From NCBI RefSeq assembly GCF_013315815.1, contig NZ_CP046051.1:1302001-1366000 (forward strand): a stretch of 64,000 nucleotides of DNA, given 5' to 3'. The stretch is from Caproicibacterium lactatifermentans (GTDB taxonomy: Bacteria > Bacillota > Clostridia > Oscillospirales > Acutalibacteraceae). The notes under the pieces were generated by a model, which worked only from the letters and a program-made list of their open reading frames with translations, searched no databases and was not told the DNA's origin. A program made the position numbers and the translations under genes. Position 1 is the first letter of the stretch. The number at the start of each line of letters is the position of its first letter. Positions 1-64,000 of this stretch are shown here, piece after piece.

Positions 1-1983
1 GGCATGGACACAGAAATGGGCAAAATTGCCTCGGTCCTTGTCAACGCCAAGCATAACCTGACGCCGCTGCAGATTAAGATGAAGCAGCTCAGCAAAATCC
101 TGACATGGCTGGTTATCGGTATCTGTGCCGTGATTTTCGTTTTCAGCCTGATACGTTCCGGAAACTTCAGCGAAAAATCTATCATTAACGTCTTTATGAT
201 TGCGATTAGCCTGGCTGTTGCTGCCATTCCGGAAGGTCTGGCCGCTGTGGTCACCATTGTGCTTTCCATCGGCGTTTCTAATATGTCAAAACGCAATGCC
301 ATTATCCGCCGCTTAACCGCTGTGGAAACACTGGGCTGCGCGCAGGTCATCTGCACGGATAAAACCGGAACGCTTACCCAAAACCGCATGACCGTTGTGG
401 ACCATTTTACGGACAGTGAAAGTGTGCTTGCTACGGCGCTGGCACTGTGCAGTGACTCCCGCCTTGGTCACGATGGAAAAGCCGTAGGTGAACCGACAGA
501 AAATGCGCTGGTCAACTACGCGACCTCTCTCGGCCTGAAAAAGAATGAACTGGAAGAAAGCGCACCGCGTGTAGGTGAAATTCCGTTTGACTCTGGCAGA
601 AAAATGATGTCTACCGTACACCCCACGCAGGAAGGCTTCATTCAGTATACAAAAGGTGCACCGGACGTTATTTTGAAACACTGCACCTGTGTTTACAAAG
701 GCGGCCGTGAAATTCCCCTGACACCGGAAATGCGCAGCCAGATTCTAGGCGAAAATAAGCGCATGGCAGATAAGGCGCTGCGTGTGCTAGGTTCGGCATT
801 CCGCAGGTATAGCACCAAACCAAGTTCTTACAAATCCAGTGATATGGAAGAAAAGCTTACTTTTATTGGCCTTGTCGGTATGATTGACCCTGTCCGTCCA
901 GAAGTGGAAGCTGCTGTAAACGAATGCCGGGGCGCTGGCATCCGTGTTAACATGATTACCGGTGACCACAAGGACACCGCCGCGGCGATTGCCTCTCAGC
1001 TGGGCATTTTGAAGGACCCTTCCCAGGCCATTACCGGTGCTGAACTGGACGACCTAAGTGATGAAAAGCTGGAAAAGAACGTTGATAAATATACGGTATT
1101 CGCACGAGTTCAGCCGGAACATAAAGTTCGTATTGTCAACGCATGGAAAAAACGCGGCATGATTACCGCCATGACCGGTGACGGCGTCAATGATGCGCCC
1201 GCTATTAAGAGCGCCGACATCGGCGTTGGTATGGGCATCACCGGCACGGACGTAACTAAAAACGTCGCGGATATGATTCTGGCAGACGACAACTTCGCAA
1301 CTATTGTTTCTGCTGTAGAAGAAGGCCGCCGCGTTTACGATAATATCCGCAAAGCTATTCAGTTCCTATTAAGCTCCAACATAAGTGAAGTTATCTCCAT
1401 CTTTGTAGCCACCATGATTGGCTTCACGATTTTGAAGCCTGCCCACCTTTTGTGGATTAACCTAATTACCGACTGCTTCCCCGCGCTGGCTCTTGGCTTG
1501 GAAAAGAAAGAGAATGGCTTAATGAGCCGCAGTCCGCGGAACCCCAAAGAAGGATTTTTCGCGCGCGGTATGGGCGCCGACCTGATTTATCAGGGCGTTT
1601 TAATTTCCATTGTGACACTGGTGTCTTACTTTGTCGGCCATTTTATGGAACACGGTGTATGGGAGATTGCGGAAAGCCCGGACGGTATGACCATGGCGTT
1701 CCTGACACTGTCTATGGCTGAAATTTTCCACTCCTTTAATATGCGCTCGCAGCGCAACTCTATTTTCAGCCTGCACTGTCAGAACAAAGCCCTGCTTGGA
1801 GCTATGCTTGGCTCCCTGGTACTGACTTCCGTTGTTATCTTTGTTCCGCCGTTGGCAAACGCTTTTGGCTTCATGAAAATTTCCGCCGAAGAATACTTCA
1901 CAGCTATGCTGCTGGCGTTCTCGGTCATTCCGGTTGTTGAAATCGTAAAGTTTTTCCAGCGGAAACTGGAACGCCGCAGATAA
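1..1983 (+). CDS. Calcium-type P-type ATPase, 5' end cut by window
   Basis: Membrane pump of the P-type ATPase superfamily, most like the bacterial SERCA/PMCA-type (P2) calcium pumps. The reading frame is open from the first base, so the N-terminus (probably over 200 residues: actuator domain and first helices) lies outside the window. Visible in order: the TEMGKIA segment that follows the actuator domain, two membrane helices with the PEGL element of helix M4, the phosphorylation motif DKTGTLTQNRM (Asp near residue 119 of the visible part), the nucleotide-binding domain, the hinge TGDGVNDAPA near residue 391, and a C-terminal bundle of about six helices. A strong hairpin terminator follows, so it seems to end its own transcript. 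The ion is inferred from family resemblance; manganese is possible. Confidence 0.9.
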   Translation, partial: GMDTEMGKIASVLVNAKHNLTPLQIKMKQLSKILTWLVIGICAVIFVFSLIRSGNFSEKSIINVFMIAISLAVAAIPEGLAAVVTIVLSIGVSNMSKRNAIIRRLTAVETLGCAQVICTDKTGTLTQNRMTVVDHFTDSESVLATALALCSDSRLGHDGKAVGEPTENALVNYATSLGLKKNELEESAPRVGEIPFDSGRKMMSTVHPTQEGFIQYTKGAPDVILKHCTCVYKGGREIPLTPEMRSQILGENKRMADKALRVLGSAFRRYSTKPSSYKSSDMEEKLTFIGLVGMIDPVRPEVEAAVNECRGAGIRVNMITGDHKDTAAAIASQLGILKDPSQAITGAELDDLSDEKLEKNVDKYTVFARVQPEHKVRIVNAWKKRGMITAMTGDGVNDAPAIKSADIGVGMGITGTDVTKNVADMILADDNFATIVSAVEEGRRVYDNIRKAIQFLLSSNISEVISIFVATMIGFTILKPAHLLWINLITDCFPALALGLEKKENGLMSRSPRNPKEGFFARGMGADLIYQGVLISIVTLVSYFVGHFMEHGVWEIAESPDGMTMAFLTLSMAEIFHSFNMRSQRNSIFSLHCQNKALLGAMLGSLVLTSVVIFVPPLANAFGFMKISAEEYFTAMLLAFSVIPVVEIVKFFQRKLERRR

Positions 1984-2008
1984 GCGCTCTTTCCGCATAA
2001 AGACACTT

Positions 2009-2053
2009 AAATGCTCTCTGTTTACAGGCTGTCCTGTAGCAGGGAGCATTTTT
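2009..2053 (+). terminator. Rho-independent terminator after the P-type ATPase
   Basis: AAATGCTC-type arm pairs with the GAGCATTT arm around a GC-containing loop, and a short T-run follows. It lies 26 bases after the ATPase stop codon. Confidence 0.8.
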
Positions 2054-2091
2054 GCTGGCCCCGGCCGTGTCACCAAAAGCGCTGCAGTAAC

Positions 2092-2121
2092 TTGCTGCCG
2101 TCCAACCGTACCTGCTATAAT
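2092..2121 (+). promoter_or_regulatory. Sigma-A-type promoter for the acetyltransferase
   Basis: TTGCTG at 2092-2097 and a perfect TATAAT at 2116-2121 with an 18-base spacer. The gene starts 35 bases downstream behind AGAAAGGAAG. Confidence 0.65.
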
Positions 2122-2155
2122 AGAAGTAAAAACATAACAGAAAGGAAGCTATATT

Positions 2156-2779
2156 ATGGATAACCGCACTCGCCGTGACCTTGGGCTCGCTTATATAGCT
2201 GACAACGCCGTACAGAACGAAATGAAAGCAACTCAAAAACTGCTTTATGCCTTCAATCACACGGACGCAGAACAGACCGACCAGCTAACATCTCTGGCCT
2301 ATCGAATCATCGGGAAAGCCGGAAAAGGGCTGTACATTATTCCGCCTTTTCACTGTGATTATGGAACACACATTTCCGTCGGGAGTCACCTATTTATTAA
2401 CTACAACTGCACTATCCTGGACGTGGCAAGTGTTGAAATAGGGAATCACGTTCTTTTGGCCCCAAACGTTGCCATTTATACGGCCGGCCACCCCATTCAC
2501 CCGGCGGCCCGCCGCTCCCAGTACGAATACGGCATACCTGTAAAAATTGGGGATGATGTGTGGATTGGCGGCAGTGCTGTTGTTCTGCCCGGCGTCACCA
2601 TTGGGAGCGGAAGCGTTATCGGTGCCGGCAGTGTTGTTACCCATGACATTCCCGACAATGTTGTGGCCGCGGGAAATCCGTGCCGCGTCCTGCGCCCCAT
2701 TACAGAAGACGATAAAAGATTTTACTATCGGGACAAAAAATTCGACCCGGAAGCATGGGCAGCTGTCTGCCCCGAATAA
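2156..2779 (+). CDS. Sugar O-acetyltransferase (maltose/galactoside type)
   Basis: Soluble left-handed beta-helix acetyltransferase of the LacA/Maa (NodL) family, which moves acetyl from acetyl-CoA to a sugar hydroxyl. 207 aa, the usual length. The N-terminal helical cap (about residues 1-60) is followed by hexapeptide repeats. The family's TAGHP motif with the catalytic His is near residue 112, and the usual C-terminal run with GxVIGAGSVVTHDIPDNVVAAGNPCRV is present in spirit and in order. Start chosen at the ATG behind AGAAAGGAAG. It is a single-gene unit with its own promoter. The real sugar acceptor cannot be read from sequence; the O-acetylation operon downstream is a separate unit, so a shared role is only a guess. 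Confidence 0.88.
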   Translation: MDNRTRRDLGLAYIADNAVQNEMKATQKLLYAFNHTDAEQTDQLTSLAYRIIGKAGKGLYIIPPFHCDYGTHISVGSHLFINYNCTILDVASVEIGNHVLLAPNVAIYTAGHPIHPAARRSQYEYGIPVKIGDDVWIGGSAVVLPGVTIGSGSVIGAGSVVTHDIPDNVVAAGNPCRVLRPITEDDKRFYYRDKKFDPEAWAAVCPE

Positions 2780-2866
2780 ATCTTTATGCCTTTGCGGGCA
2801 ACTATGCGGTATATTGGAAAATAAGCGGTCAACTTTTATGCAGATGCATGAAGCCATCATCTTTCC

Positions 2867-2895
2867 TTGACGCGACCTGTCAGATATGCCATAAT
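2867..2895 (+). promoter_or_regulatory. Promoter of the O-acetylation operon
   Basis: TTGACG at 2867-2872 and CATAAT at 2890-2895 with a 17-base spacer. Transcription would start near 2902 and leave a leader of about 100 bases before the first gene. Confidence 0.6.
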
Positions 2896-2911
2896 GTTCT
2901 TTAGATTTTCT

Positions 2912-2958
2912 CAGGATTTCCGTGTCCTGCCTATCCTATATATAGGTGGGAAATCCTG
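2912..2958 (+). other. Long hairpin in the leader of the O-acetylation operon
   Basis: CAGGATTTCC at 2912-2921 pairs with GGAAATCCTG at 2949-2958, and inside it CCTAT pairs with ATAGG. There is no T-run, so it is not a plain terminator. It could act as a stability or attenuation element; I do not recognise a known riboswitch. Confidence 0.5.
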
Positions 2959-3005
2959 TCAGGCTATAGCTATCTTCATAGAAGAGGAAGAATGAATCAA
3001 GTATT

Positions 3006-3803
3006 ATGAAAAAACAAATAAAGCACATTTTGCCTGTCTTTCTTGCGGCGGCAGCCGCCCTGTTGATTGTCATCATTGTGCCGGCATCGGTTTCCGCCGC
3101 CTACAAAAGCGCGCAGAAGCAAAGCGCCTCGGACCGCGCGGCGGCCGCTGGTGCGGCACATCTGGAGCAGATGGAAAAGGCGAGCACTTCCGCTGTGGAA
3201 GCAAAGGTTTCGGCCATGCGGGAGCAGGAAACGATGGCAAAAATCGCGTCTGGGAAAGGTTCCATTTGGGACCAGTTTCAGGACTATGCGATTTTGGGTG
3301 ACTCCCGTGCATCTGCATTTTATGAAAATGGATTGCTGGAAAAAGGACGTGTCCTCGCAAAAATCGGCTCTCAAATTACAGATGTAAAAAATCAGGTTAC
3401 TGCGCTAAAAGCGCTCAACCCGTCCCGCATTTTTCTGATGTATGGTTTAAATGATATCGAATCCGGTGACTGGAACAACATACAGGCCTATACGGAAGAG
3501 CTTGGTCAAACTGTATCTATTTTAAAGCAGCTTTGCCCGCGCGCAACGGTTTATGTAAACTCTATTCTGCCGGTGCAGTCCCCTGCCTATCAGGAGTCAA
3601 CATCTTATTACCGCCTAGCGGAATATAACACAGCCATCAAAGCATACTGCAAAAAGAATTCCATTTCTTATATTGATGCAACCGCTGTCTGTGAAGCGCA
3701 CACTGACCTGTTTGAACCGGACGGCATTCACTATAAAGAAACATTTTACCCCTTCTGGGCCAACACCATTTTATCTGAGGTTTATAATCATGAAAAAGAC
3801 TGA
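3006..3803 (+). CDS. Membrane-anchored SGNH/GDSL hydrolase, O-acetylation operon
   Basis: 265 aa. One N-terminal membrane segment (about residues 8-30) suggests an extracytoplasmic domain tethered to the membrane. SGNH blocks are visible: GDSR with the nucleophile Ser near residue 100, YGLND (block III) near 146, and DGIH with the catalytic Asp and His at about 239 and 242. Such proteins remove or transfer acetyl groups on glycans. It is first in a tight operon with DUF4358, MBOAT and DHHW genes, which argues for a role in acetylating a surface polysaccharide. Translation start is odd: no good ribosome-binding site sits at the right distance, but a 5-codon mini-ORF (ATG at 2992) ends on a TGA that overlaps this ATG, which suggests coupling. 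Confidence 0.8.
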   Translation: MKKQIKHILPVFLAAAAALLIVIIVPASVSAAYKSAQKQSASDRAAAAGAAHLEQMEKASTSAVEAKVSAMREQETMAKIASGKGSIWDQFQDYAILGDSRASAFYENGLLEKGRVLAKIGSQITDVKNQVTALKALNPSRIFLMYGLNDIESGDWNNIQAYTEELGQTVSILKQLCPRATVYVNSILPVQSPAYQESTSYYRLAEYNTAIKAYCKKNSISYIDATAVCEAHTDLFEPDGIHYKETFYPFWANTILSEVYNHEKD

Positions 3804-4275
3804 ACGCTTTCTGATTCCTGCAGCGATGGCCGTATGTGTCGCTGTTCTTCTGCTATTTATAGGTTTCCTGCAAAAATCGGGAAAAATCAGCAAAGCGGAT
3901 ATAAAGACTGTTTCGCACGCCGTTACCTCGGTTACGGATATGTCCCAGATGGAAGAGGGCGACAACAGCATGGTAAAGCGGCTGTATGGTCTAGAACCCG
4001 GGAAATACAACGGGACTGTGCTTTATTACCCGACTTCCGCCGCCACTGCCAATGAAATTTTAATTGTAAAGTTGACGGACATCAAACAGCAGGATGAAGT
4101 AAAGGCCGCTGTGGAAGCACGGCTGGCCGTGCAGAAAAAGAATTTTAACGGCTATGGTGTCGGACAATATGAAATGCTGCAAAACAGCGTTACAGATATT
4201 TCCGGAAACTATGTCTTGTTCGCAGCAACCAAAAACGCAAAAGCGGCGGACGCTGCTTTTCAGAAAACACTCTAA
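3790..4275 (+). CDS. DUF4358-type membrane-anchored protein
   Basis: 161 aa from the ATG at 3790, which overlaps the end of the SGNH gene by 14 bases. One N-terminal membrane helix (about residues 7-27) is followed by a small soluble domain expected outside the cell. Sequence features (YPTSAATANEILIVKLTD, then a segment rich in Ala/Lys and 'AVEARLAVQKKNFNGYG') fit DUF4358, a family found beside MBOAT and DHHW genes in Clostridia. No catalytic residues are recognisable; a structural or accessory role in the acetylation complex is inferred only from context. An in-frame ATG at 3673 would add 39 residues lying wholly within the SGNH gene and is unlikely. Confidence 0.65.
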   Translation: MKKTERFLIPAAMAVCVAVLLLFIGFLQKSGKISKADIKTVSHAVTSVTDMSQMEEGDNSMVKRLYGLEPGKYNGTVLYYPTSAATANEILIVKLTDIKQQDEVKAAVEARLAVQKKNFNGYGVGQYEMLQNSVTDISGNYVLFAATKNAKAADAAFQKTL

Positions 4276-4289
4276 TGGGGGCAGAAGCA

Positions 4290-5705
4290 ATGACATTTAG
4301 CAGTCTTATTTTCCTTTTTGCTTTCTTCCCCATCAGCCTTCTGCTGTACTATTTGGTACCGCAGAAAGCAAAGAACACGGCCCTCGTTGTAATCAGCCTA
4401 CTTTTTTACGCCTGGGGCATGCCAAAATACATGGTGCTCCTTGCTTTCAGCATCTTTTTTAACTATTTTGCCGGCCTTGGCATTGCCCGCAGCAAAGCAG
4501 CGGACAAACGACACGCGGCACTGACCTATATGGTTATAGCCACTGTAGTGAATCTGCTGCTGCTCGGCTTCTTTAAATATGACGGATTTCTAATTGAAAA
4601 CATCAATCATCTTTTTCATCTGTCCCTCACCTATACGCCGCTGCCGCTGCCGATTGGCATTTCTTTTTATACATTCCAGGCGCTCTCTTATCTTTTTGAC
4701 ATTTACATGGAAAAAGCACCTGTACAGGAAAATTTCATCAATTTTGCGGTTTATGTCAGCTTTTTCCCGAAAATCACCTCCGGACCGATTGTGCAGTACC
4801 ATGACATGGTGGACCAGCTGACTCACCGCAGCTGTGACCTTGTAAAGTTCGGTGAAGGCGCCAAACTCTTTATTATCGGCCTTGGCAAAAAAGTGCTTTT
4901 GGCCGACGGCCTAAACACAACCTTTACTGCGGTTTCAGCTCTGCCGGCAAACGGTATTTCCACACTGACAGCCTGGGTGGGCTGCATTACTTACACACTG
5001 GTCATTTATTTTGATTTCAGCGGATATTCCGACATGGCGATTGGCCTTGCGAAAATGTTCGGCTTTGACTTTGCCAAAAACTTTGATTACCCTTATATTT
5101 CTGAAAGCGTTACAGAATACTGGAGGAGATGGCACATCTCCCTTGGACGGTGGTTCCGCGACTATGTCTATATTCCACTGGGCGGCAACCGGAACGGCCT
5201 TGCCAAAAATATCCGGAATATCATCATTGTCTGGCTGCTGACCGGCCTGTGGCATGGCGCCGCCTGGAACTTCATTTTCTGGGGCGGTTTCTACGGTGCG
5301 CTGCTGCTTCTTGAAAAATTTGTTCTGAAAGATTTTTTGCCCAAGATACCTGCGGCTGTAAAGCACATATTCACCATGCTGATGGTAATGATTGGCTGGG
5401 TCTTTTTCTTCTCGCCCACCCTCCCCTCTGGTCTGCTCTGGGTTGGAAGAATGTTCGGCATCGGTGCCCCCGCCGCAGCGGACGCGGCCGGCCGCTATTA
5501 TCTTACACAAAGTCTGGCATTGATTATCATTGGTGCCTTCGGTGCCACGCCGGCCGCCGCACGAATCGGCCGCGGCATTTCCGCCATGGCACGCGGAAAG
5601 TACCGGCTGGCATTGCGAATTGTCAGCTGCTGTTTGATTTTGGTCCTGTCCATGGCCTATATGGTCAATTCAACCTACAGCACATTCCTTTACTTCAAAT
5701 TCTGA
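4290..5705 (+). CDS. MBOAT-family O-acyltransferase (AlgI/PatA/DltB-like)
   Basis: Polytopic membrane enzyme, 471 aa, that passes acyl groups across the membrane for O-acetylation of an extracellular polymer, as AlgI does for alginate and PatA for peptidoglycan. Roughly 11-12 hydrophobic segments are visible. Family signatures: YWRRWHISLGRWFRDYVYIPLGGN near residues 275-295 in outline and the invariant His in WHGAAWN (His about 322). I chose the ATG at 4290 (MTFSSLIFLF, typical for the family) because GGGGG lies 8 bases upstream; an ATG at 4275 overlaps the previous stop. The gene is third of four in the operon. The polymer substrate is unknown. Confidence 0.9.
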   Translation: MTFSSLIFLFAFFPISLLLYYLVPQKAKNTALVVISLLFYAWGMPKYMVLLAFSIFFNYFAGLGIARSKAADKRHAALTYMVIATVVNLLLLGFFKYDGFLIENINHLFHLSLTYTPLPLPIGISFYTFQALSYLFDIYMEKAPVQENFINFAVYVSFFPKITSGPIVQYHDMVDQLTHRSCDLVKFGEGAKLFIIGLGKKVLLADGLNTTFTAVSALPANGISTLTAWVGCITYTLVIYFDFSGYSDMAIGLAKMFGFDFAKNFDYPYISESVTEYWRRWHISLGRWFRDYVYIPLGGNRNGLAKNIRNIIIVWLLTGLWHGAAWNFIFWGGFYGALLLLEKFVLKDFLPKIPAAVKHIFTMLMVMIGWVFFFSPTLPSGLLWVGRMFGIGAPAAADAAGRYYLTQSLALIIIGAFGATPAAARIGRGISAMARGKYRLALRIVSCCLILVLSMAYMVNSTYSTFLYFKF

Positions 5706-5720
5706 CAGGAGGCTATAAAA

Positions 5721-6950
5721 ATGATTGATAGTGATACAGAAGCCTCCGGGAAGGAGACCATTGAAACACGGCGTCGGGCAACGCAGAAAAAGCGCGCACT
5801 GCTGCAGAAACGTCTGTCCATTTTAACCGGAATGACACTGCTTGTGGTGGTTTTGCTGACAGTAATCATAAACCTTGTAGTGCCTGATAAAAGCTTTTCC
5901 GTAAACGAAAACAGGAATCTGGCAGAATGGCCGAAGTTTTCCGTACAGAGCCTATTAGACGGCAGCTATACCACCGGGCTGCAGTCCTACGTTTCAGACC
6001 AGTTCTTCGGCAGGGATGGCTGGATTACATTCAAACTGAAGCAGGACCGGATAAAAGGTGTACAGGAATCCAACGGCGTATACCTCGGAAAAGACGGCTA
6101 TCTGATGGAAAAGCCGGCGGAACCGGATAACAGCGCGGTGCAGAAAAGCATAGATGCTATCAATTCTTTTGCCGAAAAATACAACAGCGTTCATATGCAC
6201 ATGACAGTTGTGCCCAATGCCGCCTGCGTTTTATCCGACAAACTGCCAAAAAACGCACCAGTACGGGACCAAAAAGCGGACCTCGCAAACATCAAGGCAC
6301 ACCTGAATCAGCAGGTTTCTTTTACCGATGTGACCAGTGCCCTCTCCGCACACAAGAAGGAAAATATTTATTACCACACCGACCACCATTGGACCAGCCT
6401 AGGTGCAAGTTATGCGTTTCACGCCATGGCAGGCGGCCTCGGCATACAAAATCCACCGAAAAAATGCGACATCTACACGGTTACCAACCGTTTTGAGGGC
6501 ACCATGGCTTCCAAAAGCGGCTGTTACGATTATCAGGACAGCATCGAGGTGTACATACCTAAAAACAGTGAAAACAGCTACTATGTAACCTATGAGGACA
6601 GCCATAAAAAAAGCGCCTCCCTTTACCAAAGCGCGGCGCTGAAAGCAAAAGACAAATACACGGTATTTCTGGGCGGTAACCACCCGCTTGTGACCATTCA
6701 CACTACCAACAACAACCGCAAATGCCTACTGTTGTTTAAGGATTCCTATGCCAACTGCTTCGTGCAGTTCCTAACTCCCTACTATGAGGAAATCATTTTG
6801 GTAGACCCGCGGTATTACTACGAAAACGTCGGAAAAATCATGTCCGGCGAAAATGTTACCGATGTTCTGTTCCTCTACAATCTGAATACATTTGCTGCGG
6901 ACACCGACCTTGCAGATGTGCTTTCCTCCGCAAAGATGACAGCAAAATAA
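5721..6950 (+). CDS. DHHW-motif protein, AlgJ/AlgX-like acetyltransferase partner
   Basis: 409 aa with a single membrane helix (about residues 36-57) after a basic N-terminus, the rest expected outside. It carries HTDHHWTSLGA with Asp221, His222, His223 and Trp224, the motif that names the DHHW family and corresponds to the D-x-H of AlgJ/AlgX SGNH-like acetyltransferases. A late LLLFKDSYANCF block (about residues 334-345) supplies the expected Ser in a DSY context. Preceded by AGGAGG, 15 bases after the MBOAT stop. In alginate-type systems this partner accepts the acetyl group from the MBOAT and loads it on the polymer; the same split of labour is inferred here. Confidence 0.82.
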   Translation: MIDSDTEASGKETIETRRRATQKKRALLQKRLSILTGMTLLVVVLLTVIINLVVPDKSFSVNENRNLAEWPKFSVQSLLDGSYTTGLQSYVSDQFFGRDGWITFKLKQDRIKGVQESNGVYLGKDGYLMEKPAEPDNSAVQKSIDAINSFAEKYNSVHMHMTVVPNAACVLSDKLPKNAPVRDQKADLANIKAHLNQQVSFTDVTSALSAHKKENIYYHTDHHWTSLGASYAFHAMAGGLGIQNPPKKCDIYTVTNRFEGTMASKSGCYDYQDSIEVYIPKNSENSYYVTYEDSHKKSASLYQSAALKAKDKYTVFLGGNHPLVTIHTTNNNRKCLLLFKDSYANCFVQFLTPYYEEIILVDPRYYYENVGKIMSGENVTDVLFLYNLNTFAADTDLADVLSSAKMTAK

Positions 6951-6963
6951 AATGTGCTATATA

Positions 6964-7003
6964 GCAAAAGCCGTTCCCTTCTGTATAGGGAGCGGCTTTT
7001 GTG
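6964..7003. terminator. Bidirectional terminator between convergent genes
   Basis: GCAAAAGCCG-TCCCT pairs with AGGGA-CGGCTTTTGTGC; T-runs occur on both strands. It serves the plus-strand acetylation operon and the minus-strand SemiSWEET-like gene. Confidence 0.85.
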
Positions 7004-7025
7004 CATTGAAGAAGCAATATTTGAT

Positions 7026-7358
7026 TTATTCCACGGCGCCCATTTCCATGGCCTCTTCTTCAGCGGCATCACGAAGTTTATCCAGCTTTACGTTGCGGGC
7101 ATACAGAACCAGGTCAATACAGACCATAGCAATATCCGCAAGGTAGAACCATACAGAATAGGCTAACTGACCGCCTTGTGCCCATGTCCACAACTTGCTG
7201 AACAAGCCAAATCCATAGCCGGTGACCACCAAAATCTCGAACAAAACGCTTTTGCCTTTTGCAGTACGGGAATGTACCGACTTGGCAATGTTAAACGGCC
7301 AGGATACCCCAAACGTACAAAGCATCGCAATTTCACAGATTTGCACAACGTCAATCAT
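7026..7358 (-). CDS. SemiSWEET/PQ-loop-like small membrane protein
   Basis: 110 aa with three hydrophobic segments (about residues 5-23, 38-58 and 64-86) and a charged C-terminal tail. The segment GVSWPFNIAKSVHSRTAKGKS resembles the Pro-containing first helix and following loop of SemiSWEET/PQ-loop transporters, half-size sugar or metabolite facilitators that work as dimers. Start ATG behind AGGAGCG. It is divergent from the LysR gene with interlocking promoters, so that regulator probably controls it. Family assignment rests on short motifs and topology; the substrate is unknown. Confidence 0.55.
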   Translation of the reverse strand: MIDVVQICEIAMLCTFGVSWPFNIAKSVHSRTAKGKSVLFEILVVTGYGFGLFSKLWTWAQGGQLAYSVWFYLADIAMVCIDLVLYARNVKLDKLRDAAEEEAMEMGAVE

Positions 7359-7403
7359 TCATTTACGCTCCTTTTGCCACAAAGATGACTCTCTGCTACC
7401 CAT

Positions 7404-7432
7404 TTGCATTTCTCTGTACTTTTTATTATACT
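7404..7432 (+). promoter_or_regulatory. Promoter for the LysR-type regulator
   Basis: TTGCAT at 7404-7409, 17-base spacer, TATACT at 7427-7432. The -10 shares four bases with the -10 of the divergent promoter on the other strand. Confidence 0.6.
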
Positions 7433-7453
7433 AAGCACAGCGCAGTCTGTAAA
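7425..7453 (-). promoter_or_regulatory. Promoter for the SemiSWEET-like gene
   Basis: On the minus strand: TTTACA (7448-7453), 17-base spacer, perfect TATAAT (7425-7430). It overlaps the LysR promoter, so the two polymerases cannot bind together. Confidence 0.65.
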
Positions 7454-7509
7454 AACTATATTTGCTATTGCTTCTATATGATATTGATATGGATAGGACG
7501 GAAATGCTT

Positions 7510-8400
7510 ATGGAAATCACTTATGATTATTACCGCATTTTTTACTACGCGGCACAATACCACAGCTTTACCAGAGCGGCGCGGGCTATGCACAACAGTC
7601 AGCCAAACATCACACGCTGCATGAACGCGTTGGAGCAGCAGCTGGGGTGCACCCTGTTTGTTCGTTCCAACAAGGGAACAAAGCTGACGCCGGAGGGGCG
7701 TCGGTTGTACGCGCACGTTTCCATTGCTTATGAGCAGCTCCTCGCCGGACAGCAGGAGCTGGCGGGTGAACACAGCATGAAGCACGGGCTTGTTTCCATC
7801 GCCGCCAGTGAAACAGCACTGCACCTGCTTTTACTGAAACAGCTGCAGCGGTTTCACCGGCAGTATCCGGGCATTCGTCTGCGTATTTCCAATCACTCTA
7901 CGCCGCAGGCTGTCGCCGCCCTGCAGAATGGGCTGGCGGACTTTGCGGTTGTGACAACTCCAGCTGATGTGCGAAAGCCGCTGAACGAAGGCATTCTCTA
8001 TTCTTTTCGGGAAGTTCTCATCGGCGGACCGCAGTATGCCGAACTGGCAAAAAAGCCCCACTCCCTGCGAGACCTGCTGGATTGCCCGTTCATTTGCCTG
8101 GGAGAAGGCACCGGCACCCGTGAACTGTACCGGCACTGGTTCGCAGAGTACGGCCTTCCTCTACAGGCAGATGTAGAAGCCGCGACAATGGACCAAGTAC
8201 TGCCGATGGTGCAGTACGACCTCGGCATTGGCTTCTATCCGGCGGAGCTAGCCGAGCCGGAAATCGCACAGAAACGCATTGTACAAATTCCGCTGACGGA
8301 ACCGGTTCCTACCCGTTCGGTCTGCTTAATTGAAGATACTGCCCGACCGCTGAGCATGGCGGCAAAGGCACTGAAACAAATGCTGCCGGAAGAACACTGA
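7510..8400 (+). CDS. LysR-family transcriptional regulator
   Basis: 296 aa from the ATG at 7510 (MEITYDYYRIFYYAA); in-frame ATGs at 7489 and 7504 are possible, but GGACGG sits at the best distance for 7510. N-terminal winged helix-turn-helix (residues 1-60: SFTRAARAMHNSQPNITRCM), then the LysR effector domain (about 88-290) with IAASETALHLLLL and a typical ligand pocket fold. LysR proteins usually regulate a divergent neighbour and themselves, here the SemiSWEET-like gene whose promoter interlocks with this one. The effector is unknown. Adjacent pdxST is not a likely target: pdx regulators are MocR/PdxR type. Confidence 0.9.
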   Translation: MEITYDYYRIFYYAAQYHSFTRAARAMHNSQPNITRCMNALEQQLGCTLFVRSNKGTKLTPEGRRLYAHVSIAYEQLLAGQQELAGEHSMKHGLVSIAASETALHLLLLKQLQRFHRQYPGIRLRISNHSTPQAVAALQNGLADFAVVTTPADVRKPLNEGILYSFREVLIGGPQYAELAKKPHSLRDLLDCPFICLGEGTGTRELYRHWFAEYGLPLQADVEAATMDQVLPMVQYDLGIGFYPAELAEPEIAQKRIVQIPLTEPVPTRSVCLIEDTARPLSMAAKALKQMLPEEH

Positions 8401-8424
8401 CCCTATCAAAAAAGAAGCGTTTCT

Positions 8425-8511
8425 ATGAAATGGATGATTGCAGCGGATATTCACGGTTCGGCGCTGTACATGAACTGTTACCTATTGTTTTCTATCTTCT
8501 GTGTATTGTAA
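8425..8511 (+). pseudogene. 5' remnant of a YfcE-type phosphodiesterase
   Basis: Twenty-eight codons beginning MKWMIAADIHGSALY, then TAA. The segment matches the start of YfcE-like metallophosphoesterases, including the DIHG metal-binding motif, but everything after about residue 16 is missing and the frame runs into the pdxS promoter. This is a truncated gene left behind LysR. Confidence 0.7.
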
Positions 8512-8533
8512 TCAGTACAGATTCTTGTATAAT
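8506..8533 (+). promoter_or_regulatory. Promoter of pdxST
   Basis: TTGTAA at 8506-8511, 16-base spacer, perfect TATAAT at 8528-8533; the pdxS ATG is 37 bases downstream. It overlaps the stop of the truncated phosphodiesterase. Confidence 0.65.
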
Positions 8534-8569
8534 ATAATGCAATTAAAGAAAATAATGGAGGATAGAGCT

Positions 8570-9442
8570 ATGGAAAACCGGTATGAGCTGAACAAAGACC
8601 TTGCACAGATGCTGAAGGGCGGCGTCATTATGGACGTTACATCCCCGGAACAGGCCAAAATTGCGGAACAGGCTGGTGCCTGTGCGGTGATGGCGCTGGA
8701 ACGCATTCCTGCCGATATTCGGGCCGCCGGCGGTGTTTCCCGTATGAGTGACCCCAAAATGATTCGCAGCATTCAGCAGGCTGTGTCCATTCCTGTGATG
8801 GCCAAAGTGCGTATTGGGCACTTTGTAGAAGCCCAAATTTTGCAGGCAATTGAAATAGACTTCATCGATGAAAGTGAAGTGCTCTCCCCTGCCGATGATG
8901 TCTATCATATCGACAAAACAAAGTTTCAAGTCCCCTTTGTCTGCGGCGCAAAGGACCTCGGTGAAGCACTGCGGCGCATTGCGGAAGGTGCTTCCATGAT
9001 TCGCACCAAAGGGGAACCCGGCACGGGAGATGTTGTACAGGCCGTGCGGCATATGCGGAAAATGAACAGTGAAATTCGCCGCATTCAAAGTATGCGGGAA
9101 GATGAACTGTACGAGGCCGCCAAACAGCTGGAGGTCCCCTACCGTATGGTACGCTCGGTACACGATAACGGCCGTCTGCCTGTTGTCAACTTTGCGGCCG
9201 GCGGCATTGCAACTCCGGCGGACGCCGCGCTGATGATGCAGCTGGGCGCTGAAGGCGTATTTGTCGGTTCCGGCATTTTTAAATCCGGCAACCCTGCCAA
9301 ACGTGCTTCTGCTATCGTAAAAGCTGTGACAAATTACAAGGACCCCAAAATGCTCGCTGAACTTTCCACGGACTTGGGTGAAGCAATGGTCGGCATTAAC
9401 GCAGATGAAATTGCGCTGTTAATGGCGGAACGCGGCAAATAA
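8570..9442 (+). CDS. pdxS: Pyridoxal 5'-phosphate synthase, lyase subunit
   Basis: Makes pyridoxal 5'-phosphate from ribose 5-phosphate, glyceraldehyde 3-phosphate and ammonia, as the 12-subunit core of the PdxS-PdxT complex in the DXP-independent pathway. 290 aa, the family length. The (beta/alpha)8 barrel shows the catalytic Lys in VMAKVRIGH (Lys79) and the phosphate-binding [27 protein letters not shown] in outline. I chose the ATG at 8570 behind GGAGGA; the frame is open further upstream from 8501, but that part lies in the promoter. pdxT follows after 15 bases. Confidence 0.97.
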
Positions 9443-9457
9443 GGAGGCACTGTAAAA

Positions 9458-10039
9458 ATGAAAATAGGTGTTTTTGCACTGCAGGGTGCTTTTGCGGAAC
9501 ACAGTGCCATGCTGCACCGTCTGGGTGTGGAAAGCCGTGAAATTCGTCAGCGTGCAGATATGAACGATTCTTTTGATGGGTTTATTCTTCCCGGCGGTGA
9601 AAGCACAGTCATGCGTAAACTGCTGCTGGAACTCGGTCTGCAACAGCCGCTTTCAGAACAGCTTGACCACGGTGTACCGATTTTCGGAACCTGTGCCGGT
9701 CTGCTGCTGCTTGCAAAGCAGGTGGAAAATGGACCCACCTGTCTTTCCCGAATGGACATTGCGGCAAAGCGGAATGCCTATGGGCGGCAGTTGGGCAGCT
9801 TCACAACTGTAGCACCGTTCGCTGGCATTGACAGCATCCCAATGACGTTTATCCGTGCGCCCTATATTTCCCGCACCTTTGGTGCCGCCCAGCCGTTGGC
9901 CGAAGTAAACGGCAAAATCGTTGCCGCACAGCAGGGAAATATGCTGGTCACCGCGTTCCACCCGGAATTAACCGCGGATACACGTGTGCACGCATATTTT
10001 CTGGACATGGTCAGACGGGCCGCACAAAAAGCCTCCTAA
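9458..10039 (+). CDS. pdxT: Pyridoxal 5'-phosphate synthase, glutaminase subunit
   Basis: Class I glutamine amidotransferase that releases ammonia from glutamine and channels it to PdxS. 193 aa. The GGESTVMRKLL oxyanion segment, nucleophile Cys79 in GTCAGL and the His/Glu pair in FHPEL (about residue 168) are all present. ATG behind AAGGAGG, 15 bases after pdxS, so the two are co-transcribed. No terminator is obvious directly after it on the plus strand. Confidence 0.96.
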   Translation: MKIGVFALQGAFAEHSAMLHRLGVESREIRQRADMNDSFDGFILPGGESTVMRKLLLELGLQQPLSEQLDHGVPIFGTCAGLLLLAKQVENGPTCLSRMDIAAKRNAYGRQLGSFTTVAPFAGIDSIPMTFIRAPYISRTFGAAQPLAEVNGKIVAAQQGNMLVTAFHPELTADTRVHAYFLDMVRRAAQKAS

Positions 10040-10143
10040 AATAAAATTCTCTCCATGTAAAAGGCCGCGCCTTACCATTGCTGTGGATAAAAAATCCGAG
10101 GACTTCTTTGAATAAAATTTTCCATATGCATTTGGCATGATAA

Positions 10144-10182
10144 AAAGCTGAAATCCCTTGAAATCTCCGGGATTTCGGCTTT
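10144..10182 (-). terminator. Terminator of the truncated MerR unit
   Basis: Read on the minus strand, AAAGCCGAAATCCC pairs (one G-U-type mismatch) with GGGATTTCAGCTTT, followed by TT and an AT-rich run. It begins two bases after the remnant's stop codon. Confidence 0.75.
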
Positions 10183-10184
10183 AA

Positions 10185-10292
10185 CTATAATATATGCTCA
10201 GTTTGCACAAATAGGCCGATTTCATCATAATAGTGCAAAGTGCGAACCGAAACACCTGTCAGCTTTGCAACCTCGTTTATTTTCAATTCCAA
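10185..10292 (-). pseudogene. MerR-family regulator reduced to its HTH
   Basis: Thirty-five codons from a TTG behind GGGG: KINEVAKLTGVSVRTLHYYD plus EIGLF, the classic N-terminal helix-turn-helix of TipA/BmrR-like MerR regulators. The wing, dimer coiled coil and effector domain are gone; a stop follows and then a terminator at once. The upstream promoter/operator is preserved. An internal deletion is the simplest explanation. Too short to be a working MerR protein. Confidence 0.75.
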
Positions 10293-10341
10293 CTGTCCCC
10301 ATCTTTTTACATCTCTCGTGTTATGTTCAAACCATCATCAT

Positions 10342-10372
10342 ACTTTACACTATTACGTAACGTAACAGTCAA
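10342..10372 (-). promoter_or_regulatory. MerR-type promoter with palindromic operator
   Basis: Minus strand: TTGACT (10367-10372), then TAAAGT (10342-10347) after 19 bases or TGTAAA (10344-10349) after 17. In the spacer lies TTACGT-A-ACGTAA (10353-10365), a perfect 6-bp inverted repeat. A stretched 19-base spacer holding a palindrome is the hallmark of MerR-controlled promoters. It drives the MerR remnant. Confidence 0.7.
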
Positions 10373-10427
10373 TAGTTTTAGAGAAAGTTTTAAAAATAAA
10401 GAAAGAGTCTGCTTCGGGATAATATAA

Positions 10428-10461
10428 AAATGACAGATAATCCGAGGACTACCTGTCATTT
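10428..10461 (-). terminator. Terminator downstream of the ABC exporter cluster
   Basis: Minus strand: AAATGACAG pairs with CTGTCATTT, followed by TTTATATT. It lies about 220 bases after the last cluster gene. Confidence 0.75.
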
Positions 10462-10679
10462 GAAATAAACTATATTAAATTATAAGTCTCCTGCTGTGAT
10501 TCCCACTCGGTGTTTGAAAATCCAATCTGATTCCAAACAATTGATATATATAATTTTTTGTGCTCATATAAACCTTTTGTACTTTTACAAATAACGATTA
10601 TCAGAAAAATGCACTTAATATGTACTTCACAACTGGAACGATAGACTGGACCAACTGTCTATGGATACCCAAACAGATA

Positions 10680-11373
10680 TCATGCTCCTGTTTCGGCAAT
10701 TTTCAGTTCCTGGAGTACTTGCTCCTTTATTTGATAATACTCATCAATCTGTTGCTGGCTGGAAGCAAATAGGGACTCTCCAGCCAGTGTCTGCAGATTC
10801 GGACTTTTGGCATCCTTGTCACTTGATAAAAAAGTCTTTTTTGCACTTCCAAGTAAGAAGCAGCCTGCAGGACTGTTTGTAACAGGATAATATTGTCTTT
10901 GTTGAAAATCATTCAGTTTTCTTGCCTTATCAAAAGGTAATTTTTTAAGCAACACAAGATATTCCGAATTTTTTTGCAATGGAATCCACATTGGCATATT
11001 ACAATTTAAAAAATTTCGTTTTTTGAAAGACGGACATACTTTCTGTTAAAATAATATTCTGCCCTTCCTTTTGTATGTTGCCCTTATAAATTTTTTGCAC
11101 ATGAATGGTTGAATATAAGCCGTTATCCCGAACCAGTCGTTCTCCATTGAATTGAACTCGTGCAATTAAATCAGCCTGCTTTACTAAATCGTTCGTATTT
11201 TTCACACCTGCATCTTTAAAAACTGTTTCCCAACTTTTTTCTGTAACCGGCAAATAAAGATAAGAAGAAATTTCATTTTTCACACTGTCCGTATAGGAAA
11301 AACGAATGATTCCCGCAAAGACGACGCAAGCCAAGCATAGAGCCGCAGGTATCAGATACCATTTCCACTTCAT
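10680..11373 (-). pseudogene. Membrane-anchored protein of the ABC cluster, frameshifted
   Basis: Two reading frames join into one protein. The first (11373-10999) has an N-terminal membrane helix and ends ...TESMSVFQKTKFFKL; the second (to 10680) continues NMPMWIPLQKNSEYLVLLKKL in a different frame. The break falls in runs of A and T (about 10998-11030), where one added or lost base would explain it. Combined length about 230 aa, an extracytoplasmic protein with an unrecognised domain. Its ATG overlaps the ABC ATPase stop (ATGA), so it was the last gene of that operon. Confidence 0.65.
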
Positions 11374-12017
11374 TCCTGCAGTTCGCCTTCTTCCAATTTG
11401 CCATCTGTCATTTTATAGTACTGGTCGCACATCTGTTTAAGATCTTCCCTATTATGGCTTGCAATCAAAATAGTTGCCCCGCGTTTCTGTTCCTCACGAA
11501 TCAAATGTCGCACGGCTTCCACTGCTTCTTCGTCCAAAGCATTTGTTGGTTCATCCAGAATAATTAGCTCTGGTTTTTCCATTACCACTTGCGCAATTGC
11601 AAGACGCTGTTTCATACCGAGCGAGTATTTTTTATAGGTGCGCTTGTCCTCCGGGTTCAATCCTACACGGCGAATGCTTTCTTTAATCTCCTCATCTGAA
11701 ATAATGTGGCGGATGGACGCCAGCACCTGCAAATTTTCAAAACCTGTGTAATAAGGCCAAAATCCAACATTCTCTATAATTAGTCCCATACTTTCAGGAA
11801 ACGAGATTTCTTTTCCTAATTCTTTTCCAAACACCTTAACACTGCCTTCTGTTGGATGAATTAAACCGGAAACTGCACGAAACAGCATGGATTTTCCAGA
11901 GCCATTGTGACCGTAAAATTCGTAGCTTCCTCCTGTCTCCAGCGTTAAGTTAATATTGGATAATACTGTTTGGCCTTTTATTGTTTTTGACATATTCTGA
12001 ATCTCAATCGCGGTCAT
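11370..12017 (-). CDS. ABC transporter ATP-binding protein
   Basis: 215 aa ATPase of an ABC-2 type exporter. Walker A GHNGSGKS (about residue 37), signature YSLGMKQRLAIAQ (about 130), Walker B LIILDEPTNALD (about 150) and the switch His in LIASHNRED are all intact. Start at the ATG 12017 behind AAGGGGA; its ATGA overlaps the permease stop, so it is translationally coupled. The cluster has three or four small permease genes, like lantibiotic-immunity or CcmA-type exporters. The ATPase itself looks functional, but two of its permease partners are broken. Confidence 0.88.
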   Translation of the reverse strand: MTAIEIQNMSKTIKGQTVLSNINLTLETGGSYEFYGHNGSGKSMLFRAVSGLIHPTEGSVKVFGKELGKEISFPESMGLIIENVGFWPYYTGFENLQVLASIRHIISDEEIKESIRRVGLNPEDKRTYKKYSLGMKQRLAIAQVVMEKPELIILDEPTNALDEEAVEAVRHLIREEQKRGATILIASHNREDLKQMCDQYYKMTDGKLEEGELQE

Positions 12018-12808
12018 GCAGATTCCCCTTTCACGAGTTCGATTAGGTCTTTTTTCTGTAAAATAACAGCTGATAGGACATAAGAAACAACAAACAAAAC
12101 TGCCATCCATATCATAGAAAAAGCAGTGGTAAATCCCTTGAGTGGCTTATCCCAAAGATTTGCAAGCGGGCTGTCGCTGTGCCAGATATACATCTGGCTA
12201 CTGGGCGGCAGTAATGAAAGAATTAAATTAATTTGTGAACTCTTATTATAAAATAATACTCCCAGTGCCAAACTGGCAGCATAAAAAATTAGAAGCAGTA
12301 AAAAAGATTTGCTTCTGCCAATCGACAACGAAGCAAAATTCTGAACAAACAGCATAAAAAACATCGACACCGTTTGAAATAAGAACAGCCGTCCATATAT
12401 ACTCATACTTTCCGAAGATAGAGTGAATCCACCCACCGTTCCAAAAAGAAAACTGAGGACAAAAATCAGCAACCATAAAACAACAACTTTCATTAAAAGT
12501 TCCACTGCTTTTTTCAGCAACCAACGTTGCTTGCTGCCAACCCTTGTAAAAACATACACAAAGTTAATCTCGTAATCTGCCAAAAACACGCCTGAAAAGA
12601 TATAAAAGACAACAATTTCCGGGACAATTTGCAACAAAACCTGTGATATATCTGTACCATAAACAACGATACCCATAAAATTCTGTATAAAATACTGTTC
12701 CATATGGCTGTCCTGCACCGTGGATAAATTGCGAACCATAATAAATAAAAACAGAGCCGCAGCTGCCAAACACTCTAAAAAATCACGTAAATATTTCTTT
12801 CGGCGCAT
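12014..12808 (-). CDS. ABC-2 type permease subunit, intact
   Basis: 264 aa with about six hydrophobic segments and no soluble domain, as in ABC-2 exporter permeases. Starts with basic MRRKKYLRDF and ends coupled to the ATPase. No sequence motif names the substrate. It is the only full-length permease of the cluster; the two genes upstream are frameshifted. Confidence 0.75.
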   Translation of the reverse strand: MRRKKYLRDFLECLAAAALFLFIMVRNLSTVQDSHMEQYFIQNFMGIVVYGTDISQVLLQIVPEIVVFYIFSGVFLADYEINFVYVFTRVGSKQRWLLKKAVELLMKVVVLWLLIFVLSFLFGTVGGFTLSSESMSIYGRLFLFQTVSMFFMLFVQNFASLSIGRSKSFLLLLIFYAASLALGVLFYNKSSQINLILSLLPPSSQMYIWHSDSPLANLWDKPLKGFTTAFSMIWMAVLFVVSYVLSAVILQKKDLIELVKGESA

Positions 12809-12809
12809 A

Positions 12810-13540
12810 CTAGGATACCTCTTTTTTCAGGCTGTCCACATGGTCAGACATTACCGGAAGTAATAGAAATAGCCCCACCGTCAAACCAACCAGCAACAAC
12901 AACTCTGGCAGAAAGTCATCCATAAAAGGTGGTGCAACACAAATAGTTTTCAAAAAGAATTTGAGGTCTATAAGTGCTTTTGTAGATGAAACCACATAAT
13001 CCAACAACACGAATGCATACACTACTGCAGCACCTAATACACTATTTCTTCCAATAAAAGTAATCGCGCAAAATAGAATATCCATCAAAAGAAAAGTCAA
13101 CACTTGCAGGATAAATCCCTGCAGTAAAAAGGTTCTCTGTCCCCGCATACCGCTCCACTGGCCTGCAACTGCCAGTCGAAGGAAAAGCAACAGATACAGA
13201 TAAATTACATAAGCAGCGCTTTCCAACAGCATCACTTTCAACCACTGGCACCAAAACTTCTGATTGCTTCCAAATCGGACACGCACAGCAGAATTCAGGA
13301 AAAAGTCTTGACTAAAAAGCAGGCAGAGAATAAAAAATGGAACCTCAATAAATGCAACGCTCCACATTCCAAAAACAGATTCATAAGTAGCGTCGAAGAA
13401 AACAAATTTTCCTTCGTCCCAAGTTGCTGCATTTAATAAATCAGAGAATAAAGGAATAAGGAAAAATAGAGCGGCAAAAGTACTACGATAGCCCACAACT
13501 TTCGCTCACGAATTCGCAGTTCTAGATATTTTTTTATCAT
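12810..13540 (-). pseudogene. ABC-2 type permease subunit, frameshifted near its start
   Basis: The natural start is the ATG at 13540 (MIKKYLELRIRERKLWAIVV), coupled to the previous gene by ATGA and preceded by AGAAGGATGA. That frame stops near 13433. A second frame, open from about 13508 to 12810, carries the rest of the protein (about 220 aa, six hydrophobic segments, LNAATWDEGKF onward). A one-base-type shift between 13436 and 13508 joins them. A GTG at 13496 could start the second frame but lacks a binding site. Probably inactive. Confidence 0.65.
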
Positions 13541-14417
13541 AACGACTCATCCTTCTGAAAGCGCTTGTACAACACCACAAGTAGTGCACAAATTCCAGCA
13601 AGCACCGCCGCAACAATTGGAAACAGCATAATGTTGCCACTTGCAAATAAAGCATAACTGGGATCCATTTTAAAGTTGAACTTCCCAATCAGGAAACCCA
13701 CAACCATCCACACAATTCCCGGCAAAGTCAGCACTAAAAAGCGACTTTTGCGTAAAAATAAGGATAGAGCAAATGCAACGACTCCAAACAAGCCAGATGT
13801 TAATGCTGGAACGAGGCAATACAAAAAATTATTTAGATATTATTTAGATACGGATGGTTTAGCTGAAATGCGGTAAAGCTGCCACCAATTGTATTGCCAA
13901 ACATATGGCTGTAATTGTCTATATATGGTCTGTCCGCAATCATATATGGTGTACTAGCAGGGCAGCAAATCAACAAAACGACCTGCTCCAAAACCAGTGG
14001 AATCAGCACAATTAGAAATGCACCTAAAAAAGAAGTCAGCAGATTGCCAAGATAATAATTTTGCTTTCCTACCCTTGGAATCACCACATTGGCAACGCCG
14101 CTCTTTCGGTCATCAAAGCTGTGATATGCATAGGCTAATGCAGCAAGGAAAGGCATTGCCATTCTCACAAAGACTTGATTCATAATTGAATTGGGAAATG
14201 TATTTCCCCCATAACTATCGCCCCAATAAAAACCAGTCCCATTCGGTCCCCAGTAAACATAAGCTGGATTTAAATATGTAACATCGGTTTTATAAAATGA
14301 AAATAGACAAAAGAAAAGCACACCAAAAATAAGTGCGAAAGACAGCAACAATGCAAAATAAAATTCTCTACATCGCATCATGTCTTTAAAATCTCGTTTC
14401 AATTCTTGCCGTAACAT
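13537..14417 (-). pseudogene. ABC-2 type permease split by an 11-bp tandem duplication
   Basis: Start ATG 14417 behind GGGAGG. The first frame (MLRQELKRDFKDMMRCREFY, several helices) ends ...LNHPYLNNI-stop at 13833; a second frame begins at once with FLYCLVPALTSGLFG and runs to 13537 through three more helices. Exactly at the junction the 11-base unit at 13828-13838 is repeated at 13839-13849. Deleting one copy puts both halves in one frame, giving an intact permease of about 290 aa. Confidence 0.8.
13828..13849. repeat. Perfect 11-bp tandem duplication inside a permease gene
   Basis: ATTATTTAGAT at 13828-13838 is followed directly by an identical copy at 13839-13849. Eleven is not a multiple of three, so the duplication breaks the frame; collapse to one copy restores it. 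Confidence 0.95.
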
Positions 14418-14494
14418 AAAATTCCTCCCATAAAAGCGCATTTATAAGCATAAAGAGAGGAATTGCCTGTAAGCAATTTCTCTCTTCCAAGCTA

Positions 14495-14915
14495 CTACAT
14501 TAAATTAACCGAAATCACACGTTCCGGATAATGGAGTGTTAGATTTTTAACACAGGGATAGTTATAATGAGCATGCCCCGATCCTTTTCCCATTGTAAAT
14601 GTATCTACTACACGTTCATTGCAAACAAGTTGATATATATCCAAATATATTTTTTTGTTCCAATCAAGCTTGTCATTCAAATACGCATCTGAAACTGCAC
14701 CAACCCCTTTTTCATAATGCCCGCTAACCGGTGCAATAACCAAAGTGTTTGGTGTCCGCCATTCTTTCAGTTCACAGTTTGTCCAACCGTCACTTCCCGC
14801 AAAAGCAGGAGCAGCGTACACCGCCAATTAAAAAGAGAAGTCCCGTATTGGTAGATTCTTTTTTTCTCTTCTGTACGGAACGTTTTCGGAGCAAGTTCAT
14901 CCGCAAGTCTTTCAT
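14495..14915 (-). pseudogene. Small secreted protein with broken signal peptide
   Basis: A 110-codon frame (14827-14495) encodes AVYAAPAFAGSDGW..., the end of a signal peptide with an AXA cleavage site and a mature domain of about 100 aa. Its basic and hydrophobic part lies in another frame (ATG 14915 or 14900: MNLLRKRSVQKRKK ... GLLFLI). A shift near 14825-14835 would join them. The mature domain (WTNCELKEWRTPNT, GKGSGHAHY) is not one I recognise. A downstream TTG at 14827 could be used but would lack a signal. It lies just upstream of the permease operon. Confidence 0.5.
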
Positions 14916-15033
14916 TCCATGCTTTCAACGCATCTTTCTACCATTGTTCTTTAATATTATACCACCAATTTTTCCATTTCAAGCCAGATTGTAATAATTG
15001 GTAGATTTTTTGCTGAATAATCCGAAAAAGGCA

Positions 15034-15156
15034 CTAAAAATCCAAATGTATCCTGTCCAGGTAAGATAAATCTCCATGATATATTTATCGACGACCATCT
15101 GCACATTTTTCAATCCAACGCCATGCCGAAGCTTATTTGCTTTTTCTGTGATAAAT
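15034..15156 (-). pseudogene. C-terminal scrap of a GHKL histidine kinase
   Basis: Minus-strand frames give FITEKANKLRHGVGLKNVQM VVDKY and, after a 2-base slip in a TATAT run, HGDLSYL. This is the G-box region of AgrC/LytS-type GHKL sensor kinases (HGxGLKNVQxVVxKYxGDL). The rest of the ATPase domain is missing or scrambled. A relic of a two-component system, possibly one that once controlled the adjacent ABC exporter. Confidence 0.65.
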
Positions 15157-15176
15157 CACCGACCGCTATAATTGCG

Positions 15177-15401
15177 TCAATGGCGTATGCTTTGGATGAT
15201 ATAAAAGATAAGGCAAAGTAGTACAAGAAGAGCAAACCGGCTTAAAATATCCGTCTGTGAAAACAATTGCTTTTCCAAATTGCTACGTACAAGATTGACC
15301 ATAACAAATAAGATTAGTCTAACAAACAGAATCAGTAAAACCCACTCTTTTTCCAATTGACAGCTATACTGGACTTTTTTAATGGCAAAGCTGAACAGCA
15401 A
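15177..15401 (-). other. Unrecognised hydrophobic ORF, likely a fragment
   Basis: Seventy-four codons from a TTG, with two clear hydrophobic stretches (VLLILFVRLILFVMV and FALLVLLCLIFYII). It could be the membrane part of the kinase whose C-terminal scrap lies just downstream. No ribosome-binding site is evident and it overlaps the HTH remnant, so I do not call it a gene. Confidence 0.3.
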
Positions 15402-15507
15402 TACCGTTGCAACCTGCTTTTCTAATTTCAGTATTCATGCTCCAAATAATTTTATATGCATGGCTTTCTGGTACATTAAGCATTTTTGAAAGTTCCGCTG
15501 CAATCAT
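15379..15507 (-). pseudogene. Excisionase-like HTH protein remnant
   Basis: MIAAELSKMLNVPESHAYKI followed by IWSMNTEIRKAG, then degenerate sequence and a stop: 42 codons. It matches the layout of the small HTH proteins of Firmicute integrative elements (AxELSxxLGVSxxxAYKIIRxLNxELKxxG) but lacks the C-terminal half (the usual xGxVxxxYFxEx). It suggests that a mobile element or its edge once lay here. Confidence 0.55.
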
Positions 15508-15644
15508 GATAAATCTATTAAAACTTTATTAGAAAAATGGGAGTTTGAAAAAGAAGCATCTGTTTATCTTGATACATCATGGCACCACTGTTAAGTTGTA
15601 ATTTGCTATTAAGTGTACTCAAAATGCACTCACAAACAAAAAAG

Positions 15645-15683
15645 AACCCCAAAAGCCTAGAAAGAACAAGGCTTTTGGGGTTT
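15645..15683 (-). terminator. Terminator after guaA
   Basis: Minus strand: AAACCCCAAAAGCCT pairs perfectly with AGGCTTTTGGGGTT, followed by CTTTTTTG. Confidence 0.9.
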
Positions 15684-15690
15684 CGTTTTG

Positions 15691-17232
15691 TTATTCCCAC
15701 TCGATTGTGGCCGGAGGTTTACTGGTAATGTCATAAACCACCCGGTTAATGCCTTTTACTTCATTGATAATACGGTCGGAGGTACGCTCCAGCACAGGAT
15801 ATGGAATACGTGCCCAGTCCGCAGTCATAAAATCGCTGGTCGTAACACCGCGCAGTGCAATCGTATAATCATACGTACGTCCGTCACCCATAACGCCAAC
15901 ACTGCGCATATTAGTAAGCACTGCAAAATACTGGCTAATTTTTTTAGACAGCCCCGCTTTCGCTACCTCTTCACGGAAAATAGCATCCGCTTCCTGCAGA
16001 ACTGCAATTTTTTCAGCGGTGATTTCCCCGAGAATACGAATGCCGAGTCCTGGGCCCGGGAACGGCTGCCGCCAGACTAAGTTTTCCGGAATGCCCAGCT
16101 GTGTGCCGACTTCCCGTACTTCATCCTTAAACAAGTTCCGCAGCGGCTCAATAATGCCTTCAAAGCCAATATCTTTCGGCAGACCGCCGACATTGTGGTG
16201 GCTTTTGATAACCGCCGCATCCCCGGTGCCGCTTTCAACAACGTCCGGATAAATGGTGCCCTGACAGAGAAACTCAATCTTTCCCAATTTACGGGATTCC
16301 ATCTCAAAGGTACGGATAAAACCCTCACCAATAATTTTGCGTTTCTTTTCTGGGTCCGTTACGCCCTTCAGTTTCTCTAAAAACTGCGGGCCGGCATTGA
16401 CACGAATCAGGTTCATATCAAACTGTTTCCGGAAAACAGTTTCCACCTGGTCACCCTCATCTTTGCGCAGCATACCATGGTCCACAAAAATACAGGTTAA
16501 GTTTTTGCCGATTGCTTTATGCATCAGTACCGCCGCAACGGAACTGTCTACGCCGCCGGAAAGCGCACAGAGCACTTTCTTGCTGCCGACCTTCTCACGA
16601 ATATCTGCAACAGTCTGCTCAATAAAGGAAGACATAATCCAGTCCCCGCTGCAATCGCATACCTGAAACAGAAAATTGCGCAGAATCTGCTGACCATATT
16701 CAGTATGCTCCACTTCCGGATGGAACTGCACAGCATACAGTTTTTCTGAACGATTTTCCATGGCCGCAATCGGGCAGGTCTTTGTGGAAGCGATGGTCTC
16801 AAAGCCTTCCGGCACCTCGCTGATGTGGTCTGTGTGACTCATCCAACAAACCGAAGTTTCCGGCACTTCCTGCATCAGCGGGCTCTGCAGATTTTTAACC
16901 TGAAACGGCGTTTTTCCATATTCACGCACTTCGCTGCTGCTGACTTTACCGTTTAAAGTATAAGCCATTAACTGAGCACCATAGCAAATACCCAATACCG
17001 GAACGCCCATTTCGAAAAGCGCTTTGTCACAGTGCGGGGATTTTTCATCATACACGGACTTTGGTCCGCCAGTTAAAATAATCCCTTTATAATGCTTTTT
17101 AGCAAGTTCGGTAACAGGTGTCTTATAACTTTTAATTTCACAGTAAACTTTACATTCACGCACACGGCGTGCAATGAGCTGGCAGTACTGGCCACCAAAA
17201 TCCAGCACCAGTACGGCCTCATTCTTTACCAT
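15691..17232 (-). CDS. guaA: GMP synthase (glutamine-hydrolysing)
   Basis: Converts XMP, ATP and glutamine to GMP, the last step to guanine nucleotides. 513 aa, the full two-domain form. N-terminal class I amidotransferase with nucleophile Cys83 in GICYGAQ and His/Glu in FHPEVEH (about 170); then the ATP pyrophosphatase with the PP-loop ALSGGVDSS (about 224); then the dimer domain ending in the conserved [12 protein letters not shown] behind AAAGGGG. It lies downstream of purA with a hairpin terminator between, so it may have its own promoter or depend on read-through. Confidence 0.98.
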
Positions 17233-17265
17233 CCTGATAGCCCCTTTCTCTTTTGAAATAAAAGG

Positions 17266-17298
17266 GCGTCAGCACCCGGTTCTGCCCTGTGCTGACGC
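17266..17298 (-). terminator. Terminator between purA and guaA
   Basis: Minus strand: GCGTCAGCAC pairs perfectly with GTGCTGACGC around a 13-base loop, followed by CCTTTTATTT. Confidence 0.8.
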
Positions 17299-17314
17299 TT
17301 CGATTTTATAAAAT

Positions 17315-18592
17315 TTAGCGGTAGATAATGTCATCGCGGCTGGGACCGTTGGAAATCATCTTAAAAGGCACACCGACCGCTTTTTCCGCAAACTCGATAT
17401 ACTTGCGGCAATTTTCCGGCAGGTCCTCATACTTCTTAATACCACGGATGTCACACTTCCAGCCGGGCAGCTTTTCGTAAATCGGCTTACAGTGTTTCAG
17501 CAGTGGTGTCGGCGGGAAGGACTCAATACGCTTGCCGTTCAGGTCATAGGCAACACACACCGGGATTTCGTCCAGATATCCCAGCACGTCCAGCACGGTA
17601 AAGGCAACTTGTGTGGCGCCCTGCGCACGGCAGCCATAACGGGTAGCCACAAGGTCCAGCCAGCCCATACGGCGCGGACGGCCAGTTGTTGCACCGAACT
17701 CTCCGCCGTCACCGCCGCGGTGACGCAGCTCGTCTGCTTCATCGCCAAAGACTTCACTGACAAACTCGCCGGCGCCAACCGCGCTGGAGTATGCCTTTAC
17801 AACCGTGATGATATCCTGAATGGCATACGGCGGCAAACCGGCGCCAACCGCACCATAGCCCGCCAGCGTGGAGCTGGAGGTAACCATGGGGTAAATGCCC
17901 CAATCCGGGTCCTTCAAAGAGCCAAGCTGGCCTTCCAGCAGAATGGTCTTTCCACCCTGCAGCGCCTCATGCAGCAGTGAGAATGTATCCGCCACATAAG
18001 GCTCCAGCATTTCTCTGTACTGCATCAGCTGATTATAAACATCGTCCGCTTTCAGTTCCGGCTGATGATACAGCTCACGGAAAAGGACATTCTTAATCGA
18101 CAGCACATGGTCAATCTTTTCACGAATGCTGGCTTCATCGTCAAAAAGTTCCGCTACCTGAAAACCAATTTTCGCATATTTATCCGAATAGAAAGGCGCA
18201 ATGCCGCTTTTGGTAGAGCCAAAAGACTTTCCCGCCAGACGCGCCTCTTCAAAGGTGTCCTGCTGAATATGATACGGCATGACAACCTGCGCGCGGTCAG
18301 AAACGACCACGTGCGGTTTTGGCACACCGCGGGACTCCAAACCGGCAATTTCCTGTACCAGTTTTTCCGGACTGAGCGCTACGCCATTGCCGATAACATT
18401 GGTGACGTGGTCATAAAAGACACCGGAAGGCAGCTGATGCAGTGCGAATTTTCCATACTGGTTAACAATCGTATGACCCGCATTGCAGCCACCCTGAAAG
18501 CGGACAACAAGATCTGCTTTCTCTGCTTCCACATCGGTGATTTTTCCTTTGCCCTCATCGCCCCAGTTTGCGCCAACAATAGCTTTTACCAT
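17315..18592 (-). CDS. purA: Adenylosuccinate synthase
   Basis: Joins IMP and aspartate using GTP to make adenylosuccinate, the first step from IMP to AMP. 425 aa. The P-loop-like NWGDEGKGK is at residues 9-17, the IMP-binding NAGHT follows, and GAxTGRPRRMGWLD occurs near residue 290. Start ATG 18592 (MVKAIVGANWG) behind AGGAG; the frame continues to 18628 but without support. It follows purB, whose product makes AMP from adenylosuccinate, so the AMP branch is together. Confidence 0.97.
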   Translation of the reverse strand: MVKAIVGANWGDEGKGKITDVEAEKADLVVRFQGGCNAGHTIVNQYGKFALHQLPSGVFYDHVTNVIGNGVALSPEKLVQEIAGLESRGVPKPHVVVSDRAQVVMPYHIQQDTFEEARLAGKSFGSTKSGIAPFYSDKYAKIGFQVAELFDDEASIREKIDHVLSIKNVLFRELYHQPELKADDVYNQLMQYREMLEPYVADTFSLLHEALQGGKTILLEGQLGSLKDPDWGIYPMVTSSSTLAGYGAVGAGLPPYAIQDIITVVKAYSSAVGAGEFVSEVFGDEADELRHRGGDGGEFGATTGRPRRMGWLDLVATRYGCRAQGATQVAFTVLDVLGYLDEIPVCVAYDLNGKRIESFPPTPLLKHCKPIYEKLPGWKCDIRGIKKYEDLPENCRKYIEFAEKAVGVPFKMISNGPSRDDIIYR

Positions 18593-18756
18593 AAGAGTAC
18601 TCCTATCCAGCTGCGCCGCTGCAGCCACTTGACAAGTAACAGTATGGTCCTTTTCCTGAACACAGGGATCCGGCCTCTGTCACTGCTCCGTCCACGGCTT
18701 ATTTAACGAAGCAGAACAGAATTTATTCTACCACATAAATCATCTTTCGTAAACCA

Positions 18757-20187
18757 TTAAACCGTTATGGCCACCGCATCGTCCGGAAACTCCGCATACT
18801 GTGCCAGCACCGGCGCCACGGTTTCCTTCAAAAATTCTTCTGTCTGTTGCGGTGCACACCCCACATACTTTTCGGGTTTCACCACTTCCTGTAGCTGCTC
18901 CAGTGTGACACCAAAAATCGGGTCATCCGCAATGCGCTGCAGAAGGTCGTTTTCCCCGCCCTCTTCCTTGACAACCTTGCTGGCCGCCATGGAATGCTGC
19001 CGAATATGCTCATGCAGCTGCTGACGGTCGCCGCCGCGCTTGACAGCGTCCATCATGATATTTTCTGTTGCCATAAAGGGCAGTTCTCGCTGCAAATGCT
19101 GCATAATCACCTTTGGATATACGACCAGACCGTCCGCAACATTGCGGTACAGGTTCAAGATACCGTCCACTGCCAGGAATGCTTCCGGCACAGAAATTCG
19201 CTTGTTTGCGGAATCGTCCAATGTACGTTCAAACCACTGTGTGGAAGCCGTCATAGCCGGATTCAGTGCATCGGCAATGACATAGCGGGCAAGGGACGCA
19301 ATACGTTCACTGCGCATAGGATTGCGTTTATAGGCCATCGCAGAAGAGCCAATCTGCTTTTTCTCGAACGGCTCTTCCACCTCTTTCAAATGCTGCAGCA
19401 GGCGAATGTCATTGCTGAACTTCGCCGCGCTTTGGGCAACACCAGAAAGGACATTCAGCACCTGACTGTCCAGTTTGCGGGAGTAGGTCTGACCAGAAAC
19501 CGGGAAAACACCGGAGAAGCCCATCTTTTCCGCAATCTTGCAGTCCACCGCTTTTACCTTCTTATGGTCCCCGTCAAACAGCTCGAGAAAGCTTGCCTGT
19601 GTACCGGTGGTTCCCTTGCTGCCCAGCAGCTTTGCCTTACTCAGCTGGTAGCGCACATCTTCCAAGTCCATCAGAAGGTCCTGCATCCACAGTGTAGCGC
19701 GTTTGCCGACTGTAGTTGGCTGGGCCGGCTGAAAATGCGTAAATGCCAGTGTCGGTTGGTCCTTTTCCTTTTCAGCAAACTTCGCCAGCACCCGCAGCAC
19801 GCTGACAATCTTCTTTTCAACCAGCTGCAATGCTTCCGTCATAATAATAATATCAGTATTATCGCCAACATAGCAGGAAGTGGCACCGAGGTGGATAATA
19901 GGCTCTGCCTTTGGGCACTGTACGCCAAACGCATAAACATGGCTCATAACGTCGTGACGGACTTCTTTTTCACGGGCTTCCGCAACGTCATAGTTAATAT
20001 CGTCCCGGTGCGCTTTCATTTCATCGATCTGCTCCTGCGTAATGGAAAGGCCCAGTTCTTTTTCCGACTCAGCCAGCGCAATCCACAGCCGCCGCCAAGT
20101 ACGGAATTTTTTGTCCGGGGAAAACAGATATTTCATTTCCTTGTCCGCATACCGCGCAGAAAGCGGCGATTCATACGTATCTTTCAA
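18757..20187 (-). CDS. purB: Adenylosuccinate lyase
   Basis: Fumarase/aspartase-superfamily lyase that releases fumarate from SAICAR and from adenylosuccinate, serving both IMP synthesis and the AMP branch. 476 aa. The superfamily signature appears as GSSAMAYKRNPMRSE near residues 281-295, and THFQPAQPTT near 155 carries the conserved His. Starts with TTG (MKDTYESPLS) behind AAAGGAGGAA. It follows purF after 17 bases in the same operon. Confidence 0.97.
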   Translation of the reverse strand: MKDTYESPLSARYADKEMKYLFSPDKKFRTWRRLWIALAESEKELGLSITQEQIDEMKAHRDDINYDVAEAREKEVRHDVMSHVYAFGVQCPKAEPIIHLGATSCYVGDNTDIIIMTEALQLVEKKIVSVLRVLAKFAEKEKDQPTLAFTHFQPAQPTTVGKRATLWMQDLLMDLEDVRYQLSKAKLLGSKGTTGTQASFLELFDGDHKKVKAVDCKIAEKMGFSGVFPVSGQTYSRKLDSQVLNVLSGVAQSAAKFSNDIRLLQHLKEVEEPFEKKQIGSSAMAYKRNPMRSERIASLARYVIADALNPAMTASTQWFERTLDDSANKRISVPEAFLAVDGILNLYRNVADGLVVYPKVIMQHLQRELPFMATENIMMDAVKRGGDRQQLHEHIRQHSMAASKVVKEEGGENDLLQRIADDPIFGVTLEQLQEVVKPEKYVGCAPQQTEEFLKETVAPVLAQYAEFPDDAVAITV

Positions 20188-20204
20188 GTGCAGAGTTCCT
20201 CCTT

Positions 20205-21656
20205 TTACTTTACCCGCTGGATAGGCTTGGTATAATCATACATTTTATCCGCAACGGAAACATTCGGTATTGGCGCGGGGTAATGTCCGGTGAAGCAGGC
20301 GTCACAGAAGCCGCCCTCTACACCAAGCATAGGCGCAAGATTTTCCACACGCAGGTAGTCAATCGAGTCAGCACCGCTCATTTTGCCAATTTCCTCAACT
20401 GTATGCTGGCAGGCAATCAGGCAGTCCTTGTCCGGAATATCCGTGCCGTAATAGCAGGGCCACCGGAACGGCGGCGAGCTGATGCGCAGATGTACTTCTT
20501 TGGCACCCGCGTCCCGCAGGACACTGACCAAACGTGCACAGGTTGTCCCGCGCACAATGGAGTCATCCAACAACACCACACGCTTGCCACGGAAGGCGTG
20601 TGGAATCAGGTTCAGTTTCAGCCGAACACTCTTTTCACGCTCTCCCTGTGTTGGTTTAATGAACGTACGGCCAATGTAAGAATTCTTAACAATGCCCTTC
20701 TGGTAAGGAATTCCGCTGGCTTCCGCATAGCCAATCGCCGCATCAATACCGGATTCCGGCACACCGATGACTACATCAGCATCCACAGGTTTCTGCTTCC
20801 ACAGCAGACAGCCCGCACGCTTGCGCGCTTCATAGACATTGATACCATCAATGACGCTGTCCGGCCGTGCAAAGTAAATGTACTCAAATACACACAGGGA
20901 TTTGTGCCGTCCCGTCGGTTTCTGCACAACGTGCAAACCGTCCCGGTCCGCCATAACAACTTCACCTGGCTCAACGTCCCGCACAAAAGTCGCGCCGCAG
21001 GCGTCCAATGCGCAGGTTTCAGAGGCGAAAACGTAGGTCCTCTCCCCTATCCGGCCAATGACCAGTGGGCGGAAGCCGTTGGGGTCACGTGCGGCAATCA
21101 GCTTCTGCGGGCTCATAACAACCAGCGAATAGGAACCCCGCAGGTACGGCAGTGTACGTATTACTGCTTCTTCTATGGAAGAAGATGTGACGCGCTGTTG
21201 TGCAATGATATAAGCAATCGCTTCTGTGTCGATTGTTGTTTGGAAGATGCAGCCTTTCTGTATCAGCTCTTCGTGCAGTTCGTAGGCGTTGGTCAGGTTG
21301 CCGTTGTGCGCAATGGCAATCGTCCCCTTTATATAGCGCATAACAAGCGGCTGTGCGTTTTCACGCACACTGGCACCGGCTGTAGAATAACGTACATGGG
21401 CACAGGCCATTTGCCCCAGCAGGCTGTCCAATACCTGCTGGTCAAACGCCTCCGTTACCAGCCCCATGCTTTTGGAAGAAGAAAAAACCCCGCGGTCGTT
21501 GGTGACAATGCCGCAGCTTTCCTGTCCACGGTGCTGCTGTGCCAGCAGACCATTGTAAGAAGCGTAAGCGACGTTTACGGAGGCGTCCGGACTGCAAATG
21601 CCAAAGACGCCGCACTCTTCATGTGGTTTCTGTTCGTACGCAAATTCATTGAGCAA
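20205..21656 (-). CDS. purF: Amidophosphoribosyltransferase
   Basis: Commits PRPP to purine synthesis by replacing pyrophosphate with ammonia from glutamine. 483 aa from a TTG at 21656 behind GGAGGGG. The first residues (14) look like the propeptide removed to expose the catalytic Cys15 of CGVFGI as the N-terminal nucleophile. Phosphoribosyltransferase motif VVLLDDSIVRGTT is near residue 355. Late CDACFTGHYP and an earlier Cys suggest the 4Fe-4S form known from Bacillus. The frame is open to 21713, overlapping purC, but the binding site favours 21656. Confidence 0.96.
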   Translation of the reverse strand: MLNEFAYEQKPHEECGVFGICSPDASVNVAYASYNGLLAQQHRGQESCGIVTNDRGVFSSSKSMGLVTEAFDQQVLDSLLGQMACAHVRYSTAGASVRENAQPLVMRYIKGTIAIAHNGNLTNAYELHEELIQKGCIFQTTIDTEAIAYIIAQQRVTSSSIEEAVIRTLPYLRGSYSLVVMSPQKLIAARDPNGFRPLVIGRIGERTYVFASETCALDACGATFVRDVEPGEVVMADRDGLHVVQKPTGRHKSLCVFEYIYFARPDSVIDGINVYEARKRAGCLLWKQKPVDADVVIGVPESGIDAAIGYAEASGIPYQKGIVKNSYIGRTFIKPTQGEREKSVRLKLNLIPHAFRGKRVVLLDDSIVRGTTCARLVSVLRDAGAKEVHLRISSPPFRWPCYYGTDIPDKDCLIACQHTVEEIGKMSGADSIDYLRVENLAPMLGVEGGFCDACFTGHYPAPIPNVSVADKMYDYTKPIQRVK

Positions 21657-21702
21657 AAAGGTTCCCCTCCTTGTCAGGTCAGCAAAGCAGGTGCTCCCTG
21701 CT

Positions 21703-22407
21703 TTACAGGCCAATGCGCTTCATAACTTCGGCATAAGCTTCTTCCACACCGCCAAGGTTGCGGCGGAAGCGGTCCTTGTCCAGCTTCTCATGTGTTTTAA
21801 CGTCCCAGAAACGGCAGGTATCCGGGCTGATTTCGTCCGCCAGAATAATCTGGCCCTTGTAGCGGCCGAATTCCAGCTTAAAGTCGATAAGGTCAATGTT
21901 GACGCTCAGGAAGAACTTCTTCATCAGTTCATTGATACGCAGTGCCATTTCCTTAATGGTGTTCACTTCTGCTTCGGTTGCCCAGCCCATAGCCAGAACA
22001 TGGGAATCGTTGACCATTGGGTCATCCAGAGCATCGGACTTATAGCAGAACTCCAGAACTGGGCACTTCAGTACGCTGCCTTCTGGCACGCCAAGGCGCT
22101 TGGAGAAAGAGCCGGCTGCCACATTGCGAATGATAACTTCCAGCGGAACAATCTGCACTTTTTTCACCAGTGTATCGCGGTCGCTGAGTTCCTTGACATA
22201 ATGTGTTAGGATGCCATGTTTCTCCAACATTTTGAACATATAGTTGCTCATCTTATTATTGACAACGCCCTTGCCAGTGATGGTTCCCTTTTTCTTGCCA
22301 TTGAATGCGGTTGCGTCATCCTTGTAAGAAACGATGCAGTAATCCAGGTCATCCGTAGCGAAAACTTTTTTGGCTTTGCCTTCGTACAGCTGTTCTGTCT
22401 TTTCCAT
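21703..22407 (-). CDS. purC: SAICAR synthetase
   Basis: ATP-dependent ligase that joins CAIR and aspartate in purine synthesis. 234 aa, the bacterial length. Starts MEKTEQLYEGKAKKVF, with the conserved YEGKAKK and VPLEVIIRNVAAGS (about residue 85) and the late DSLDK-region equivalent DEISPDTCRFWD (about 190). ATG behind GGAGGTA. It is the first gene of the purC-purF-purB run, 82 bases after carB with a hairpin in between. Confidence 0.97.
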   Translation of the reverse strand: MEKTEQLYEGKAKKVFATDDLDYCIVSYKDDATAFNGKKKGTITGKGVVNNKMSNYMFKMLEKHGILTHYVKELSDRDTLVKKVQIVPLEVIIRNVAAGSFSKRLGVPEGSVLKCPVLEFCYKSDALDDPMVNDSHVLAMGWATEAEVNTIKEMALRINELMKKFFLSVNIDLIDFKLEFGRYKGQIILADEISPDTCRFWDVKTHEKLDKDRFRRNLGGVEEAYAEVMKRIGL

Positions 22408-22467
22408 GAAAAATACCTCCGTTATGCTTGAAAATCTATATAAAATTTACGGGAAGGCGAAGGGAAA

Positions 22468-22496
22468 TGTCTGACGGAATGAGTTCCGTTCAGACA
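22468..22496 (-). terminator. Hairpin at the end of carB
   Basis: Minus strand: TGTCTGA-CGGAA pairs with TTCCG-TCAGACA. Only a weak T-run (TTTCCCTT) follows, so termination may be partial and purCFB could be read through from carAB. It overlaps the carB stop. Confidence 0.5.
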
Positions 22497-25400
22497 AAAT
22501 TCAGGAATCTGTTGACACTGGTAATATCCACAACACTCAGCTGAGTGGTCTGCACATGACGTGCGCAGGTAAGGAATGCGTTGGCCGTATCCAGAGAAGT
22601 CAGGCAGGTAACACCGCACTCCACCGCGGCACGCCGAATGGTAAAACCGTCACGGCTGTGCTGTGCGGTTGTAGTGGGTGTATTGATAATGAGGTCCGCT
22701 TTGCCGGAAGTGACCAGCGAAAGCGTATCCCGTTCTCCCTGCCCAATTTTACACACACGGATAGTCGGAATGTCGTGGTCGTTCAGGTAATCAGACGTAC
22801 CGGCCGTAGCATAAATGGTCCAGCCGAGGTCATATAGGCCCTTGGCAATCGGCAGCACTTCCGGCTTGTCGCTGTTCTTCACGGTGATGATGACACGGCC
22901 GTTCTGAATGAGGTGTACACCTGCACCGTAAAATGCCTTAATCAGCGCCTCGTCAAATGTGCGGGCAATGCCCAGCACTTCACCGGTCGACTTCATCTCC
23001 GGTCCGAGGTTAATTTCCGCCTCACGGATTTTTTCAAAGGAGAACACCGGCATTTTAACAGCGACATAATCGTGCGGACGCTGCAGACCATACCGATACC
23101 CCATTTCCGGCAGCGTCTTTCCGAAGAAAGTATTGACTGCCAGCGGGACAATCGGAATACCTGTTACCTTGCTGATGTACGGCACCGTACGGGAAGAACG
23201 CGGATTTGCCTCAATAATGTACACAAGATCATCCTTGACAATGAACTGCACATTGAGCAGGCCCTTTACATGCAGTGCTTTTGCCAGCTGGCGGGTGTAG
23301 GAAACAATGGTTTCCTGCGCCTCTTCGCTTAGGCTAATCGGAGGATACACCGAGATACTGTCGCCGGAATGAATGCCGGCACGTTCCACATGCTGCATAA
23401 TGCCGGGAATGACCGAATCGGTACCGTCACAAACTGCATCTACTTCTACTTCAGTACCCATCAGGTACTTATCCACCAAGATGGGGTGCTCCTGTGCGAT
23501 ACGATTGATAATGCCAATCTGATTGATAATATCCTGGTCCGTATAGGCAATCTGCATGCCCTGTCCGCCCAGCACATAGGAGGGGCGCACCAAAACTGGA
23601 TAACCCAGTTCATGGGCCGCAGCAATAGCTTCTTCACAGGTAAAGACGGTACGGCCTGCCGCACGCGGAATCTGGCAGGCATTCAGAATCTCATCAAAGC
23701 GTTCACGGTCCTCCGCAAGGTCAATGCTGTCACTGGAAGTGCCCAGCACCGGAACACCCATCTGCTCAATGGACGCTGCCAGCTTAATGGCCGTCTGGCC
23801 GCCGAACTGGCACACTGCGCCGTCCGGCTTTTCCAGTTGTACAATATGCAGGACGTCCTCTTCTGTCAGCGGCTCAAAGTACAGTTTGTCTGCAATATCA
23901 AAGTCAGTGGAAACCGTTTCAGGATTATTGTTGACAATGATGGTTTCATAGCCGAGGTCACGCAGTGCCCAAACGCTGTGCACCGAGCAGAAATCAAACT
24001 CAATGCCCTGTCCAATACGGATAGGGCCGGAACCAATGACCATAATCTTCTTACGGTCAGAACGGGGACTGGATTCATTCTGCGTGCCGTAGCAGGAGTA
24101 ATAATATGGCGTTTCGGCATCAAACTCTGCCGCGCAGGTATCGACCATTTTATAAACCGGATGAATCTTCCAGTCGTCCTCCAGCTTGCGGATTTCTTCC
24201 ACGGATTTTCCGCAAAGCTCACTGATGGTGCTGTCCAGGAAACCGAAGTTTTTGGCGTGCAGCAGCAGTTCCTGTGTTAACGGCTGTGCCTGCAGATCAT
24301 TTTCTGTTTCGACGATTGCCTGCAGTTTGCCGATAAACCACAGGTCAATTTTGGTAATGTCATGAATCTGCTGAACGGGTACATGGCGGCGCAGTGCTTC
24401 CGCACAAACCCACAGACGGCGGTCGTCAATATTGTGCAGGCGCTTGACGATTTCTTCATCAGAAAGCTTGGCCAGTGATGGGTCCCGCAGGCTGTAAAGA
24501 TTCTGCTCCAGGCAGCGTACAGCCTTCATCAGTGCCATCTCAAAGTTAGGGGCAATCCCCATCACTTCGCCGGTTGCCTGCATCTGTGTACCCAGCGTAT
24601 GGCGGGCACCGATAAATTTATCAAACGGCCACTTTGGAATCTTAACGACACAGTAGTCCAGTGTCGGCTCAAAGCAGGCGTACGTCTTTTTGGTAATGGC
24701 GTTCTTAACTTCATCCAGCGTATAGCCCAGTGCAATCTTGCTGGCCACCTTTGCAATCGGGTAGCCGGTTGCTTTACTTGCCAAAGCAGAGGAACGGCTG
24801 ACACGTGGATTGACTTCAATGACGCTATACTCAAAACTGTCTGGATTTAATGCAAACTGTACATTACAGCCGCCCTCTACGCCCAATTCCGTGATAATAT
24901 CCAAAGCCGCTGTGCGCAGCATTTGTGTTTCTTTATCTTCCAGTGTTTGACAGGGTGCCACCACAATGGAGTCGCCGGTATGCACACCGACCGGGTCCAG
25001 GTTTTCCATGTTGCACACAGTGATGCAGTTGCCGTTATGGTCACGCATAACTTCGTATTCGATTTCTTTCCAACCGGCAATGCTGCGTTCAATCAGTACC
25101 TGATGCACGCGGCTGCGCTGCAGGCCAAGGGTAGCGATTTCTTCCAGCTCTTTTTTGTCGGCAGCGATACCGCCGCCGCTACCGCCCAGCGTGTACGCCG
25201 GACGGACAACAACCGGATAGCCTATCTTGTCAGCAATCTTAAAGCAGGTGTCCAAGTCTTCCGCCACCGCGCTGTCCGCACAGGGCTGGTCAATGCGCTC
25301 CATGGCTTCTTTAAACAGTTCCCGATCTTCTGCCATACGAATGGTGTTGGCACTAGTACCAATCATCTCAACATGGTGCTCTTTCAGAAAGCCGGACTCC

Positions 25401-25708
25401 TCCAGTTCCACTGCCAGGTTCAGGGCATTCTGTCCGCCGAGTGTCGGCAGAATGCTGTCCGGCTTTTCTTTGATGATGACTTTTTTGACTGTATCCGTTG
25501 TCAGCGGCTCAATATAGACCTTATCGGCAATCTGCTTGTCCGTCATAATGGTAGCAGGGTTGGAGTTAATTAGAACGACTTCCACGCCCTCTTCCCGCAG
25601 GGCACGGCACGCCTGTGTGCCAGCATAGTCAAATTCGGCCGCCTGTCCAATCACGATAGGGCCGGACCCAATGATGATGACTTTTTTAATTTCCGGACGT
25701 TTACTCAA
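22490..25708 (-). CDS. carB: Carbamoyl-phosphate synthase, large subunit
   Basis: Makes carbamoyl phosphate from bicarbonate, ammonia and two ATP for pyrimidine and arginine synthesis. 1072 aa, full length, with the internal duplication: two ATP-grasp halves (each starting GSGPIxIGQ, near residues 13 and 567), an oligomerisation region between, and a C-terminal MGS-like regulatory domain (about 940-1072). Start is TTG overlapping the carA stop (TTGA), a coupled arrangement. Confidence 0.98.
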   Translation of the reverse strand: MSKRPEIKKVIIIGSGPIVIGQAAEFDYAGTQACRALREEGVEVVLINSNPATIMTDKQIADKVYIEPLTTDTVKKVIIKEKPDSILPTLGGQNALNLAVELEESGFLKEHHVEMIGTSANTIRMAEDRELFKEAMERIDQPCADSAVAEDLDTCFKIADKIGYPVVVRPAYTLGGSGGGIAADKKELEEIATLGLQRSRVHQVLIERSIAGWKEIEYEVMRDHNGNCITVCNMENLDPVGVHTGDSIVVAPCQTLEDKETQMLRTAALDIITELGVEGGCNVQFALNPDSFEYSVIEVNPRVSRSSALASKATGYPIAKVASKIALGYTLDEVKNAITKKTYACFEPTLDYCVVKIPKWPFDKFIGARHTLGTQMQATGEVMGIAPNFEMALMKAVRCLEQNLYSLRDPSLAKLSDEEIVKRLHNIDDRRLWVCAEALRRHVPVQQIHDITKIDLWFIGKLQAIVETENDLQAQPLTQELLLHAKNFGFLDSTISELCGKSVEEIRKLEDDWKIHPVYKMVDTCAAEFDAETPYYYSCYGTQNESSPRSDRKKIMVIGSGPIRIGQGIEFDFCSVHSVWALRDLGYETIIVNNNPETVSTDFDIADKLYFEPLTEEDVLHIVQLEKPDGAVCQFGGQTAIKLAASIEQMGVPVLGTSSDSIDLAEDRERFDEILNACQIPRAAGRTVFTCEEAIAAAHELGYPVLVRPSYVLGGQGMQIAYTDQDIINQIGIINRIAQEHPILVDKYLMGTEVEVDAVCDGTDSVIPGIMQHVERAGIHSGDSISVYPPISLSEEAQETIVSYTRQLAKALHVKGLLNVQFIVKDDLVYIIEANPRSSRTVPYISKVTGIPIVPLAVNTFFGKTLPEMGYRYGLQRPHDYVAVKMPVFSFEKIREAEINLGPEMKSTGEVLGIARTFDEALIKAFYGAGVHLIQNGRVIITVKNSDKPEVLPIAKGLYDLGWTIYATAGTSDYLNDHDIPTIRVCKIGQGERDTLSLVTSGKADLIINTPTTTAQHSRDGFTIRRAAVECGVTCLTSLDTANAFLTCARHVQTTQLSVVDITSVNRFLNFV

Positions 25709-26790
25709 AGCCGCTCACCTCCAAGTACTTTCATAAAACGGTCAAACAAGAATGCCGTATCACGCGGGCCGCCGCAGGCTTCTGGGTGGAACTGCACAGA
25801 GAAGCACCGGCCATTCTTATAACGCAGGCCCTCAATGCTGCCGTCGTTCATGCTGACGAAGCTGATGCTGGCGACTGCCGGGTCCACTGTCTTTTCATCT
25901 ACAACATAGCCATGGTTTTGGGACGTAATATAAACGCGGTTGGTCGCAAGGTCCTTGACCGGATGATTGATGCCACGGTGGCCATACTTCAGCTTATAAG
26001 TGTCAAAGCCCTGTGCCAGCGCCATCAGCTGATGTCCCAGGCAAATGGCAAAGGTCGGCACATCCGCCGCATATACTTTCTTTAATTCCGCAATCGCTTT
26101 TTTGCACTCTTTGGGGTCGCCCGGGCCGTTGCTGAGCATGATGCCGTCCGGCTTCCACTCCATCACCTGCTCGAAGGCAGCGTCCCACGGGAAACACTTC
26201 ACGGTACAGCCGTGCGCCACCAGGGAACGAATGATGTTGCTCTTAACGCCATAGTCCATCAGCGCAACTTTCACCGCACCGTCGCCGTACACATTGCCTC
26301 CCCGTACACTGACCTGCGGTACACAGGATTCCAGCCGATAAGCCGCAATCTTCTGTTTCATTGCCTGCTGGTCAATGTCTTCCAGCCGGTCGGCATAGGC
26401 AATCATGCCGCGCATGGTGCCGCTTTCACGCAGAATACGTGTCAGCGCGCGTGTATCGATGCCCTGCAGGCCCGGCACATGATGTGCCGTAAGATAGCTG
26501 TTCAGGTCAATGTCGCAGCGGAAATTGCTTGCCACATTGGAAACGGAGCGGACAATATAAGCCCGCAGCCACGGTTTTGCAGATTCTGCATCTTCATAGC
26601 AGATGCCATAATTGCCAATCATGGGATACGTCATGACGACTCCCTGTCCCGCATACGAGGGGTCCGTCAGCAGCTCCGGATAGCCGCACATGGCGCTGTT
26701 GAACACTACTTCACATAAGATATCGTGTTCATCGCCAAAACCGGTGCCGGCAAAGGTCGCCCCATTTTCCAGCATCAGCAGTCCTTTCAT
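25705..26790 (-). CDS. carA: Carbamoyl-phosphate synthase, small subunit
   Basis: Glutaminase partner of CarB. 361 aa: N-terminal CPSase small-chain domain (ENGATFAGTGFG, GMTGYPE-like CGYPELLTDPSYAGQ) and C-terminal class I amidotransferase with nucleophile Cys in ICLGHQ (about 240) and His/Glu in FHPEA (about 343). I chose the ATG at 26790 (MKGLLMLENG) with GGTGA upstream; the frame extends to 26820. No PyrR-type or arginine-type control element was recognised, although a hairpin lies upstream. Confidence 0.96.
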   Translation of the reverse strand: MKGLLMLENGATFAGTGFGDEHDILCEVVFNSAMCGYPELLTDPSYAGQGVVMTYPMIGNYGICYEDAESAKPWLRAYIVRSVSNVASNFRCDIDLNSYLTAHHVPGLQGIDTRALTRILRESGTMRGMIAYADRLEDIDQQAMKQKIAAYRLESCVPQVSVRGGNVYGDGAVKVALMDYGVKSNIIRSLVAHGCTVKCFPWDAAFEQVMEWKPDGIMLSNGPGDPKECKKAIAELKKVYAADVPTFAICLGHQLMALAQGFDTYKLKYGHRGINHPVKDLATNRVYITSQNHGYVVDEKTVDPAVASISFVSMNDGSIEGLRYKNGRCFSVQFHPEACGGPRDTAFLFDRFMKVLGGERL

Positions 26791-26892
26791 GAAATCACCA
26801 GCCATTTCTATAAAATTCAATTCTGCTTAACAATTTTCGCAGAAGACATCCTCAAGCTTTTTCCGCAGGCAAAGGTTCTTTACCGCGGACAG

Positions 26893-26939
26893 AACGATTC
26901 CCTCAGTCGCGGGCAAAACCTGTCAGGCGGTCTGAGGGA
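26893..26939. other. Hairpin between dapL and carA
   Basis: TCCCTCAG (plus strand) pairs with CTGAGGGA with further internal pairing. The T-run GCTTTTTC is on the plus side, whereas both flanking genes run minus, so it is not an ordinary terminator for them. It could be a leader structure of carA; not recognised as a PyrR site. Confidence 0.4.
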
Positions 26940-26953
26940 GCTTTTTCATTGAT

Positions 26954-28165
26954 TCATGTGAACTGTTCCACAATACGTTGAACAGCCTTTTCTGTATTTT
27001 CGGTTGTATTAAAGGAAGTAAGGCGGAAATAGCCCTCACCATGGGTACCAAATCCGGAACCTGGTGTACCAACAACAGCACAGCGTTTGAGCAGTTCATC
27101 AAAGAACTGCCAGCTGGTCAGGCCTTCCGGTACTTTCATCCATACATAGGGAGAATCTACGCCGCCGTAAACGGTAAAGCCGGCGTGCTGCAGTCCCTGC
27201 AGAATAATCTTTGCGTTCTTGTGATAATACGCTAAATTCTCACGGACCAGTTTCTGCCCTTCCTCTGTGTAGACTGCTTCCGCGGCACGCTGCACAGGGT
27301 ATGAAACACCATTCATTTTGGTAGACTGGTGACGTGCCCACATCTGGTTCAGAGAAGTGCCGCCAAACTGCAGCGCCTTTGGCACAACAGTAAATGCGCA
27401 GCGCACGCCGGTAAAGCCAGCGGTTTTGGAAAAGCTGCGGAACTCAATGGCACAGGTCTTGGCACCCTGGCACTCGTAAATGCTGTGCGGCACACCAGGT
27501 GTCTGAATAAATGCCTCGTATGCGGCGTCATACAGGATAACCGAACCGTGCAGGTTGGCGTAATCCACCCATGCCTGCAGCTGTTCCTTCGGAATGCTGA
27601 CACCAGAGGGGTTGTTGGGAAAGCACAGATAAATCATGTCTGGTACCGTTTTGGGAAACGTCGGCAGAAAAGAATTTTCCTCCATGCAGGGCATATATAC
27701 AATTTTGCTCCACCCGCTGCCTTCCTTGTAATCACCCGCGCGGCTTGCCATTACGTTGGAGTCCACATACACCGGATAAACCGGGTCGCAGACAGCAACG
27801 ATATTATCCAGTCCAAAAATATCACCGATGGAACTGGTGTCACTCTTGGCACCGTCGCTGATGAAAATCTCATCCGGAGAAATATCCAGATTCTGATAAT
27901 CATGCGCCGCGATGGTTTCCCGCAGAAAGCCATATCCGGCTTCCGGACCATAGCCGCGGAATGTTTCCGCGTACCCCATTTCGTCGGCAGCCTTTTTCAT
28001 GGCATCCACAACTGGCTTTACCAGCGGACGGGTTACGTCACCAATACCGAGCCGCAGAATCTCGCGGCCCGGATTCTCTTTCTGATAAGCGTCCACTTTC
28101 TTGGCAATATCAACAAACAGGTAATTTGCAGGCAGTTTCGCAAAGTTTTCGTTCACTTTTACCAT
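26954..28165 (-). CDS. dapL: LL-diaminopimelate aminotransferase
   Basis: PLP enzyme that converts tetrahydrodipicolinate directly to LL-diaminopimelate, bypassing the acylated intermediates. 403 aa, close to family length. Starts MVKVNENFAKLPANYLFVDI, typical for DapL; the PLP Lys is in SFSKTAGFTGVR (about residue 249), and FCFPNNPSGV-type motif reads LCFPNNPSGV. ATG behind AAAGGGG. dapF lies just upstream in the same direction, so the two complete the route to meso-diaminopimelate for lysine and peptidoglycan. Confidence 0.96.
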   Translation of the reverse strand: MVKVNENFAKLPANYLFVDIAKKVDAYQKENPGREILRLGIGDVTRPLVKPVVDAMKKAADEMGYAETFRGYGPEAGYGFLRETIAAHDYQNLDISPDEIFISDGAKSDTSSIGDIFGLDNIVAVCDPVYPVYVDSNVMASRAGDYKEGSGWSKIVYMPCMEENSFLPTFPKTVPDMIYLCFPNNPSGVSIPKEQLQAWVDYANLHGSVILYDAAYEAFIQTPGVPHSIYECQGAKTCAIEFRSFSKTAGFTGVRCAFTVVPKALQFGGTSLNQMWARHQSTKMNGVSYPVQRAAEAVYTEEGQKLVRENLAYYHKNAKIILQGLQHAGFTVYGGVDSPYVWMKVPEGLTSWQFFDELLKRCAVVGTPGSGFGTHGEGYFRLTSFNTTENTEKAVQRIVEQFT

Positions 28166-28216
28166 TCGTTCAGTTCCCCTTTCTGCAAATAAAAAACATT
28201 ATTCAAAATAAGGCTG

Positions 28217-29050
28217 TTATACTTCTACTGTTCCGTCAAAGACAAACGCTGCAGGCCCTTCCAGAAAAACATGACCGGTCTTTTCGTCCCATGTGACCAC
28301 AAGGTCGCCGCCCAGCAGATGCAGCCGAACCCGGCGCTCTGTTTTATCGTTGAGGACACAGGCAACAACAGAAGCGCATGCGCCTGTTCCGCAGGCCAGT
28401 GTTTCGCCGGAGCCGCGCTCCCAAACACGCATTTTGATTTCTGTTCGGCTGATGAGCTGGATAAACTCTGTATTGACACGTTCCGGAAAAATCGGCGCGT
28501 TTTCAAAGTTCGGCCCAATTTTCTCCAGATCCAGGCTGTCCGTATCCGGCACAAACAGGACACAATGCGGGTTCCCCATGGAAACGCAGGTAATATGCTG
28601 TTCTTTTCCCGCAACAGAGTACGGCACATTCACGGCATGGCTGCCCGGCAGCTGTACCGGAATGTTTTCCGGCTCCAAAACGGGTGCACCCATGTCCACC
28701 CGCACGGATTGAACGGCACCATTTTCCACCTGCAGATACAGTGTTTTAATGCCGCTTTGGGTATCTACCCGCAGCGGATTTTTTCGGCAGATGCCGCGGT
28801 CGTAAACATATTTGCCAACGCACCGAATCCCATTGCCGCACATTTTTCCGCGGGAGCCGTCCGCATTATACATATCCATTTCACAGTCAGCCGTTTTGCT
28901 GGGTTTAATCAAAATCACACCATCAGAGCCAATGCCAAAATGGCGGTCACTCAGGCGAATGCTCAATTTGCCCGGGTCCGTAACCTGCTCCTCAAAACAG
29001 TTGACATAGATATAATCATTACCGATTCCCTGCATCTTTGTAAACTTCAT
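28217..29050 (-). CDS. dapF: Diaminopimelate epimerase
   Basis: Cofactor-free racemase that turns LL- into meso-diaminopimelate. 277 aa. The two catalytic cysteines are visible in MCGNGIRC (about residue 75) and LACGTGACAS (about 220). Start ATG 29050 (MKFTKMQGIGNDYIYVN) behind GGAGG. First gene of dapF-dapL, with a good promoter and a hairpin-bearing leader upstream. Confidence 0.97.
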   Translation of the reverse strand: MKFTKMQGIGNDYIYVNCFEEQVTDPGKLSIRLSDRHFGIGSDGVILIKPSKTADCEMDMYNADGSRGKMCGNGIRCVGKYVYDRGICRKNPLRVDTQSGIKTLYLQVENGAVQSVRVDMGAPVLEPENIPVQLPGSHAVNVPYSVAGKEQHITCVSMGNPHCVLFVPDTDSLDLEKIGPNFENAPIFPERVNTEFIQLISRTEIKMRVWERGSGETLACGTGACASVVACVLNDKTERRVRLHLLGGDLVVTWDEKTGHVFLEGPAAFVFDGTVEV

Positions 29051-29078
29051 GTATTGCCTCCAGCTGTAAAAATAAAGA

Positions 29079-29122
29079 ATGCGGCAAGGCTGCTGTCCGA
29101 AAACTGCACCTCCCTGCCGCAA
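29079..29122 (-). promoter_or_regulatory. Hairpin in the dapF leader, possible attenuator
   Basis: Minus strand: TGCGGCAGGGAGG pairs with CCTTGCCGCA across a loop, then TTCTTTATTTTTAC. The T-rich run makes it terminator-like, and it lies between the dapF promoter and ribosome-binding site. It does not look like the lysine riboswitch (too short). Confidence 0.45.
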
Positions 29123-29157
29123 AAATCCGTATTTCTGTCTGTTTGACTGCTTTCCCT

Positions 29158-29186
29158 ATTCTATTCTATTTTGTGTAAGCTGTCAA
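29158..29186 (-). promoter_or_regulatory. Promoter of dapF-dapL
   Basis: Minus strand: perfect TTGACA (29181-29186), 17-base spacer, TAGAAT (29158-29163). Confidence 0.75.
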
Positions 29187-29607
29187 TCATTTTTGCAGGG
29201 AAAGTTGCTCGGCTGCCCATTCAGACTGCTGTCGCAGGCTGTGCCTTTCCCTCATTTTGTCTGAAAAACTGCTGTATTTTAGAAAGACGCTGAATTGATT
29301 TTGCAGGATTTTACACAATGCTACGCATTTTACAGGGAGTCTTCGGAAAACACACGGTACCTGTCGCCGCCCGCAGGGTGAAATGCTATAAAAATATATG
29401 AATACAGTCAATAAATATGGACGTTCTATGAATTTTCGATTGCATTTCCGGTTTTGCTATGGTACACTAAGCAATGGAAAAAAGTTGCCTGGCTTTGTGA
29501 AGAAAGCAAACGAACAGGTCATCCTCTGCCAAGGAGAGGACAGAGGAATGTTTACATTTTTCCACACCCTGCCTTTTTGGGGATTGTGCAGGAGCTGTAT
29601 TGAAAAT
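29187..29607. other. Gap without a recognised gene; possible small RNA
   Basis: No convincing ORF. A plus-strand promoter TTGCAT (29440-29445), 17-base spacer, TACACT (29463-29468) points into this gap, and the hairpin at 29608-29661 has a T-rich 3' side on that strand too. A transcript of about 190 bases (29475-29665) is possible; it would contain TCCTCT-GCCAAGG-AGAGGA, a local hairpin. I match it to no known RNA family. Confidence 0.3.
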
Positions 29608-29661
29608 AAAAGGACAAGACGTCTTCAAGCCATTGCGTGCCTGGAGACGTCTTATCCTTTT
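29608..29661. terminator. Terminator at the end of rlmH
   Basis: AAAAGGA-AAGACGTCT pairs with AGACGTCTT-TCCTTTT around a 20-base loop; T-rich sequence on both sides, so it can act in both directions. It overlaps the rlmH stop codon. Confidence 0.8.
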
Positions 29662-30139
29662 ATTTATGATATTTCCCGTGATTCAAAATTTCATATGCGC
29701 GATAAATCTGTTCACACAGCATGACTCGTGTTAGCTGATGCGGGAACGTCATAGGTGACATAGATAGGCGCATCTGCCCGGCCTGCTTCACTTCCTGCAC
29801 AAGGCCGTAGCTGCTGCCTATAACAAAGGAAATACGGCCGGCCCCGCGTACACCCGCCTTCTGCAGATAGGCTGCCAAAGATGGCGAATCCATTTCTTTT
29901 CCCTCAATACACAGAGGAACGATAACGCCGCTGCCGCAGGCAGCCAAAATTTGTTTGCCTTCCTTTTGCAGGGCAGCCTCTATTTGTGCCGGTGAAGGAT
30001 TTTCCGGAAGCCGGCTTTCTGACAGTTCGACAATGCGGAACTGTGCAAACGGACGCAGACGCTTTTCATATTCGGCGCAGGCCTGCCGCCAATAAGCTTC
30101 CTTCAGTCCGCCAACACAGACAATCTGTACTTTCTGCAT
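29660..30139 (-). CDS. rlmH: 23S rRNA pseudouridine-1915 N3-methyltransferase
   Basis: SPOUT-class methyltransferase that modifies helix 69 of 23S rRNA in assembled ribosomes. 159 aa, the family length. MQKVQIVCVGGLKEAYW start, with the knot residues FVIGSSYGL (about 103) and the C-terminal LTRVMLCEQIYRAYEI-NHGKYHK ending typical of the family. The ATG overlaps the stop of walJ by one base (TAATG). The walJ-rlmH pairing is conserved in Firmicutes. Confidence 0.96.
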   Translation of the reverse strand: MQKVQIVCVGGLKEAYWRQACAEYEKRLRPFAQFRIVELSESRLPENPSPAQIEAALQKEGKQILAACGSGVIVPLCIEGKEMDSPSLAAYLQKAGVRGAGRISFVIGSSYGLVQEVKQAGQMRLSMSPMTFPHQLTRVMLCEQIYRAYEILNHGKYHK

Positions 30140-30930
30140 TAAAATTCCGTAACCTTTCCCTGGTTTTCCCGTGGGGCAACCTCTAAAAAGAAATCGCGGC
30201 CCTGCTGCGCGCCCATCTGTGTCAATGCACACAAACTGGTAGCGTGTGCCAAATCTGGCGTATTATTTTCTTTGCTGAGGTGTGCCAGAAAAATACGCTG
30301 CGTGCCGCTGTGCACCAGCCCTGTAACGGCCTGTGAACACGCCGCATTGGAAAGATGCCCACGATTCGACAAAATACGCCGTTTCAGCGGATAAGGATAT
30401 GGGCCGTTCTGCAGCATACCCACATCATGGTTGGATTCCAACACGACCAGCCCAGCGCCCGTAATATTCTTCTGCACCTCTTCTGAAAAACAGCCGAGGT
30501 CCGTGGCAAAGGCAGCGTGACGGCCATCCGCTGTTTCCACACAATAGCCGTATCCTTCTGCGCAATCATGTGAGGTATGAAAAGGCTGTATGTACATATC
30601 CGCGCACTGCATACCCTGCTGGTCAATAACTTGATACGGAAATTTCCCATTGAGGATTTTCATCCGGTCCAATGCCTGCAGCGTTCCCGGAGAAGCATAT
30701 ACCGGTACACCCAGTCGACCCGCCAATACCCGCAGGCCCTGCACATGGTCCGTGTGCTCATGTGTAACAAAAATAGCCTGTACCGCCTTCTGCGAAATGC
30801 CGCAGGCTTCCAGCTTCAGCGTGATTTGTTTCGCGCTGCGTCCGGCGTCCACCAAAATGCCTTCCGTTTTAGAACCTATGTAATAGCTGTTTCCGCTGCT
30901 GCCGCTAAACAATGGACAAAAAATTGCCAT
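30139..30930 (-). CDS. walJ: MBL-fold hydrolase of the WalJ/YycJ family
   Basis: 263 aa metallo-beta-lactamase fold protein. Metal ligands are visible in THEHTDHVQG (about residues 56-65) and in later TSHDCAEG, TDLG and ESNHD segments; the N-terminus FCPLFSGSSGNSYYIG is diagnostic for YycJ. In Bacillus the gene follows walRK and precedes rlmH and is linked to cell-wall and cell-cycle control; here walRK are absent nearby. Probable nuclease or phosphodiesterase activity is a family-level inference. Confidence 0.88.
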   Translation of the reverse strand: MAIFCPLFSGSSGNSYYIGSKTEGILVDAGRSAKQITLKLEACGISQKAVQAIFVTHEHTDHVQGLRVLAGRLGVPVYASPGTLQALDRMKILNGKFPYQVIDQQGMQCADMYIQPFHTSHDCAEGYGYCVETADGRHAAFATDLGCFSEEVQKNITGAGLVVLESNHDVGMLQNGPYPYPLKRRILSNRGHLSNAACSQAVTGLVHSGTQRIFLAHLSKENNTPDLAHATSLCALTQMGAQQGRDFFLEVAPRENQGKVTEF

Positions 30931-30962
30931 AAACTAAGCCTGTCCCCCATCCCACGCAGAAA

Positions 30963-31000
30963 AGACGGGACTGCGCTGCTGTTTTTCGCCCGCCCCGTCT
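30963..31000 (-). terminator. Terminator after murA
   Basis: Minus strand: AGACGGG pairs with CCCGTCT around a loop, followed by TTTCTGCG. Confidence 0.65.
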
Positions 31001-31022
31001 ATTTATTTTCCGCTATATGGTT

Positions 31023-32309
31023 TTATACTGCTTCCTGCTCGGCCGCGCCGTCCTTTACAGTGACGCGGCGAATATCCGCACCCAGTTCCTGCAGCTTTTC
31101 CACAATGTTCTCATAGCCGCGCTCAATGTTGCGAATCTGTTCAATTTCTGTAGTACCTTCTGCCGAAAGGGCAGCAATAATCATCGCTGCACCAGCACGC
31201 AGATCCGTTGCCTTCACTGGGGCAGCGGTCAGGTGGTCCACACCCTCCACCACAGCCAAACGGCCGTTTACAGAAATCTGCGCACCCATACGCTTGAGTT
31301 CCTCAACATAACGGAAGCGGTTGTCCCACACGCTTTCGTTGACAATGCTGGTGCCGTTGGCGATAGACAACAGTGCCGTAATCTGCGGCTGCATATCCGT
31401 TGGGAATCCGGGATGCGGCATGGTCTTGATGTTGCATTTTTCCAGTTTCCCGGTATACCGTACCCGTACGGCCTCATCATATTCGGTAATCTCTAAGCCC
31501 ATTTCCTCAAGCTTCGCCATAATAGATTCCAAATGTTTGGGGATGACACTGGTGACCGTCACATCACCGTGCGTTGCTGCCCCCGCGACCATGTATGTGC
31601 CCGCCTCAATCTGGTCTGGAATAATGGGATAAGTGACACCATGCATGTGTTTAACGCCGTATACCTTAATGACGTCCGTACCGGCGCCGCGGATATCCGC
31701 ACCCATGGAATTCAGGAAATTGGCAAGATCGACAATATGCGGCTCTTTTGCCGCATTTTCAATCACTGTCATGCCGTCTGCCTTCACAGCAGCCAGCATA
31801 ATATTGATGGTTGCGCCGACGGAAACAACATCCAAATAAATGCTGCTGCCAACTAGCTTCGCCGCGGAAACATTGACCATGCCGCCCTCAACTGTATGGC
31901 TTGCCCCCAAAGCAGCAAAACCCTTTAAATGCAGGTCAATAGGGCGCACACCAAAGTTGCAGCCGCCCGGCATGGAAACAACCGCATGGTGGCAGCGGCC
32001 CAAAAGTGCCCCCAAAAGGTAATAAGAACCGCGCATCTGCCGTGCCAGTTCATCCGGTGCCACATAAGTGGACAACGACCGCGGGTCAATAATTAGCGTA
32101 GAGCGATTAATCCAGTGAATATTGACACCCATATCGTGTAAAATGTGAATCATTGCGTTCACATCTGTAATATTGGGAACATTTTCAATTCTGCAAACAT
32201 CGTCACATAAAAGAACGGCAGGAATAATCGCAAGTGCAGCATTTTTTGCACCACTAATTCGCACTTTGCCTTCCAGCCGTTTTCCACCATTAATTAAGAG
32301 CTTATCCAA
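31023..32309 (-). CDS. murA: UDP-N-acetylglucosamine 1-carboxyvinyltransferase
   Basis: Adds enolpyruvate from PEP to UDP-GlcNAc, the first committed step of peptidoglycan synthesis. 428 aa from the TTG at 32309 (DKLLINGGKRLEGKV aligns with known MurA starts, GGAG nine bases upstream); an ATG at 32324 would add five residues. The PEP-loop Cys, which fosfomycin alkylates, is in PGGCNFGVRPIDLH (about residue 118). The late GFPTDMQPQ segment is the family's conserved substrate-site motif. Monocistronic, with a terminator after it; a small ORF overlaps its start. Confidence 0.96.
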   Translation of the reverse strand: MDKLLINGGKRLEGKVRISGAKNAALAIIPAVLLCDDVCRIENVPNITDVNAMIHILHDMGVNIHWINRSTLIIDPRSLSTYVAPDELARQMRGSYYLLGALLGRCHHAVVSMPGGCNFGVRPIDLHLKGFAALGASHTVEGGMVNVSAAKLVGSSIYLDVVSVGATINIMLAAVKADGMTVIENAAKEPHIVDLANFLNSMGADIRGAGTDVIKVYGVKHMHGVTYPIIPDQIEAGTYMVAGAATHGDVTVTSVIPKHLESIMAKLEEMGLEITEYDEAVRVRYTGKLEKCNIKTMPHPGFPTDMQPQITALLSIANGTSIVNESVWDNRFRYVEELKRMGAQISVNGRLAVVEGVDHLTAAPVKATDLRAGAAMIIAALSAEGTTEIEQIRNIERGYENIVEKLQELGADIRRVTVKDGAAEQEAV

Positions 32310-32415
32310 GTTCCGCCACTCCATTCCATGATAATCTTTCTGCAATCACGCCCGCATGGCTTCCGTTCATAGTATGACGCAAACCTACAATAACTTGAAT
32401 AAAAAGCTGTGCCAT
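32302..32415 (-). CDS. Possible short upstream ORF overlapping the murA start
   Basis: Thirty-seven codons (MAQLFIQVIVGLRHTMNG...) from an ATG behind GGTGAAAA, ending on a TAA that lies inside the first codons of murA. The overlap could couple translation of murA to it. No homologous family recognised; it may be chance. Confidence 0.3.
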   Translation of the reverse strand: MAQLFIQVIVGLRHTMNGSHAGVIAERLSWNGVAELG

Positions 32416-32604
32416 TTTTCACCACTCTGGGCTTTATCTATGGTATGGCTACCGATGCACAGGGCATTTTTTCGAAAGAGCTGCCAAATTCTGTGCCGTA
32501 TCCATTATATTCATTCTCAATTTAGAATTATGTAAATATACCTTTATGATAATAACGCAAGGAATGGCGCTTGTCAACAGAAAACAGCATGGAGGAACAG
32601 ACGA
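32416..32604. other. Gap upstream of murA with an inverted repeat
   Basis: No gene seen. A TATAAT on the minus strand lies at 32504-32509 without a good -35. The palindrome ATTCT-N6-AGAAT at 32513-32528 lies just upstream of it and might be an operator. Confidence 0.35.
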
Positions 32605-32647
32605 AAAAACAGCGCTCCGCCTGCAAAAAACAGACAGAGTGCCGTTT
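32605..32647 (-). terminator. Terminator after the M23 peptidase gene
   Basis: Minus strand: AAACGGCACTC pairs imperfectly with GAGCGCTGTTT, followed by TTTTC. Confidence 0.6.
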
Positions 32648-32689
32648 CTTTTTCATGGGAAACAGGTTTTGTGAAAAAAGTCGTTATTT

Positions 32690-34252
32690 TTACTGATTTG
32701 CGGCGGTGGCTGCAGCTGTGCTGATACTTTTTTGATAAGTTTCCAGTGTCAGTTTGGCGGTTTGCTGTGCCGCTTTATCCATCGCCGTAATCTGTTCCGC
32801 TGTAAGCTTATTTCCCAAATAGGAAACCGTTTTGGCCACATCAGCATGGACTAGGTTTGTTGGGTTCACTTTTTCGCCGTTTTTATGCACCTCAAAATGA
32901 CAATGCGCACCGGTGGAATGTCCCGTGCTTCCCACCATTGCAATCAGCTGGCCCTGTGCAACCTTTTGGCCCTGAGAAACCAGCAGTTTGCAGGCGTGTC
33001 CGTAAATGCTGCAGTAGCCGTTGCCATGGTCAATAACAACGTAGTTGCCAAATCCGCCCGGGTCGACACCCGAAAACTGCACGGTGCCGCCATCAGCCGC
33101 GTAAATTGGCTGTCCCATTGCGTTCTCACCGGAAATATCCAGTCCGTAGTGGAATCTGCCCCACCGCGCGCTATAGCCGGAAGTAACTGTTGTCAGCGTT
33201 GGCACCGGCCACAGAAAACTGCCGGTCGCCATACCAACCGCACTGGTTGTCACCGTCTGCGCCTTAGGCTGCTCTTTGGTCCCCTGTTCTGTCACTTCCG
33301 TGACAGGGGGCACGGTCTTTTGGCTGATTATTTTGCGGGCTGTTTCCACACCATTGACATACGTTACCTGATACGTTGTTGCCTTCGTTCCGGCTGTGCC
33401 CTTTGTTTTCAGAACCCTCTGTCCTTTATTCAAAGAAGCGGAAGGCACTGTCTGTTTCGAATAGGCGATACTGGAAGTTTCCGTTTTGCTGCCAACAGTT
33501 TGAATGGAAAGCAGTTTTTTCTGCGGCTCCAGATAAATAACGTCGCCCGGCTGCAGACTTTTCACGTTAAGACCCGGATTGACTGCGGCCAGTCGTGCCG
33601 CCGTTACGCCGCTTTTCTTCGCTATTTTATCAATGGTATCGCCGTTCTCCACTGTATAAGTTTTGCTCGCCGTTTTTTCGCCGGAAAGCAGAACCTGCAT
33701 GGCATTTTCCGTAACGATAACCGATTTGTCATATTGTCCCGGCACAAGCCGGATTTTGTTGAGGATAGAAGCAGTTGTACACCCCGTGTTGGATTCTGCA
33801 CGGGAAAGAAATGTGTTCAGCATAGACTGCAGTTCGCTGCCGTCCTGAACCGCGCCGATGAAGGTGTTGTCCACATAGACACCAACCGCCTGCTGTTTGA
33901 CAACCGGTTTATTGATGTTAAGCAAAAGGGATTGTTCCGCTGCCCGATTTGCGGCAGAACTCTCCGTCAGCGCAAAGCGCAGACGGTACTGCTGTGCTGG
34001 ACGGACCGATGCAAAGTTCTGGGAAAACTGCTGGCCCGCACCGTGCAGCGAAACACTAGCTGTACGTGGTTTTTCCCATGCTGTGTGCGCCGCATAAGCG
34101 GCACCCGCTGCCACAAACAAAGCAAGAATCGGAACCAGGAACCGTGCTTTATGCTTCAGCCCATTATTTGCTGTTTTTTCTGCCTTTGGCGGAAAAGAGT
34201 CATTCTCAGACAGCACAGGTTTTGTCTGCTGTTTTGGATTGTTTTGCTGCAT
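32690..34252 (-). CDS. Cell-wall peptidase with LysM, G5 and M23 domains
   Basis: 520 aa membrane-anchored protein. Order: cytoplasmic N-terminus, one membrane helix (about 39-58), an extracytoplasmic linker region, LysM (about 200-248: YTVENGDTIDKIAKKSGVTAA...LQPGDVIYL), G5 domain (about 255-330, YVNGVETARKIISQKT), then an M23 (LytM) metallopeptidase (about 350-470) with Zn ligands in HYGLDI and HCHFEVHKNG. LysM binds peptidoglycan and M23 cuts peptide cross-links, so a role in wall growth or sporulation is likely. All expected M23 metal ligands (H, D, HxH) are there. Own promoter and terminator. Confidence 0.92.
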   Translation of the reverse strand: MQQNNPKQQTKPVLSENDSFPPKAEKTANNGLKHKARFLVPILALFVAAGAAYAAHTAWEKPRTASVSLHGAGQQFSQNFASVRPAQQYRLRFALTESSAANRAAEQSLLLNINKPVVKQQAVGVYVDNTFIGAVQDGSELQSMLNTFLSRAESNTGCTTASILNKIRLVPGQYDKSVIVTENAMQVLLSGEKTASKTYTVENGDTIDKIAKKSGVTAARLAAVNPGLNVKSLQPGDVIYLEPQKKLLSIQTVGSKTETSSIAYSKQTVPSASLNKGQRVLKTKGTAGTKATTYQVTYVNGVETARKIISQKTVPPVTEVTEQGTKEQPKAQTVTTSAVGMATGSFLWPVPTLTTVTSGYSARWGRFHYGLDISGENAMGQPIYAADGGTVQFSGVDPGGFGNYVVIDHGNGYCSIYGHACKLLVSQGQKVAQGQLIAMVGSTGHSTGAHCHFEVHKNGEKVNPTNLVHADVAKTVSYLGNKLTAEQITAMDKAAQQTAKLTLETYQKSISTAAATAANQ

Positions 34253-34310
34253 AGAATTATCCTTTCTGACTTTTTAATGGTTGAATAGAGTATTTGCATT
34301 CATTGCTCCT

Positions 34311-34339
34311 ATTATAAGGCAGAGATTACAATTTTGCAA
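34311..34339 (-). promoter_or_regulatory. Promoter of the M23 peptidase gene
   Basis: Minus strand: TTGCAA (34334-34339), 17-base spacer, perfect TATAAT (34311-34316). Confidence 0.7.
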
Positions 34340-34344
34340 TTATT

Positions 34345-34360
34345 TTTTGTCGACAAAAAG
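34345..34360. repeat. Perfect 16-bp palindrome after luxS
   Basis: TTTTTGTCGACAAAAA, its own reverse complement, just upstream of the M23 promoter and downstream of luxS. It could be an operator, or the stem of a weak terminator. Confidence 0.5.
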
Positions 34361-34398
34361 CGCCGTTCTCGACTCTGCTGACGAACTCTGGGACTGGT

Positions 34399-34857
34399 TT
34401 ACGGACGGTAAGCCAAATCCGCCGTTTTCCAATTATCGATAACCGGAAGGAAGTTTTCCGCTTCTTTTTTGGCCCCCGCAAGGTTGTGCTCTAAATAGTT
34501 GCCGCACTCCGCCTTTTTTGCGCCGGGAATTTCTCCGCTCCAGTCCGCAATTTGGCGGAACGTTTCCGTAATCAGCGCAATGACGTCCGCAGGTTTCATA
34601 TCCCGTACCAGTAGGTAAAATCCTGTCCGGCAGCCCATCGGACCGAAGTAGATAACCTGATTTTTAAACCGGCTGTTGCGTGCCGCTGTTGCGAACAAAT
34701 GCTCAATGGTATGCAAACTGCCCTGCTCCAGAAAAGGCGGCTGATTGGGTGTGCGCATCCGAATATCATACGTAGTAATATCCCCGTCAATGCGGGAAGT
34801 ATAAATTCCGGGTGTCAGGGTATTATGATTGACACAAAAACTGGCAATGCGTTTCAT
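34399..34857 (-). CDS. luxS: S-ribosylhomocysteine lyase
   Basis: Iron/zinc enzyme of the activated methyl cycle: splits S-ribosylhomocysteine into homocysteine and DPD, the precursor of autoinducer-2. 152 aa, family length. Metal ligands His49 and His53 in HTIEH and the Cys in AECGNYLEHNL (about 120) are present, as is the catalytic Cys-containing GPMGCRTGFYL. ATG behind GAAAGGAAA. It links functionally to the metF/metH methionine genes at the right end of the window, though not by position. Confidence 0.97.
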   Translation of the reverse strand: MKRIASFCVNHNTLTPGIYTSRIDGDITTYDIRMRTPNQPPFLEQGSLHTIEHLFATAARNSRFKNQVIYFGPMGCRTGFYLLVRDMKPADVIALITETFRQIADWSGEIPGAKKAECGNYLEHNLAGAKKEAENFLPVIDNWKTADLAYRP

Positions 34858-34894
34858 TTTTAAATTTCCTTTCTAACGGATTGACATCATAAAA

Positions 34895-35707
34895 TCAGGA
34901 CGGGACGCAGGCACAAATGGTTTTTTGTACCTGCGTTACTGTATCCCCGTATAACTGCAAAAAAGTACGGCGGTCCGGACACGCCGGTGTGCCCCAGTCG
35001 GCCCCCTGCAGATTGGCATAATCGAAGCCGCCGTCCTCCATAAAGCTATGCAGACAGCTGGACTTTTCGTGTGGGCCTCTGCCCTCTTTATGTTGGAAGA
35101 AAATGCGTTTTAGTCCTGTGCGGTCTGTCATTTTTCGGTACCGCCGACGACATTCCGCGGCTGCCGCTTCACAAAGGTCTTGACCGTCCGCATGTCCGGT
35201 CAAACTTTCCAGCAAAAATGCGCACAGATGTGCGGTTTGCCGGCAAGCCGTTTCCGACTTTGGCAATGTCCGCACAAGCGGGAACTCCGTAGGCAGCATA
35301 CCACGCTCATACCGCAGCAAAATGGTGTCCAGTGCGGACTCCTCTTCCTTCTCCCAAACTTCCGTTGGCTGAGAGGAATCCGTACCGGAAAGCTGTACGG
35401 CGGCCCAGCGGACAAATGGTGATGCCGCACTTTCTAATTCTGTGCCGCACAAAAAGCCATATACACAGGAGACTGCTGTATCTTCCGAATGCTGGCCGGC
35501 ATATTGGCACAGCAGCGCGCGCCGCCGCTCCGGCGGCAGAGAACGAAGTGCTTTTGCGCAGTCCTGCAAATTCGATTCACCCGATAAAACTGCCGTTCCC
35601 TGTGCACCCCAAAGAAAACTGTTTTCATCAGGTACGGGCAGACCACACGCTTCCAGAGCCGCTTTTTCGCGCTCCGCGAACAGATACTGTACAATCGCTG
35701 CAGGCAT
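34895..35707 (-). CDS. Divergent zinc-dependent phospholipase C-like protein
   Basis: 270 aa, start ATG 35707 (MPAAIVQYLF) behind GGGAGGAA. The N-terminal MPAxxxxYLF and the C-terminal LHSFMEDGGFDYANLQGADW...FLQLYGDTV resemble clostridial hypothetical proteins placed in the zinc-dependent phospholipase C fold. The His residues that would bind zinc at the N-terminus (family MPxxxTHxxFG) are replaced here, so enzyme activity is doubtful. Mostly alpha-helical by composition, no signal peptide. Directly upstream of luxS in the same direction (37-base gap); co-transcription likely. Confidence 0.4.
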   Translation of the reverse strand: MPAAIVQYLFAEREKAALEACGLPVPDENSFLWGAQGTAVLSGESNLQDCAKALRSLPPERRRALLCQYAGQHSEDTAVSCVYGFLCGTELESAASPFVRWAAVQLSGTDSSQPTEVWEKEEESALDTILLRYERGMLPTEFPLVRTLPKSETACRQTAHLCAFLLESLTGHADGQDLCEAAAAECRRRYRKMTDRTGLKRIFFQHKEGRGPHEKSSCLHSFMEDGGFDYANLQGADWGTPACPDRRTFLQLYGDTVTQVQKTICACVPS

Positions 35708-35761
35708 TGTTATTCCTCCCTTGCCGCTGTTCATTGTAGCATATTCCAGCTAAGAATACCA

Positions 35762-36685
35762 CTATATCCCACTGTGCAGAAATGCCTGCAGGTTTGCCAC
35801 GTCCGCGGAAAGGTCAAGTGCTTTCAGCAGGCCGCGGAAATCAGCTGGAAAAGGAGCGATTACTGTTTTTTCTCCGCCGGCAGGAGAAAGAAAGCGAGCG
35901 CTGCCGCAATGCAGCGCCTGACGGGGAATCCACTTTCGGCTGCCGCCGTAAAAATCATCGCCGGCAAGCGGATGGCCTATGTATGCCATATGCACACGAA
36001 TTTGATGTGTACGGCCGGTTTCCAGCACACAGCGCACCAATGTATGTTCCTTTGCGCTTCCCACTGCCTGCCAATGCGTGACAGCCGTACGTCCCTGCTG
36101 CATCACCTGCTGTCGCGTTTTACTGCCGGATGCTGTACCAATCGGTGCCGAAATGGTTCCGCTGCCGTGAAGAATTCCTTCGCACACAGCCCAATACGTT
36201 TTCTGTATGGTTGGCGGTACCGAACAGGCGGTGTAACGGTCTTTGGCCAGCAAAACCAAACCGGTGGTGTCGCGGTCCAGCCGATACAGCGGATGAAAAG
36301 ACGGTGTTTCTCCTTTCTTTTGCAGATAATCCAGCGTGATATCCCGCAGCGTGCCGGTCAGCTGACCGGCGCGTGCATAGATAATCATACCGGCGGGCTT
36401 ATCAGCCGCAATAAGGGAGTCGTCCTCATATAGAACAGAAAGCGGTGGTGCGCCGTTCGGATGTACCGCCAGCTTTTCTTTTTCCTGCGGCAGACGCAGC
36501 GTAATCACTTCACCGGCGTGCAGTTTGTCCGTAGCAATTTTTTGATGGCCCGCCGCGGTAATGCCGTGCTCCACCCGTTTGCATTGTGCCAGCAGACGTG
36601 ACGACACGCCGCATGGCCCGCGCAGGAAGCCGCGTACACTGACGCCGTCATAATTTGGCGGTACTGTAAAAGATAACTGACGCAT
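35762..36685 (-). CDS. RluA-family pseudouridine synthase
   Basis: 307 aa. N-terminal S4-like RNA-binding part (FLRGPCGVSSRLLAQCKR), then the catalytic domain with RLDRDTTGLVLLAKD (catalytic Asp about 137) and late RTHQIRVHMAYIGHPLAGDDFYG, all diagnostic of RluA/RluC/RluD enzymes. These isomerise specific uridines in rRNA or tRNA; which site cannot be told. Start ATG 36685 behind GGAGGAAA, which abuts the ilvE terminator. Confidence 0.93.
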   Translation of the reverse strand: MRQLSFTVPPNYDGVSVRGFLRGPCGVSSRLLAQCKRVEHGITAAGHQKIATDKLHAGEVITLRLPQEKEKLAVHPNGAPPLSVLYEDDSLIAADKPAGMIIYARAGQLTGTLRDITLDYLQKKGETPSFHPLYRLDRDTTGLVLLAKDRYTACSVPPTIQKTYWAVCEGILHGSGTISAPIGTASGSKTRQQVMQQGRTAVTHWQAVGSAKEHTLVRCVLETGRTHQIRVHMAYIGHPLAGDDFYGGSRKWIPRQALHCGSARFLSPAGGEKTVIAPFPADFRGLLKALDLSADVANLQAFLHSGI

Positions 36686-36701
36686 ATTTCCTCCACAAAA
36701 A

Positions 36702-36731
36702 AATGCCGCTCCGCAGACGCAGAGTGGCATT
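36702..36731 (-). terminator. Terminator after ilvE
   Basis: Minus strand: AATGCCACTC pairs (one mismatch) with GAGCGGCATT, followed by TTTTTG. It directly precedes the ribosome-binding site of the pseudouridine synthase gene. Confidence 0.8.
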
Positions 36732-36751
36732 GCGTTATTTTCGTTGTTTTC

Positions 36752-37822
36752 TCAGCAGACTTTTGTCGTCCAGTGCATATCGTCCGGCAGACGGCCCCAC
36801 TGAATGCCTGTCAAGGTATCATACAGGCGCTGTGTCACTTCACCGATTTCACCGTTGTTAATCTGTGCAACTTCATCCTTATACTTCAGGACTCCAACCG
36901 GAGAAATAACCGCTGCGGTGCCTGTGCCAAAAACTTCCTCCAGCTTGCCTTCACGGGAAGCCTTCATCACGTCAGCGACCGGCAGACGCTCCTCAGAAAC
37001 ATTGTAACCCCATTTTTTCAGCAGGTCAATGCAGGACATACGGGTAACTCCCGGCAGAACCGTGCCGATGGTCGGCGCTGTATAAATTGTACCGTCAATC
37101 TTAAAGAAGCAGTTCATAGAGCCAACCTCTTCAACGTACTTCCGCTCGACACCGTCCAGCCAAAGTGTCTGGCTGTAACCTATGGATTCCGCAATCTCCT
37201 GGGAAATAAGAGAAGCCGCATAGTTTCCGCCGCACTTGATGTAGCCTGTTCCGCCGGGAGTAGCACGGACATATTTGTCCTCCACATAAATCTTAACCGG
37301 ATTCAGGCCTGTCGGATAATAGGCAGCCACCGGGCAGCAGATAACCATAAATTTATAAGTATTGGACGGCTTTACGCCCAAGTGTGCTTCTGTAGCAATG
37401 CAGAAAGGACGAATGTATAGGGATTCACCCGGCTGGCTGGGAACCCAGTCTTTTTCTGTCTTGACCAGTGCCTTAACGGCCGTGACGAAGTCCTCTTCCG
37501 GTACAACCGGCATAACCATACGTTCGTTGGTGGATTTAAAACGTACCGCGTTGCGGTCCGGACGGAACAGCTGAATGGAACCATCCGGTGTACGGTAAGC
37601 CTTCAGGCCCTCAAAAGACTCCTGCGCATAGTGCAGTACAATCGCAGCGGGGTCCAGCTGCAGCGGCGCGTAAGGCACAATTCGTGGGTCGTGCCAGCCG
37701 GTGCCGGCTGTATAGTCCATGACAAACATATGGTCCGTAAAAATAGAACCAAACGGCAGCGGGTCGCCCGGGGCCGGTTTCTTCTTTGGCGTTTTTGTCA
37801 GTTCATAGCGGATCTCCTGCAT
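36752..37822 (-). CDS. ilvE: Branched-chain amino acid aminotransferase
   Basis: Fold-type IV PLP aminotransferase for the last step of Ile, Leu and Val synthesis and the first of their breakdown. 356 aa, the longer (BCAT type II) form. Motifs: SFEGLKAYR (about 68), the PLP Lys region YIKCGGNYAASL (about 196) and EVGSMNCFF (about 232). ATG behind AGAGGG. Single-gene unit: strong promoter with a palindrome upstream, terminator downstream. Confidence 0.96.
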   Translation of the reverse strand: MQEIRYELTKTPKKKPAPGDPLPFGSIFTDHMFVMDYTAGTGWHDPRIVPYAPLQLDPAAIVLHYAQESFEGLKAYRTPDGSIQLFRPDRNAVRFKSTNERMVMPVVPEEDFVTAVKALVKTEKDWVPSQPGESLYIRPFCIATEAHLGVKPSNTYKFMVICCPVAAYYPTGLNPVKIYVEDKYVRATPGGTGYIKCGGNYAASLISQEIAESIGYSQTLWLDGVERKYVEEVGSMNCFFKIDGTIYTAPTIGTVLPGVTRMSCIDLLKKWGYNVSEERLPVADVMKASREGKLEEVFGTGTAAVISPVGVLKYKDEVAQINNGEIGEVTQRLYDTLTGIQWGRLPDDMHWTTKVC

Positions 37823-37854
37823 AAAAAAAGCCCTCTTTCTATTGATTGCCTATT

Positions 37855-37883
37855 ATTTTATCACGTCAGCACGCTGCTGACAA
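37855..37883 (-). promoter_or_regulatory. ilvE promoter overlapped by a palindromic operator
   Basis: Minus strand: TTGTCA (37878-37883), 17-base spacer, TAAAAT (37855-37860). The perfect inverted repeat GTCAGCA-N3-TGCTGAC (37865-37881) covers part of the -35 and the spacer, the position of a repressor site. Confidence 0.65.
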
Positions 37884-38021
37884 GCTTTTCAGCACATTAG
37901 GTATTATGACACAAACGCGGAGAAAAAAATGTAAAGCGTGTTACAGTTTTTGCTTCCTTTTTTCAAGAAAATGCATAAATGGGCAATTCCTTTCTGCCAT
38001 CGCATCGGAACAAACGGCGCA

Positions 38022-39401
38022 CTATTCCCTGTCTGTTCCTCTGTTTTCGCTTTCCGGCAGCATACGCAAACCTTTGGGATAATGATTTTTAAGGCGTCCG
38101 CCGCTGCATTTTCCGAACCCAACGGTGACGCCTGCAACGGAAACGCCGCAATAGCCGCGGAAGGTATCTGGCACTTCTATTTCCTCACCGCGCAAAAAAG
38201 CAAATACGCGTGGGTCATCATGAACAAGCTGCAGGCACTGCCGCAGCTGTTCCGGCCGTGATGCCAAAAAAGCCGCGTGTGCCGGCTCCAGCCGCGGCGG
38301 TGCGTTTTTGCGATGCACTGGCTTTGCCTCGCCCAGCAGAATACCCGCACGCAGAACGCCAAGTCCCTGCAGCGGCGGCAGACCTTCCGGCAGCAGGTAC
38401 AGCCGTTCTCCGACTTGCGCCGGCACACCAGGGCGCGTTCCCTTGTATAAGGATGCCGCAAGCTGTTCCGCCGCCGTGGAAAAAGCTTGCCCGGATGCTG
38501 AAAAGGTCGTATCGGGTGTTTTCCCGTCCCGCCGCATGACGGCAACAAAATGTCCTTCGCCGCCATCCATGGGATAAATGCGCCGCGCAAAGCGCAGAGC
38601 AGGGCGGCCGCCCTGCAGGCCGGTATCAACCAGGTGAAAGTCGGGGTGCCGCTGCAAAAACGCCGTGACAACGCCCTCATTTTCCTCTTCAGAGAAAGTA
38701 CAGGTAGAATATGTCAGAACACCGCCCGGCCGCACCGCTTTTTGCGCGCTCTCCAAAATGGCTTTCTGCCGCACCGCGCAGGCAGAAACGTGCTCTGGGC
38801 TCCATTCTTCCATAGCTTTCGCGTCACGCCGGAACATACCTTCCCCAGAGCAGGGAGCGTCCACCAGCACACGGTCGAAAAACTCCTGCAGGGCACTGCA
38901 CAATGTTTCCGGTTGACACGAACTGACAACTGCATTGGGCACACCGATTCTTTCCATATTGGAGAGCAAAATTTTTGCGCGCCCACGCACCAATTCGTTG
39001 CTCCACAAAAGGCCCTGTCCGCTGAGCTGACCGGCAATCTGGGTGCTTTTCCCTCCGGGCGCCGCGCACAGGTCGAGCACCCGTTCCCCCGGCTGCGGAT
39101 TGAGTGCCGTCACGGCTGCCGCGGCGCTTGGTTCCTGCATATAAAAAGCGCCGGCATGATGCAGCGGTTCCCTGCCGGGCCGGAACTCAGCTGGCACATA
39201 ATAAGAAAGCGGTGAAAACGGCGCCTGCCTAAGCGGAAAAGGCAACGATTCTTCCAAAATTTTTTGAGAACACTTCAGCGGATTTCGCCGCAGGGCACGC
39301 AGTGCTGGGCACTGATATTTGGGAAAAAACTCCTCAGCTTCAGTACCTAACTGTTCCTTCATGCGCTGTATAAAAGCGGTAGGCAGCTGCAATTTTATCA
39401 C
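38022..39401 (-). CDS. rRNA m5C methyltransferase, RsmF/YebU type
   Basis: 459 aa member of the NOL1/NOP2/Sun family that methylates cytosine in rRNA. N-terminal RNA-binding region, then SAM domain with VLDLCAAPGGKSTQIA (about 108), the catalytic pair VDAPCSGEGMFRRD (about 180) and TYSTCTFSEEEN (about 230), and a C-terminal PUA-like RsmF extension (RFxxGxxIxVP-type 'FRGYCGVSVAGVTVGFGK'). Starts GTG at 39401; a TTG three codons later is an alternative. Target site (16S C1407 in E. coli) is assumed by family only. Confidence 0.9.
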   Translation of the reverse strand: MIKLQLPTAFIQRMKEQLGTEAEEFFPKYQCPALRALRRNPLKCSQKILEESLPFPLRQAPFSPLSYYVPAEFRPGREPLHHAGAFYMQEPSAAAAVTALNPQPGERVLDLCAAPGGKSTQIAGQLSGQGLLWSNELVRGRAKILLSNMERIGVPNAVVSSCQPETLCSALQEFFDRVLVDAPCSGEGMFRRDAKAMEEWSPEHVSACAVRQKAILESAQKAVRPGGVLTYSTCTFSEEENEGVVTAFLQRHPDFHLVDTGLQGGRPALRFARRIYPMDGGEGHFVAVMRRDGKTPDTTFSASGQAFSTAAEQLAASLYKGTRPGVPAQVGERLYLLPEGLPPLQGLGVLRAGILLGEAKPVHRKNAPPRLEPAHAAFLASRPEQLRQCLQLVHDDPRVFAFLRGEEIEVPDTFRGYCGVSVAGVTVGFGKCSGGRLKNHYPKGLRMLPESENRGTDRE

Positions 39402-39460
39402 TCATTTCGTATATTTTTTTCAGGACAGACCATACTACACGTTGTAAGGAGGTGAGTATC

Positions 39461-39649
39461 TTGGATAACCAGAATTACTCTTCTGACAAATACGAGAATT
39501 GCACCCACACCAACAGCCAGAATAAGGCACAGCAGAACGCACAGAACCGTAACAACCAGAACGCACAGAATCGTTGCAATCAGAATGCGCAGAACAAAAA
39601 GGCGCAGAATGCACAGAACAAGAATTCTTCCTCTAACACAGAAGGCTGA
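39461..39649 (+). CDS. Small Asn/Gln-rich repeat protein
   Basis: 62 aa from a TTG placed 8 bases after AAGGAGG (a GTG at 39452 overlaps that site and is unlikely). After MDNQNYSSDKYENC it is built from QNAQN/NNQNAQNR-type repeats: Asn and Gln make up roughly half of the protein. No membrane segment or signal. Strong ribosome-binding site and a perfect terminator argue that it is real and well expressed. Similar low-complexity peptides occur in spore-forming Clostridia; function unknown. Confidence 0.7.
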   Translation: MDNQNYSSDKYENCTHTNSQNKAQQNAQNRNNQNAQNRCNQNAQNKKAQNAQNKNSSSNTEG

Positions 39650-39672
39650 AGCCTTTTGTAACAAAACAAACC

Positions 39673-39718
39673 GGGCCGGAGAGCACTGCAGAACACAATC
39701 TGCGGCGCTCTCCGGCCC
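39673..39718. terminator. Bidirectional terminator between convergent genes
   Basis: GGGCCGGAGAGC pairs perfectly with GCTCTCCGGCCC. On the plus strand CATTTTATG follows; on the minus strand a GGTTTG/TTTT run follows. It serves the Asn/Gln peptide and YitT genes. Confidence 0.85.
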
Positions 39719-39738
39719 CATTTTATGGGATATAAAAA

Positions 39739-40674
39739 TTATTTTTTTCGTGTCCCGTTATTTTTGCGTTCCGCCAAGATTTCCGGCAGTGTCTTGTCCA
39801 CAGGGGCAGAACTGCGAAAACCTTCTCCGCGGATTTGGGCCGCCTCGCCGGCGATAATAAACGCATCTTTATCCTCATCCTTCACCAAATCCATGACCTG
39901 ATAAATCTCTGACCGGCTGACAGCACACATAAGGACTTCGCCCTCACGGCCGCTGTACATTCCCTTGGAATGAATAGCGGTTACGCCGCGGTCCACTTCC
40001 TTAAAGATACGCTGGGAAATTCCGTCCGGATACTGTGTGACAATCCACAAGATCTTTCCCCGGCCAATGTCTGAACCGTACAAGATTTCATCAATCACGT
40101 TGGTAGAAACAAACAGATAAATAACTGCATACAGGACACTTTCTATCCGACGATACACGATTGCGGAACTGATAACGACCACAACATCTACAGACATCAT
40201 CAGTCTGCCTGTACTTAAATGTCGGAAGTGACGCTGCAGCAAACGCGCCACCATATCGGTTCCCCCGGTCGTAGCGCCGCGCCGAAAGACCATGGCCAAA
40301 CTGACTCCTTCCAGCAGGCCGCCAAAAATGGCCGCCAGCATAGGGTCCCCTTTATAGGCTGGCAGCATGGAGCCAAACCAGTCAATGGCAAAGGAGGTCA
40401 GGAAAGATGCCACAATCGTCTTTGTCACAATTTTATAGCCAATCTCCATCAGTGAGAAAATAAAAATTGGTACATTGAGCAGGAAGGTCACGAGGCCAAT
40501 GGGTAAACCGAACGCATAGTTCAGCATTGTAGAGATACCGGTAACACCGCCCGGTGCAATTTTATTTGGAGCCGTAAAAACGCGGACGGCCACCGCAAAA
40601 ATGCAGCCGCTGACAAAATACAACAGTACATCCGTTATCATTATTTTTACAGTGTTTTTCTGTTTTACCGACAA
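39739..40674 (-). CDS. YitT-family membrane protein
   Basis: 311 aa. N-terminal YitT/DUF161 membrane region with about five helices (residues 10-180), with the repeat-like GGVTGIS and GATTGGTDMVARL motifs, then a C-terminal DUF2179 cytoplasmic domain (about 225-290: YSGREGEVLMCAVSRSEIYQV), a PII-like fold. Start TTG (SVKQKN) behind AGGTGG. Family function is unknown; a transporter with a regulatory domain is the usual guess. Follows mrnC by 8 bases. Confidence 0.88.
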   Translation of the reverse strand: MSVKQKNTVKIMITDVLLYFVSGCIFAVAVRVFTAPNKIAPGGVTGISTMLNYAFGLPIGLVTFLLNVPIFIFSLMEIGYKIVTKTIVASFLTSFAIDWFGSMLPAYKGDPMLAAIFGGLLEGVSLAMVFRRGATTGGTDMVARLLQRHFRHLSTGRLMMSVDVVVVISSAIVYRRIESVLYAVIYLFVSTNVIDEILYGSDIGRGKILWIVTQYPDGISQRIFKEVDRGVTAIHSKGMYSGREGEVLMCAVSRSEIYQVMDLVKDEDKDAFIIAGEAAQIRGEGFRSSAPVDKTLPEILAERKNNGTRKK

Positions 40675-40682
40675 TTTTCCAC

Positions 40683-41096
40683 CTACACCTCTCCCCTGTT
40701 TTCTCTGGCATTCTGCAGAACCTGAAAAAGTTCGCGCAGACGTGGCAAACGGCTCTGCAGGTACAGGTAGCCAAACAGTGCTTCCAATCCGGTTGCCGCA
40801 TGATAGTCTGCCACAGAAGCATTTTTCGGAATATGATGCGTATGTGCGTTTCGTCCCCGATGCAGGACAGCTATTTCTTCTTCTGTTAATATTGGCTGCA
40901 GGATTTTACAGTCCTGTGCCTGTGCCGTGCAGCACACCTGCTGTACAGCTTTTCCGTGCAGTGTATTTACGGAACAGTTGGAATCGCAAACCAATTTTTC
41001 CCGCACAAAAAGTTCAAATACACAGTCACCCACAAAAGCCAGCGTTAGCGGGCTAAGTTTTTTGGGGTCACAGGGGATATCTAAAAAACGTTCCAT
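40683..41096 (-). CDS. mrnC: Mini-ribonuclease III
   Basis: 137 aa RNase III-like catalytic domain without a dsRNA-binding domain; in Bacillus it matures 23S rRNA ends. LTLAFVGDCVFELFVRE (about residues 17-33) holds the catalytic acidic motif, and YHAATGLEALFGYLYL (about 100-115) the second acidic set (Glu in GLEALFG). Start ATG 41096 behind AAAGGCG; the frame runs to 41156 without support. Confidence 0.92.
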   Translation of the reverse strand: MERFLDIPCDPKKLSPLTLAFVGDCVFELFVREKLVCDSNCSVNTLHGKAVQQVCCTAQAQDCKILQPILTEEEIAVLHRGRNAHTHHIPKNASVADYHAATGLEALFGYLYLQSRLPRLRELFQVLQNARENRGEV

Positions 41097-41169
41097 GTTT
41101 CGCCTTTCTCCATCTGACACCGTGCAGAGCGTCCCTGCATGGCACTCGTACAGCATTCATTTCTTTCAT

Positions 41170-42441
41170 TTATTCAACATAATCAAACTGTACGTCATAA
41201 ATAGAAACCGTGTCGCCGTCCTGCACACCTGCTTCCCGCAGATGCTGGTCCACGCCGGTCTTGAGAAGTACACGCTGGAAATACTGCAGTGATTCATAAT
41301 CGTCAAAATTAACGGACTGTATAACCTGCAAAAGCCACGGTGCCTCCACAACATAAATGCCATCCTGTTTGGTGATTTTTACCTCGCCGCGCGGAATTTC
41401 CTCCGGCTTTGTCAGCGGCACCGGATCCGGCTCATAGCGGCGGACCGGTGGCAGCTTGCTGAGTTCCTCACTGATTTTATTGATTAATGAGTCCACACCC
41501 TCATGAATAGGCGCCATAATGGGGAAGAAAGAATACCCCTGCTTCTCGATGAAATCACGGAAATCGGCAACGTGCGCTTCATCTGTCAAGTCACATTTAT
41601 TGCCGGCCACAATCATAGGACGCTCCGCAAGTTCCGGATTAAAGCGGCGCAGTTCTTCATTGATAATGCGAAAATCCTCTTTCGGGTCACGGCCCTCACT
41701 GCCGGAAACATCGACAATATGCAGAAGCAGACGGCAGCGCTCCACATGGCGCAGGAACTGGTGCCCCAGACCAACGCCTTTCCATGCGCCTTCCACCAGA
41801 CCGGGAATATCCGCCATGACAAAGGAACGTCCCTGCGGGAGGTGAACAACACCCAAAACCGGCGTTAACGTTGTGAAATGATAGTCTGCAATATTTGGCT
41901 TTGCTTCACTGACAACACTGACCAGTGTACTTTTGCCAACGTTCGGAAAACCAACCAGCCCAACGTCAGCCAGAAGTTTGAGTTCCAGTTGAACATCTGC
42001 TTCCTGCCCGGGCATACCCGGTTTTGCAAAGCGCGGCACCTGACGGGTTGGGGTGGCAAAATGTGTATTCCCCCAGCCGCCGCGGCCACCCTGCAGTACA
42101 ACCTGTGGCTCATCGTTGGAAACATCCGCCAGCAGCCGACCGCTTGCCGCATCTTTTACCAGTGTGCCGCGCGGAACCTTCAGCAGAAGGTCCTCTCCTT
42201 TTTTCCCGAAGCAGCGTTTGCCGCGGCCGGCTTCCCCGCTCTTTGCCACAAATTTATGGCGGTACCGGTAATCCGACAGTGTTGAAATACTGTCATCTGC
42301 CTGAAACAGGACGTTTCCGCCGCGGCCACCGTCGCCGCCGTCCGGTCCGCCTGCGGCAACATACTTTTCTCTACGGAAAGAAACTGCGCCAGCGCCGCCG
42401 TCACCTGCTTTGATATGGATTTTTGCTTGGTCAATAAACAT
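41170..42441 (-). CDS. obg: GTPase Obg
   Basis: Essential ribosome-assembly and stress GTPase, also needed for sporulation entry in Bacillus. 423 aa. Gly-rich Obg fold (residues 1-158: KAGDGGAGAVSFRREKYV), G domain with GFPNVGKST (about 165), DIPGLVEGA (about 213) and NKCD (about 285), and a C-terminal OCT domain (about 345-423). Start ATG 42441 behind GGAGG. A strong terminator separates it from rpmA, so read-through or an own promoter is needed. Confidence 0.97.
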   Translation of the reverse strand: MFIDQAKIHIKAGDGGAGAVSFRREKYVAAGGPDGGDGGRGGNVLFQADDSISTLSDYRYRHKFVAKSGEAGRGKRCFGKKGEDLLLKVPRGTLVKDAASGRLLADVSNDEPQVVLQGGRGGWGNTHFATPTRQVPRFAKPGMPGQEADVQLELKLLADVGLVGFPNVGKSTLVSVVSEAKPNIADYHFTTLTPVLGVVHLPQGRSFVMADIPGLVEGAWKGVGLGHQFLRHVERCRLLLHIVDVSGSEGRDPKEDFRIINEELRRFNPELAERPMIVAGNKCDLTDEAHVADFRDFIEKQGYSFFPIMAPIHEGVDSLINKISEELSKLPPVRRYEPDPVPLTKPEEIPRGEVKITKQDGIYVVEAPWLLQVIQSVNFDDYESLQYFQRVLLKTGVDQHLREAGVQDGDTVSIYDVQFDYVE

Positions 42442-42545
42442 AAAAAACCTCCAGTCGGCACTGCAGTCCCCCGCAGAAAAGATAAAGAACATTCATCAGC
42501 TTGTTTGAACTTCGTCAGAAATTTATTCTGCCCGATATACAACAA

Positions 42546-42573
42546 AAATCCCAGGCCATACGGCCTGGGATTT
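42546..42573. terminator. Terminator after rpmA
   Basis: AAATCCCAGGCC and GGCCTGGGATTT form a perfect 12-bp stem with a 4-base loop; A/T-rich on both sides. Confidence 0.9.
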
Positions 42574-42584
42574 ACTTTGCCGGT

Positions 42585-42869
42585 TTACTGTTCTACTTCG
42601 TAAACGCTGACCTTCTTGCGGTCTGCGCCCAGGCGCTCAAACTTAACAGTGCCGCTGATTTTTGCAAACAGTGTGTCATCAGAACCAATGCCGACGTTCA
42701 GGCCGGGATGGATGTGTGTACCGCGCTGCTTAACCAGAACATTTCCGGCCAGAACGAACTGACCGTCCGCACGCTTGACACCGAGGCGCTTAGACTCGGA
42801 ATCACGGCCGTTCTTTGTGGAACCCATACCTTTTTTATGAGCAAATAACTGAATATTTACTTTCAGCAT
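42585..42869 (-). CDS. rpmA: 50S ribosomal protein L27 with cleavable N-terminus
   Basis: 94 aa. Starts [20 protein letters not shown]: the extra nine residues ending in Phe before AHKKG are the Firmicute-type leader removed by the protease Prp to let the N-terminus reach the peptidyl-transferase centre. prp lies immediately upstream. ATG behind AAAGAGGTG. Confidence 0.98.
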
Positions 42870-42872
42870 TTT

Positions 42873-43196
42873 TTACACCTCTTTATTTCTCATGCAAATC
42901 TGTTTCGGATACTGTTCTTTTAGGCCGATGATATGCAGCCGCAGCGATTCCAGCAAAGGACCGCACTGCTGTGCAGCTGTATTTGAAACCTGCACGGTAA
43001 GCAGGCCGTCCTGCTCACTTACCCGGGCCGGAACATGGAGAACATCTGTTATCCCGTTTGCTGTCAGGTAAGCCGCGGAAGAAACCGCCGCGCACACAAT
43101 GCTGTTCCCGCTTTCCGCGTCATTGGCATGTCCCCGAAAGGAAAAGCCAATCAGCTGCTGTGTGTCAGTATCTAAAAGAAAGCTGCACCGAATCAT
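42873..43196 (-). CDS. prp: Ribosomal-processing cysteine protease Prp
   Basis: 107 aa YsxB-family protease that trims L27. Catalytic His in FRGHAND (about 22) and Cys in SIVCAAVSS (about 35) are present. Its ATG overlaps the rplU stop (TGATG) and it ends just before rpmA, the usual rplU-prp-rpmA order. Confidence 0.95.
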   Translation of the reverse strand: MIRCSFLLDTDTQQLIGFSFRGHANDAESGNSIVCAAVSSAAYLTANGITDVLHVPARVSEQDGLLTVQVSNTAAQQCGPLLESLRLHIIGLKEQYPKQICMRNKEV

Positions 43197-43504
43197 CAGG
43201 CTTCAATAGATTCAATCTGTACCTTTGTGTAAGGCTGACGATGGCCCATCTTGCGGGACTCACCCTTCTTCGGCTTGTAAGTCCAGATGTTAATTTTCTT
43301 GGATTTGCCGTTTTTCAGGACCTTACCCTTAACTGCAACGCCCTCGACATAGGGTTTGCCAACCTTCAGGCCGTCGTCGCCGCCAACCGCAAGGACCTTG
43401 AATTCAACGGAGCTGTCGACATCAGCTGCAAGCTTTTCGACAAAGACAACATCGTCTTTCTCTACTTTATACTGCTTGCCGCCGGTTTCAATAATTGCAT
43501 ACAT
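43196..43504 (-). CDS. rplU: 50S ribosomal protein L21
   Basis: 102 aa, start ATG 43504 ([18 protein letters not shown]), ends KVQIESIEA. Standard L21 length and sequence. First gene of rplU-prp-rpmA behind a strong promoter and an L21-type leader. Confidence 0.98.
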
Positions 43505-43582
43505 AAACAGAAAACCTGCTTTCCTTAGACTCGCTATCGTGGGCGGAGCCATTCGGGCCCACTTATACCCAAAATATGCGGC
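43505..43582 (-). ncRNA. L21 leader, autoregulatory 5' UTR
   Basis: The 5' UTR between promoter and rplU has a GTGGGC/GCCCAC hairpin and further short stems, in the place where Firmicutes carry the L21 leader that is thought to bind L21 and repress its own operon. Assignment is by position and hairpin; I did not match the full consensus. Confidence 0.5.
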
Positions 43583-43588
43583 TCTTAT

Positions 43589-43617
43589 ATTCTAACATGC
43601 CGCTTTTTATTTGTCAA
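43589..43617 (-). promoter_or_regulatory. Promoter of rplU-prp-rpmA
   Basis: Minus strand: perfect TTGACA (43612-43617), 17-base spacer, TAGAAT (43589-43594). Confidence 0.8.
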
Positions 43618-43626
43618 CTTTTGTTT

Positions 43627-44529
43627 TCAGTGTCTGCGCGCCGCAAGACTGTCCGCCAGCATACGCAGGAATTCCGCCTGTTCGCCGAAAACAGAAAGCG
43701 CCTGTTCCGCCTGACGGGTAAGGTCCGCGGCCACCTGACGGGCCTTCGTCAGGCCAAGCAGCGTAACATATGTGCCCTTTTCGTTCTGTGCGTCACTGCC
43801 GGTCGGCTTGCCAAGTGCTTCCGTGCTGCCCGCAACGTCCAGAATGTCGTCCTGAATCTGGAAAGCAAGCCCCAGTGCCCGGGCATAGCGGTCGGCGGCA
43901 TCGGTCTGTTCCTGGGAAGCGCCGGCCAGTGCACAGCCCATATGTGCCGCCGCACGAATCATGGCACCCGTTTTTTTTGCATCGATGTCCGCCAGCTCTT
44001 CCACACGGATGTCTTTGTTTTCATTCAGTAAATCCAGCACCTGACCGGCCACCATGCCGTGGTCACCGGCGGCCTGCGCCAAAATGGAGGCTGCCTGCAA
44101 TGCGCGGCTGCTTCCGACAGCGGCCGCCTGTTTTTCATCCGTCGCCACTTCAAATGCTTTGGTCAGCAGGGCATCCCCAGCCAGCAGCGCATTGGCTTCG
44201 CCGAAAGCCTTGTGGCTGGAAGGTCTGCCACGGCGTAGGTCGTCGTCGTCCATACAGGGCAGGTCATCATGAATAAGTGAATATGTGTGGACCATTTCCA
44301 GCGCACAAGCAAATGGCACAGCTGCCTGTGCGTTCCCGCCGCACAGCGAGCAGAAAGCAAGCAGCATCACCGGACGTACCCGCTTGCCGCCGGCCAGCAG
44401 ACTGTAACGCATGGCTTGGTACAAAACGGCCTCCGTCAGTTGTGGCTGCTCCGGCACCAGTTCTTTCAGTTTTTCTTCCGTCAGACACGCATACTCTTTC
44501 ATCTGTGCCTGAAATTCTGTCTGATTCAT
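43627..44529 (-). CDS. ispA: Polyprenyl (farnesyl/geranylgeranyl) diphosphate synthase
   Basis: All-alpha prenyltransferase that chains IPP onto allylic diphosphates for quinone, undecaprenol and carotenoid precursors. 300 aa, the FPP-synthase size. First Asp-rich motif DDLPCMDDDD (about 83) with the two-residue insertion of bacterial FPP synthases, second motif DDILD (about 225). Start ATG 44529 with GGGGGAG upstream. Last gene of the nusB-xseAB operon, as is common in Firmicutes. Confidence 0.93.
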   Translation of the reverse strand: MNQTEFQAQMKEYACLTEEKLKELVPEQPQLTEAVLYQAMRYSLLAGGKRVRPVMLLAFCSLCGGNAQAAVPFACALEMVHTYSLIHDDLPCMDDDDLRRGRPSSHKAFGEANALLAGDALLTKAFEVATDEKQAAAVGSSRALQAASILAQAAGDHGMVAGQVLDLLNENKDIRVEELADIDAKKTGAMIRAAAHMGCALAGASQEQTDAADRYARALGLAFQIQDDILDVAGSTEALGKPTGSDAQNEKGTYVTLLGLTKARQVAADLTRQAEQALSVFGEQAEFLRMLADSLAARRH

Positions 44530-44570
44530 GTTTTTCCGCTCCCCCGGCATTTTGCCGTCATTGCATATTT

Positions 44571-45197
44571 TTACTTTTCGTCCTTTGTAAAAGTCAGGAT
44601 ACCCGCACAGAAGGAAATGCGGTGGAACGAAGCCTCTGGAAACTGTTTTGTAAAGGAAGCAATATCCAGATAATGTTCGTTCTCGTCCCAGGTACTCCCG
44701 CTTTTTTCACGGCATGCCTGCCGTTCTTTATCCGTTGGAAACATGACGTCCCCTATTAGAATACGGCCGCCGGGATTGAGTGTTTGCAGCAGTTCCCGAA
44801 GGAATACCGCTTTTTGTTCATCTGTCAGGTGATGAAACGCGTAGGTGCTGATGATATCATCATAAGTCTGCCCGGCAAGCTGCGGCGGCACACCCTTGGA
44901 AAAGTCCGCCTGCACCAAGGTAGCTTTCGGCATCTTTGGCTGCGCAGTGTCAATCATTTTACGAGAAAAGTCAATACCGGAAATCCGGCAGCCGGCGTCA
45001 TACAGCTTTTTGGTAAGGACACCGGTGCCAAAGCCAATGTCCAGCACAGCCGGTGCTTTACCCGTAGTAACGGTTTTATAAATGGTCTGCAGAACGGTAT
45101 GATACCCCGCAAAAGGATAGGATTCCTCCTGTTCGTTTTTGCTGACACTTTCGTCGTAGGTTTCTGCCCACTCATCAAATCCCTGTTCGTTGCGCAT
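44571..45197 (-). CDS. Class I SAM-dependent methyltransferase
   Basis: 208 aa Rossmann-fold methyltransferase. Motif I VLDIGFGTGVLTKKL (about 52), acidic end of strand 2 ISGIDFSRKMI, then DDIISTYAFHHLTDEQK (about 110) typical of COG2226/YrrT-like enzymes. Start MRNEQGFDEWAETYDE, a usual opening for this group. It is wedged between xseB and ispA, which are adjacent in most relatives. Substrate unknown. Confidence 0.82.
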   Translation of the reverse strand: MRNEQGFDEWAETYDESVSKNEQEESYPFAGYHTVLQTIYKTVTTGKAPAVLDIGFGTGVLTKKLYDAGCRISGIDFSRKMIDTAQPKMPKATLVQADFSKGVPPQLAGQTYDDIISTYAFHHLTDEQKAVFLRELLQTLNPGGRILIGDVMFPTDKERQACREKSGSTWDENEHYLDIASFTKQFPEASFHRISFCAGILTFTKDEK

Positions 45198-45222
45198 AAA
45201 AAATACCCCCTGTCAAAAGCAG

Positions 45223-45435
45223 TCAATCCGCCGTTTCGTTTTTATCTTTTCCTTCGGAAATGGTTTTCAGCTTCTGTTCGGCTGTCTGCAGTTTGTGGTA
45301 GCAGAATGCTGTCAGTTTTACACCTTCATCGTAAAGTTTCATCGTCTTGTCCAGCGGCGCACTGGCGCTTTCCAACTGCTGCACAATATCGGACAGCTTA
45401 TCCATAGCCTGTTCAAATGTCATTTTCTGATTCAT
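45223..45435 (-). CDS. xseB: Exodeoxyribonuclease VII small subunit
   Basis: 70 aa. FEQAMDKLSDIVQQLESASA and LDKTMKLYDEGVKLTAFC fit the two-helix XseB consensus. It overlaps the end of xseA by 23 bases; together they form the ssDNA exonuclease VII. Confidence 0.95.
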   Translation of the reverse strand: MNQKMTFEQAMDKLSDIVQQLESASAPLDKTMKLYDEGVKLTAFCYHKLQTAEQKLKTISEGKDKNETAD

Positions 45436-46576
45436 GCAGGTTCTCCTTTTTATCTACTGTACACAGCAGCGTTCCCTGGTCCATACGAACCTGTACCTGC
45501 TCCCCTGTGTGAATTTTTTCAGGGCTCATGAGGACTTGTCCATCTATGCTGGTCACAACGGAATAACCGCGGCGGAGCACCCGCAGCGGATTCAAATCTT
45601 CCAGCCGACCCGCAAGTACGCCCAGTTCCTGCTGGCGCAGCTGTGTCGGTTTTTCCAGCGCTTCCTGCAGGGACTGCGATAATAAGTCAAGCTGCATACG
45701 CTCATCATTCAGACGGTTTTCCAGCCCCATGTGCATAGAAACCGCTGTTTGCAGCAGTGCGTTTTTCAGCTTCTCACCGTCCGGCACAGCCAGTTCCGCC
45801 GCAGCACTTGGGGTAGGTGCCCGCAGGTCCGCGGCAAAGTCCGTCAATGTAACGTCCGTTTCATGACCGACCGCGGAAATAACCGGAAGCGGACAGGCAG
45901 CTACGGCCCGCACGACCGCTTCTTCATTGAAAGCCCACAGGTCTTCCGCGCTGCCGCCGCCGCGTCCGATAATCAGGACATCGGCACAGCTGCGGCTGCT
46001 GAAATACTGCAGCGCCTGCACCAGCTGCGGTGCAGCCCCTTCTCCCTGTACAGCGACCGGATACAAGAGAATTTCCGCCAGCGGCCAACGTCTGGCTGTT
46101 ACATTTTGTATGTCGTGGATAACCGCGCCGGTCGGGGACGTAATCACACCGATTTTCGTGGGATAACGGGGCAGTTCTTTTTTGCGCTCCGCATCAAACA
46201 AACCTTCTCGGCGGAGCTTTTCTTTCAGCTGCTCATAGGCCAGTGCGCGTTCCCCCGCGCCAACCGGCTGCATCTCCTCCACGTACAGCTGATACTGTCC
46301 GGAAACCTCATAGGAAGAGATTCTGCCTCGCACCAGTACTTTTATACCGTTCTGCGGGTGAAAACGCAGCCGGCGGGCGGAGGAAGCGAACATAACCGCC
46401 TTCACTGCGCACTTTTCGTCTTTTAGGGAAAAGTACAAGTGGCCGGAACGGTAGTGGTCCGTAAAGTTGCTGATTTCTCCGGTCACATAAACGCAGTGAA
46501 GCTTTTCGTCCCCTTCCAGCAGGGATTTCACATATAGATTGATTTGTGTGACGGTCAGCACACAGCTCGGTATCAT
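45413..46576 (-). CDS. xseA: Exodeoxyribonuclease VII large subunit
   Basis: 387 aa from the ATG at 46576 behind GGGAGGG (the frame continues upstream without support). N-terminal OB fold (CVYVTGEISNFTDHYRSGHLYFSLKD), catalytic core with VGVITSPTGAVIHDI and IIGRGGGSAEDLWAFNEE, coiled coil and C-terminal RGYSVVTSIDG. ATGA overlap with the upstream Kae1-like gene shows coupling. Confidence 0.96.
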   Translation of the reverse strand: MIPSCVLTVTQINLYVKSLLEGDEKLHCVYVTGEISNFTDHYRSGHLYFSLKDEKCAVKAVMFASSARRLRFHPQNGIKVLVRGRISSYEVSGQYQLYVEEMQPVGAGERALAYEQLKEKLRREGLFDAERKKELPRYPTKIGVITSPTGAVIHDIQNVTARRWPLAEILLYPVAVQGEGAAPQLVQALQYFSSRSCADVLIIGRGGGSAEDLWAFNEEAVVRAVAACPLPVISAVGHETDVTLTDFAADLRAPTPSAAAELAVPDGEKLKNALLQTAVSMHMGLENRLNDERMQLDLLSQSLQEALEKPTQLRQQELGVLAGRLEDLNPLRVLRRGYSVVTSIDGQVLMSPEKIHTGEQVQVRMDQGTLLCTVDKKENLHESENDI

Positions 46577-47508
46577 AGCAGTCCCTCCCTGCATGCGGTC
46601 AGCACCGCCACGCCTGCGGCATTGTCCGCCGAAAAAGCCGGTTCCGCAAAACAGGCTCCGTATTTTTCCGTCAGCGCCTTCCGAATAAACTGATTGGCCA
46701 TCACGCCGCCGGCAAAAACCAGCGGCAGGCCGGGATGTTCTTTCAGCAGAGCCGCCGCCATGGCATCCAGCGCAGCCAGCAGACTGCACAGACAATATTT
46801 TGCCGTGTCCGCCGCCGGTCGGCCATCGCTCTGCATTTTTAGGCATTTATTTTCAATGCCGGAGAGGGAGCAGTCGGCTCCCTTCATAGAAGGATGAATG
46901 CGGAACTGTACCTGCGACTGCGCCGCCAGCTTTTCCAGTTCCGGTCCGGCCGGAAATGGCAGGCCAAGCATGCGGCCCACCCGGTCCACAGCCTGCCCGC
47001 CTTTCAGGTCCAGCGACTGTGCAAGCAGTGTGACAGTAAACGGCTCCTCTGTCCCCGGCTGAGTCAAGACTGCTTCGGTCGTTCCGCCGGAAACATGAAA
47101 AGCGAGAAACGGACGCTCAAACAAATCCAGCCGGCCGGCGGACCACAGTGCCGCGGCGATGTGTCCCTGCTGATGGGAAAAGGTATGCAGCGGCACACCA
47201 AAGCAGGCGGCCGTCTGGCGCGCCGCACCGTGCCCTACCGTAAAGCACGGCATATAGCTGCCCGGCTGTGTACGCGGGCGGGTGGAACAGCCCACCGCTT
47301 TTAGGTCCTGCAGCGGTGTCTGCCTCAAAAGTTCTTCCAGCAGGTCCGGCAGCTGCTGCACATGGTGAAAAACCGCGTCACTTTGGCGCAGGCCAAGCTC
47401 CCCTTTTTTAACGGGAAGCAGATGTTTCTGCTGATAAATTTTCCTGTCCCGAAACAGGGCCGTGCTGGTCGTATAATTGCTGGTATCAAAAGCTAAAATG
47501 TCAGGCAT
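46573..47508 (-). CDS. Kae1/TsaD-like protein (divergent paralogue)
   Basis: 311 aa ASKHA-fold protein of the TsaD/Kae1/YgjD family. Starts MPDILAFDTSNYTTSTALF (phosphate-1 loop). TsaD binds metal with HxEGH; here the pair is SHQQGHIAA, so both His remain but Glu is Gln. Later AFHVSGGTTEAVL and LVFAGGVMANQFIR are the family's nucleotide loops. True TsaD makes t6A37 in tRNA with TsaB/TsaE; this shorter, altered copy beside nusB and xseA seems to be the paralogue common in Clostridia, with unknown role. Its start overlaps nusB by 8 bases. Confidence 0.72.
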   Translation of the reverse strand: MPDILAFDTSNYTTSTALFRDRKIYQQKHLLPVKKGELGLRQSDAVFHHVQQLPDLLEELLRQTPLQDLKAVGCSTRPRTQPGSYMPCFTVGHGAARQTAACFGVPLHTFSHQQGHIAAALWSAGRLDLFERPFLAFHVSGGTTEAVLTQPGTEEPFTVTLLAQSLDLKGGQAVDRVGRMLGLPFPAGPELEKLAAQSQVQFRIHPSMKGADCSLSGIENKCLKMQSDGRPAADTAKYCLCSLLAALDAMAAALLKEHPGLPLVFAGGVMANQFIRKALTEKYGACFAEPAFSADNAAGVAVLTACREGLL

Positions 47509-47932
47509 TCCGCGGCAGCTCCTTTGCAGCGCTTCCCAAAATGCCGTTAAGGAAAGGTGCGTCGCCGGCATCGCCGTACTGTTTGGCAAGTTCCACTACT
47601 TCATTGATGGAAACGCTGACTGGGATGTCCGCCTCCCATTTCATTTCATACAGTGCCAGCCGTGCCAGTGCCAGGCAAACACGGGACAGGCGCTTTACGG
47701 ACCAGCCGCGGGCATATTTTCCGATGCACTCGTCCAGCTCTTTTTGGTGCTGCTCAACACCCAGTGCTACCCGTACGGCAAAATCGTCCACCGGCACCGG
47801 TGCAGGGCTGTCCTCTTCCTGAAAAGAACCCGCTTCATTTGCGTAATCAATCAATTCATCAATCGTGCCGCCGTTCAGGCTCTGCTCAAACAAAAGGAAG
47901 AAAGCCTGTCTGCGCGCTTCATGTCGTTTCAT
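47501..47932 (-). CDS. nusB: Transcription antitermination factor NusB
   Basis: 143 aa helical RNA-binding protein that joins the rRNA antitermination complex. MKRHEARRQAFFLLFEQSLN start and the C-terminal PVSVSINEVVELAKQYGD / FLNGILGSAAKEL are family hallmarks. First gene of nusB-Kae1-xseA-xseB-methyltransferase-ispA. Confidence 0.96.
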   Translation of the reverse strand: MKRHEARRQAFFLLFEQSLNGGTIDELIDYANEAGSFQEEDSPAPVPVDDFAVRVALGVEQHQKELDECIGKYARGWSVKRLSRVCLALARLALYEMKWEADIPVSVSINEVVELAKQYGDAGDAPFLNGILGSAAKELPRNA

Positions 47933-47948
47933 TAGTTACCCCCAAAAA

Positions 47949-47981
47949 AGAAAGAATCCTCCGCTGTGGAGGATTCTTTCT
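47949..47981 (-). terminator. Terminator after the spoIIIA operon
   Basis: AGAAAGAATCCTCC and GGAGGATTCTTTCT form a perfect 14-bp stem with a 5-base loop; T-rich on the minus-strand exit (CTTTTTTGGGG). It separates spoIIIAH from nusB. Confidence 0.9.
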
Positions 47982-48078
47982 ATCTGTTTCTGTTATTTTG
48001 TCAAACTCCACTAAAAACAGTATACCACGCTTTCCGGCAGAGTTGCAAGAGAAACGGCAGAAGCTGTGGTTTTCAGCC

Positions 48079-48669
48079 TTAAGAGGATTTTTTTTCAATC
48101 ACTTTAATTTTATCGAAGGAAACGCCAGTCTGTCCGGAAACCGTGTCTTTCACCAGCAAAGCGGCATTTCCCATATTGGCGCTCCCCTCTTTTACAACTG
48201 CGCTGCATTCGCCATTTTGCACAAATACGACACAGTCGGAAAAGCCCTTTGCTTTCAGGATATTTTCCGCGTTGCTTTCCTGCAGCTCAATTTGTGCCAA
48301 AGCTGCCGACTGCTGCACTGCTTCTTTTTTCGCCGCATCATTGGAACCTGCATCGGTCAGCGTCTTTTCCAGCATCTGCGAAGCATTGTCGCGCGCTTTT
48401 TGGCGGTTTAGACGTGCTTCCGAAAAGTAATCGCTGCTGGAAGAAGCGGCCGCTTTGGCAGAAGAAACGGCGGACGACGGCGCCCGGGACGAACTGGCAG
48501 AGGATGCCTCCCCCGCATTGACCAGCTGCACCTGCCCCAAGTCGTGGGACGCGGCTGCATCTTTGGCAAGAATCTGGTTCCCGTTTGAGAATCTCCAGTT
48601 CAAATAAACAGCCGCGCCGAGCGCCACGACCAGTGCGGCCAGTACCAGCTGACGTTTTTCTACTTTCAT
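48079..48669 (-). CDS. spoIIIAH: Stage III sporulation protein AH
   Basis: 196 aa, start ATG 48669 behind GGAGGAG. One membrane helix (about 8-24), then a Ser/Ala-rich linker and a C-terminal ring-building YscJ/FliF-like domain (about 110-196). Mother-cell half of the SpoIIQ-SpoIIIAH channel that links mother cell and forespore after engulfment. Last gene of the operon, 115 bases after spoIIIAG. Confidence 0.92.
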   Translation of the reverse strand: MKVEKRQLVLAALVVALGAAVYLNWRFSNGNQILAKDAAASHDLGQVQLVNAGEASSASSSRAPSSAVSSAKAAASSSSDYFSEARLNRQKARDNASQMLEKTLTDAGSNDAAKKEAVQQSAALAQIELQESNAENILKAKGFSDCVVFVQNGECSAVVKEGSANMGNAALLVKDTVSGQTGVSFDKIKVIEKKSS

Positions 48670-48784
48670 GCTGTACTCCTCCATTCGCTTTCCCGGAACC
48701 TGTTTTCTGTCCGGATACATAATCGTTCTATATGAATATGTTTATGTGTATGCCCGTAAAAAGATGACAAGGAAAAGCAATGTC

Positions 48785-49363
48785 TTATGCTGATGGCACA
48801 ACACATATGCGGGCACTGCTGATACCGGCCGCCGCTGAAACAGCGTCCAGTACGGCCTGCTGCACGGCGGGCTGTGAAGCGCCCGGGCAGGCGACCACCA
48901 CGCCCTGTACCTTGGGACGGCGGCGGGTGACCGTCAGTGCGTGTTCGCTGCCGTCGGCATCCTTTACAATAATGCAGCTGGTTTCCTGACTGTTTGTGTT
49001 CTGTCCGGAGGAGCCCTGCTGCTGCTGCGCCGCATGCTTTTCCCCTTGCGCGTATACCTCGGTTTCTCCCTCTTCCAGCGTCACCAAAATGTGCGGCTTA
49101 CCCGCCCCCTGTATCTGTCCTATTATAGAAGTCAGTTCTTGTTCCAGTGTCTGCGCATACGCGTCATCGGAAACCGAACTGGCCGCCGCGCTGGAAGCTG
49201 TTTGTGTCGTCCGCGCAGAGGAATGGCCGCTGCCGCTGAAAAGGCTGGAAAGGAACAGCAGTGCAATGCCGAGAATGCCGAGAATGAAAACTACCTTCCG
49301 CCCAGTATCATTGTTGGCCAGCTTTTGCAGAACGCCTGTCTTTTTCGCTTCACTGTCATTCAA
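48785..49363 (-). CDS. spoIIIAG: Stage III sporulation protein AG
   Basis: 192 aa. Membrane helix about residues 24-44, Ser/Ala/Thr linker, then the ring-forming domain (QELTSIIGQIQGAGKPHILVTLE and VVVACPGASQPAVQQAVLDAV). Forms the large ring of the feeding-tube complex. Overlaps spoIIIAF by 8 bases. Confidence 0.93.
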   Translation of the reverse strand: MNDSEAKKTGVLQKLANNDTGRKVVFILGILGIALLFLSSLFSGSGHSSARTTQTASSAAASSVSDDAYAQTLEQELTSIIGQIQGAGKPHILVTLEEGETEVYAQGEKHAAQQQQGSSGQNTNSQETSCIIVKDADGSEHALTVTRRRPKVQGVVVACPGASQPAVQQAVLDAVSAAAGISSARICVVPSA

Positions 49364-49817
49364 CGGTTTTCACCTCCACTTCCATGCCCAGCGACTCCCG
49401 CAGTAGAGATTCCGCACGCGCTTGATTGCTGCTGTCCGGCAGCGTTACGGTCACTTTTGCGGTATGTGAACCCTCCGCTGTACCGGACAGCAGCTGTACC
49501 TCGACTTTTCGAAAAGCAATGCCCGACTGCTGCAGCCGCACCTCTGCCATCTCCTGTATTTGCTTTTTTGCGGCATCTGTTTTCTGTTGCTGCACCAATG
49601 CGGAAAAGCTGGAAGTATTAGAAGCGGCAGAGTCCTGCAGGCTGGATAAATTCATCTTTGGAACGCCCTGCAAAAATGGACCAATTGCCACACACAGCAT
49701 CATGGTACCCAGTATGAGTTTCAGCATTTTTCCCATGGAGCCACTCGGTGCCAAAATCCGTACCATGGCTGCCGCCACTGCCAGAGCGCACAGTCCGCTT
49801 GCCCATGTGCGTATCAT
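49356..49817 (-). CDS. spoIIIAF: Stage III sporulation protein AF
   Basis: 153 aa from the ATG at 49817 (MIRTWASGLCALAVAAAMVR). Two N-terminal membrane helices, then a soluble ring-building domain with VEVQLLSGTAEGSHTAKVTV. The ATGA start overlaps the spoIIIAE stop. Confidence 0.92.
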   Translation of the reverse strand: MIRTWASGLCALAVAAAMVRILAPSGSMGKMLKLILGTMMLCVAIGPFLQGVPKMNLSSLQDSAASNTSSFSALVQQQKTDAAKKQIQEMAEVRLQQSGIAFRKVEVQLLSGTAEGSHTAKVTVTLPDSSNQARAESLLRESLGMEVEVKTVE

Positions 49818-50989
49818 GTGGCTCCGCCCCCCATGTTCAGCAGCACGGTACTGGAAACAATCAGTACCGTCATGGAGCACAGCAAAATAGCCAGAAGGAT
49901 TTCCAGTACACTGCTGCACGCCTGCAGCAAGCCGGCCACTTCCTGCAGGGAAAACACTTTGCTGACCGCCGCGCATATCTGCAACATCATCATCCACAAA
50001 AGGCTGCTAATCAAGACCGGCAGGAACATAACCAGCAGTGCCAAAAGAATAAACGCCCCGACGCCTGACCGAAGCATTTGTATACAGCCCGTCACGGTAT
50101 TCATGGCATCACTGAGCGTACCGCCCACCACCGGCACAGCACTGCTGACTACAAAGCGTGCCGCACGACCGGCCAGTGTATCCGCGCCGTCCGCTGTCAG
50201 CTGCTTCATCGCTAAAATACCGGTAAACAATGTCATGGAAAGGCCCAGCAGCCACTTAACTGCTTTGCTGAAACAGCGGAAAAGTCCAAGCAGATTTACG
50301 TCCGGCGAAATGGAGGACACAATGGCCATAGCAAGGCATATTTTCATCGCTGGAGCAAACACGCAGGCAGACAAAAGCTGTACCGCATTCCCGGCCGTTG
50401 TCAGCAAAAGCTGCATAGAAGCAGCGGAAGCCGGCCGTCCTGCCGCCGCCAAAACGGCTGCGCCAACCGGTACAGACGCCAGCGTAAAACCGCACGCCGT
50501 ATGAATAACGGAAGATGCCCGCACCAGTACATTGATAACCGGTTCCACAATGCCAACACAGATGCACAGTGCCGCCACGACATCCGCTACTCCTCCCAGC
50601 GGTCGGTCCCCAAAGGACAATTTCATAGAATTGACCAGCGCACAGAGAAGGATAATGCCTAAACAGCTGCCCGCCGCATGCAGCGGCCCTTTGCCTTCTG
50701 TACCGGCCAGACCAAAGACAGCGGAAAAGAAAGTCTTGGGGTTAATATCCCCAACGCTTTGAAAATTGCTGTCATCTACACCAAGGCCGGCAATTTGCCG
50801 CCGTGTTTCTGCCGGCAGTTTTTCCGGCAGCTGGTCCGCACCGCTTCCCTGCATTTGCTGTGCATAGTACGGCGGCAGAGAAGACGTTCCCGCCGCCGTA
50901 CATGGTATGCAGGTACACAAAAGCACCATGGCCGCAGCAAGTCCCGCAAAAAGGAATCTGCACCGTTTCCTCCACTCCTTGCTTTTCAT
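49814..50989 (-). CDS. spoIIIAE: Stage III sporulation protein AE
   Basis: 391 aa from ATG 50989 behind AGGGGGAAG. Signal-like N-terminus (about 12-33), a short extracytoplasmic stretch (PPYYAQQMQ, GLGVDDSNFQSVG) and about seven membrane helices; the core of the membrane part of the complex, resembling an export-gate component. The frame is open for 148 more codons upstream within spoIIIAD, but that part is antisense-like noise. Confidence 0.94.
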   Translation of the reverse strand: MKSKEWRKRCRFLFAGLAAAMVLLCTCIPCTAAGTSSLPPYYAQQMQGSGADQLPEKLPAETRRQIAGLGVDDSNFQSVGDINPKTFFSAVFGLAGTEGKGPLHAAGSCLGIILLCALVNSMKLSFGDRPLGGVADVVAALCICVGIVEPVINVLVRASSVIHTACGFTLASVPVGAAVLAAAGRPASAASMQLLLTTAGNAVQLLSACVFAPAMKICLAMAIVSSISPDVNLLGLFRCFSKAVKWLLGLSMTLFTGILAMKQLTADGADTLAGRAARFVVSSAVPVVGGTLSDAMNTVTGCIQMLRSGVGAFILLALLVMFLPVLISSLLWMMMLQICAAVSKVFSLQEVAGLLQACSSVLEILLAILLCSMTVLIVSSTVLLNMGGGAT

Positions 50990-50997
50990 ACTTCCCC

Positions 50998-51393
50998 CTA
51001 CTTTTTCACCAAAGCTGACGCAATGGACGCCACGCGTGCAAACAGCGGCAGCGCCAGTACCAGAATGCCCACTCGGCCGGCCAGCTCCACCTTGCTGGCC
51101 AATGCTGTTTCTTCGGCATCCCGGCAGGCATCCGCCGCAAACTGTGTAAGGAACACCACCCCCAGTGCGCGCAGAAGAATACCGCTGTATTCCCCGCCCA
51201 CACCCGCTGAGGACAGCAAACCAGAAATCTCCCGCAGGGCAGGCAGCACCGCCTGCAGAATCTCCAGCACAATCAGCACACCAGCCGCTGTGCGCAGCAC
51301 CACGGCATATTCGCTGTTTGTCCGGCGCAGCAGGGCTGCAAAGACTGCCGCCGTAAGGGCCGCGCCGATAACGCCCGCCAAATGAATACTCAT
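50998..51393 (-). CDS. spoIIIAD: Stage III sporulation protein AD
   Basis: 131 aa, four hydrophobic segments, GAALTAAVFAALLRRTNSEYAVVL start typical of SpoIIIAD. Start overlaps the spoIIIAC stop (ATGA). Confidence 0.93.
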   Translation of the reverse strand: MSIHLAGVIGAALTAAVFAALLRRTNSEYAVVLRTAAGVLIVLEILQAVLPALREISGLLSSAGVGGEYSGILLRALGVVFLTQFAADACRDAEETALASKVELAGRVGILVLALPLFARVASIASALVKK

Positions 51394-51584
51394 AAGCCAA
51401 AAGTGGACTTAATGGTACGGAACAGAACATCAATCTGCTGGATAATCATCATCAGTACCACAATCAGTCCGGCCAGTGTCGTCATCATCGCCTGCTCCTC
51501 TCGGCCGGAGCGAATCAGCAGCTGGTTCAGCACTGCCACAATAATGCCGATGGCGGCAATCTTAAAAATCAGGTCCACATTCAT
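51390..51584 (-). CDS. spoIIIAC: Stage III sporulation protein AC
   Basis: 64 aa (MNVDLIFKIAAIGIIVAVLN), two membrane helices; ATG 51584 behind GGAGGTG, with a GTG nine bases upstream as an alternative. Related in sequence to spoIIIAD. Confidence 0.93.
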   Translation of the reverse strand: MNVDLIFKIAAIGIIVAVLNQLLIRSGREEQAMMTTLAGLIVVLMMIIQQIDVLFRTIKSTFGL

Positions 51585-51604
51585 GCAGCGCACCTCCGCT
51601 CTTT

Positions 51605-52096
51605 TTACAGCAATACCAGCGCAAAAATCAGTCCGCCGCAGACGCCCAGCATCCGGTAAAGCTTTCCGTCCTTCTGATACGTTTTTTGTGATTCTTCCAG
51701 TTCCTGCCGTGTTAGTTCTTCATATAAAGTACAGTGGGCCAGCTGCCCCTGCATATCCGTTGCGCCGAACCCTTCGCCAAAGTTTCGCAGCAGTACCCTT
51801 TCCTGCGGTGTCAATGAGGAATCGGACGATGCCTTCTGCCACGCCTGTGTAAAAGGTTCTCCTGCTTCAATTGCTGTAAAATACGGTGCTAAAAAATCCA
51901 GCTTTCGGCCGTGGTGCTCAACAATGTCCTGCACCGGTGCCGCCGTACAGGATATTTCCGCCTTTGCCGCGGACAAAAACTGCAGAAAATCCTGTGCACG
52001 GTCCCGCCGCAGGCGCAGCTTACGCGATTGCAGGCAACCCGCCGCCGTTCCCGCGAAGACAAGGCAGAGCGCTCCCAGTATTCTGAGCAAGCACAT
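51605..52096 (-). CDS. spoIIIAB: Stage III sporulation protein AB
   Basis: 163 aa. N-terminal and C-terminal membrane helices flank a helical domain resembling type II secretion GspF. Start ATG 52096 (a GTG precedes it); CLLRILGALCLVFAGTAAG is the expected first helix, so the start inside spoIIIAA is credible despite a 77-base overlap. Confidence 0.9.
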   Translation of the reverse strand: MCLLRILGALCLVFAGTAAGCLQSRKLRLRRDRAQDFLQFLSAAKAEISCTAAPVQDIVEHHGRKLDFLAPYFTAIEAGEPFTQAWQKASSDSSLTPQERVLLRNFGEGFGATDMQGQLAHCTLYEELTRQELEESQKTYQKDGKLYRMLGVCGGLIFALVLL

Positions 52097-53033
52097 CACC
52101 CGCCTTCACCAATTTGGCAACACGCCCCGGCCGGCCGCCGGACAGCAGTGCTACCTGTGCAAAGGCCCCGCTCTGCAGCAAAGCCCTTGCCTGCGGCCGG
52201 GCGGCCAGCTGTTCCAAACTGCCCGCATGTATACTGGCAATCACACTGGCGCCGGCATTTACGCTTTGCAGCAACGCTTCCGCTTCCTGCCCGCTGCCGA
52301 GTTCGTCGCAAATAAGGTACTCCGGTGAAAGGGACCGCAGTGCCAGCAGCATTCCCTCTGCTTTAGGAAAGCCGTCCAAAACGTCGCAGCAGGGACCAAG
52401 GTTATTGCCGTACTCAGCACGGTTTGCTCCGCACAATTCACCGCGTTCGTCCACCACTGTCACCTTGTGAATTCGCCCGCATGCACCACTGGAAAGCTGA
52501 CGCGCAATATCCCGCAGCAATGTCGTTTTGCCGCAGGCAGGCGGTCCCGCCAGCAGCAGCCCGCCGCTTAGGTTCCCTGCACGCTGCAACAGTGCTTGTG
52601 CACAGCCGTCTACCTGCCGTGCGACCCGCAGGTTAATGGAAGTGATATCCCGCATACCGGTAATGGTGCCGCCGGTCATCACCGCCGTGCCGGCAAGCCC
52701 CGCGCGGTGGCCGCCCCGCAGGGTTACGTATCCTTTTCGTATCTGTTCCTGATAACTGTAAACCGAAAAGCTGCACAAAGTCCGAAAGCTCTCGTACAAA
52801 TCCGCCTTAGAGGCGCACAGGCCGTCCCGCGGCAACAGCGTGACACCGCCTTCCTTTAAGAACCATGTACTGCCGCCGTCCCACAGGCAGACCGGTTGCC
52901 CTACATGCAGACGTATCTCGGACACACGGCTGCGAATTTCCTCCGGCAGACGCAGCAGCAGTGCCCGTAAACGCGGGCAAAGTGCCCCTGCTGCCTGATT
53001 AAACTTCTGTGCATTTTCTAATTTTCCTGCCAT
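52020..53033 (-). CDS. spoIIIAA: Stage III sporulation protein AA, ATPase
   Basis: 337 aa AAA-type secretion ATPase; energises the SpoIIIA-SpoIIQ feeding tube. Walker A GPPACGKTTLL (about residue 175), GxDxRGE-type VVDERGELCG, Walker B-like region LICDELGSGQEAEAL. Start ATG 53033 (MAGKLENAQKF). Its last 25 codons overlap spoIIIAB in another frame, longer than the few bases usual here. No clear sigma-E box identified, though a GTCCCT/AGGGAC inverted repeat lies 25 bases upstream. Confidence 0.94.
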   Translation of the reverse strand: MAGKLENAQKFNQAAGALCPRLRALLLRLPEEIRSRVSEIRLHVGQPVCLWDGGSTWFLKEGGVTLLPRDGLCASKADLYESFRTLCSFSVYSYQEQIRKGYVTLRGGHRAGLAGTAVMTGGTITGMRDITSINLRVARQVDGCAQALLQRAGNLSGGLLLAGPPACGKTTLLRDIARQLSSGACGRIHKVTVVDERGELCGANRAEYGNNLGPCCDVLDGFPKAEGMLLALRSLSPEYLICDELGSGQEAEALLQSVNAGASVIASIHAGSLEQLAARPQARALLQSGAFAQVALLSGGRPGRVAKLVKAGDVLAQNTGSALPCLRGNGGGLPAIA

Positions 53034-53057
53034 TTTGGTTTGTCCCACCTTTCCTAT

Positions 53058-53079
53058 GTCCCTACATCTTATGAGGGAC
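53058..53079. repeat. Inverted repeat upstream of spoIIIAA
   Basis: GTCCCT-N10-AGGGAC, enclosing CATAAGATGT on the minus strand. It lies where a sigma-E -10 (CATA-type) or regulator site could be. Confidence 0.4.
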
Positions 53080-53115
53080 AGGCACTGCTTAGAACTGCCG
53101 TCCAAAAGCAAAAAA

Positions 53116-53156
53116 ACGGCAGATACCACAGAGAAACTCTCCGTGGCATCTGCCGT
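53116..53156 (-). terminator. Terminator after the Dabb gene
   Basis: Minus strand: ACGGCAGATGCCAC pairs with GTGGTATCTGCCGT, then TTTTTTGC. It separates the Dabb gene from spoIIIA. Confidence 0.9.
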
Positions 53157-53183
53157 ATCCATTATTATGTCTGAATGAAATTT

Positions 53184-53483
53184 TTATGCCGTATATTCAT
53201 AATCGAACGAAGTACGCCCACAGATAACCTGATGCACCAGTTCCTTAATTTTCAGATGCTCCGGGTGTGTCTGATAAGCTTCCTGTGCCTTTTTATCTGT
53301 AAAATCTGCAACCAGGCACAAATCATATTCGCCACCGTTATAGTTGACACCGACGTCGATGGCGGTCAAACCATCCACTATACCCAACAGAGCCTTGAAA
53401 CGGCTGCGCAGGCTAGCGGCAATCCCCGCAGCGTTGTCGCTCTGGGCTTTTTTCAGCTTCCACAAAACGATATGCTTTACCAT
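53184..53483 (-). CDS. Dabb-family (stress-responsive A/B barrel) protein
   Basis: 99 aa single-domain dimeric alpha/beta barrel. MVKHIVLWKLK start and DLCLVADFTDKKAQEAYQTHPEH are the family's core motifs. Members range from stress-induced proteins to cyclases; function here unknown. Stand-alone gene with its own terminator. Confidence 0.9.
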   Translation of the reverse strand: MVKHIVLWKLKKAQSDNAAGIAASLRSRFKALLGIVDGLTAIDVGVNYNGGEYDLCLVADFTDKKAQEAYQTHPEHLKIKELVHQVICGRTSFDYEYTA

Positions 53484-53721
53484 AATGACGTTACCTCCTC
53501 TGTTCTAACAGTGATGAATTTATCTAAAATATATCAGCCAGGAACATACCGATATTGGGTTTATTATAACATAAAAATACGCTGGGATATAAAAAGTTGT
53601 TTCTTTAGATAAAAATTTGTCATATTACACAAACGGAACCGTGGTTTCCCTGCACGGGATGTATAAAATACGGGTGTTTCTGTTTTCCTCTTTTTCTATG
53701 TTTTGAAAGTAAACAGAAAAA
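53484..53721. other. Short AT-rich gap, no gene seen
   Basis: Upstream region of the Dabb gene on one side and the end of the feo operon on the other. I see no ORF with a binding site. Confidence 0.5.
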
Positions 53722-53746
53722 ATTCCGCAGTCAAAAGCTGCGGAAT
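53722..53746 (-). terminator. Terminator after the feo operon
   Basis: Minus strand: ATTCCGCAG pairs perfectly with CTGCGGAAT around a 7-base loop, followed by TTTTTTC. Confidence 0.9.
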
Positions 53747-53753
53747 CTGTTTT

Positions 53754-53921
53754 CTATTTTCTGCGGTCATTCTCTTTTTTGCCGGCAGCCCGGTGGCATT
53801 TCCCGCAGGCACTGCACTGGGAGCAGCTGCCACAGCAGCCGCGGTGCTTCCAACTGGAACGCGCCGCACATACTGCCAGCACCAATAGAATCAGCAGAAC
53901 AATCCAGTCCTGTATCTGCAT
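53754..53921 (-). CDS. FeoB-associated Cys-rich membrane peptide
   Basis: 55 aa: a membrane helix (WIVLLILLVLAVCAA, residues 6-20) followed by CCGSCSQCSACGKC and a basic tail. This layout defines the FeoB-associated Cys-rich family found after feoB in Firmicutes. ATG behind AGAAAGGAA, 25 bases after feoB. The cysteines might handle iron; role unproven in the family. Confidence 0.85.
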   Translation of the reverse strand: MQIQDWIVLLILLVLAVCAARSSWKHRGCCGSCSQCSACGKCHRAAGKKENDRRK

Positions 53922-53946
53922 ATCTTGTTTCCTTTCTGAGAAACAC

Positions 53947-55950
53947 TCAAATCACACGGGAGCCAATCTGATAAATGGCGAAGGCCACCAGCCAGCCAAT
54001 GCCAGTCTGGTACAGCACAACGGACAGTGCAGAAAGGCGGGAATGCATTTCGCGGCGGACCGCTGTGATAGCCGCCACACAGGGTGTATACAGCAGTGTA
54101 AAAGCAAGGAAAGAAACCGCCGCAAGCGGTGTGAACATCTGGGAAAGCATATGCGGCAGAGCAGCGCCCGTAGCACCGGTCAGAACAGCGAATGTGCTGA
54201 TCACTGCTTCCTTGGCGGTGAACCCCGCCAGCAGGGCCGTGCTTGTACGCCAGTCGCCGAAACCAAGCGGCGCGAAAATCGGCGAGATAAAACGGCCAAT
54301 GTCGGCCAACATACTGCTGCCGCTGGAAGAAACGGGATTTAGGTGCGTGTCAAAGGTCTGTAGGAACCAGATGATAATCGAAGCCATGAAAATCACGGTG
54401 AAGGCGCGCTGCAGAAAATCTTTTGCCTTTTCCCACACCAGCAGGCCCGTGTTGCGCGGAGTGGGCAGACGATAATTCGGCAGCTCCATAACAAAGGGAA
54501 CTGGTTCCCCGTGAAAAACCGTATGCTTCATCAGCAGAGCACTGAGAATGCCCATGAGGATACCACCTACATACAGGCAAATCATGACCAACGAACGATA
54601 TTTCGGGAAAAAGGCCATGGTGAACATGGTATAAATGGGCAGCTTGGCACTGCAGCTCATAAAAGGTGTTAGGAAAATGGTCATTTTGCGGTCCCGTTCA
54701 CTGGAAAGTGTACGGGTGGACATAATTGCTGGAACTGAACAACCAAAGCCAATCAGCATAGGAACAAAGCTGCGGCCGGAAAGGCCGATTTTTCGCAGCA
54801 GGCTGTCCATGACAAACGCTACACGCGCCATATAGCCGCTGTCCTCCAACAGAGAAAGGAAGAAGAACAGCACCACAATGGTCGGCAGGAAGGAAAGCAC
54901 ACTGCCCACACCGGAAAAAACGCCGTTGACAACCAGTGACTCGACAACAGGGTTAATGCCGTAGGCTTTTAATGCGGTATCTGTCAGGTCAGTAAGTGCG
55001 CTGATTCCCATTGTCATCAAGTCGCTGAGCGCCGCGCCGATAACGCTGAAGGTCAGCCAAAAAATGAGGAGCATAATGCCGAGGAAAATGGGAATGGCCG
55101 CATATTTGTTGGTCAGGACCTCATCAATCCGCACACTGCGTCGGTGCTCCGCACTCTCCTTCGGCTTAATCACGGTATTGCCGCACAGCTTTTCAATAAA
55201 GGTATACCGCATATCGGCCACAGCCGCTTCCCGGTCGGTATTCATATCGTATTCCATTTCTTTTACGGTATGTCCCAGCAGCTCTATTTCATTCTGGTTG
55301 AGTTTCAAGACCTTCAGCATGGGTTCATCACCCTCTACCAGCTTGGTTGCCGCGAAACGGGGTGGAATGCCTGCACGCTGGGCATGGTCCTCTATCAAGT
55401 GTGCCACCGCGTGAATGCAGCGATGCATGGGGCCGCTGCAAAAATCCTGCCGCTGTGGTCGGCGCTTTTCCTCTGCCGTTTCCAGGGCAACTTCAATCAG
55501 TTCATCAATGCCCTCATTTTTGCTGGCGGCAATCGGAATGACCGGTACGCCCAGTTCTTTCTGCAGTTCCTGTATATGTATGGTTCCGCCGTTGTTGCGT
55601 ACCTCGTCCATCATATTGAGGCACACAACCATGGGCAAATCCAATTCGATAAGCTGCATTGTCAAATACAGGTTCCGCTCGATATTGGTGGCATCCACGA
55701 TATTGATAATTCCGTCCGGATGATTTTTAAAAATAAAGTCACGCGTTACGATTTCTTCACTGGTATAAGGTGACAGAGAATAGATACCCGGAAGGTCAAC
55801 CACCACTGCACCCTTGTGCCCGCGGATAACGCCGTCCTTTCTTTCCACCGTAACACCGGGAAAATTGCCGACGTGCTGGTTGCTGCCGGTCAGCTGATTG
55901 AATAAGGTCGTCTTCCCGCAGTTTTGGTTACCTGCCAGTGCAAAAATCAT
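53947..55950 (-). CDS. feoB: Ferrous iron transporter FeoB
   Basis: 667 aa. Cytoplasmic G domain (GNQNCGKTTLFNQLTG at 7-22, DLPGIYSL about 52, NMMDE about 114), a helical regulatory spacer, then the membrane domain with two Gate motifs and a C-terminal core. Takes up Fe(II) under anoxic conditions. The ATGA start overlaps feoA. Regulated, by sequence, from twin iron-box-like operators upstream of feoA. Confidence 0.97.
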   Translation of the reverse strand: MIFALAGNQNCGKTTLFNQLTGSNQHVGNFPGVTVERKDGVIRGHKGAVVVDLPGIYSLSPYTSEEIVTRDFIFKNHPDGIINIVDATNIERNLYLTMQLIELDLPMVVCLNMMDEVRNNGGTIHIQELQKELGVPVIPIAASKNEGIDELIEVALETAEEKRRPQRQDFCSGPMHRCIHAVAHLIEDHAQRAGIPPRFAATKLVEGDEPMLKVLKLNQNEIELLGHTVKEMEYDMNTDREAAVADMRYTFIEKLCGNTVIKPKESAEHRRSVRIDEVLTNKYAAIPIFLGIMLLIFWLTFSVIGAALSDLMTMGISALTDLTDTALKAYGINPVVESLVVNGVFSGVGSVLSFLPTIVVLFFFLSLLEDSGYMARVAFVMDSLLRKIGLSGRSFVPMLIGFGCSVPAIMSTRTLSSERDRKMTIFLTPFMSCSAKLPIYTMFTMAFFPKYRSLVMICLYVGGILMGILSALLMKHTVFHGEPVPFVMELPNYRLPTPRNTGLLVWEKAKDFLQRAFTVIFMASIIIWFLQTFDTHLNPVSSSGSSMLADIGRFISPIFAPLGFGDWRTSTALLAGFTAKEAVISTFAVLTGATGAALPHMLSQMFTPLAAVSFLAFTLLYTPCVAAITAVRREMHSRLSALSVVLYQTGIGWLVAFAIYQIGSRVI

Positions 55951-56186
55951 TTCTCAGTCCCCTTTTCTGCTTCCAAAGTAATATTGCGGGCGTCTTCCAA
56001 CCGCAGGGTCAGCTCATATCCGCGCAGTTCCAGCTGAATAGGGTCCCCCATTGGGGCAACTTTACGCATGGTCACACGGGTGTGCGGGGTAAGACCCATT
56101 TCCAGCATGTGGCGGCGCAGCGCACCCTGCCCGCCTACCTGGGCAATCACAGCTGAATGGCTGATGGGAAGCTTATCTAAAGTCAT
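55947..56186 (-). CDS. feoA: Ferrous iron transport protein FeoA
   Basis: 79 aa SH3-like protein (MTLDKLPISHSAVIAQVGG, LEMGLTPHTRVTMRKVAPMGDPI) that assists FeoB. Start ATG behind AAGGAGGAA; first gene of feoA-feoB-Cys-rich peptide. Confidence 0.95.
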   Translation of the reverse strand: MTLDKLPISHSAVIAQVGGQGALRRHMLEMGLTPHTRVTMRKVAPMGDPIQLELRGYELTLRLEDARNITLEAEKGTEK

Positions 56187-56200
56187 GGTTTCCTCCTTGT

Positions 56201-56234
56201 GTTAGCCTATGCTACCTATAGTTAGTCTATACTA
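56201..56234. promoter_or_regulatory. Twin DtxR/IdeR-like iron boxes upstream of feoA
   Basis: GTTAGCCTATGCTA at 56201-56214 and GTTAGTCTATACTA at 56221-56234: two near-identical, partly palindromic (TAG...CTA) sites exactly 20 bases apart, just after the feo promoter. Spacing puts two regulators on the same face of the helix. They resemble DtxR-family metalloregulator sites. Confidence 0.65.
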
Positions 56235-56249
56235 TCTTTCTACTCCCTG

Positions 56250-56278
56250 ATTATATCGTAACGGGCAAAAAAAGTCAA
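56250..56278 (-). promoter_or_regulatory. Promoter of the feo operon
   Basis: Minus strand: TTGACT (56273-56278), 17-base spacer, perfect TATAAT (56250-56255). The twin boxes lie from about +10 onward. Confidence 0.8.
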
Positions 56279-56285
56279 GAAAGAA

Positions 56286-56319
56286 GACCGGATTCCACCG
56301 CAAAAAGTGGAACCCGGTC
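56286..56319 (-). terminator. Terminator after the FAD oxidoreductase gene
   Basis: Minus strand: GACCGGGTTCCAC pairs (one mismatch) with GTGGAATCCGGTC, followed by TTCTTTC. Confidence 0.75.
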
Positions 56320-56339
56320 CTTTTATGCACCTATGAAAT

Positions 56340-57785
56340 TTATTTGCCTGTATGTTCGGTTTTGGGCAGTTCTTTTCCGGAAAGCGTGCGGGCAACAACG
56401 ACACCTGTCGCAGAGGCCTGCATTAAACCGCGGGTAATGCCCGCGCCGTCACCAATCGCGTACAGTCCCGGAATCTTGGTGGAAAATGTGTTGTCCACCG
56501 CCATTTTTGAGGAATAGAATTTAACCTCCACGCCGTACAGCAGTGTATTCTTGCTGTACAAACCGGGTGCAAGTGCATCAAACGCTTTCAGTGCTTCTAC
56601 AATCGAAGTCAGATGCCGATGCGGCAGCACAAAGGAGAGGTCGCCGGGCACGGCTGTTTTTAAGGTCGGGACGGTTGTGGATTTTGCCAAACGGGAAGCA
56701 CTGCTGCGGCGTCCCAAAAGCAGGTCGCCCAGACGCTGTACCATAATGCCGCCGCCTGTCAGCATATTGCCCAGCTTTGCAATGTAACGGCCGTACTCAA
56801 TCGGCTGATGGAATGGTTCCGTAAACTTTGTGGAAACAAGCAGTGCAAAGTTGGTATTGTCGCTGTGACGTTCATCGTTTGCGTAGGAATGTCCGTTAAC
56901 CACTGCCAGGCCGCCGTCCGGACCGTCATAGTGTTCCTCGCTGACAATACCGCCCGGATTCATGCAGAAAGTACGGACTTTATTTTCAAAAGTATCCGAA
57001 TAATAAACCAATTTTGCCTCATATAAACTTTTGGTCAGGCAGTCCATGACGCCGTTTGGCACCTCTACCCGAACACCGATGTCCACCTCGTTGTTGGTCA
57101 GCTGCAAACCGGTTTCGTGCGCAATGCGGGTAAGCCACGCGGCGCCCCCGCGTCCCGGTGCCGCAACGACCGTTCCGGCCGCAACACGGCGGATAGTCCC
57201 GTCCGCAAGGGATAATTCCGCACCGGCCGCACGGCCATTTTCCACAAGAATCCGTTCCGCTGTCGTATGCGGTAAAAAAGTAAACTGTGGTTTTTCCGCA
57301 AGGTAATCGTACATGGCTTTCAGGACCTGATAGCTGTACTCAGTGCCCATGTGCCGTACCGGGCATCGGATAAGCTGAATATTCTGCCGGCGCGCTTCAT
57401 AGGCAATTTTGTCCGCGGTGCGGTCACCAAGGCCGAACACTTTTTCCGGTGCGCCAAAGTGCAGGTAAATGCTGTCACAGTAATGAATGAGCGCCTGTGC
57501 CTGTTCCCGCGGCATATAGTCAACCAAGTTGCCGCCGACGTCTTCATTTAGGGACAGTTTGCCGTCCGAAAAAGCGCCTGCTCCCGCCCAGCCGTTCATA
57601 ATGCTACAGGTTTTGCAGTGCATACAGCGTCCGCCGGTTCTTGCCGGACAGCGCCGGTCGTCGATTGCACTGCCGCTGTCGACCATCAGAACGGTTTTGT
57701 CCGGCGCCAAACGGTCCAGCTCCAATGCCGTAAAGATACCGGCAGGGCCTGCACCAATAATGAGTACATCATATGTATTTTTCAT
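56340..57785 (-). CDS. FAD-dependent oxidoreductase (COG2509-like)
   Basis: 481 aa flavoprotein. N-terminal dinucleotide-binding GAGPAGIFTALELDR (residues 12-26), a Cys-rich CRC-type segment CPARTGGRCMHCKTC (about 46-60) that could hold metal, and the C-terminal FAD motif GLYAIGDGAGITRGLMQAS (about 441). Members are uncharacterised dehydrogenases near the HI0933/GidA superfamily. ATG behind GAAAGGAT. Consensus promoter suggests strong expression; substrate unknown. Confidence 0.85.
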   Translation of the reverse strand: MKNTYDVLIIGAGPAGIFTALELDRLAPDKTVLMVDSGSAIDDRRCPARTGGRCMHCKTCSIMNGWAGAGAFSDGKLSLNEDVGGNLVDYMPREQAQALIHYCDSIYLHFGAPEKVFGLGDRTADKIAYEARRQNIQLIRCPVRHMGTEYSYQVLKAMYDYLAEKPQFTFLPHTTAERILVENGRAAGAELSLADGTIRRVAAGTVVAAPGRGGAAWLTRIAHETGLQLTNNEVDIGVRVEVPNGVMDCLTKSLYEAKLVYYSDTFENKVRTFCMNPGGIVSEEHYDGPDGGLAVVNGHSYANDERHSDNTNFALLVSTKFTEPFHQPIEYGRYIAKLGNMLTGGGIMVQRLGDLLLGRRSSASRLAKSTTVPTLKTAVPGDLSFVLPHRHLTSIVEALKAFDALAPGLYSKNTLLYGVEVKFYSSKMAVDNTFSTKIPGLYAIGDGAGITRGLMQASATGVVVARTLSGKELPKTEHTGK

Positions 57786-57849
57786 TTCTTATCCTTTCGC
57801 TCTGTCAATGCTTTTACAGCATGCAATCCAGTTTGACACAAACTTTGTT

Positions 57850-57878
57850 ATTATAATAGAGCGTTTTCATCTTGTCAA
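57850..57878 (-). promoter_or_regulatory. Consensus promoter of the FAD oxidoreductase gene
   Basis: Minus strand: perfect TTGACA (57873-57878), 17-base spacer, perfect TATAAT (57850-57855): a full sigma-A consensus. Confidence 0.9.
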
Positions 57879-57899
57879 GCATTTTCTTTTATCTGCTTT

Positions 57900-57936
57900 C
57901 ACACAGCAAAAAGGCGCACCTTTCTTTTGCTGTGTG
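57900..57936. terminator. Hairpin after the MetH activation gene
   Basis: CACACAGCAAAA pairs perfectly with TTTTGCTGTGTG. The T-run is weak on the minus exit, but position fits a terminator for the metF unit. Confidence 0.55.
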
Positions 57937-57954
57937 CCATAGCATCTTTTCCAT

Positions 57955-58608
57955 TTAAATAAGCCGATAGGCACAGTCTGTTCTGGAACAAGCCGCGCAT
58001 TTCCCATCGCAGGCTTTTCCGCCCGTCTTCACCGGCTGCGGGGAAACGCCAACGATAGCCGTTACACTTTTTGTCGGCACCAATAAAAGGCTCCGCGTGC
58101 AGGAAAGGCCAATGCGTTTTTGTGCATCTAAAATCTGCAGCAGCCGGTCCTGACAGGAAAGGTCCAAATCCCCGTACCCGGGGCTGTACCGCGGACGCAG
58201 GAACAGAGATTCCTTTGCAAAATGCGACGCTAATTTTTCACAGCATTCATCACAAAAAGTTTCCGTCATAGCAGCGGCGGCAGCCTGCAGCACCGCTGCC
58301 GGTGTCACCGCTGAAGCCGCTGCACGCTGCATCAGACGGTCCGGTGCAGGCCCCAGTGTTGCCGCAAACAGGCACACCTGTGTACACCCCTGCAGATGTT
58401 CTGCCAGATTTTGGCTGACAAGGTTAAGCCTCGCCGCAAATGTGTGGTTTCCCCGCACAGTAACCGGATAAGAAGCCCATATCCAGTGTGGCGTGCATGT
58501 TTTTTGCAGCAATTCCAGCGCCCGCTCCACCTGCTGCCGAATGGTGGGGCCGGGGTCCGCTCTGCCGCAGCCGAGGTAGCGGTAGATTTCCCGCCGGTCA
58601 GTCTGCAT
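57955..58608 (-). CDS. Free-standing MetH activation-domain protein
   Basis: 217 aa. Resembles the C-terminal reactivation domain of B12-dependent methionine synthase, which binds SAM and restores oxidised cobalamin: RYSPGYGDLDLSCQ (about 137) and PTKSVTAIVGVSPQ (about 185) are its SAM-site motifs. A Cys-rich tail (CDGKCAACSRTDC) is additional. Start ATG 58608 overlaps the end of metF by 11 bases. Clostridia commonly carry this domain as a separate gene with a shortened MetH, and metH lies 4 kb away here. Confidence 0.85.
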   Translation of the reverse strand: MQTDRREIYRYLGCGRADPGPTIRQQVERALELLQKTCTPHWIWASYPVTVRGNHTFAARLNLVSQNLAEHLQGCTQVCLFAATLGPAPDRLMQRAAASAVTPAAVLQAAAAAMTETFCDECCEKLASHFAKESLFLRPRYSPGYGDLDLSCQDRLLQILDAQKRIGLSCTRSLLLVPTKSVTAIVGVSPQPVKTGGKACDGKCAACSRTDCAYRLI

Positions 58609-59473
58609 GACTGGAAATGACATGGGACAGGTTGCTGAGAATCTTAGCCGCCACATCCGGCTTATTCATGGTGTAAATATGAATGTGTTCCACGCCGTTG
58701 GCAATCAAATCAATAATCTGTTCGGTCGCGTAGGCAATGCCGGCCTGTTTCATGGTGGCCGGGTCACTGCCGAAACGGTCAACCAAACTTAAAAAGCGGC
58801 GCGGCAGATAAGTGCCGGAAAGTTCCACGCAGCGGCGCATCTGCTTGGCGCTGGTCAGCGGCATAATGCCCGCAAGGATAGGCACATGAATTCCCACCGC
58901 AAGCGCACGGTAAAGAAAATTATAAAAAAGGTCATTGTCAAAAAACATCTGGCTGGTAAAGAAGTCACAGCCGGCATCGGCTTTTTCCTTCAGATACTGC
59001 AAATCTTCCGCCTTATTGGCGCTTTCCACATGGCCTTCCGGATAGCACGCACCGCCAATGCAGAAGTTTCCCATTTCCTTCAGGTCTGTAATCAGTTCAC
59101 AGGCATGGCGGTATTGCCCGTCCCGCGGAAAGGAATCGTCCTTGGGCAAATCTCCCCGCAGTGCCAGAATGTTCTCAATGCCGTTTGCCGCAAAACGGCG
59201 TGCAACCGCAAGAACTTCCTGCTTTTCCGCGGAGACGCAGGTCAAATGTGCAAGGGCCGGCACCCCGCATTTTTCCACTTCCGCCGCAAGTTCAATGGAA
59301 TTTGCACAGTTGGTGCCGCCTGCCCCGTAAGTCACACTGACAAAGGCGGGCTGCAGGGCCGCAATGGCGTGAACGACCTCCCGCGCATGCGGCAGTCCGG
59401 TGCCTTGTTTGGGCGGAAAAATCTCACAGCTGACAGTAACCTGCCCCGGTTTCAGTAAATTCTTAATTTTCAT
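58598..59473 (-). CDS. metF: Methylenetetrahydrofolate reductase
   Basis: Reduces methylene-THF to methyl-THF, the methyl donor for MetH. 291 aa TIM-barrel flavoprotein. SCEIFPPK (residues 16-23), VSVTYGAGGT (about 51), ILALRGDLP (about 107) and FFTSQMFFD (about 175) are family motifs. Start ATG 59473 behind GAGGGACGG; the frame extends to 59551 without support. No SAM riboswitch or S-box visible upstream. Confidence 0.95.
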   Translation of the reverse strand: MKIKNLLKPGQVTVSCEIFPPKQGTGLPHAREVVHAIAALQPAFVSVTYGAGGTNCANSIELAAEVEKCGVPALAHLTCVSAEKQEVLAVARRFAANGIENILALRGDLPKDDSFPRDGQYRHACELITDLKEMGNFCIGGACYPEGHVESANKAEDLQYLKEKADAGCDFFTSQMFFDNDLFYNFLYRALAVGIHVPILAGIMPLTSAKQMRRCVELSGTYLPRRFLSLVDRFGSDPATMKQAGIAYATEQIIDLIANGVEHIHIYTMNKPDVAAKILSNLSHVISSHAD

Positions 59474-59608
59474 CTGCCGTCCCTCATTTTCCTCTCTTGT
59501 CTGCAGTAAAGCGTTGTGAACCTTAACTATGTCGTTTAGTATATCATACATTCTAAAAACGTGCTATTCTTTTTTACTGCAAAGCGCAGAAGTTTCCTCG
59601 CGCCAAAC

Positions 59609-59637
59609 GTGACAAATCCTGTCTTTTCTATTATAAT
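59609..59637 (+). promoter_or_regulatory. Promoter of pglX
   Basis: GTGACA (59609-59614), 17-base spacer, perfect TATAAT (59632-59637); the gene starts 33 bases later. Confidence 0.7.
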
Positions 59638-59670
59638 AGACAGGAATTCGCAAAACAGGGGGAACCAATA

Positions 59671-62600
59671 TTGGATAAGGCAGCGATATGTGCGCTGGCA
59701 CAGGCAGCACGCACGGACCTTGAAAAAAAAGCACATCTGTGCCTACAGGCACTGCGGGGACCACGCCTGCCGGGCGGTACCGGCCTGCGGCAGGACCAAC
59801 TGCTGCATCTGGTATCCCGCCGCGGTGAAGATACCGTCTGCCGGAAGGCTGCCTGCCGCTATTTTATGGAGCTGGCGGGTATCCGCTATATGGAAGTAAA
59901 CGGCTGTCTGCCGCAGCGTGTTCTTTCCCCCGCCGCCGGAAACGAACTTCCGCAGATACTGGAAAGCTGGCTTTCCACCCATGCGGATACACTGGACCGG
60001 GATGAGATATACACCCGGCTTTTCCGGCGGGAATGTGCCCGCCTGCATCAGCTGGTTCCCGATTTTTTCCCGAAGCCCGATTGTACAGACCTGCTCCTTT
60101 CCTTAAGCTATCGGCACGGCGCAGCGGCGCTTTTCCGGGACAGCCTTCCGGAAGACGCGTGGAAAGACCAAATTGAAATCATCGGCTGGCTGTATCAATA
60201 TTATCACCTGCAGGAAAAGAATGCCGCTATTGATGTTTACCGTGGTGCCGTGAAAATGCGTGACGTACCAGCCGCAACGCAATTTTTCACGACCGACTGG
60301 GTTGTAAAATACATGGTGCAGAATACGCTTGGCCGTGTGTGGCTGGAGGGTCACCCGGACAGCCGTCTGCGCACAAAAATGCCCTATTTTTTGGATACGC
60401 CCCAGAAAGCCACACGCAGTCCTATGAATCCCGAGGACCTGCACCTGCTGGACCCCTGCATGGGCAGCGGACATATTTTGGTTTATGCCTTTGACCTATT
60501 GTTAAATATATACGCGGAATGCGGCATCCCTGCACAAAAGGCTGCGCCGCTGATTCTGGAAAAGAATCTGTGGGGACTGGATATTGACGAACACAGCAGG
60601 CAGCTGGCCGCTTTTGCATTGATGATGCGGGCATATGCCTGTGACAAAGATATTTTCAATCAGCATCCTCTTCTGCATCTGTGTACCATTCACAGCAGCA
60701 AAAATGTACCCCGCCGGGCGGTGCACTTTGCCTCAAAGCACGACGAAGCACTGCAAGATGACCTGCAGCGCATTCTTTACGCGTATCACGGCGCGGAACA
60801 ATACGGTTCGCTGATTTCCGCACCCCGGGTAGAACTGCCCGCTTTGAAAAAACGATTTCAAGAGATTCAACAGACACAGCAGACCGGAAACTTGTTTCAA
60901 ATGGAAGGCCGCCGGCTGGCACTGGAAACACTGCTGCCGCTGGTAAAACAAACGGAAGTGCTTGCCGGACAGTATGACGCCGTGGTAACCAATCCCCCCT
61001 ACCTAAGCCACATGGACCGCCCGCTGCGCCGCTTTGTTGACAAGCACTGGCCGCACTGCAACAATGACCTGTTCGCGGTATTCATGGTACGCTGTTTCGG
61101 CTTTTGCAAGCCCGGCAGCTACTGCGGTTTTATGACCCCATTTGTATGGATGTTTATTAAAAGCTATGTCAATCTGCGCCGCTTCCTAGTAAAGGAAAAA
61201 TCCGTTTCGTCACTGGTGCAGCTGGCATATTCCGCTTTCGAGGAAGCAACTGTGCCGCTGTGTACCTTTGTCCTGCAAAATAAAAAAGAGGAAGACCCCG
61301 GACGTTATCTAAGGCTGACCGGCTTTTCCGGCGGCATGGATGAAATGGGCCGATATGTTCAGGAGGCAGCCGCACATCCCGGAAATAGCTGGGACTTTGA
61401 GGCACGCCTGTCCGACTTCCGCCAGATACCGGGCAGTCCCTTTGCTTACTGGGCCAGCGGCAGCATTGCTCGTGTCTTTCGGCAGGGCACTCCTCTTGGC
61501 CGCATGACGCCGGTCTGCAACGGACTCTTCACCTGCAGCAACCGGCGCTTCCTGCGAAAATGGTGGGAAGTGGACCGAACTGCGATTGACTTTTACTGTA
61601 CCAGTGCGCAGGACTGCCGCAGCAGCGCCTGCCGCTGGTTCCCCTACAACAAAGGCGGCGCCTACCGAAAATGGTACGGCAATCAGGAATGGGTTGTGGA
61701 TTTTTCCGACTTTGGTGCGGAAATTCAGCGCTACCGCACAGCAAGCGGCCAGAGTGCCGCCATGCCGGGACGGCAATACTATTTTCATGAGAGCCTAAGC
61801 TGGAGCTTTGTTAGTTCCAGCCGGTTCGGTGTCCGTGCCTATCCGCCCGGATTTGTCTTTGATATTGCCGGTTCTTCTTTGTTCCCGGAACCAAAGGACC
61901 GGCTGTACCGGCTGGGCTTCCTGGGCAGTTCCACCGCTTTTCAGCTTTTGCAGATTCTGAACCCAACCCTGAACTGCCAGGTCGGCGACATTTCCCGCCT
62001 GCCCGTTCTGGAAGCAGACGACCACACGGAAATTGACCATTTGGTACAGGAAAATATTGAACTTTCCAAAGCTGACTGGAACGACAGCGAATTAAGCTGG
62101 GACTTTACTATGCCGCCGCTGCTGACTGCTGAAGGTAATACACTGGCGGAAGCTCAGGCAAATCGTGAACAGGAAGCAAACATACGCTGGAACCGGCTGC
62201 GACAGAATGAGGAAACCATCAACCGGCACTTTGCTACCCTGTACGGAACCGGCGCACCTACCACCGTACCGGAACGGGATTTGTCCATTGCGCCCGTCAG
62301 CCGAGAACGGGACGCGGAAAGTTTGCTTTCCTACTTTGTCGGCGTTTACTTTGGCCGCTGGTTCTGCCGTTTCTGGCAGCCAAAAGAACGAAAACCGGTC
62401 CTGCTGCTGGAGGAAGCACCGCAGCTCTTTGCCGATTTTCTGGAAGCACGCTTTGGCACCGGCGCGGCGGACGAACTGGCACCTTTCCTTGGAAAAGGCA
62501 GCACTGCTTATGTATTCAAGCGGCGCTTTACCCGCACTTTCTTTCGCAGCCACTGCCAACAATACAAAAAGCGGCCTGTTTACTGGCAGACTTCATGCGG

Positions 62601-62778
62601 AAAACCTGCCCTGCTCTACTATTTCAGCGATTTGCAGCAGGCACTCACTTTTCTCGCCGAACTCGCCCCGGAAGAAGCGGCACTGCAGACACTTGCTGCA
62701 AAGCCGCCGCACTTTGACCGAAATGACGGCATTCCTGCCAACTTTGCAAAACTGCAATCTATACTGCGAAAAATATAA
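59671..62778 (+). CDS. pglX: PglX-type adenine-specific DNA methyltransferase (BREX), orphan
   Basis: 1035 aa. N6-adenine methyltransferase of the PglX family, which in BREX/Pgl phage defence methylates host DNA and is needed for exclusion. N-terminal helical part (to about 230), SAM motif I DPCMGSGHILVYAFD at Asp261, catalytic NPPY at Asn441, then a long target-recognition region, and the typical PglX ending (KKRPVYWQTSCGK; DRNDGIPANFAKLQSIL). The full domain order argues for an intact enzyme, although it is shorter than the usual about 1200 aa. Starts with TTG behind AGGGGG. No brxA/B/C/L or pglZ within the window: it stands alone between metF and metH. Could also be an orphan or repurposed methylase. 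Confidence 0.85.
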   Translation: MDKAAICALAQAARTDLEKKAHLCLQALRGPRLPGGTGLRQDQLLHLVSRRGEDTVCRKAACRYFMELAGIRYMEVNGCLPQRVLSPAAGNELPQILESWLSTHADTLDRDEIYTRLFRRECARLHQLVPDFFPKPDCTDLLLSLSYRHGAAALFRDSLPEDAWKDQIEIIGWLYQYYHLQEKNAAIDVYRGAVKMRDVPAATQFFTTDWVVKYMVQNTLGRVWLEGHPDSRLRTKMPYFLDTPQKATRSPMNPEDLHLLDPCMGSGHILVYAFDLLLNIYAECGIPAQKAAPLILEKNLWGLDIDEHSRQLAAFALMMRAYACDKDIFNQHPLLHLCTIHSSKNVPRRAVHFASKHDEALQDDLQRILYAYHGAEQYGSLISAPRVELPALKKRFQEIQQTQQTGNLFQMEGRRLALETLLPLVKQTEVLAGQYDAVVTNPPYLSHMDRPLRRFVDKHWPHCNNDLFAVFMVRCFGFCKPGSYCGFMTPFVWMFIKSYVNLRRFLVKEKSVSSLVQLAYSAFEEATVPLCTFVLQNKKEEDPGRYLRLTGFSGGMDEMGRYVQEAAAHPGNSWDFEARLSDFRQIPGSPFAYWASGSIARVFRQGTPLGRMTPVCNGLFTCSNRRFLRKWWEVDRTAIDFYCTSAQDCRSSACRWFPYNKGGAYRKWYGNQEWVVDFSDFGAEIQRYRTASGQSAAMPGRQYYFHESLSWSFVSSSRFGVRAYPPGFVFDIAGSSLFPEPKDRLYRLGFLGSSTAFQLLQILNPTLNCQVGDISRLPVLEADDHTEIDHLVQENIELSKADWNDSELSWDFTMPPLLTAEGNTLAEAQANREQEANIRWNRLRQNEETINRHFATLYGTGAPTTVPERDLSIAPVSRERDAESLLSYFVGVYFGRWFCRFWQPKERKPVLLLEEAPQLFADFLEARFGTGAADELAPFLGKGSTAYVFKRRFTRTFFRSHCQQYKKRPVYWQTSCGKPALLYYFSDLQQALTFLAELAPEEAALQTLAAKPPHFDRNDGIPANFAKLQSILRKI

Positions 62779-62806
62779 AAGAATCCAATAAGAGGAGGGG
62801 CCGCAA

Positions 62807-64000
62807 ATGGTATCTGTACACAGTCAGCTGGGAAAAAGAATGCTCATCTGTGACGGCGCAATGGGCACAATGCTGCAGCAGGCCGGCCTGACAGCGGGCG
62901 AAACAACGGAACTGTGGAACTTTTCCCACCCGGAAGTTCTGACACAGATTCACACCGCATACGCACAGGCGGGCGCTGACATTCTAACCGCCAACACATT
63001 CGGTGCAAATGGGATAAAGCTGGAGGACAAAACATATTCTGTCCCAGAGATTATCGCACAAGGAATCCGCCTTGCAAAACAGGTGGCTACACCGCTTGGA
63101 AAATGGACCGCACTGGACATCGGCCCGACTGGACGGCTGCTGGAACCCATGGGGGACCTCTCTTTTTACGATGCCTACCATGCTTTCACCGAAGCGGCAA
63201 AGGCCGGTGAAAAAGCCGGTGCCGACCTGATTCTTATTGAAACCATGAGCGATACGCTGGAAATGAAAGCCGCCCTTCTTGCCTGCAAGGAAAGCACAAA
63301 CCTGCCTGTCTTCGCGACCATGACCTGTGATGAAAAAGGTAAGCTGCTGACCGGCGGTGACATTCCCGCGGCCGTGGTCCTGCTGGAAAGCCTGCACGCG
63401 GATGCAATCGGCTTTAACTGCGGGCTGGGACCAAAACAGATGATTGACTTTCTGCCGACACTGAGGGAATACACGGACCTGCCGATTCTCATTCAGCCAA
63501 ATGCCGGACTGCCGCAGGTGGAAAACGGAAAAACTGTATTCTGCGTTGGTCCGGAAGAATTTGCACAGGACGCAGAAAGCCTTTGGGAAGGCGGTGCCTG
63601 GGTCTTGGGCGGCTGCTGCGGCACAACACCGAAACACATTCGGGCACTGGTGCGGCAAATGCAAGAAAAAGCTCCCAAGCCTCTGCCCGTACACAACCGC
63701 ACCATCGTTTCCTCTTACAGTCATACCGTCACGTTCGGCGGCAGGGCTCAGCTGATTGGGGAACGCATTAACCCAACCGGAAAAAAGCGCCTGCAAAAAG
63801 CGCTGCACGAAGAGGATATTGACTATATCCTGCGTGAGGGCATTGCCCAGCAGGACGCTGGTGCCGATATTCTCGATGTAAACGTCGGCCTGCCGGACAT
63901 CGACGAACCCCGGCTGCTTACCAAAGCGGTCCAGTCCCTGCAGAGCGTGACGGACCTGCCGCTGCAGATAGACACCAGCGACCCGCTGGCTATGGAACAG
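62807..64000 (+). CDS. metH: Cobalamin-dependent methionine synthase, 3' end cut
   Basis: The first 398 residues; the gene runs off the window. ATG behind AGAGGAGGGG, 28 bases after pglX, so probably in the same transcript. Homocysteine-binding barrel (residues 1-290: DGAMGTMLQQAG, with Zn ligands in GFNCGLGP at about 205 and GGCCGTTP at about 270), then the start of the methyl-THF domain (GERINPTGKKRLQ at about 320, DAGADILDVNVGLP at about 350). The activation domain is probably the separate gene at 57955-58608. Confidence 0.95.
   Translation, partial: MVSVHSQLGKRMLICDGAMGTMLQQAGLTAGETTELWNFSHPEVLTQIHTAYAQAGADILTANTFGANGIKLEDKTYSVPEIIAQGIRLAKQVATPLGKWTALDIGPTGRLLEPMGDLSFYDAYHAFTEAAKAGEKAGADLILIETMSDTLEMKAALLACKESTNLPVFATMTCDEKGKLLTGGDIPAAVVLLESLHADAIGFNCGLGPKQMIDFLPTLREYTDLPILIQPNAGLPQVENGKTVFCVGPEEFAQDAESLWEGGAWVLGGCCGTTPKHIRALVRQMQEKAPKPLPVHNRTIVSSYSHTVTFGGRAQLIGERINPTGKKRLQKALHEEDIDYILREGIAQQDAGADILDVNVGLPDIDEPRLLTKAVQSLQSVTDLPLQIDTSDPLAMEQ

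Follow-up and report, generated by a model that had tools for sequence, protein, structure and literature searches.

The closest described counterparts of the gene studied here are the PglX/BrxX proteins of type 1 BREX systems, and its relatives with solved structures are the BrxX enzymes of Salmonella and Escherichia coli (PDB 9ewz and 8c45). According to the available portion of PMC11842806, BrxX alone binds its site with S-adenosylmethionine (SAM), yet without methylation, and its terminal domains or methylase insert are suggested to inhibit the lone enzyme; the tyrosine of its NPPY motif is needed for DNA binding as well, and a metal site composed of D997, D999, D1012 and Y1113 is conserved in BrxX homologues. 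The same portion describes the PglX of Streptomyces coelicolor, which lacks the BrxX-type terminal domains, as methylating DNA in vitro. PglX has also been reported to be inactive alone, and to stay so after the addition of PglZ and BrxB (available text of PMC11341690). In Lacticaseibacillus, a pglX mutant devoid of 6mA displayed expression changes (available text of PMC10164179); PglX marks can thus have physiological consequences.

Persistent solitary methylases are already known, including a PglX-like one in Haloterrigena (available part of PMC10609329). That source sets the threshold for a persistent orphan methylase at presence in 75 % or more of a taxon's members, for taxa of five genomes or more, and describes HG5 of Haloterrigena as a BREX-like methyltransferase that is persistent in the genus and has the motif CTGGAG. 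CamA of Clostridioides difficile is a lineage-wide orphan m6A methylase with the site CAAAAA (PMC8187626, in its available part). The survey in PMC12839542 is anchored on BrxC, and the words ‘orphan’ and ‘solo’ are absent from the portion of its text available. In the literature covered, outside which lie most subscription journals and bioRxiv, no report was found of a solitary PglX in Caproicibacterium or Caproiciproducens, or of recognition-domain freezing together with the loss of BREX-type parts.

Our study examined a window of 64 000 nucleotides, the whole stretch of Caproicibacterium lactatifermentans DNA analysed, in which an earlier note had singled out a 1035-residue PglX carrying the motifs DPCMGSGH and NPPY. 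The features of the locus are given below; the names metF and metH follow that first reading.

56340..57785, minus strand: FAD-dependent oxidoreductase, found near pglX in 18 of 19 loci across both genera
58598..59551, minus strand: presumed metF, divergent neighbour of pglX, context only
59609..59637, plus strand: sigma-70-type promoter GTGACA-17-TATAAT, dedicated to the orphan pglX (consensus and conservation)
59657..59663, plus strand: RBS-like AGGGGGA upstream of the pglX TTG start (direct reading)
59671..62778, plus strand: solitary PglX/BrxX-type adenine DNA methyltransferase, 1035 aa (ORF, family and homologue matches)
59671..60171, plus strand: fast-evolving N-terminal domain, residues 1–167 (alignment and domain conservation)
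60172..61422, plus strand: methyltransferase domain, residues 168–584 (Pfam and alignment)
60451..60474, plus strand: motif I DPCMGSGH, SAM binding, residues 261–268 (direct reading)
60991..61002, plus strand: motif IV NPPY, catalytic, residues 441–444 (direct reading)
61423..62025, plus strand: target recognition domain, residues 585–785, frozen in the orphan lineage (domain identity comparison)
62026..62775, plus strand: reduced C-terminal domain, residues 786–1035, without the BrxX metal site and the counterpart of BrxX 1100–1144 (alignments)
62807..64000, plus strand: presumed metH, downstream neighbour beginning 28 bases after pglX and continuing past the window end

The family assignment made in the first reading held good. 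The ORF is intact, both motifs were located, and the protein belongs to the BREX type 1 PglX/BrxX family, with 833.9 bits against a cut-off of 500 for the NCBIfam BREX-1 PglX model (NF033452) and 863 bits for the PADLOC PglX model; the type 2 PglX model gave 25 bits against a cut-off of 400. The TTG start was aligned with ATG (five) or GTG (one) in six relatives. A Type IIG/IIL enzyme was considered and rejected on the basis of five Pfam matches without a nuclease domain and an N-terminus that aligns with the BrxX N-terminal domain in both sequence and model; the PADLOC IIG model scores 725 bits, under the 863 of PglX. DISARM class 1 DrmMI was also rejected, given its 452 bits against 863 for PglX and zero matches in the whole 1.99-Mb genome to the MZB domain (PF09369), which we take to be a marker of DrmB.

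The source genome is a single contig of 1.99 Mb, is 99.99 % complete and generated one match to the orphan PglX. No match to PglZ, BrxC or BrxL was found in the whole 1.99 Mb, and these three partners of a type 1 BREX system were thus undetected, whereas among 14 control genomes the same searches were positive for PglZ in 10, BrxC in 3, BrxL in 4 and MZB in 10. The absence remarked upon near pglX therefore extends genome-wide for PglZ, BrxC and BrxL, and the proposed search for pglZ and brxC gave no sign of a BREX operon elsewhere. Within the genus, BrxC was detected in 5 of 11 genomes and the orphan pglX in 11 of 11. A BREX locus and the orphan occur in the same genome in G004, G006, G009 and G415, and the recognition domains of its PglX and of the orphan are 32–46 % identical. 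Homologues of 850 aa were rejected as further orphans, as the five of their loci that were inspected (G049, G524, G676, G750 and G258) belong to BREX systems in which another ORF encodes the C-terminal part.

We consider it likely that this gene encodes a domesticated solitary N6-adenine DNA methyltransferase, which derives from a type 1 BREX PglX, has a fixed target and acts independently of BREX. An autonomous methylase would be the simplest reading because purifying selection has acted over two genera with no match to PglZ, BrxC or BrxL in the gene's own genome, catalysis and recognition have been kept and the termini have relaxed. The solitary modification enzyme proposed in the earlier note is, on sequence grounds, supported by the lack of PglZ, BrxC and BrxL, by shared descent and purifying selection, and by an invariant NPPY and a conserved recognition domain. 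Such an enzyme would act chromosome-wide on a single short, non-palindromic site, methylating one of its strands with no need for BrxB, BrxC or PglZ, and the erosion of its BREX-type termini may relieve the inhibition proposed for lone BrxX. The lineage would then retain pglX for marks that serve as a fixed epigenetic signal, in gene expression or another chromosome function, comparable with CamA and CcrM. By analogy with CamA (PMC8187626, in its available part), a role of the marks in gene expression or development is likeliest.

The catalytic residues were checked in an alignment, as had been proposed, and no loss was seen. NPPY is present in 33 of 33 orphan sequences, D261, P262, M264, G265 and H268 of motif I are invariant in a 47-sequence alignment, and the SAM-pocket residues of the orphans are nearly invariant. 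The set of 33 orphans, used for trees, invariance and motif counts, is without the contig-limited C_L072, which is included in the set of 34 used for domain identity and signature. The alternative that survives best against this evidence is a sensor or regulator that attaches to its DNA site in the presence of SAM without methylating it, as lone BrxX does in vitro (PMC11842806, in part), and that would suit a genome without PglZ, BrxC and BrxL. We judge it improbable in view of the 33 of 33 orphans with NPPY and of SAM-pocket residues that are largely kept, although the argument from NPPY carries limited weight, because its tyrosine also serves BrxX DNA binding.

The N-terminal domain comprises 167 residues in the orphan and 210 in BrxX, the C-terminal domain aligns over 250 residues compared to 368 in E. 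coli HS BrxX, a 45-residue stretch (BrxX 1100–1144) has been lost from the C-terminus, and both terminal regions evolve fast. The ‘typical C-terminal ending’ ascribed to this PglX was consequently not upheld, as the end is shortened and the metal-site residues are gone. D997, D999 and Y1113 were found in 0 of 18 own-genus orphans and D1012 in 1 of 18, and the BrxX metal site is therefore not retained; among 72 long PglX homologues, D997 was found in 69, D999 in 71, Y1113 in 72 and D1012 in 71. The window's own PglX has none of the four residues in either alignment. The smaller alignment, of 13 own-genus orphans, has D at 997 in 1 of 13 and at 1012 in 1 of 13, with 0 of 13 at 999 and 1113. The count of metal-ligand losses varies with the alignment used. 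The methylase insert of the orphan, at 94 residues, is not specially short, the range being 51–111 in the BREX-type sequences aligned. An AlphaFold2 model of the orphan has a mean pLDDT of 89.1 and finds BrxX nearest; it matches 8c45_A over 999 residues at 3.5 Å, a comparison that says little beyond residue 862, and it is poor (pLDDT <50) at residues 186–205, where two of the SAM-pocket residues have their counterparts. Since both termini still have most of their fold and the insert is of ordinary length, this anatomy is no proof of autonomy.

Conservation of the target recognition domain was quantified against that of the methylase domain. In locus sequences only, and in pairs with <92 % methylase identity that are not independent of one another, the recognition domain of orphans from different genera is 58.9 % identical and the methylase 55.4 % (recognition higher in 81 of 88 pairs); within the own genus the values are 73.7 and 70.6 % (36 of 49 pairs), and within the sister genus g26 (Caproiciproducens) they are about equal, at 77.6 and 78.8 % (6 of 27 pairs). 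The PglX of BREX loci gave 36.6 % for recognition versus 55.2 % for the methylase, with recognition higher in 0 of 91 pairs; these 14 sequences do not include L094 (the same locus as L037), L099 (a fragment) or L074 (no BREX neighbours), and L075 contributes two. At 60–70 % methylase identity, recognition-domain identity has a median of 69.2 % for genus orphans (77 pairs) and 71.9 % for g26 orphans (21 pairs), in a comparison of 18 genus and 16 g26 rows; of these, 7 and 8 respectively are database proteins, some of them identical or similar to locus sequences. The controls in this band gave 37.9 % for BREX before clean-up (28 pairs) and 44.0 % for 98 unsorted homologues (P0023–P0120, 2092 pairs), which are context-free and in some cases near-identical. 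The locus-only counts, from 11 genus and 8 g26 sequences, are cleaner than the banded comparison. Invariant positions among 33 orphans number 80 of 201 in the recognition domain and 97 of 324 in the methylase domain, the insert excluded.

This freezing bears upon a second alternative, in which the gene forms the heart of a pared-down anti-phage system whose partner has escaped recognition. In its favour, the protein descends from a defence family and scores strongly with that family's PADLOC models. However, PADLOC models matched none of 10 neighbouring proteins (5 at the own locus and 5 at relatives' loci), the flanking genes vary by clade, and the recognition domain is frozen, in contrast to that of BREX PglX. 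The reduced defence system suggested in the earlier note is thus not sustained, and we regard it as quite unlikely.

Orthologues of the orphan pglX were found in 11 of 11 genomes of the own genus (Caproicibacterium-like), four of which (G001, G003, G005 and G008) are just 67–81 % complete; the relatives are 55–75 % identical and have no internal stops. In g26, 8 of 11 genomes gave a match, and in a ninth, G428, the contig ends inside the gene, which makes 9 of 11. Orphan pglX is therefore present in at least 75 % of the genomes in two taxa of at least five. A family sample contained a PglX match (E ≤ 1e-60) in 22 of 398 genomes, namely 7 of the own genus, 5 of g26 (>880 bits) and 10 others that match less well, and a search for related loci found three, of which L019 alone is close (60 %). 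The orphans form one clade, with a support of 1.0 for the N-terminal and methylase part and 0.938 for the recognition domain, and the main splits of the PglX tree match those of the neighbouring FAD-protein tree in a comparison of 18 tips that leaves out G006 and G428. The g26 genomes G326 and G429 lack pglX but possess much of its neighbourhood, and the gene is therefore not essential in the sister genus; an early loss is likely, but not certain, because these genomes are the earliest g26 branches in the FAD tree with moderate or weak support. A chance insertion was ruled out by the genus-wide orthologues, the single clade, the shared neighbour and the agreement with the FAD-protein tree, and the suggested comparison of metF–metH neighbourhoods across relatives, with orthologues in 11 of 11 and 9 of 11 genomes, came to the same result.

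All eight orphan pairs examined had a dN/dS of 0.06–0.16, with dS high in the more distant pairs. The promoter matches 11 of 12 consensus positions and is also conserved: GTGACA-17-TATAAT is kept in 7 of 7 aligned pglX upstream regions despite diverged flanks, which confirms the dedicated promoter claimed for pglX; the region itself holds 3 promoter-like sites versus 2.0 expected. Exact matches in 1.28 Mb of loci numbered 15, every one of them the pglX promoter, and these come from seven genomes, the same site being counted repeatedly where loci overlap. Among the loci compared, no exact match was found in the four-genome clade with an upstream transporter or in the sister genus.

These data weigh heavily on the idea of a neutral remnant of a lost BREX operon that is on its way out. 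The scattered occurrence of BREX in the genus (BrxC in 5 of 11), the eroding C-terminal domain and the two g26 genomes without the gene would all fit such a remnant, but the frame is open in 11 of 11 genomes, dN/dS stays at 0.06–0.16, NPPY is invariant, the recognition domain is unusually conserved, the promoter is conserved and the gene's age spans two genera. We therefore hold this reading to be very unlikely, and a decaying remnant was rejected on the evidence of purifying selection.

The remaining question concerns the methionine neighbourhood. The order pglX then metH, with metF divergent, is seen in 4 of 11 genus genomes (the own genome, G007, G002 and G005). Four other genus genomes have an SNF-family sodium-dependent transporter directly upstream of pglX, with metF and metH beyond the transporter in three and a contig end in the fourth. 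No met gene was found near pglX in G006, G008 or G009, and no metH at E ≤ 1e-60 was found in these genomes (G006 and G009 99 % complete, G008 74 %), all of which keep pglX and its promoter. In g26, metH lies away from pglX in 7 of 7 genomes that were searched for metH with the pglX locus in hand. In G326 and G429, met genes lie close to the FAD gene though pglX is missing, and for this reason the met neighbourhood looks like shared ancestry. Rfam yielded no family at gathering score in 7 loci. The met position is a shared or shifting neighbourhood and no requirement for pglX. The idea that SAM or methionine tunes the methylase and links its function to the metF–metH cluster, a tuning that the earlier note had raised, can point to a same-strand metH 28 bases off, an arrangement seen in 4 of 11 genomes and the transporter directly upstream in 4 more. 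Given the three keepers without metH, the separation of metH from pglX in the seven g26 genomes searched, the empty Rfam search and the met genes present without pglX, we view it as very unlikely.

Returning to the domesticated methylase, its target was approached through seven positions aligned with the base-contact and base-flipping residues of BrxX. These read NFPVILN in 30 of 34 orphans, NFTVILN in 3 and NFPVVLN in 1; the BREX control has many different strings. NFPVIIN is found in the BREX PglX of the full G750 operon and in 25 of the 98 unsorted homologues, and the NFPVIIN proteins are the orphans' nearest relatives in the recognition-domain tree. Based upon this shared contact signature and the position of the NFPVIIN group, we tentatively predict that the orphans' target site is the same as that of a BREX PglX group of the same order, the contact alignment to E. 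coli being one of low identity. A bolder reading, plausible if somewhat short of probable, is that a BREX methyltransferase may have escaped its immune complex by shedding inhibitory termini and become an autonomous, genus-wide epigenetic writer with a target shared with a BREX group. If true, the hosts' DNA would look ‘self’ to BREX systems of that specificity. The lineage would also represent a natural experiment on why lone BrxX is inactive, with a kindred enzyme kept apart from BREX, eroding termini and a frozen DNA-reading part, and would show a route from a defence component to an inherited epigenetic enzyme. It further serves as a warning that a ‘BREX PglX’ annotation need not mean that a BREX system is present.

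In summary, the orphan can be set beside four known enzymes. CamA is little over half the orphan's size and aligns with model residues from about 165–206 to 860 at 14–16 % identity. The PglX of Streptomyces coelicolor works inside a Pgl defence locus, unlike the orphan. HG5 resembles it in being PglX-like and genus-persistent and in having one motif, as is predicted for the orphan, but is archaeal; the available text of PMC10609329 reports neither domain erosion nor a recognition-domain analysis, and is silent on BREX partners. With the type 1 BREX PglX/BrxX of E. coli HS and Salmonella, the orphan shares the same domain order, fold and catalytic motifs, and it differs from BrxX in a genome without BrxC, PglZ and BrxL, in shorter termini, in the loss of the metal site and in a recognition domain that is frozen.

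The neighbour of the orphan pglX (the solitary PglX/BrxX-type methyltransferase gene of the window) that was retained in 18 of 19 loci across the window's genus and its sister genus was an FAD-dependent protein. Two sister-genus genomes, G326 and G429, lacked pglX in this neighbourhood and carried divergent genes there, and in four genomes (loci L028, L029, L030 and L031) pglX was immediately preceded on the same strand by an SNF-family sodium-dependent transporter.

Window 56340-57785, (-) strand: FAD-dependent protein with an FAD-depend_C domain, neighbour of the orphan pglX
L110:7531-9914 (G326): orphan neighbourhood without pglX; divergent 499-aa ORF and HAD gene
L111:11477-12935 (G429): orphan neighbourhood without pglX; divergent DUF554 and HAD genes
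L028:7207-8595, same strand as pglX: SNF-family sodium-dependent transporter, the gene immediately before pglX
Window 59618-59644: inverted repeats, both short and found by eye (CCTGTCT...AGACAGG; TCTATTATAATAGA)

A GTGACA-containing promoter-like site was found 5' of the transporter in all three loci tested (L028, L029 and L031). In the window, the inverted repeats overlap the -10 box of the orphan pglX promoter, and were not conserved when looked for in aligned relatives.

A second PglX, possibly an independent solitary one, was seen in genome G294.

L074:7349-10846, (-) strand: PglX, 1165 aa

It is flanked by a GH25/LysM gene on one side and by enoyl-reductase and mutY-like genes on the other, and no BREX genes were found around it in the 20 kb fetched. 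A relative was present in G395, giving two of the six genomes of this genus.

BREX loci were also seen in relatives from the same order or family (L096, L094/L037, which are one locus, L092, L093 and L075). At all of these, pglX stops past the recognition domain, at about 814-869 aa, and a separate ORF carries the PglX C-terminal part, the split layout that would be expected of phase-variable pglX.
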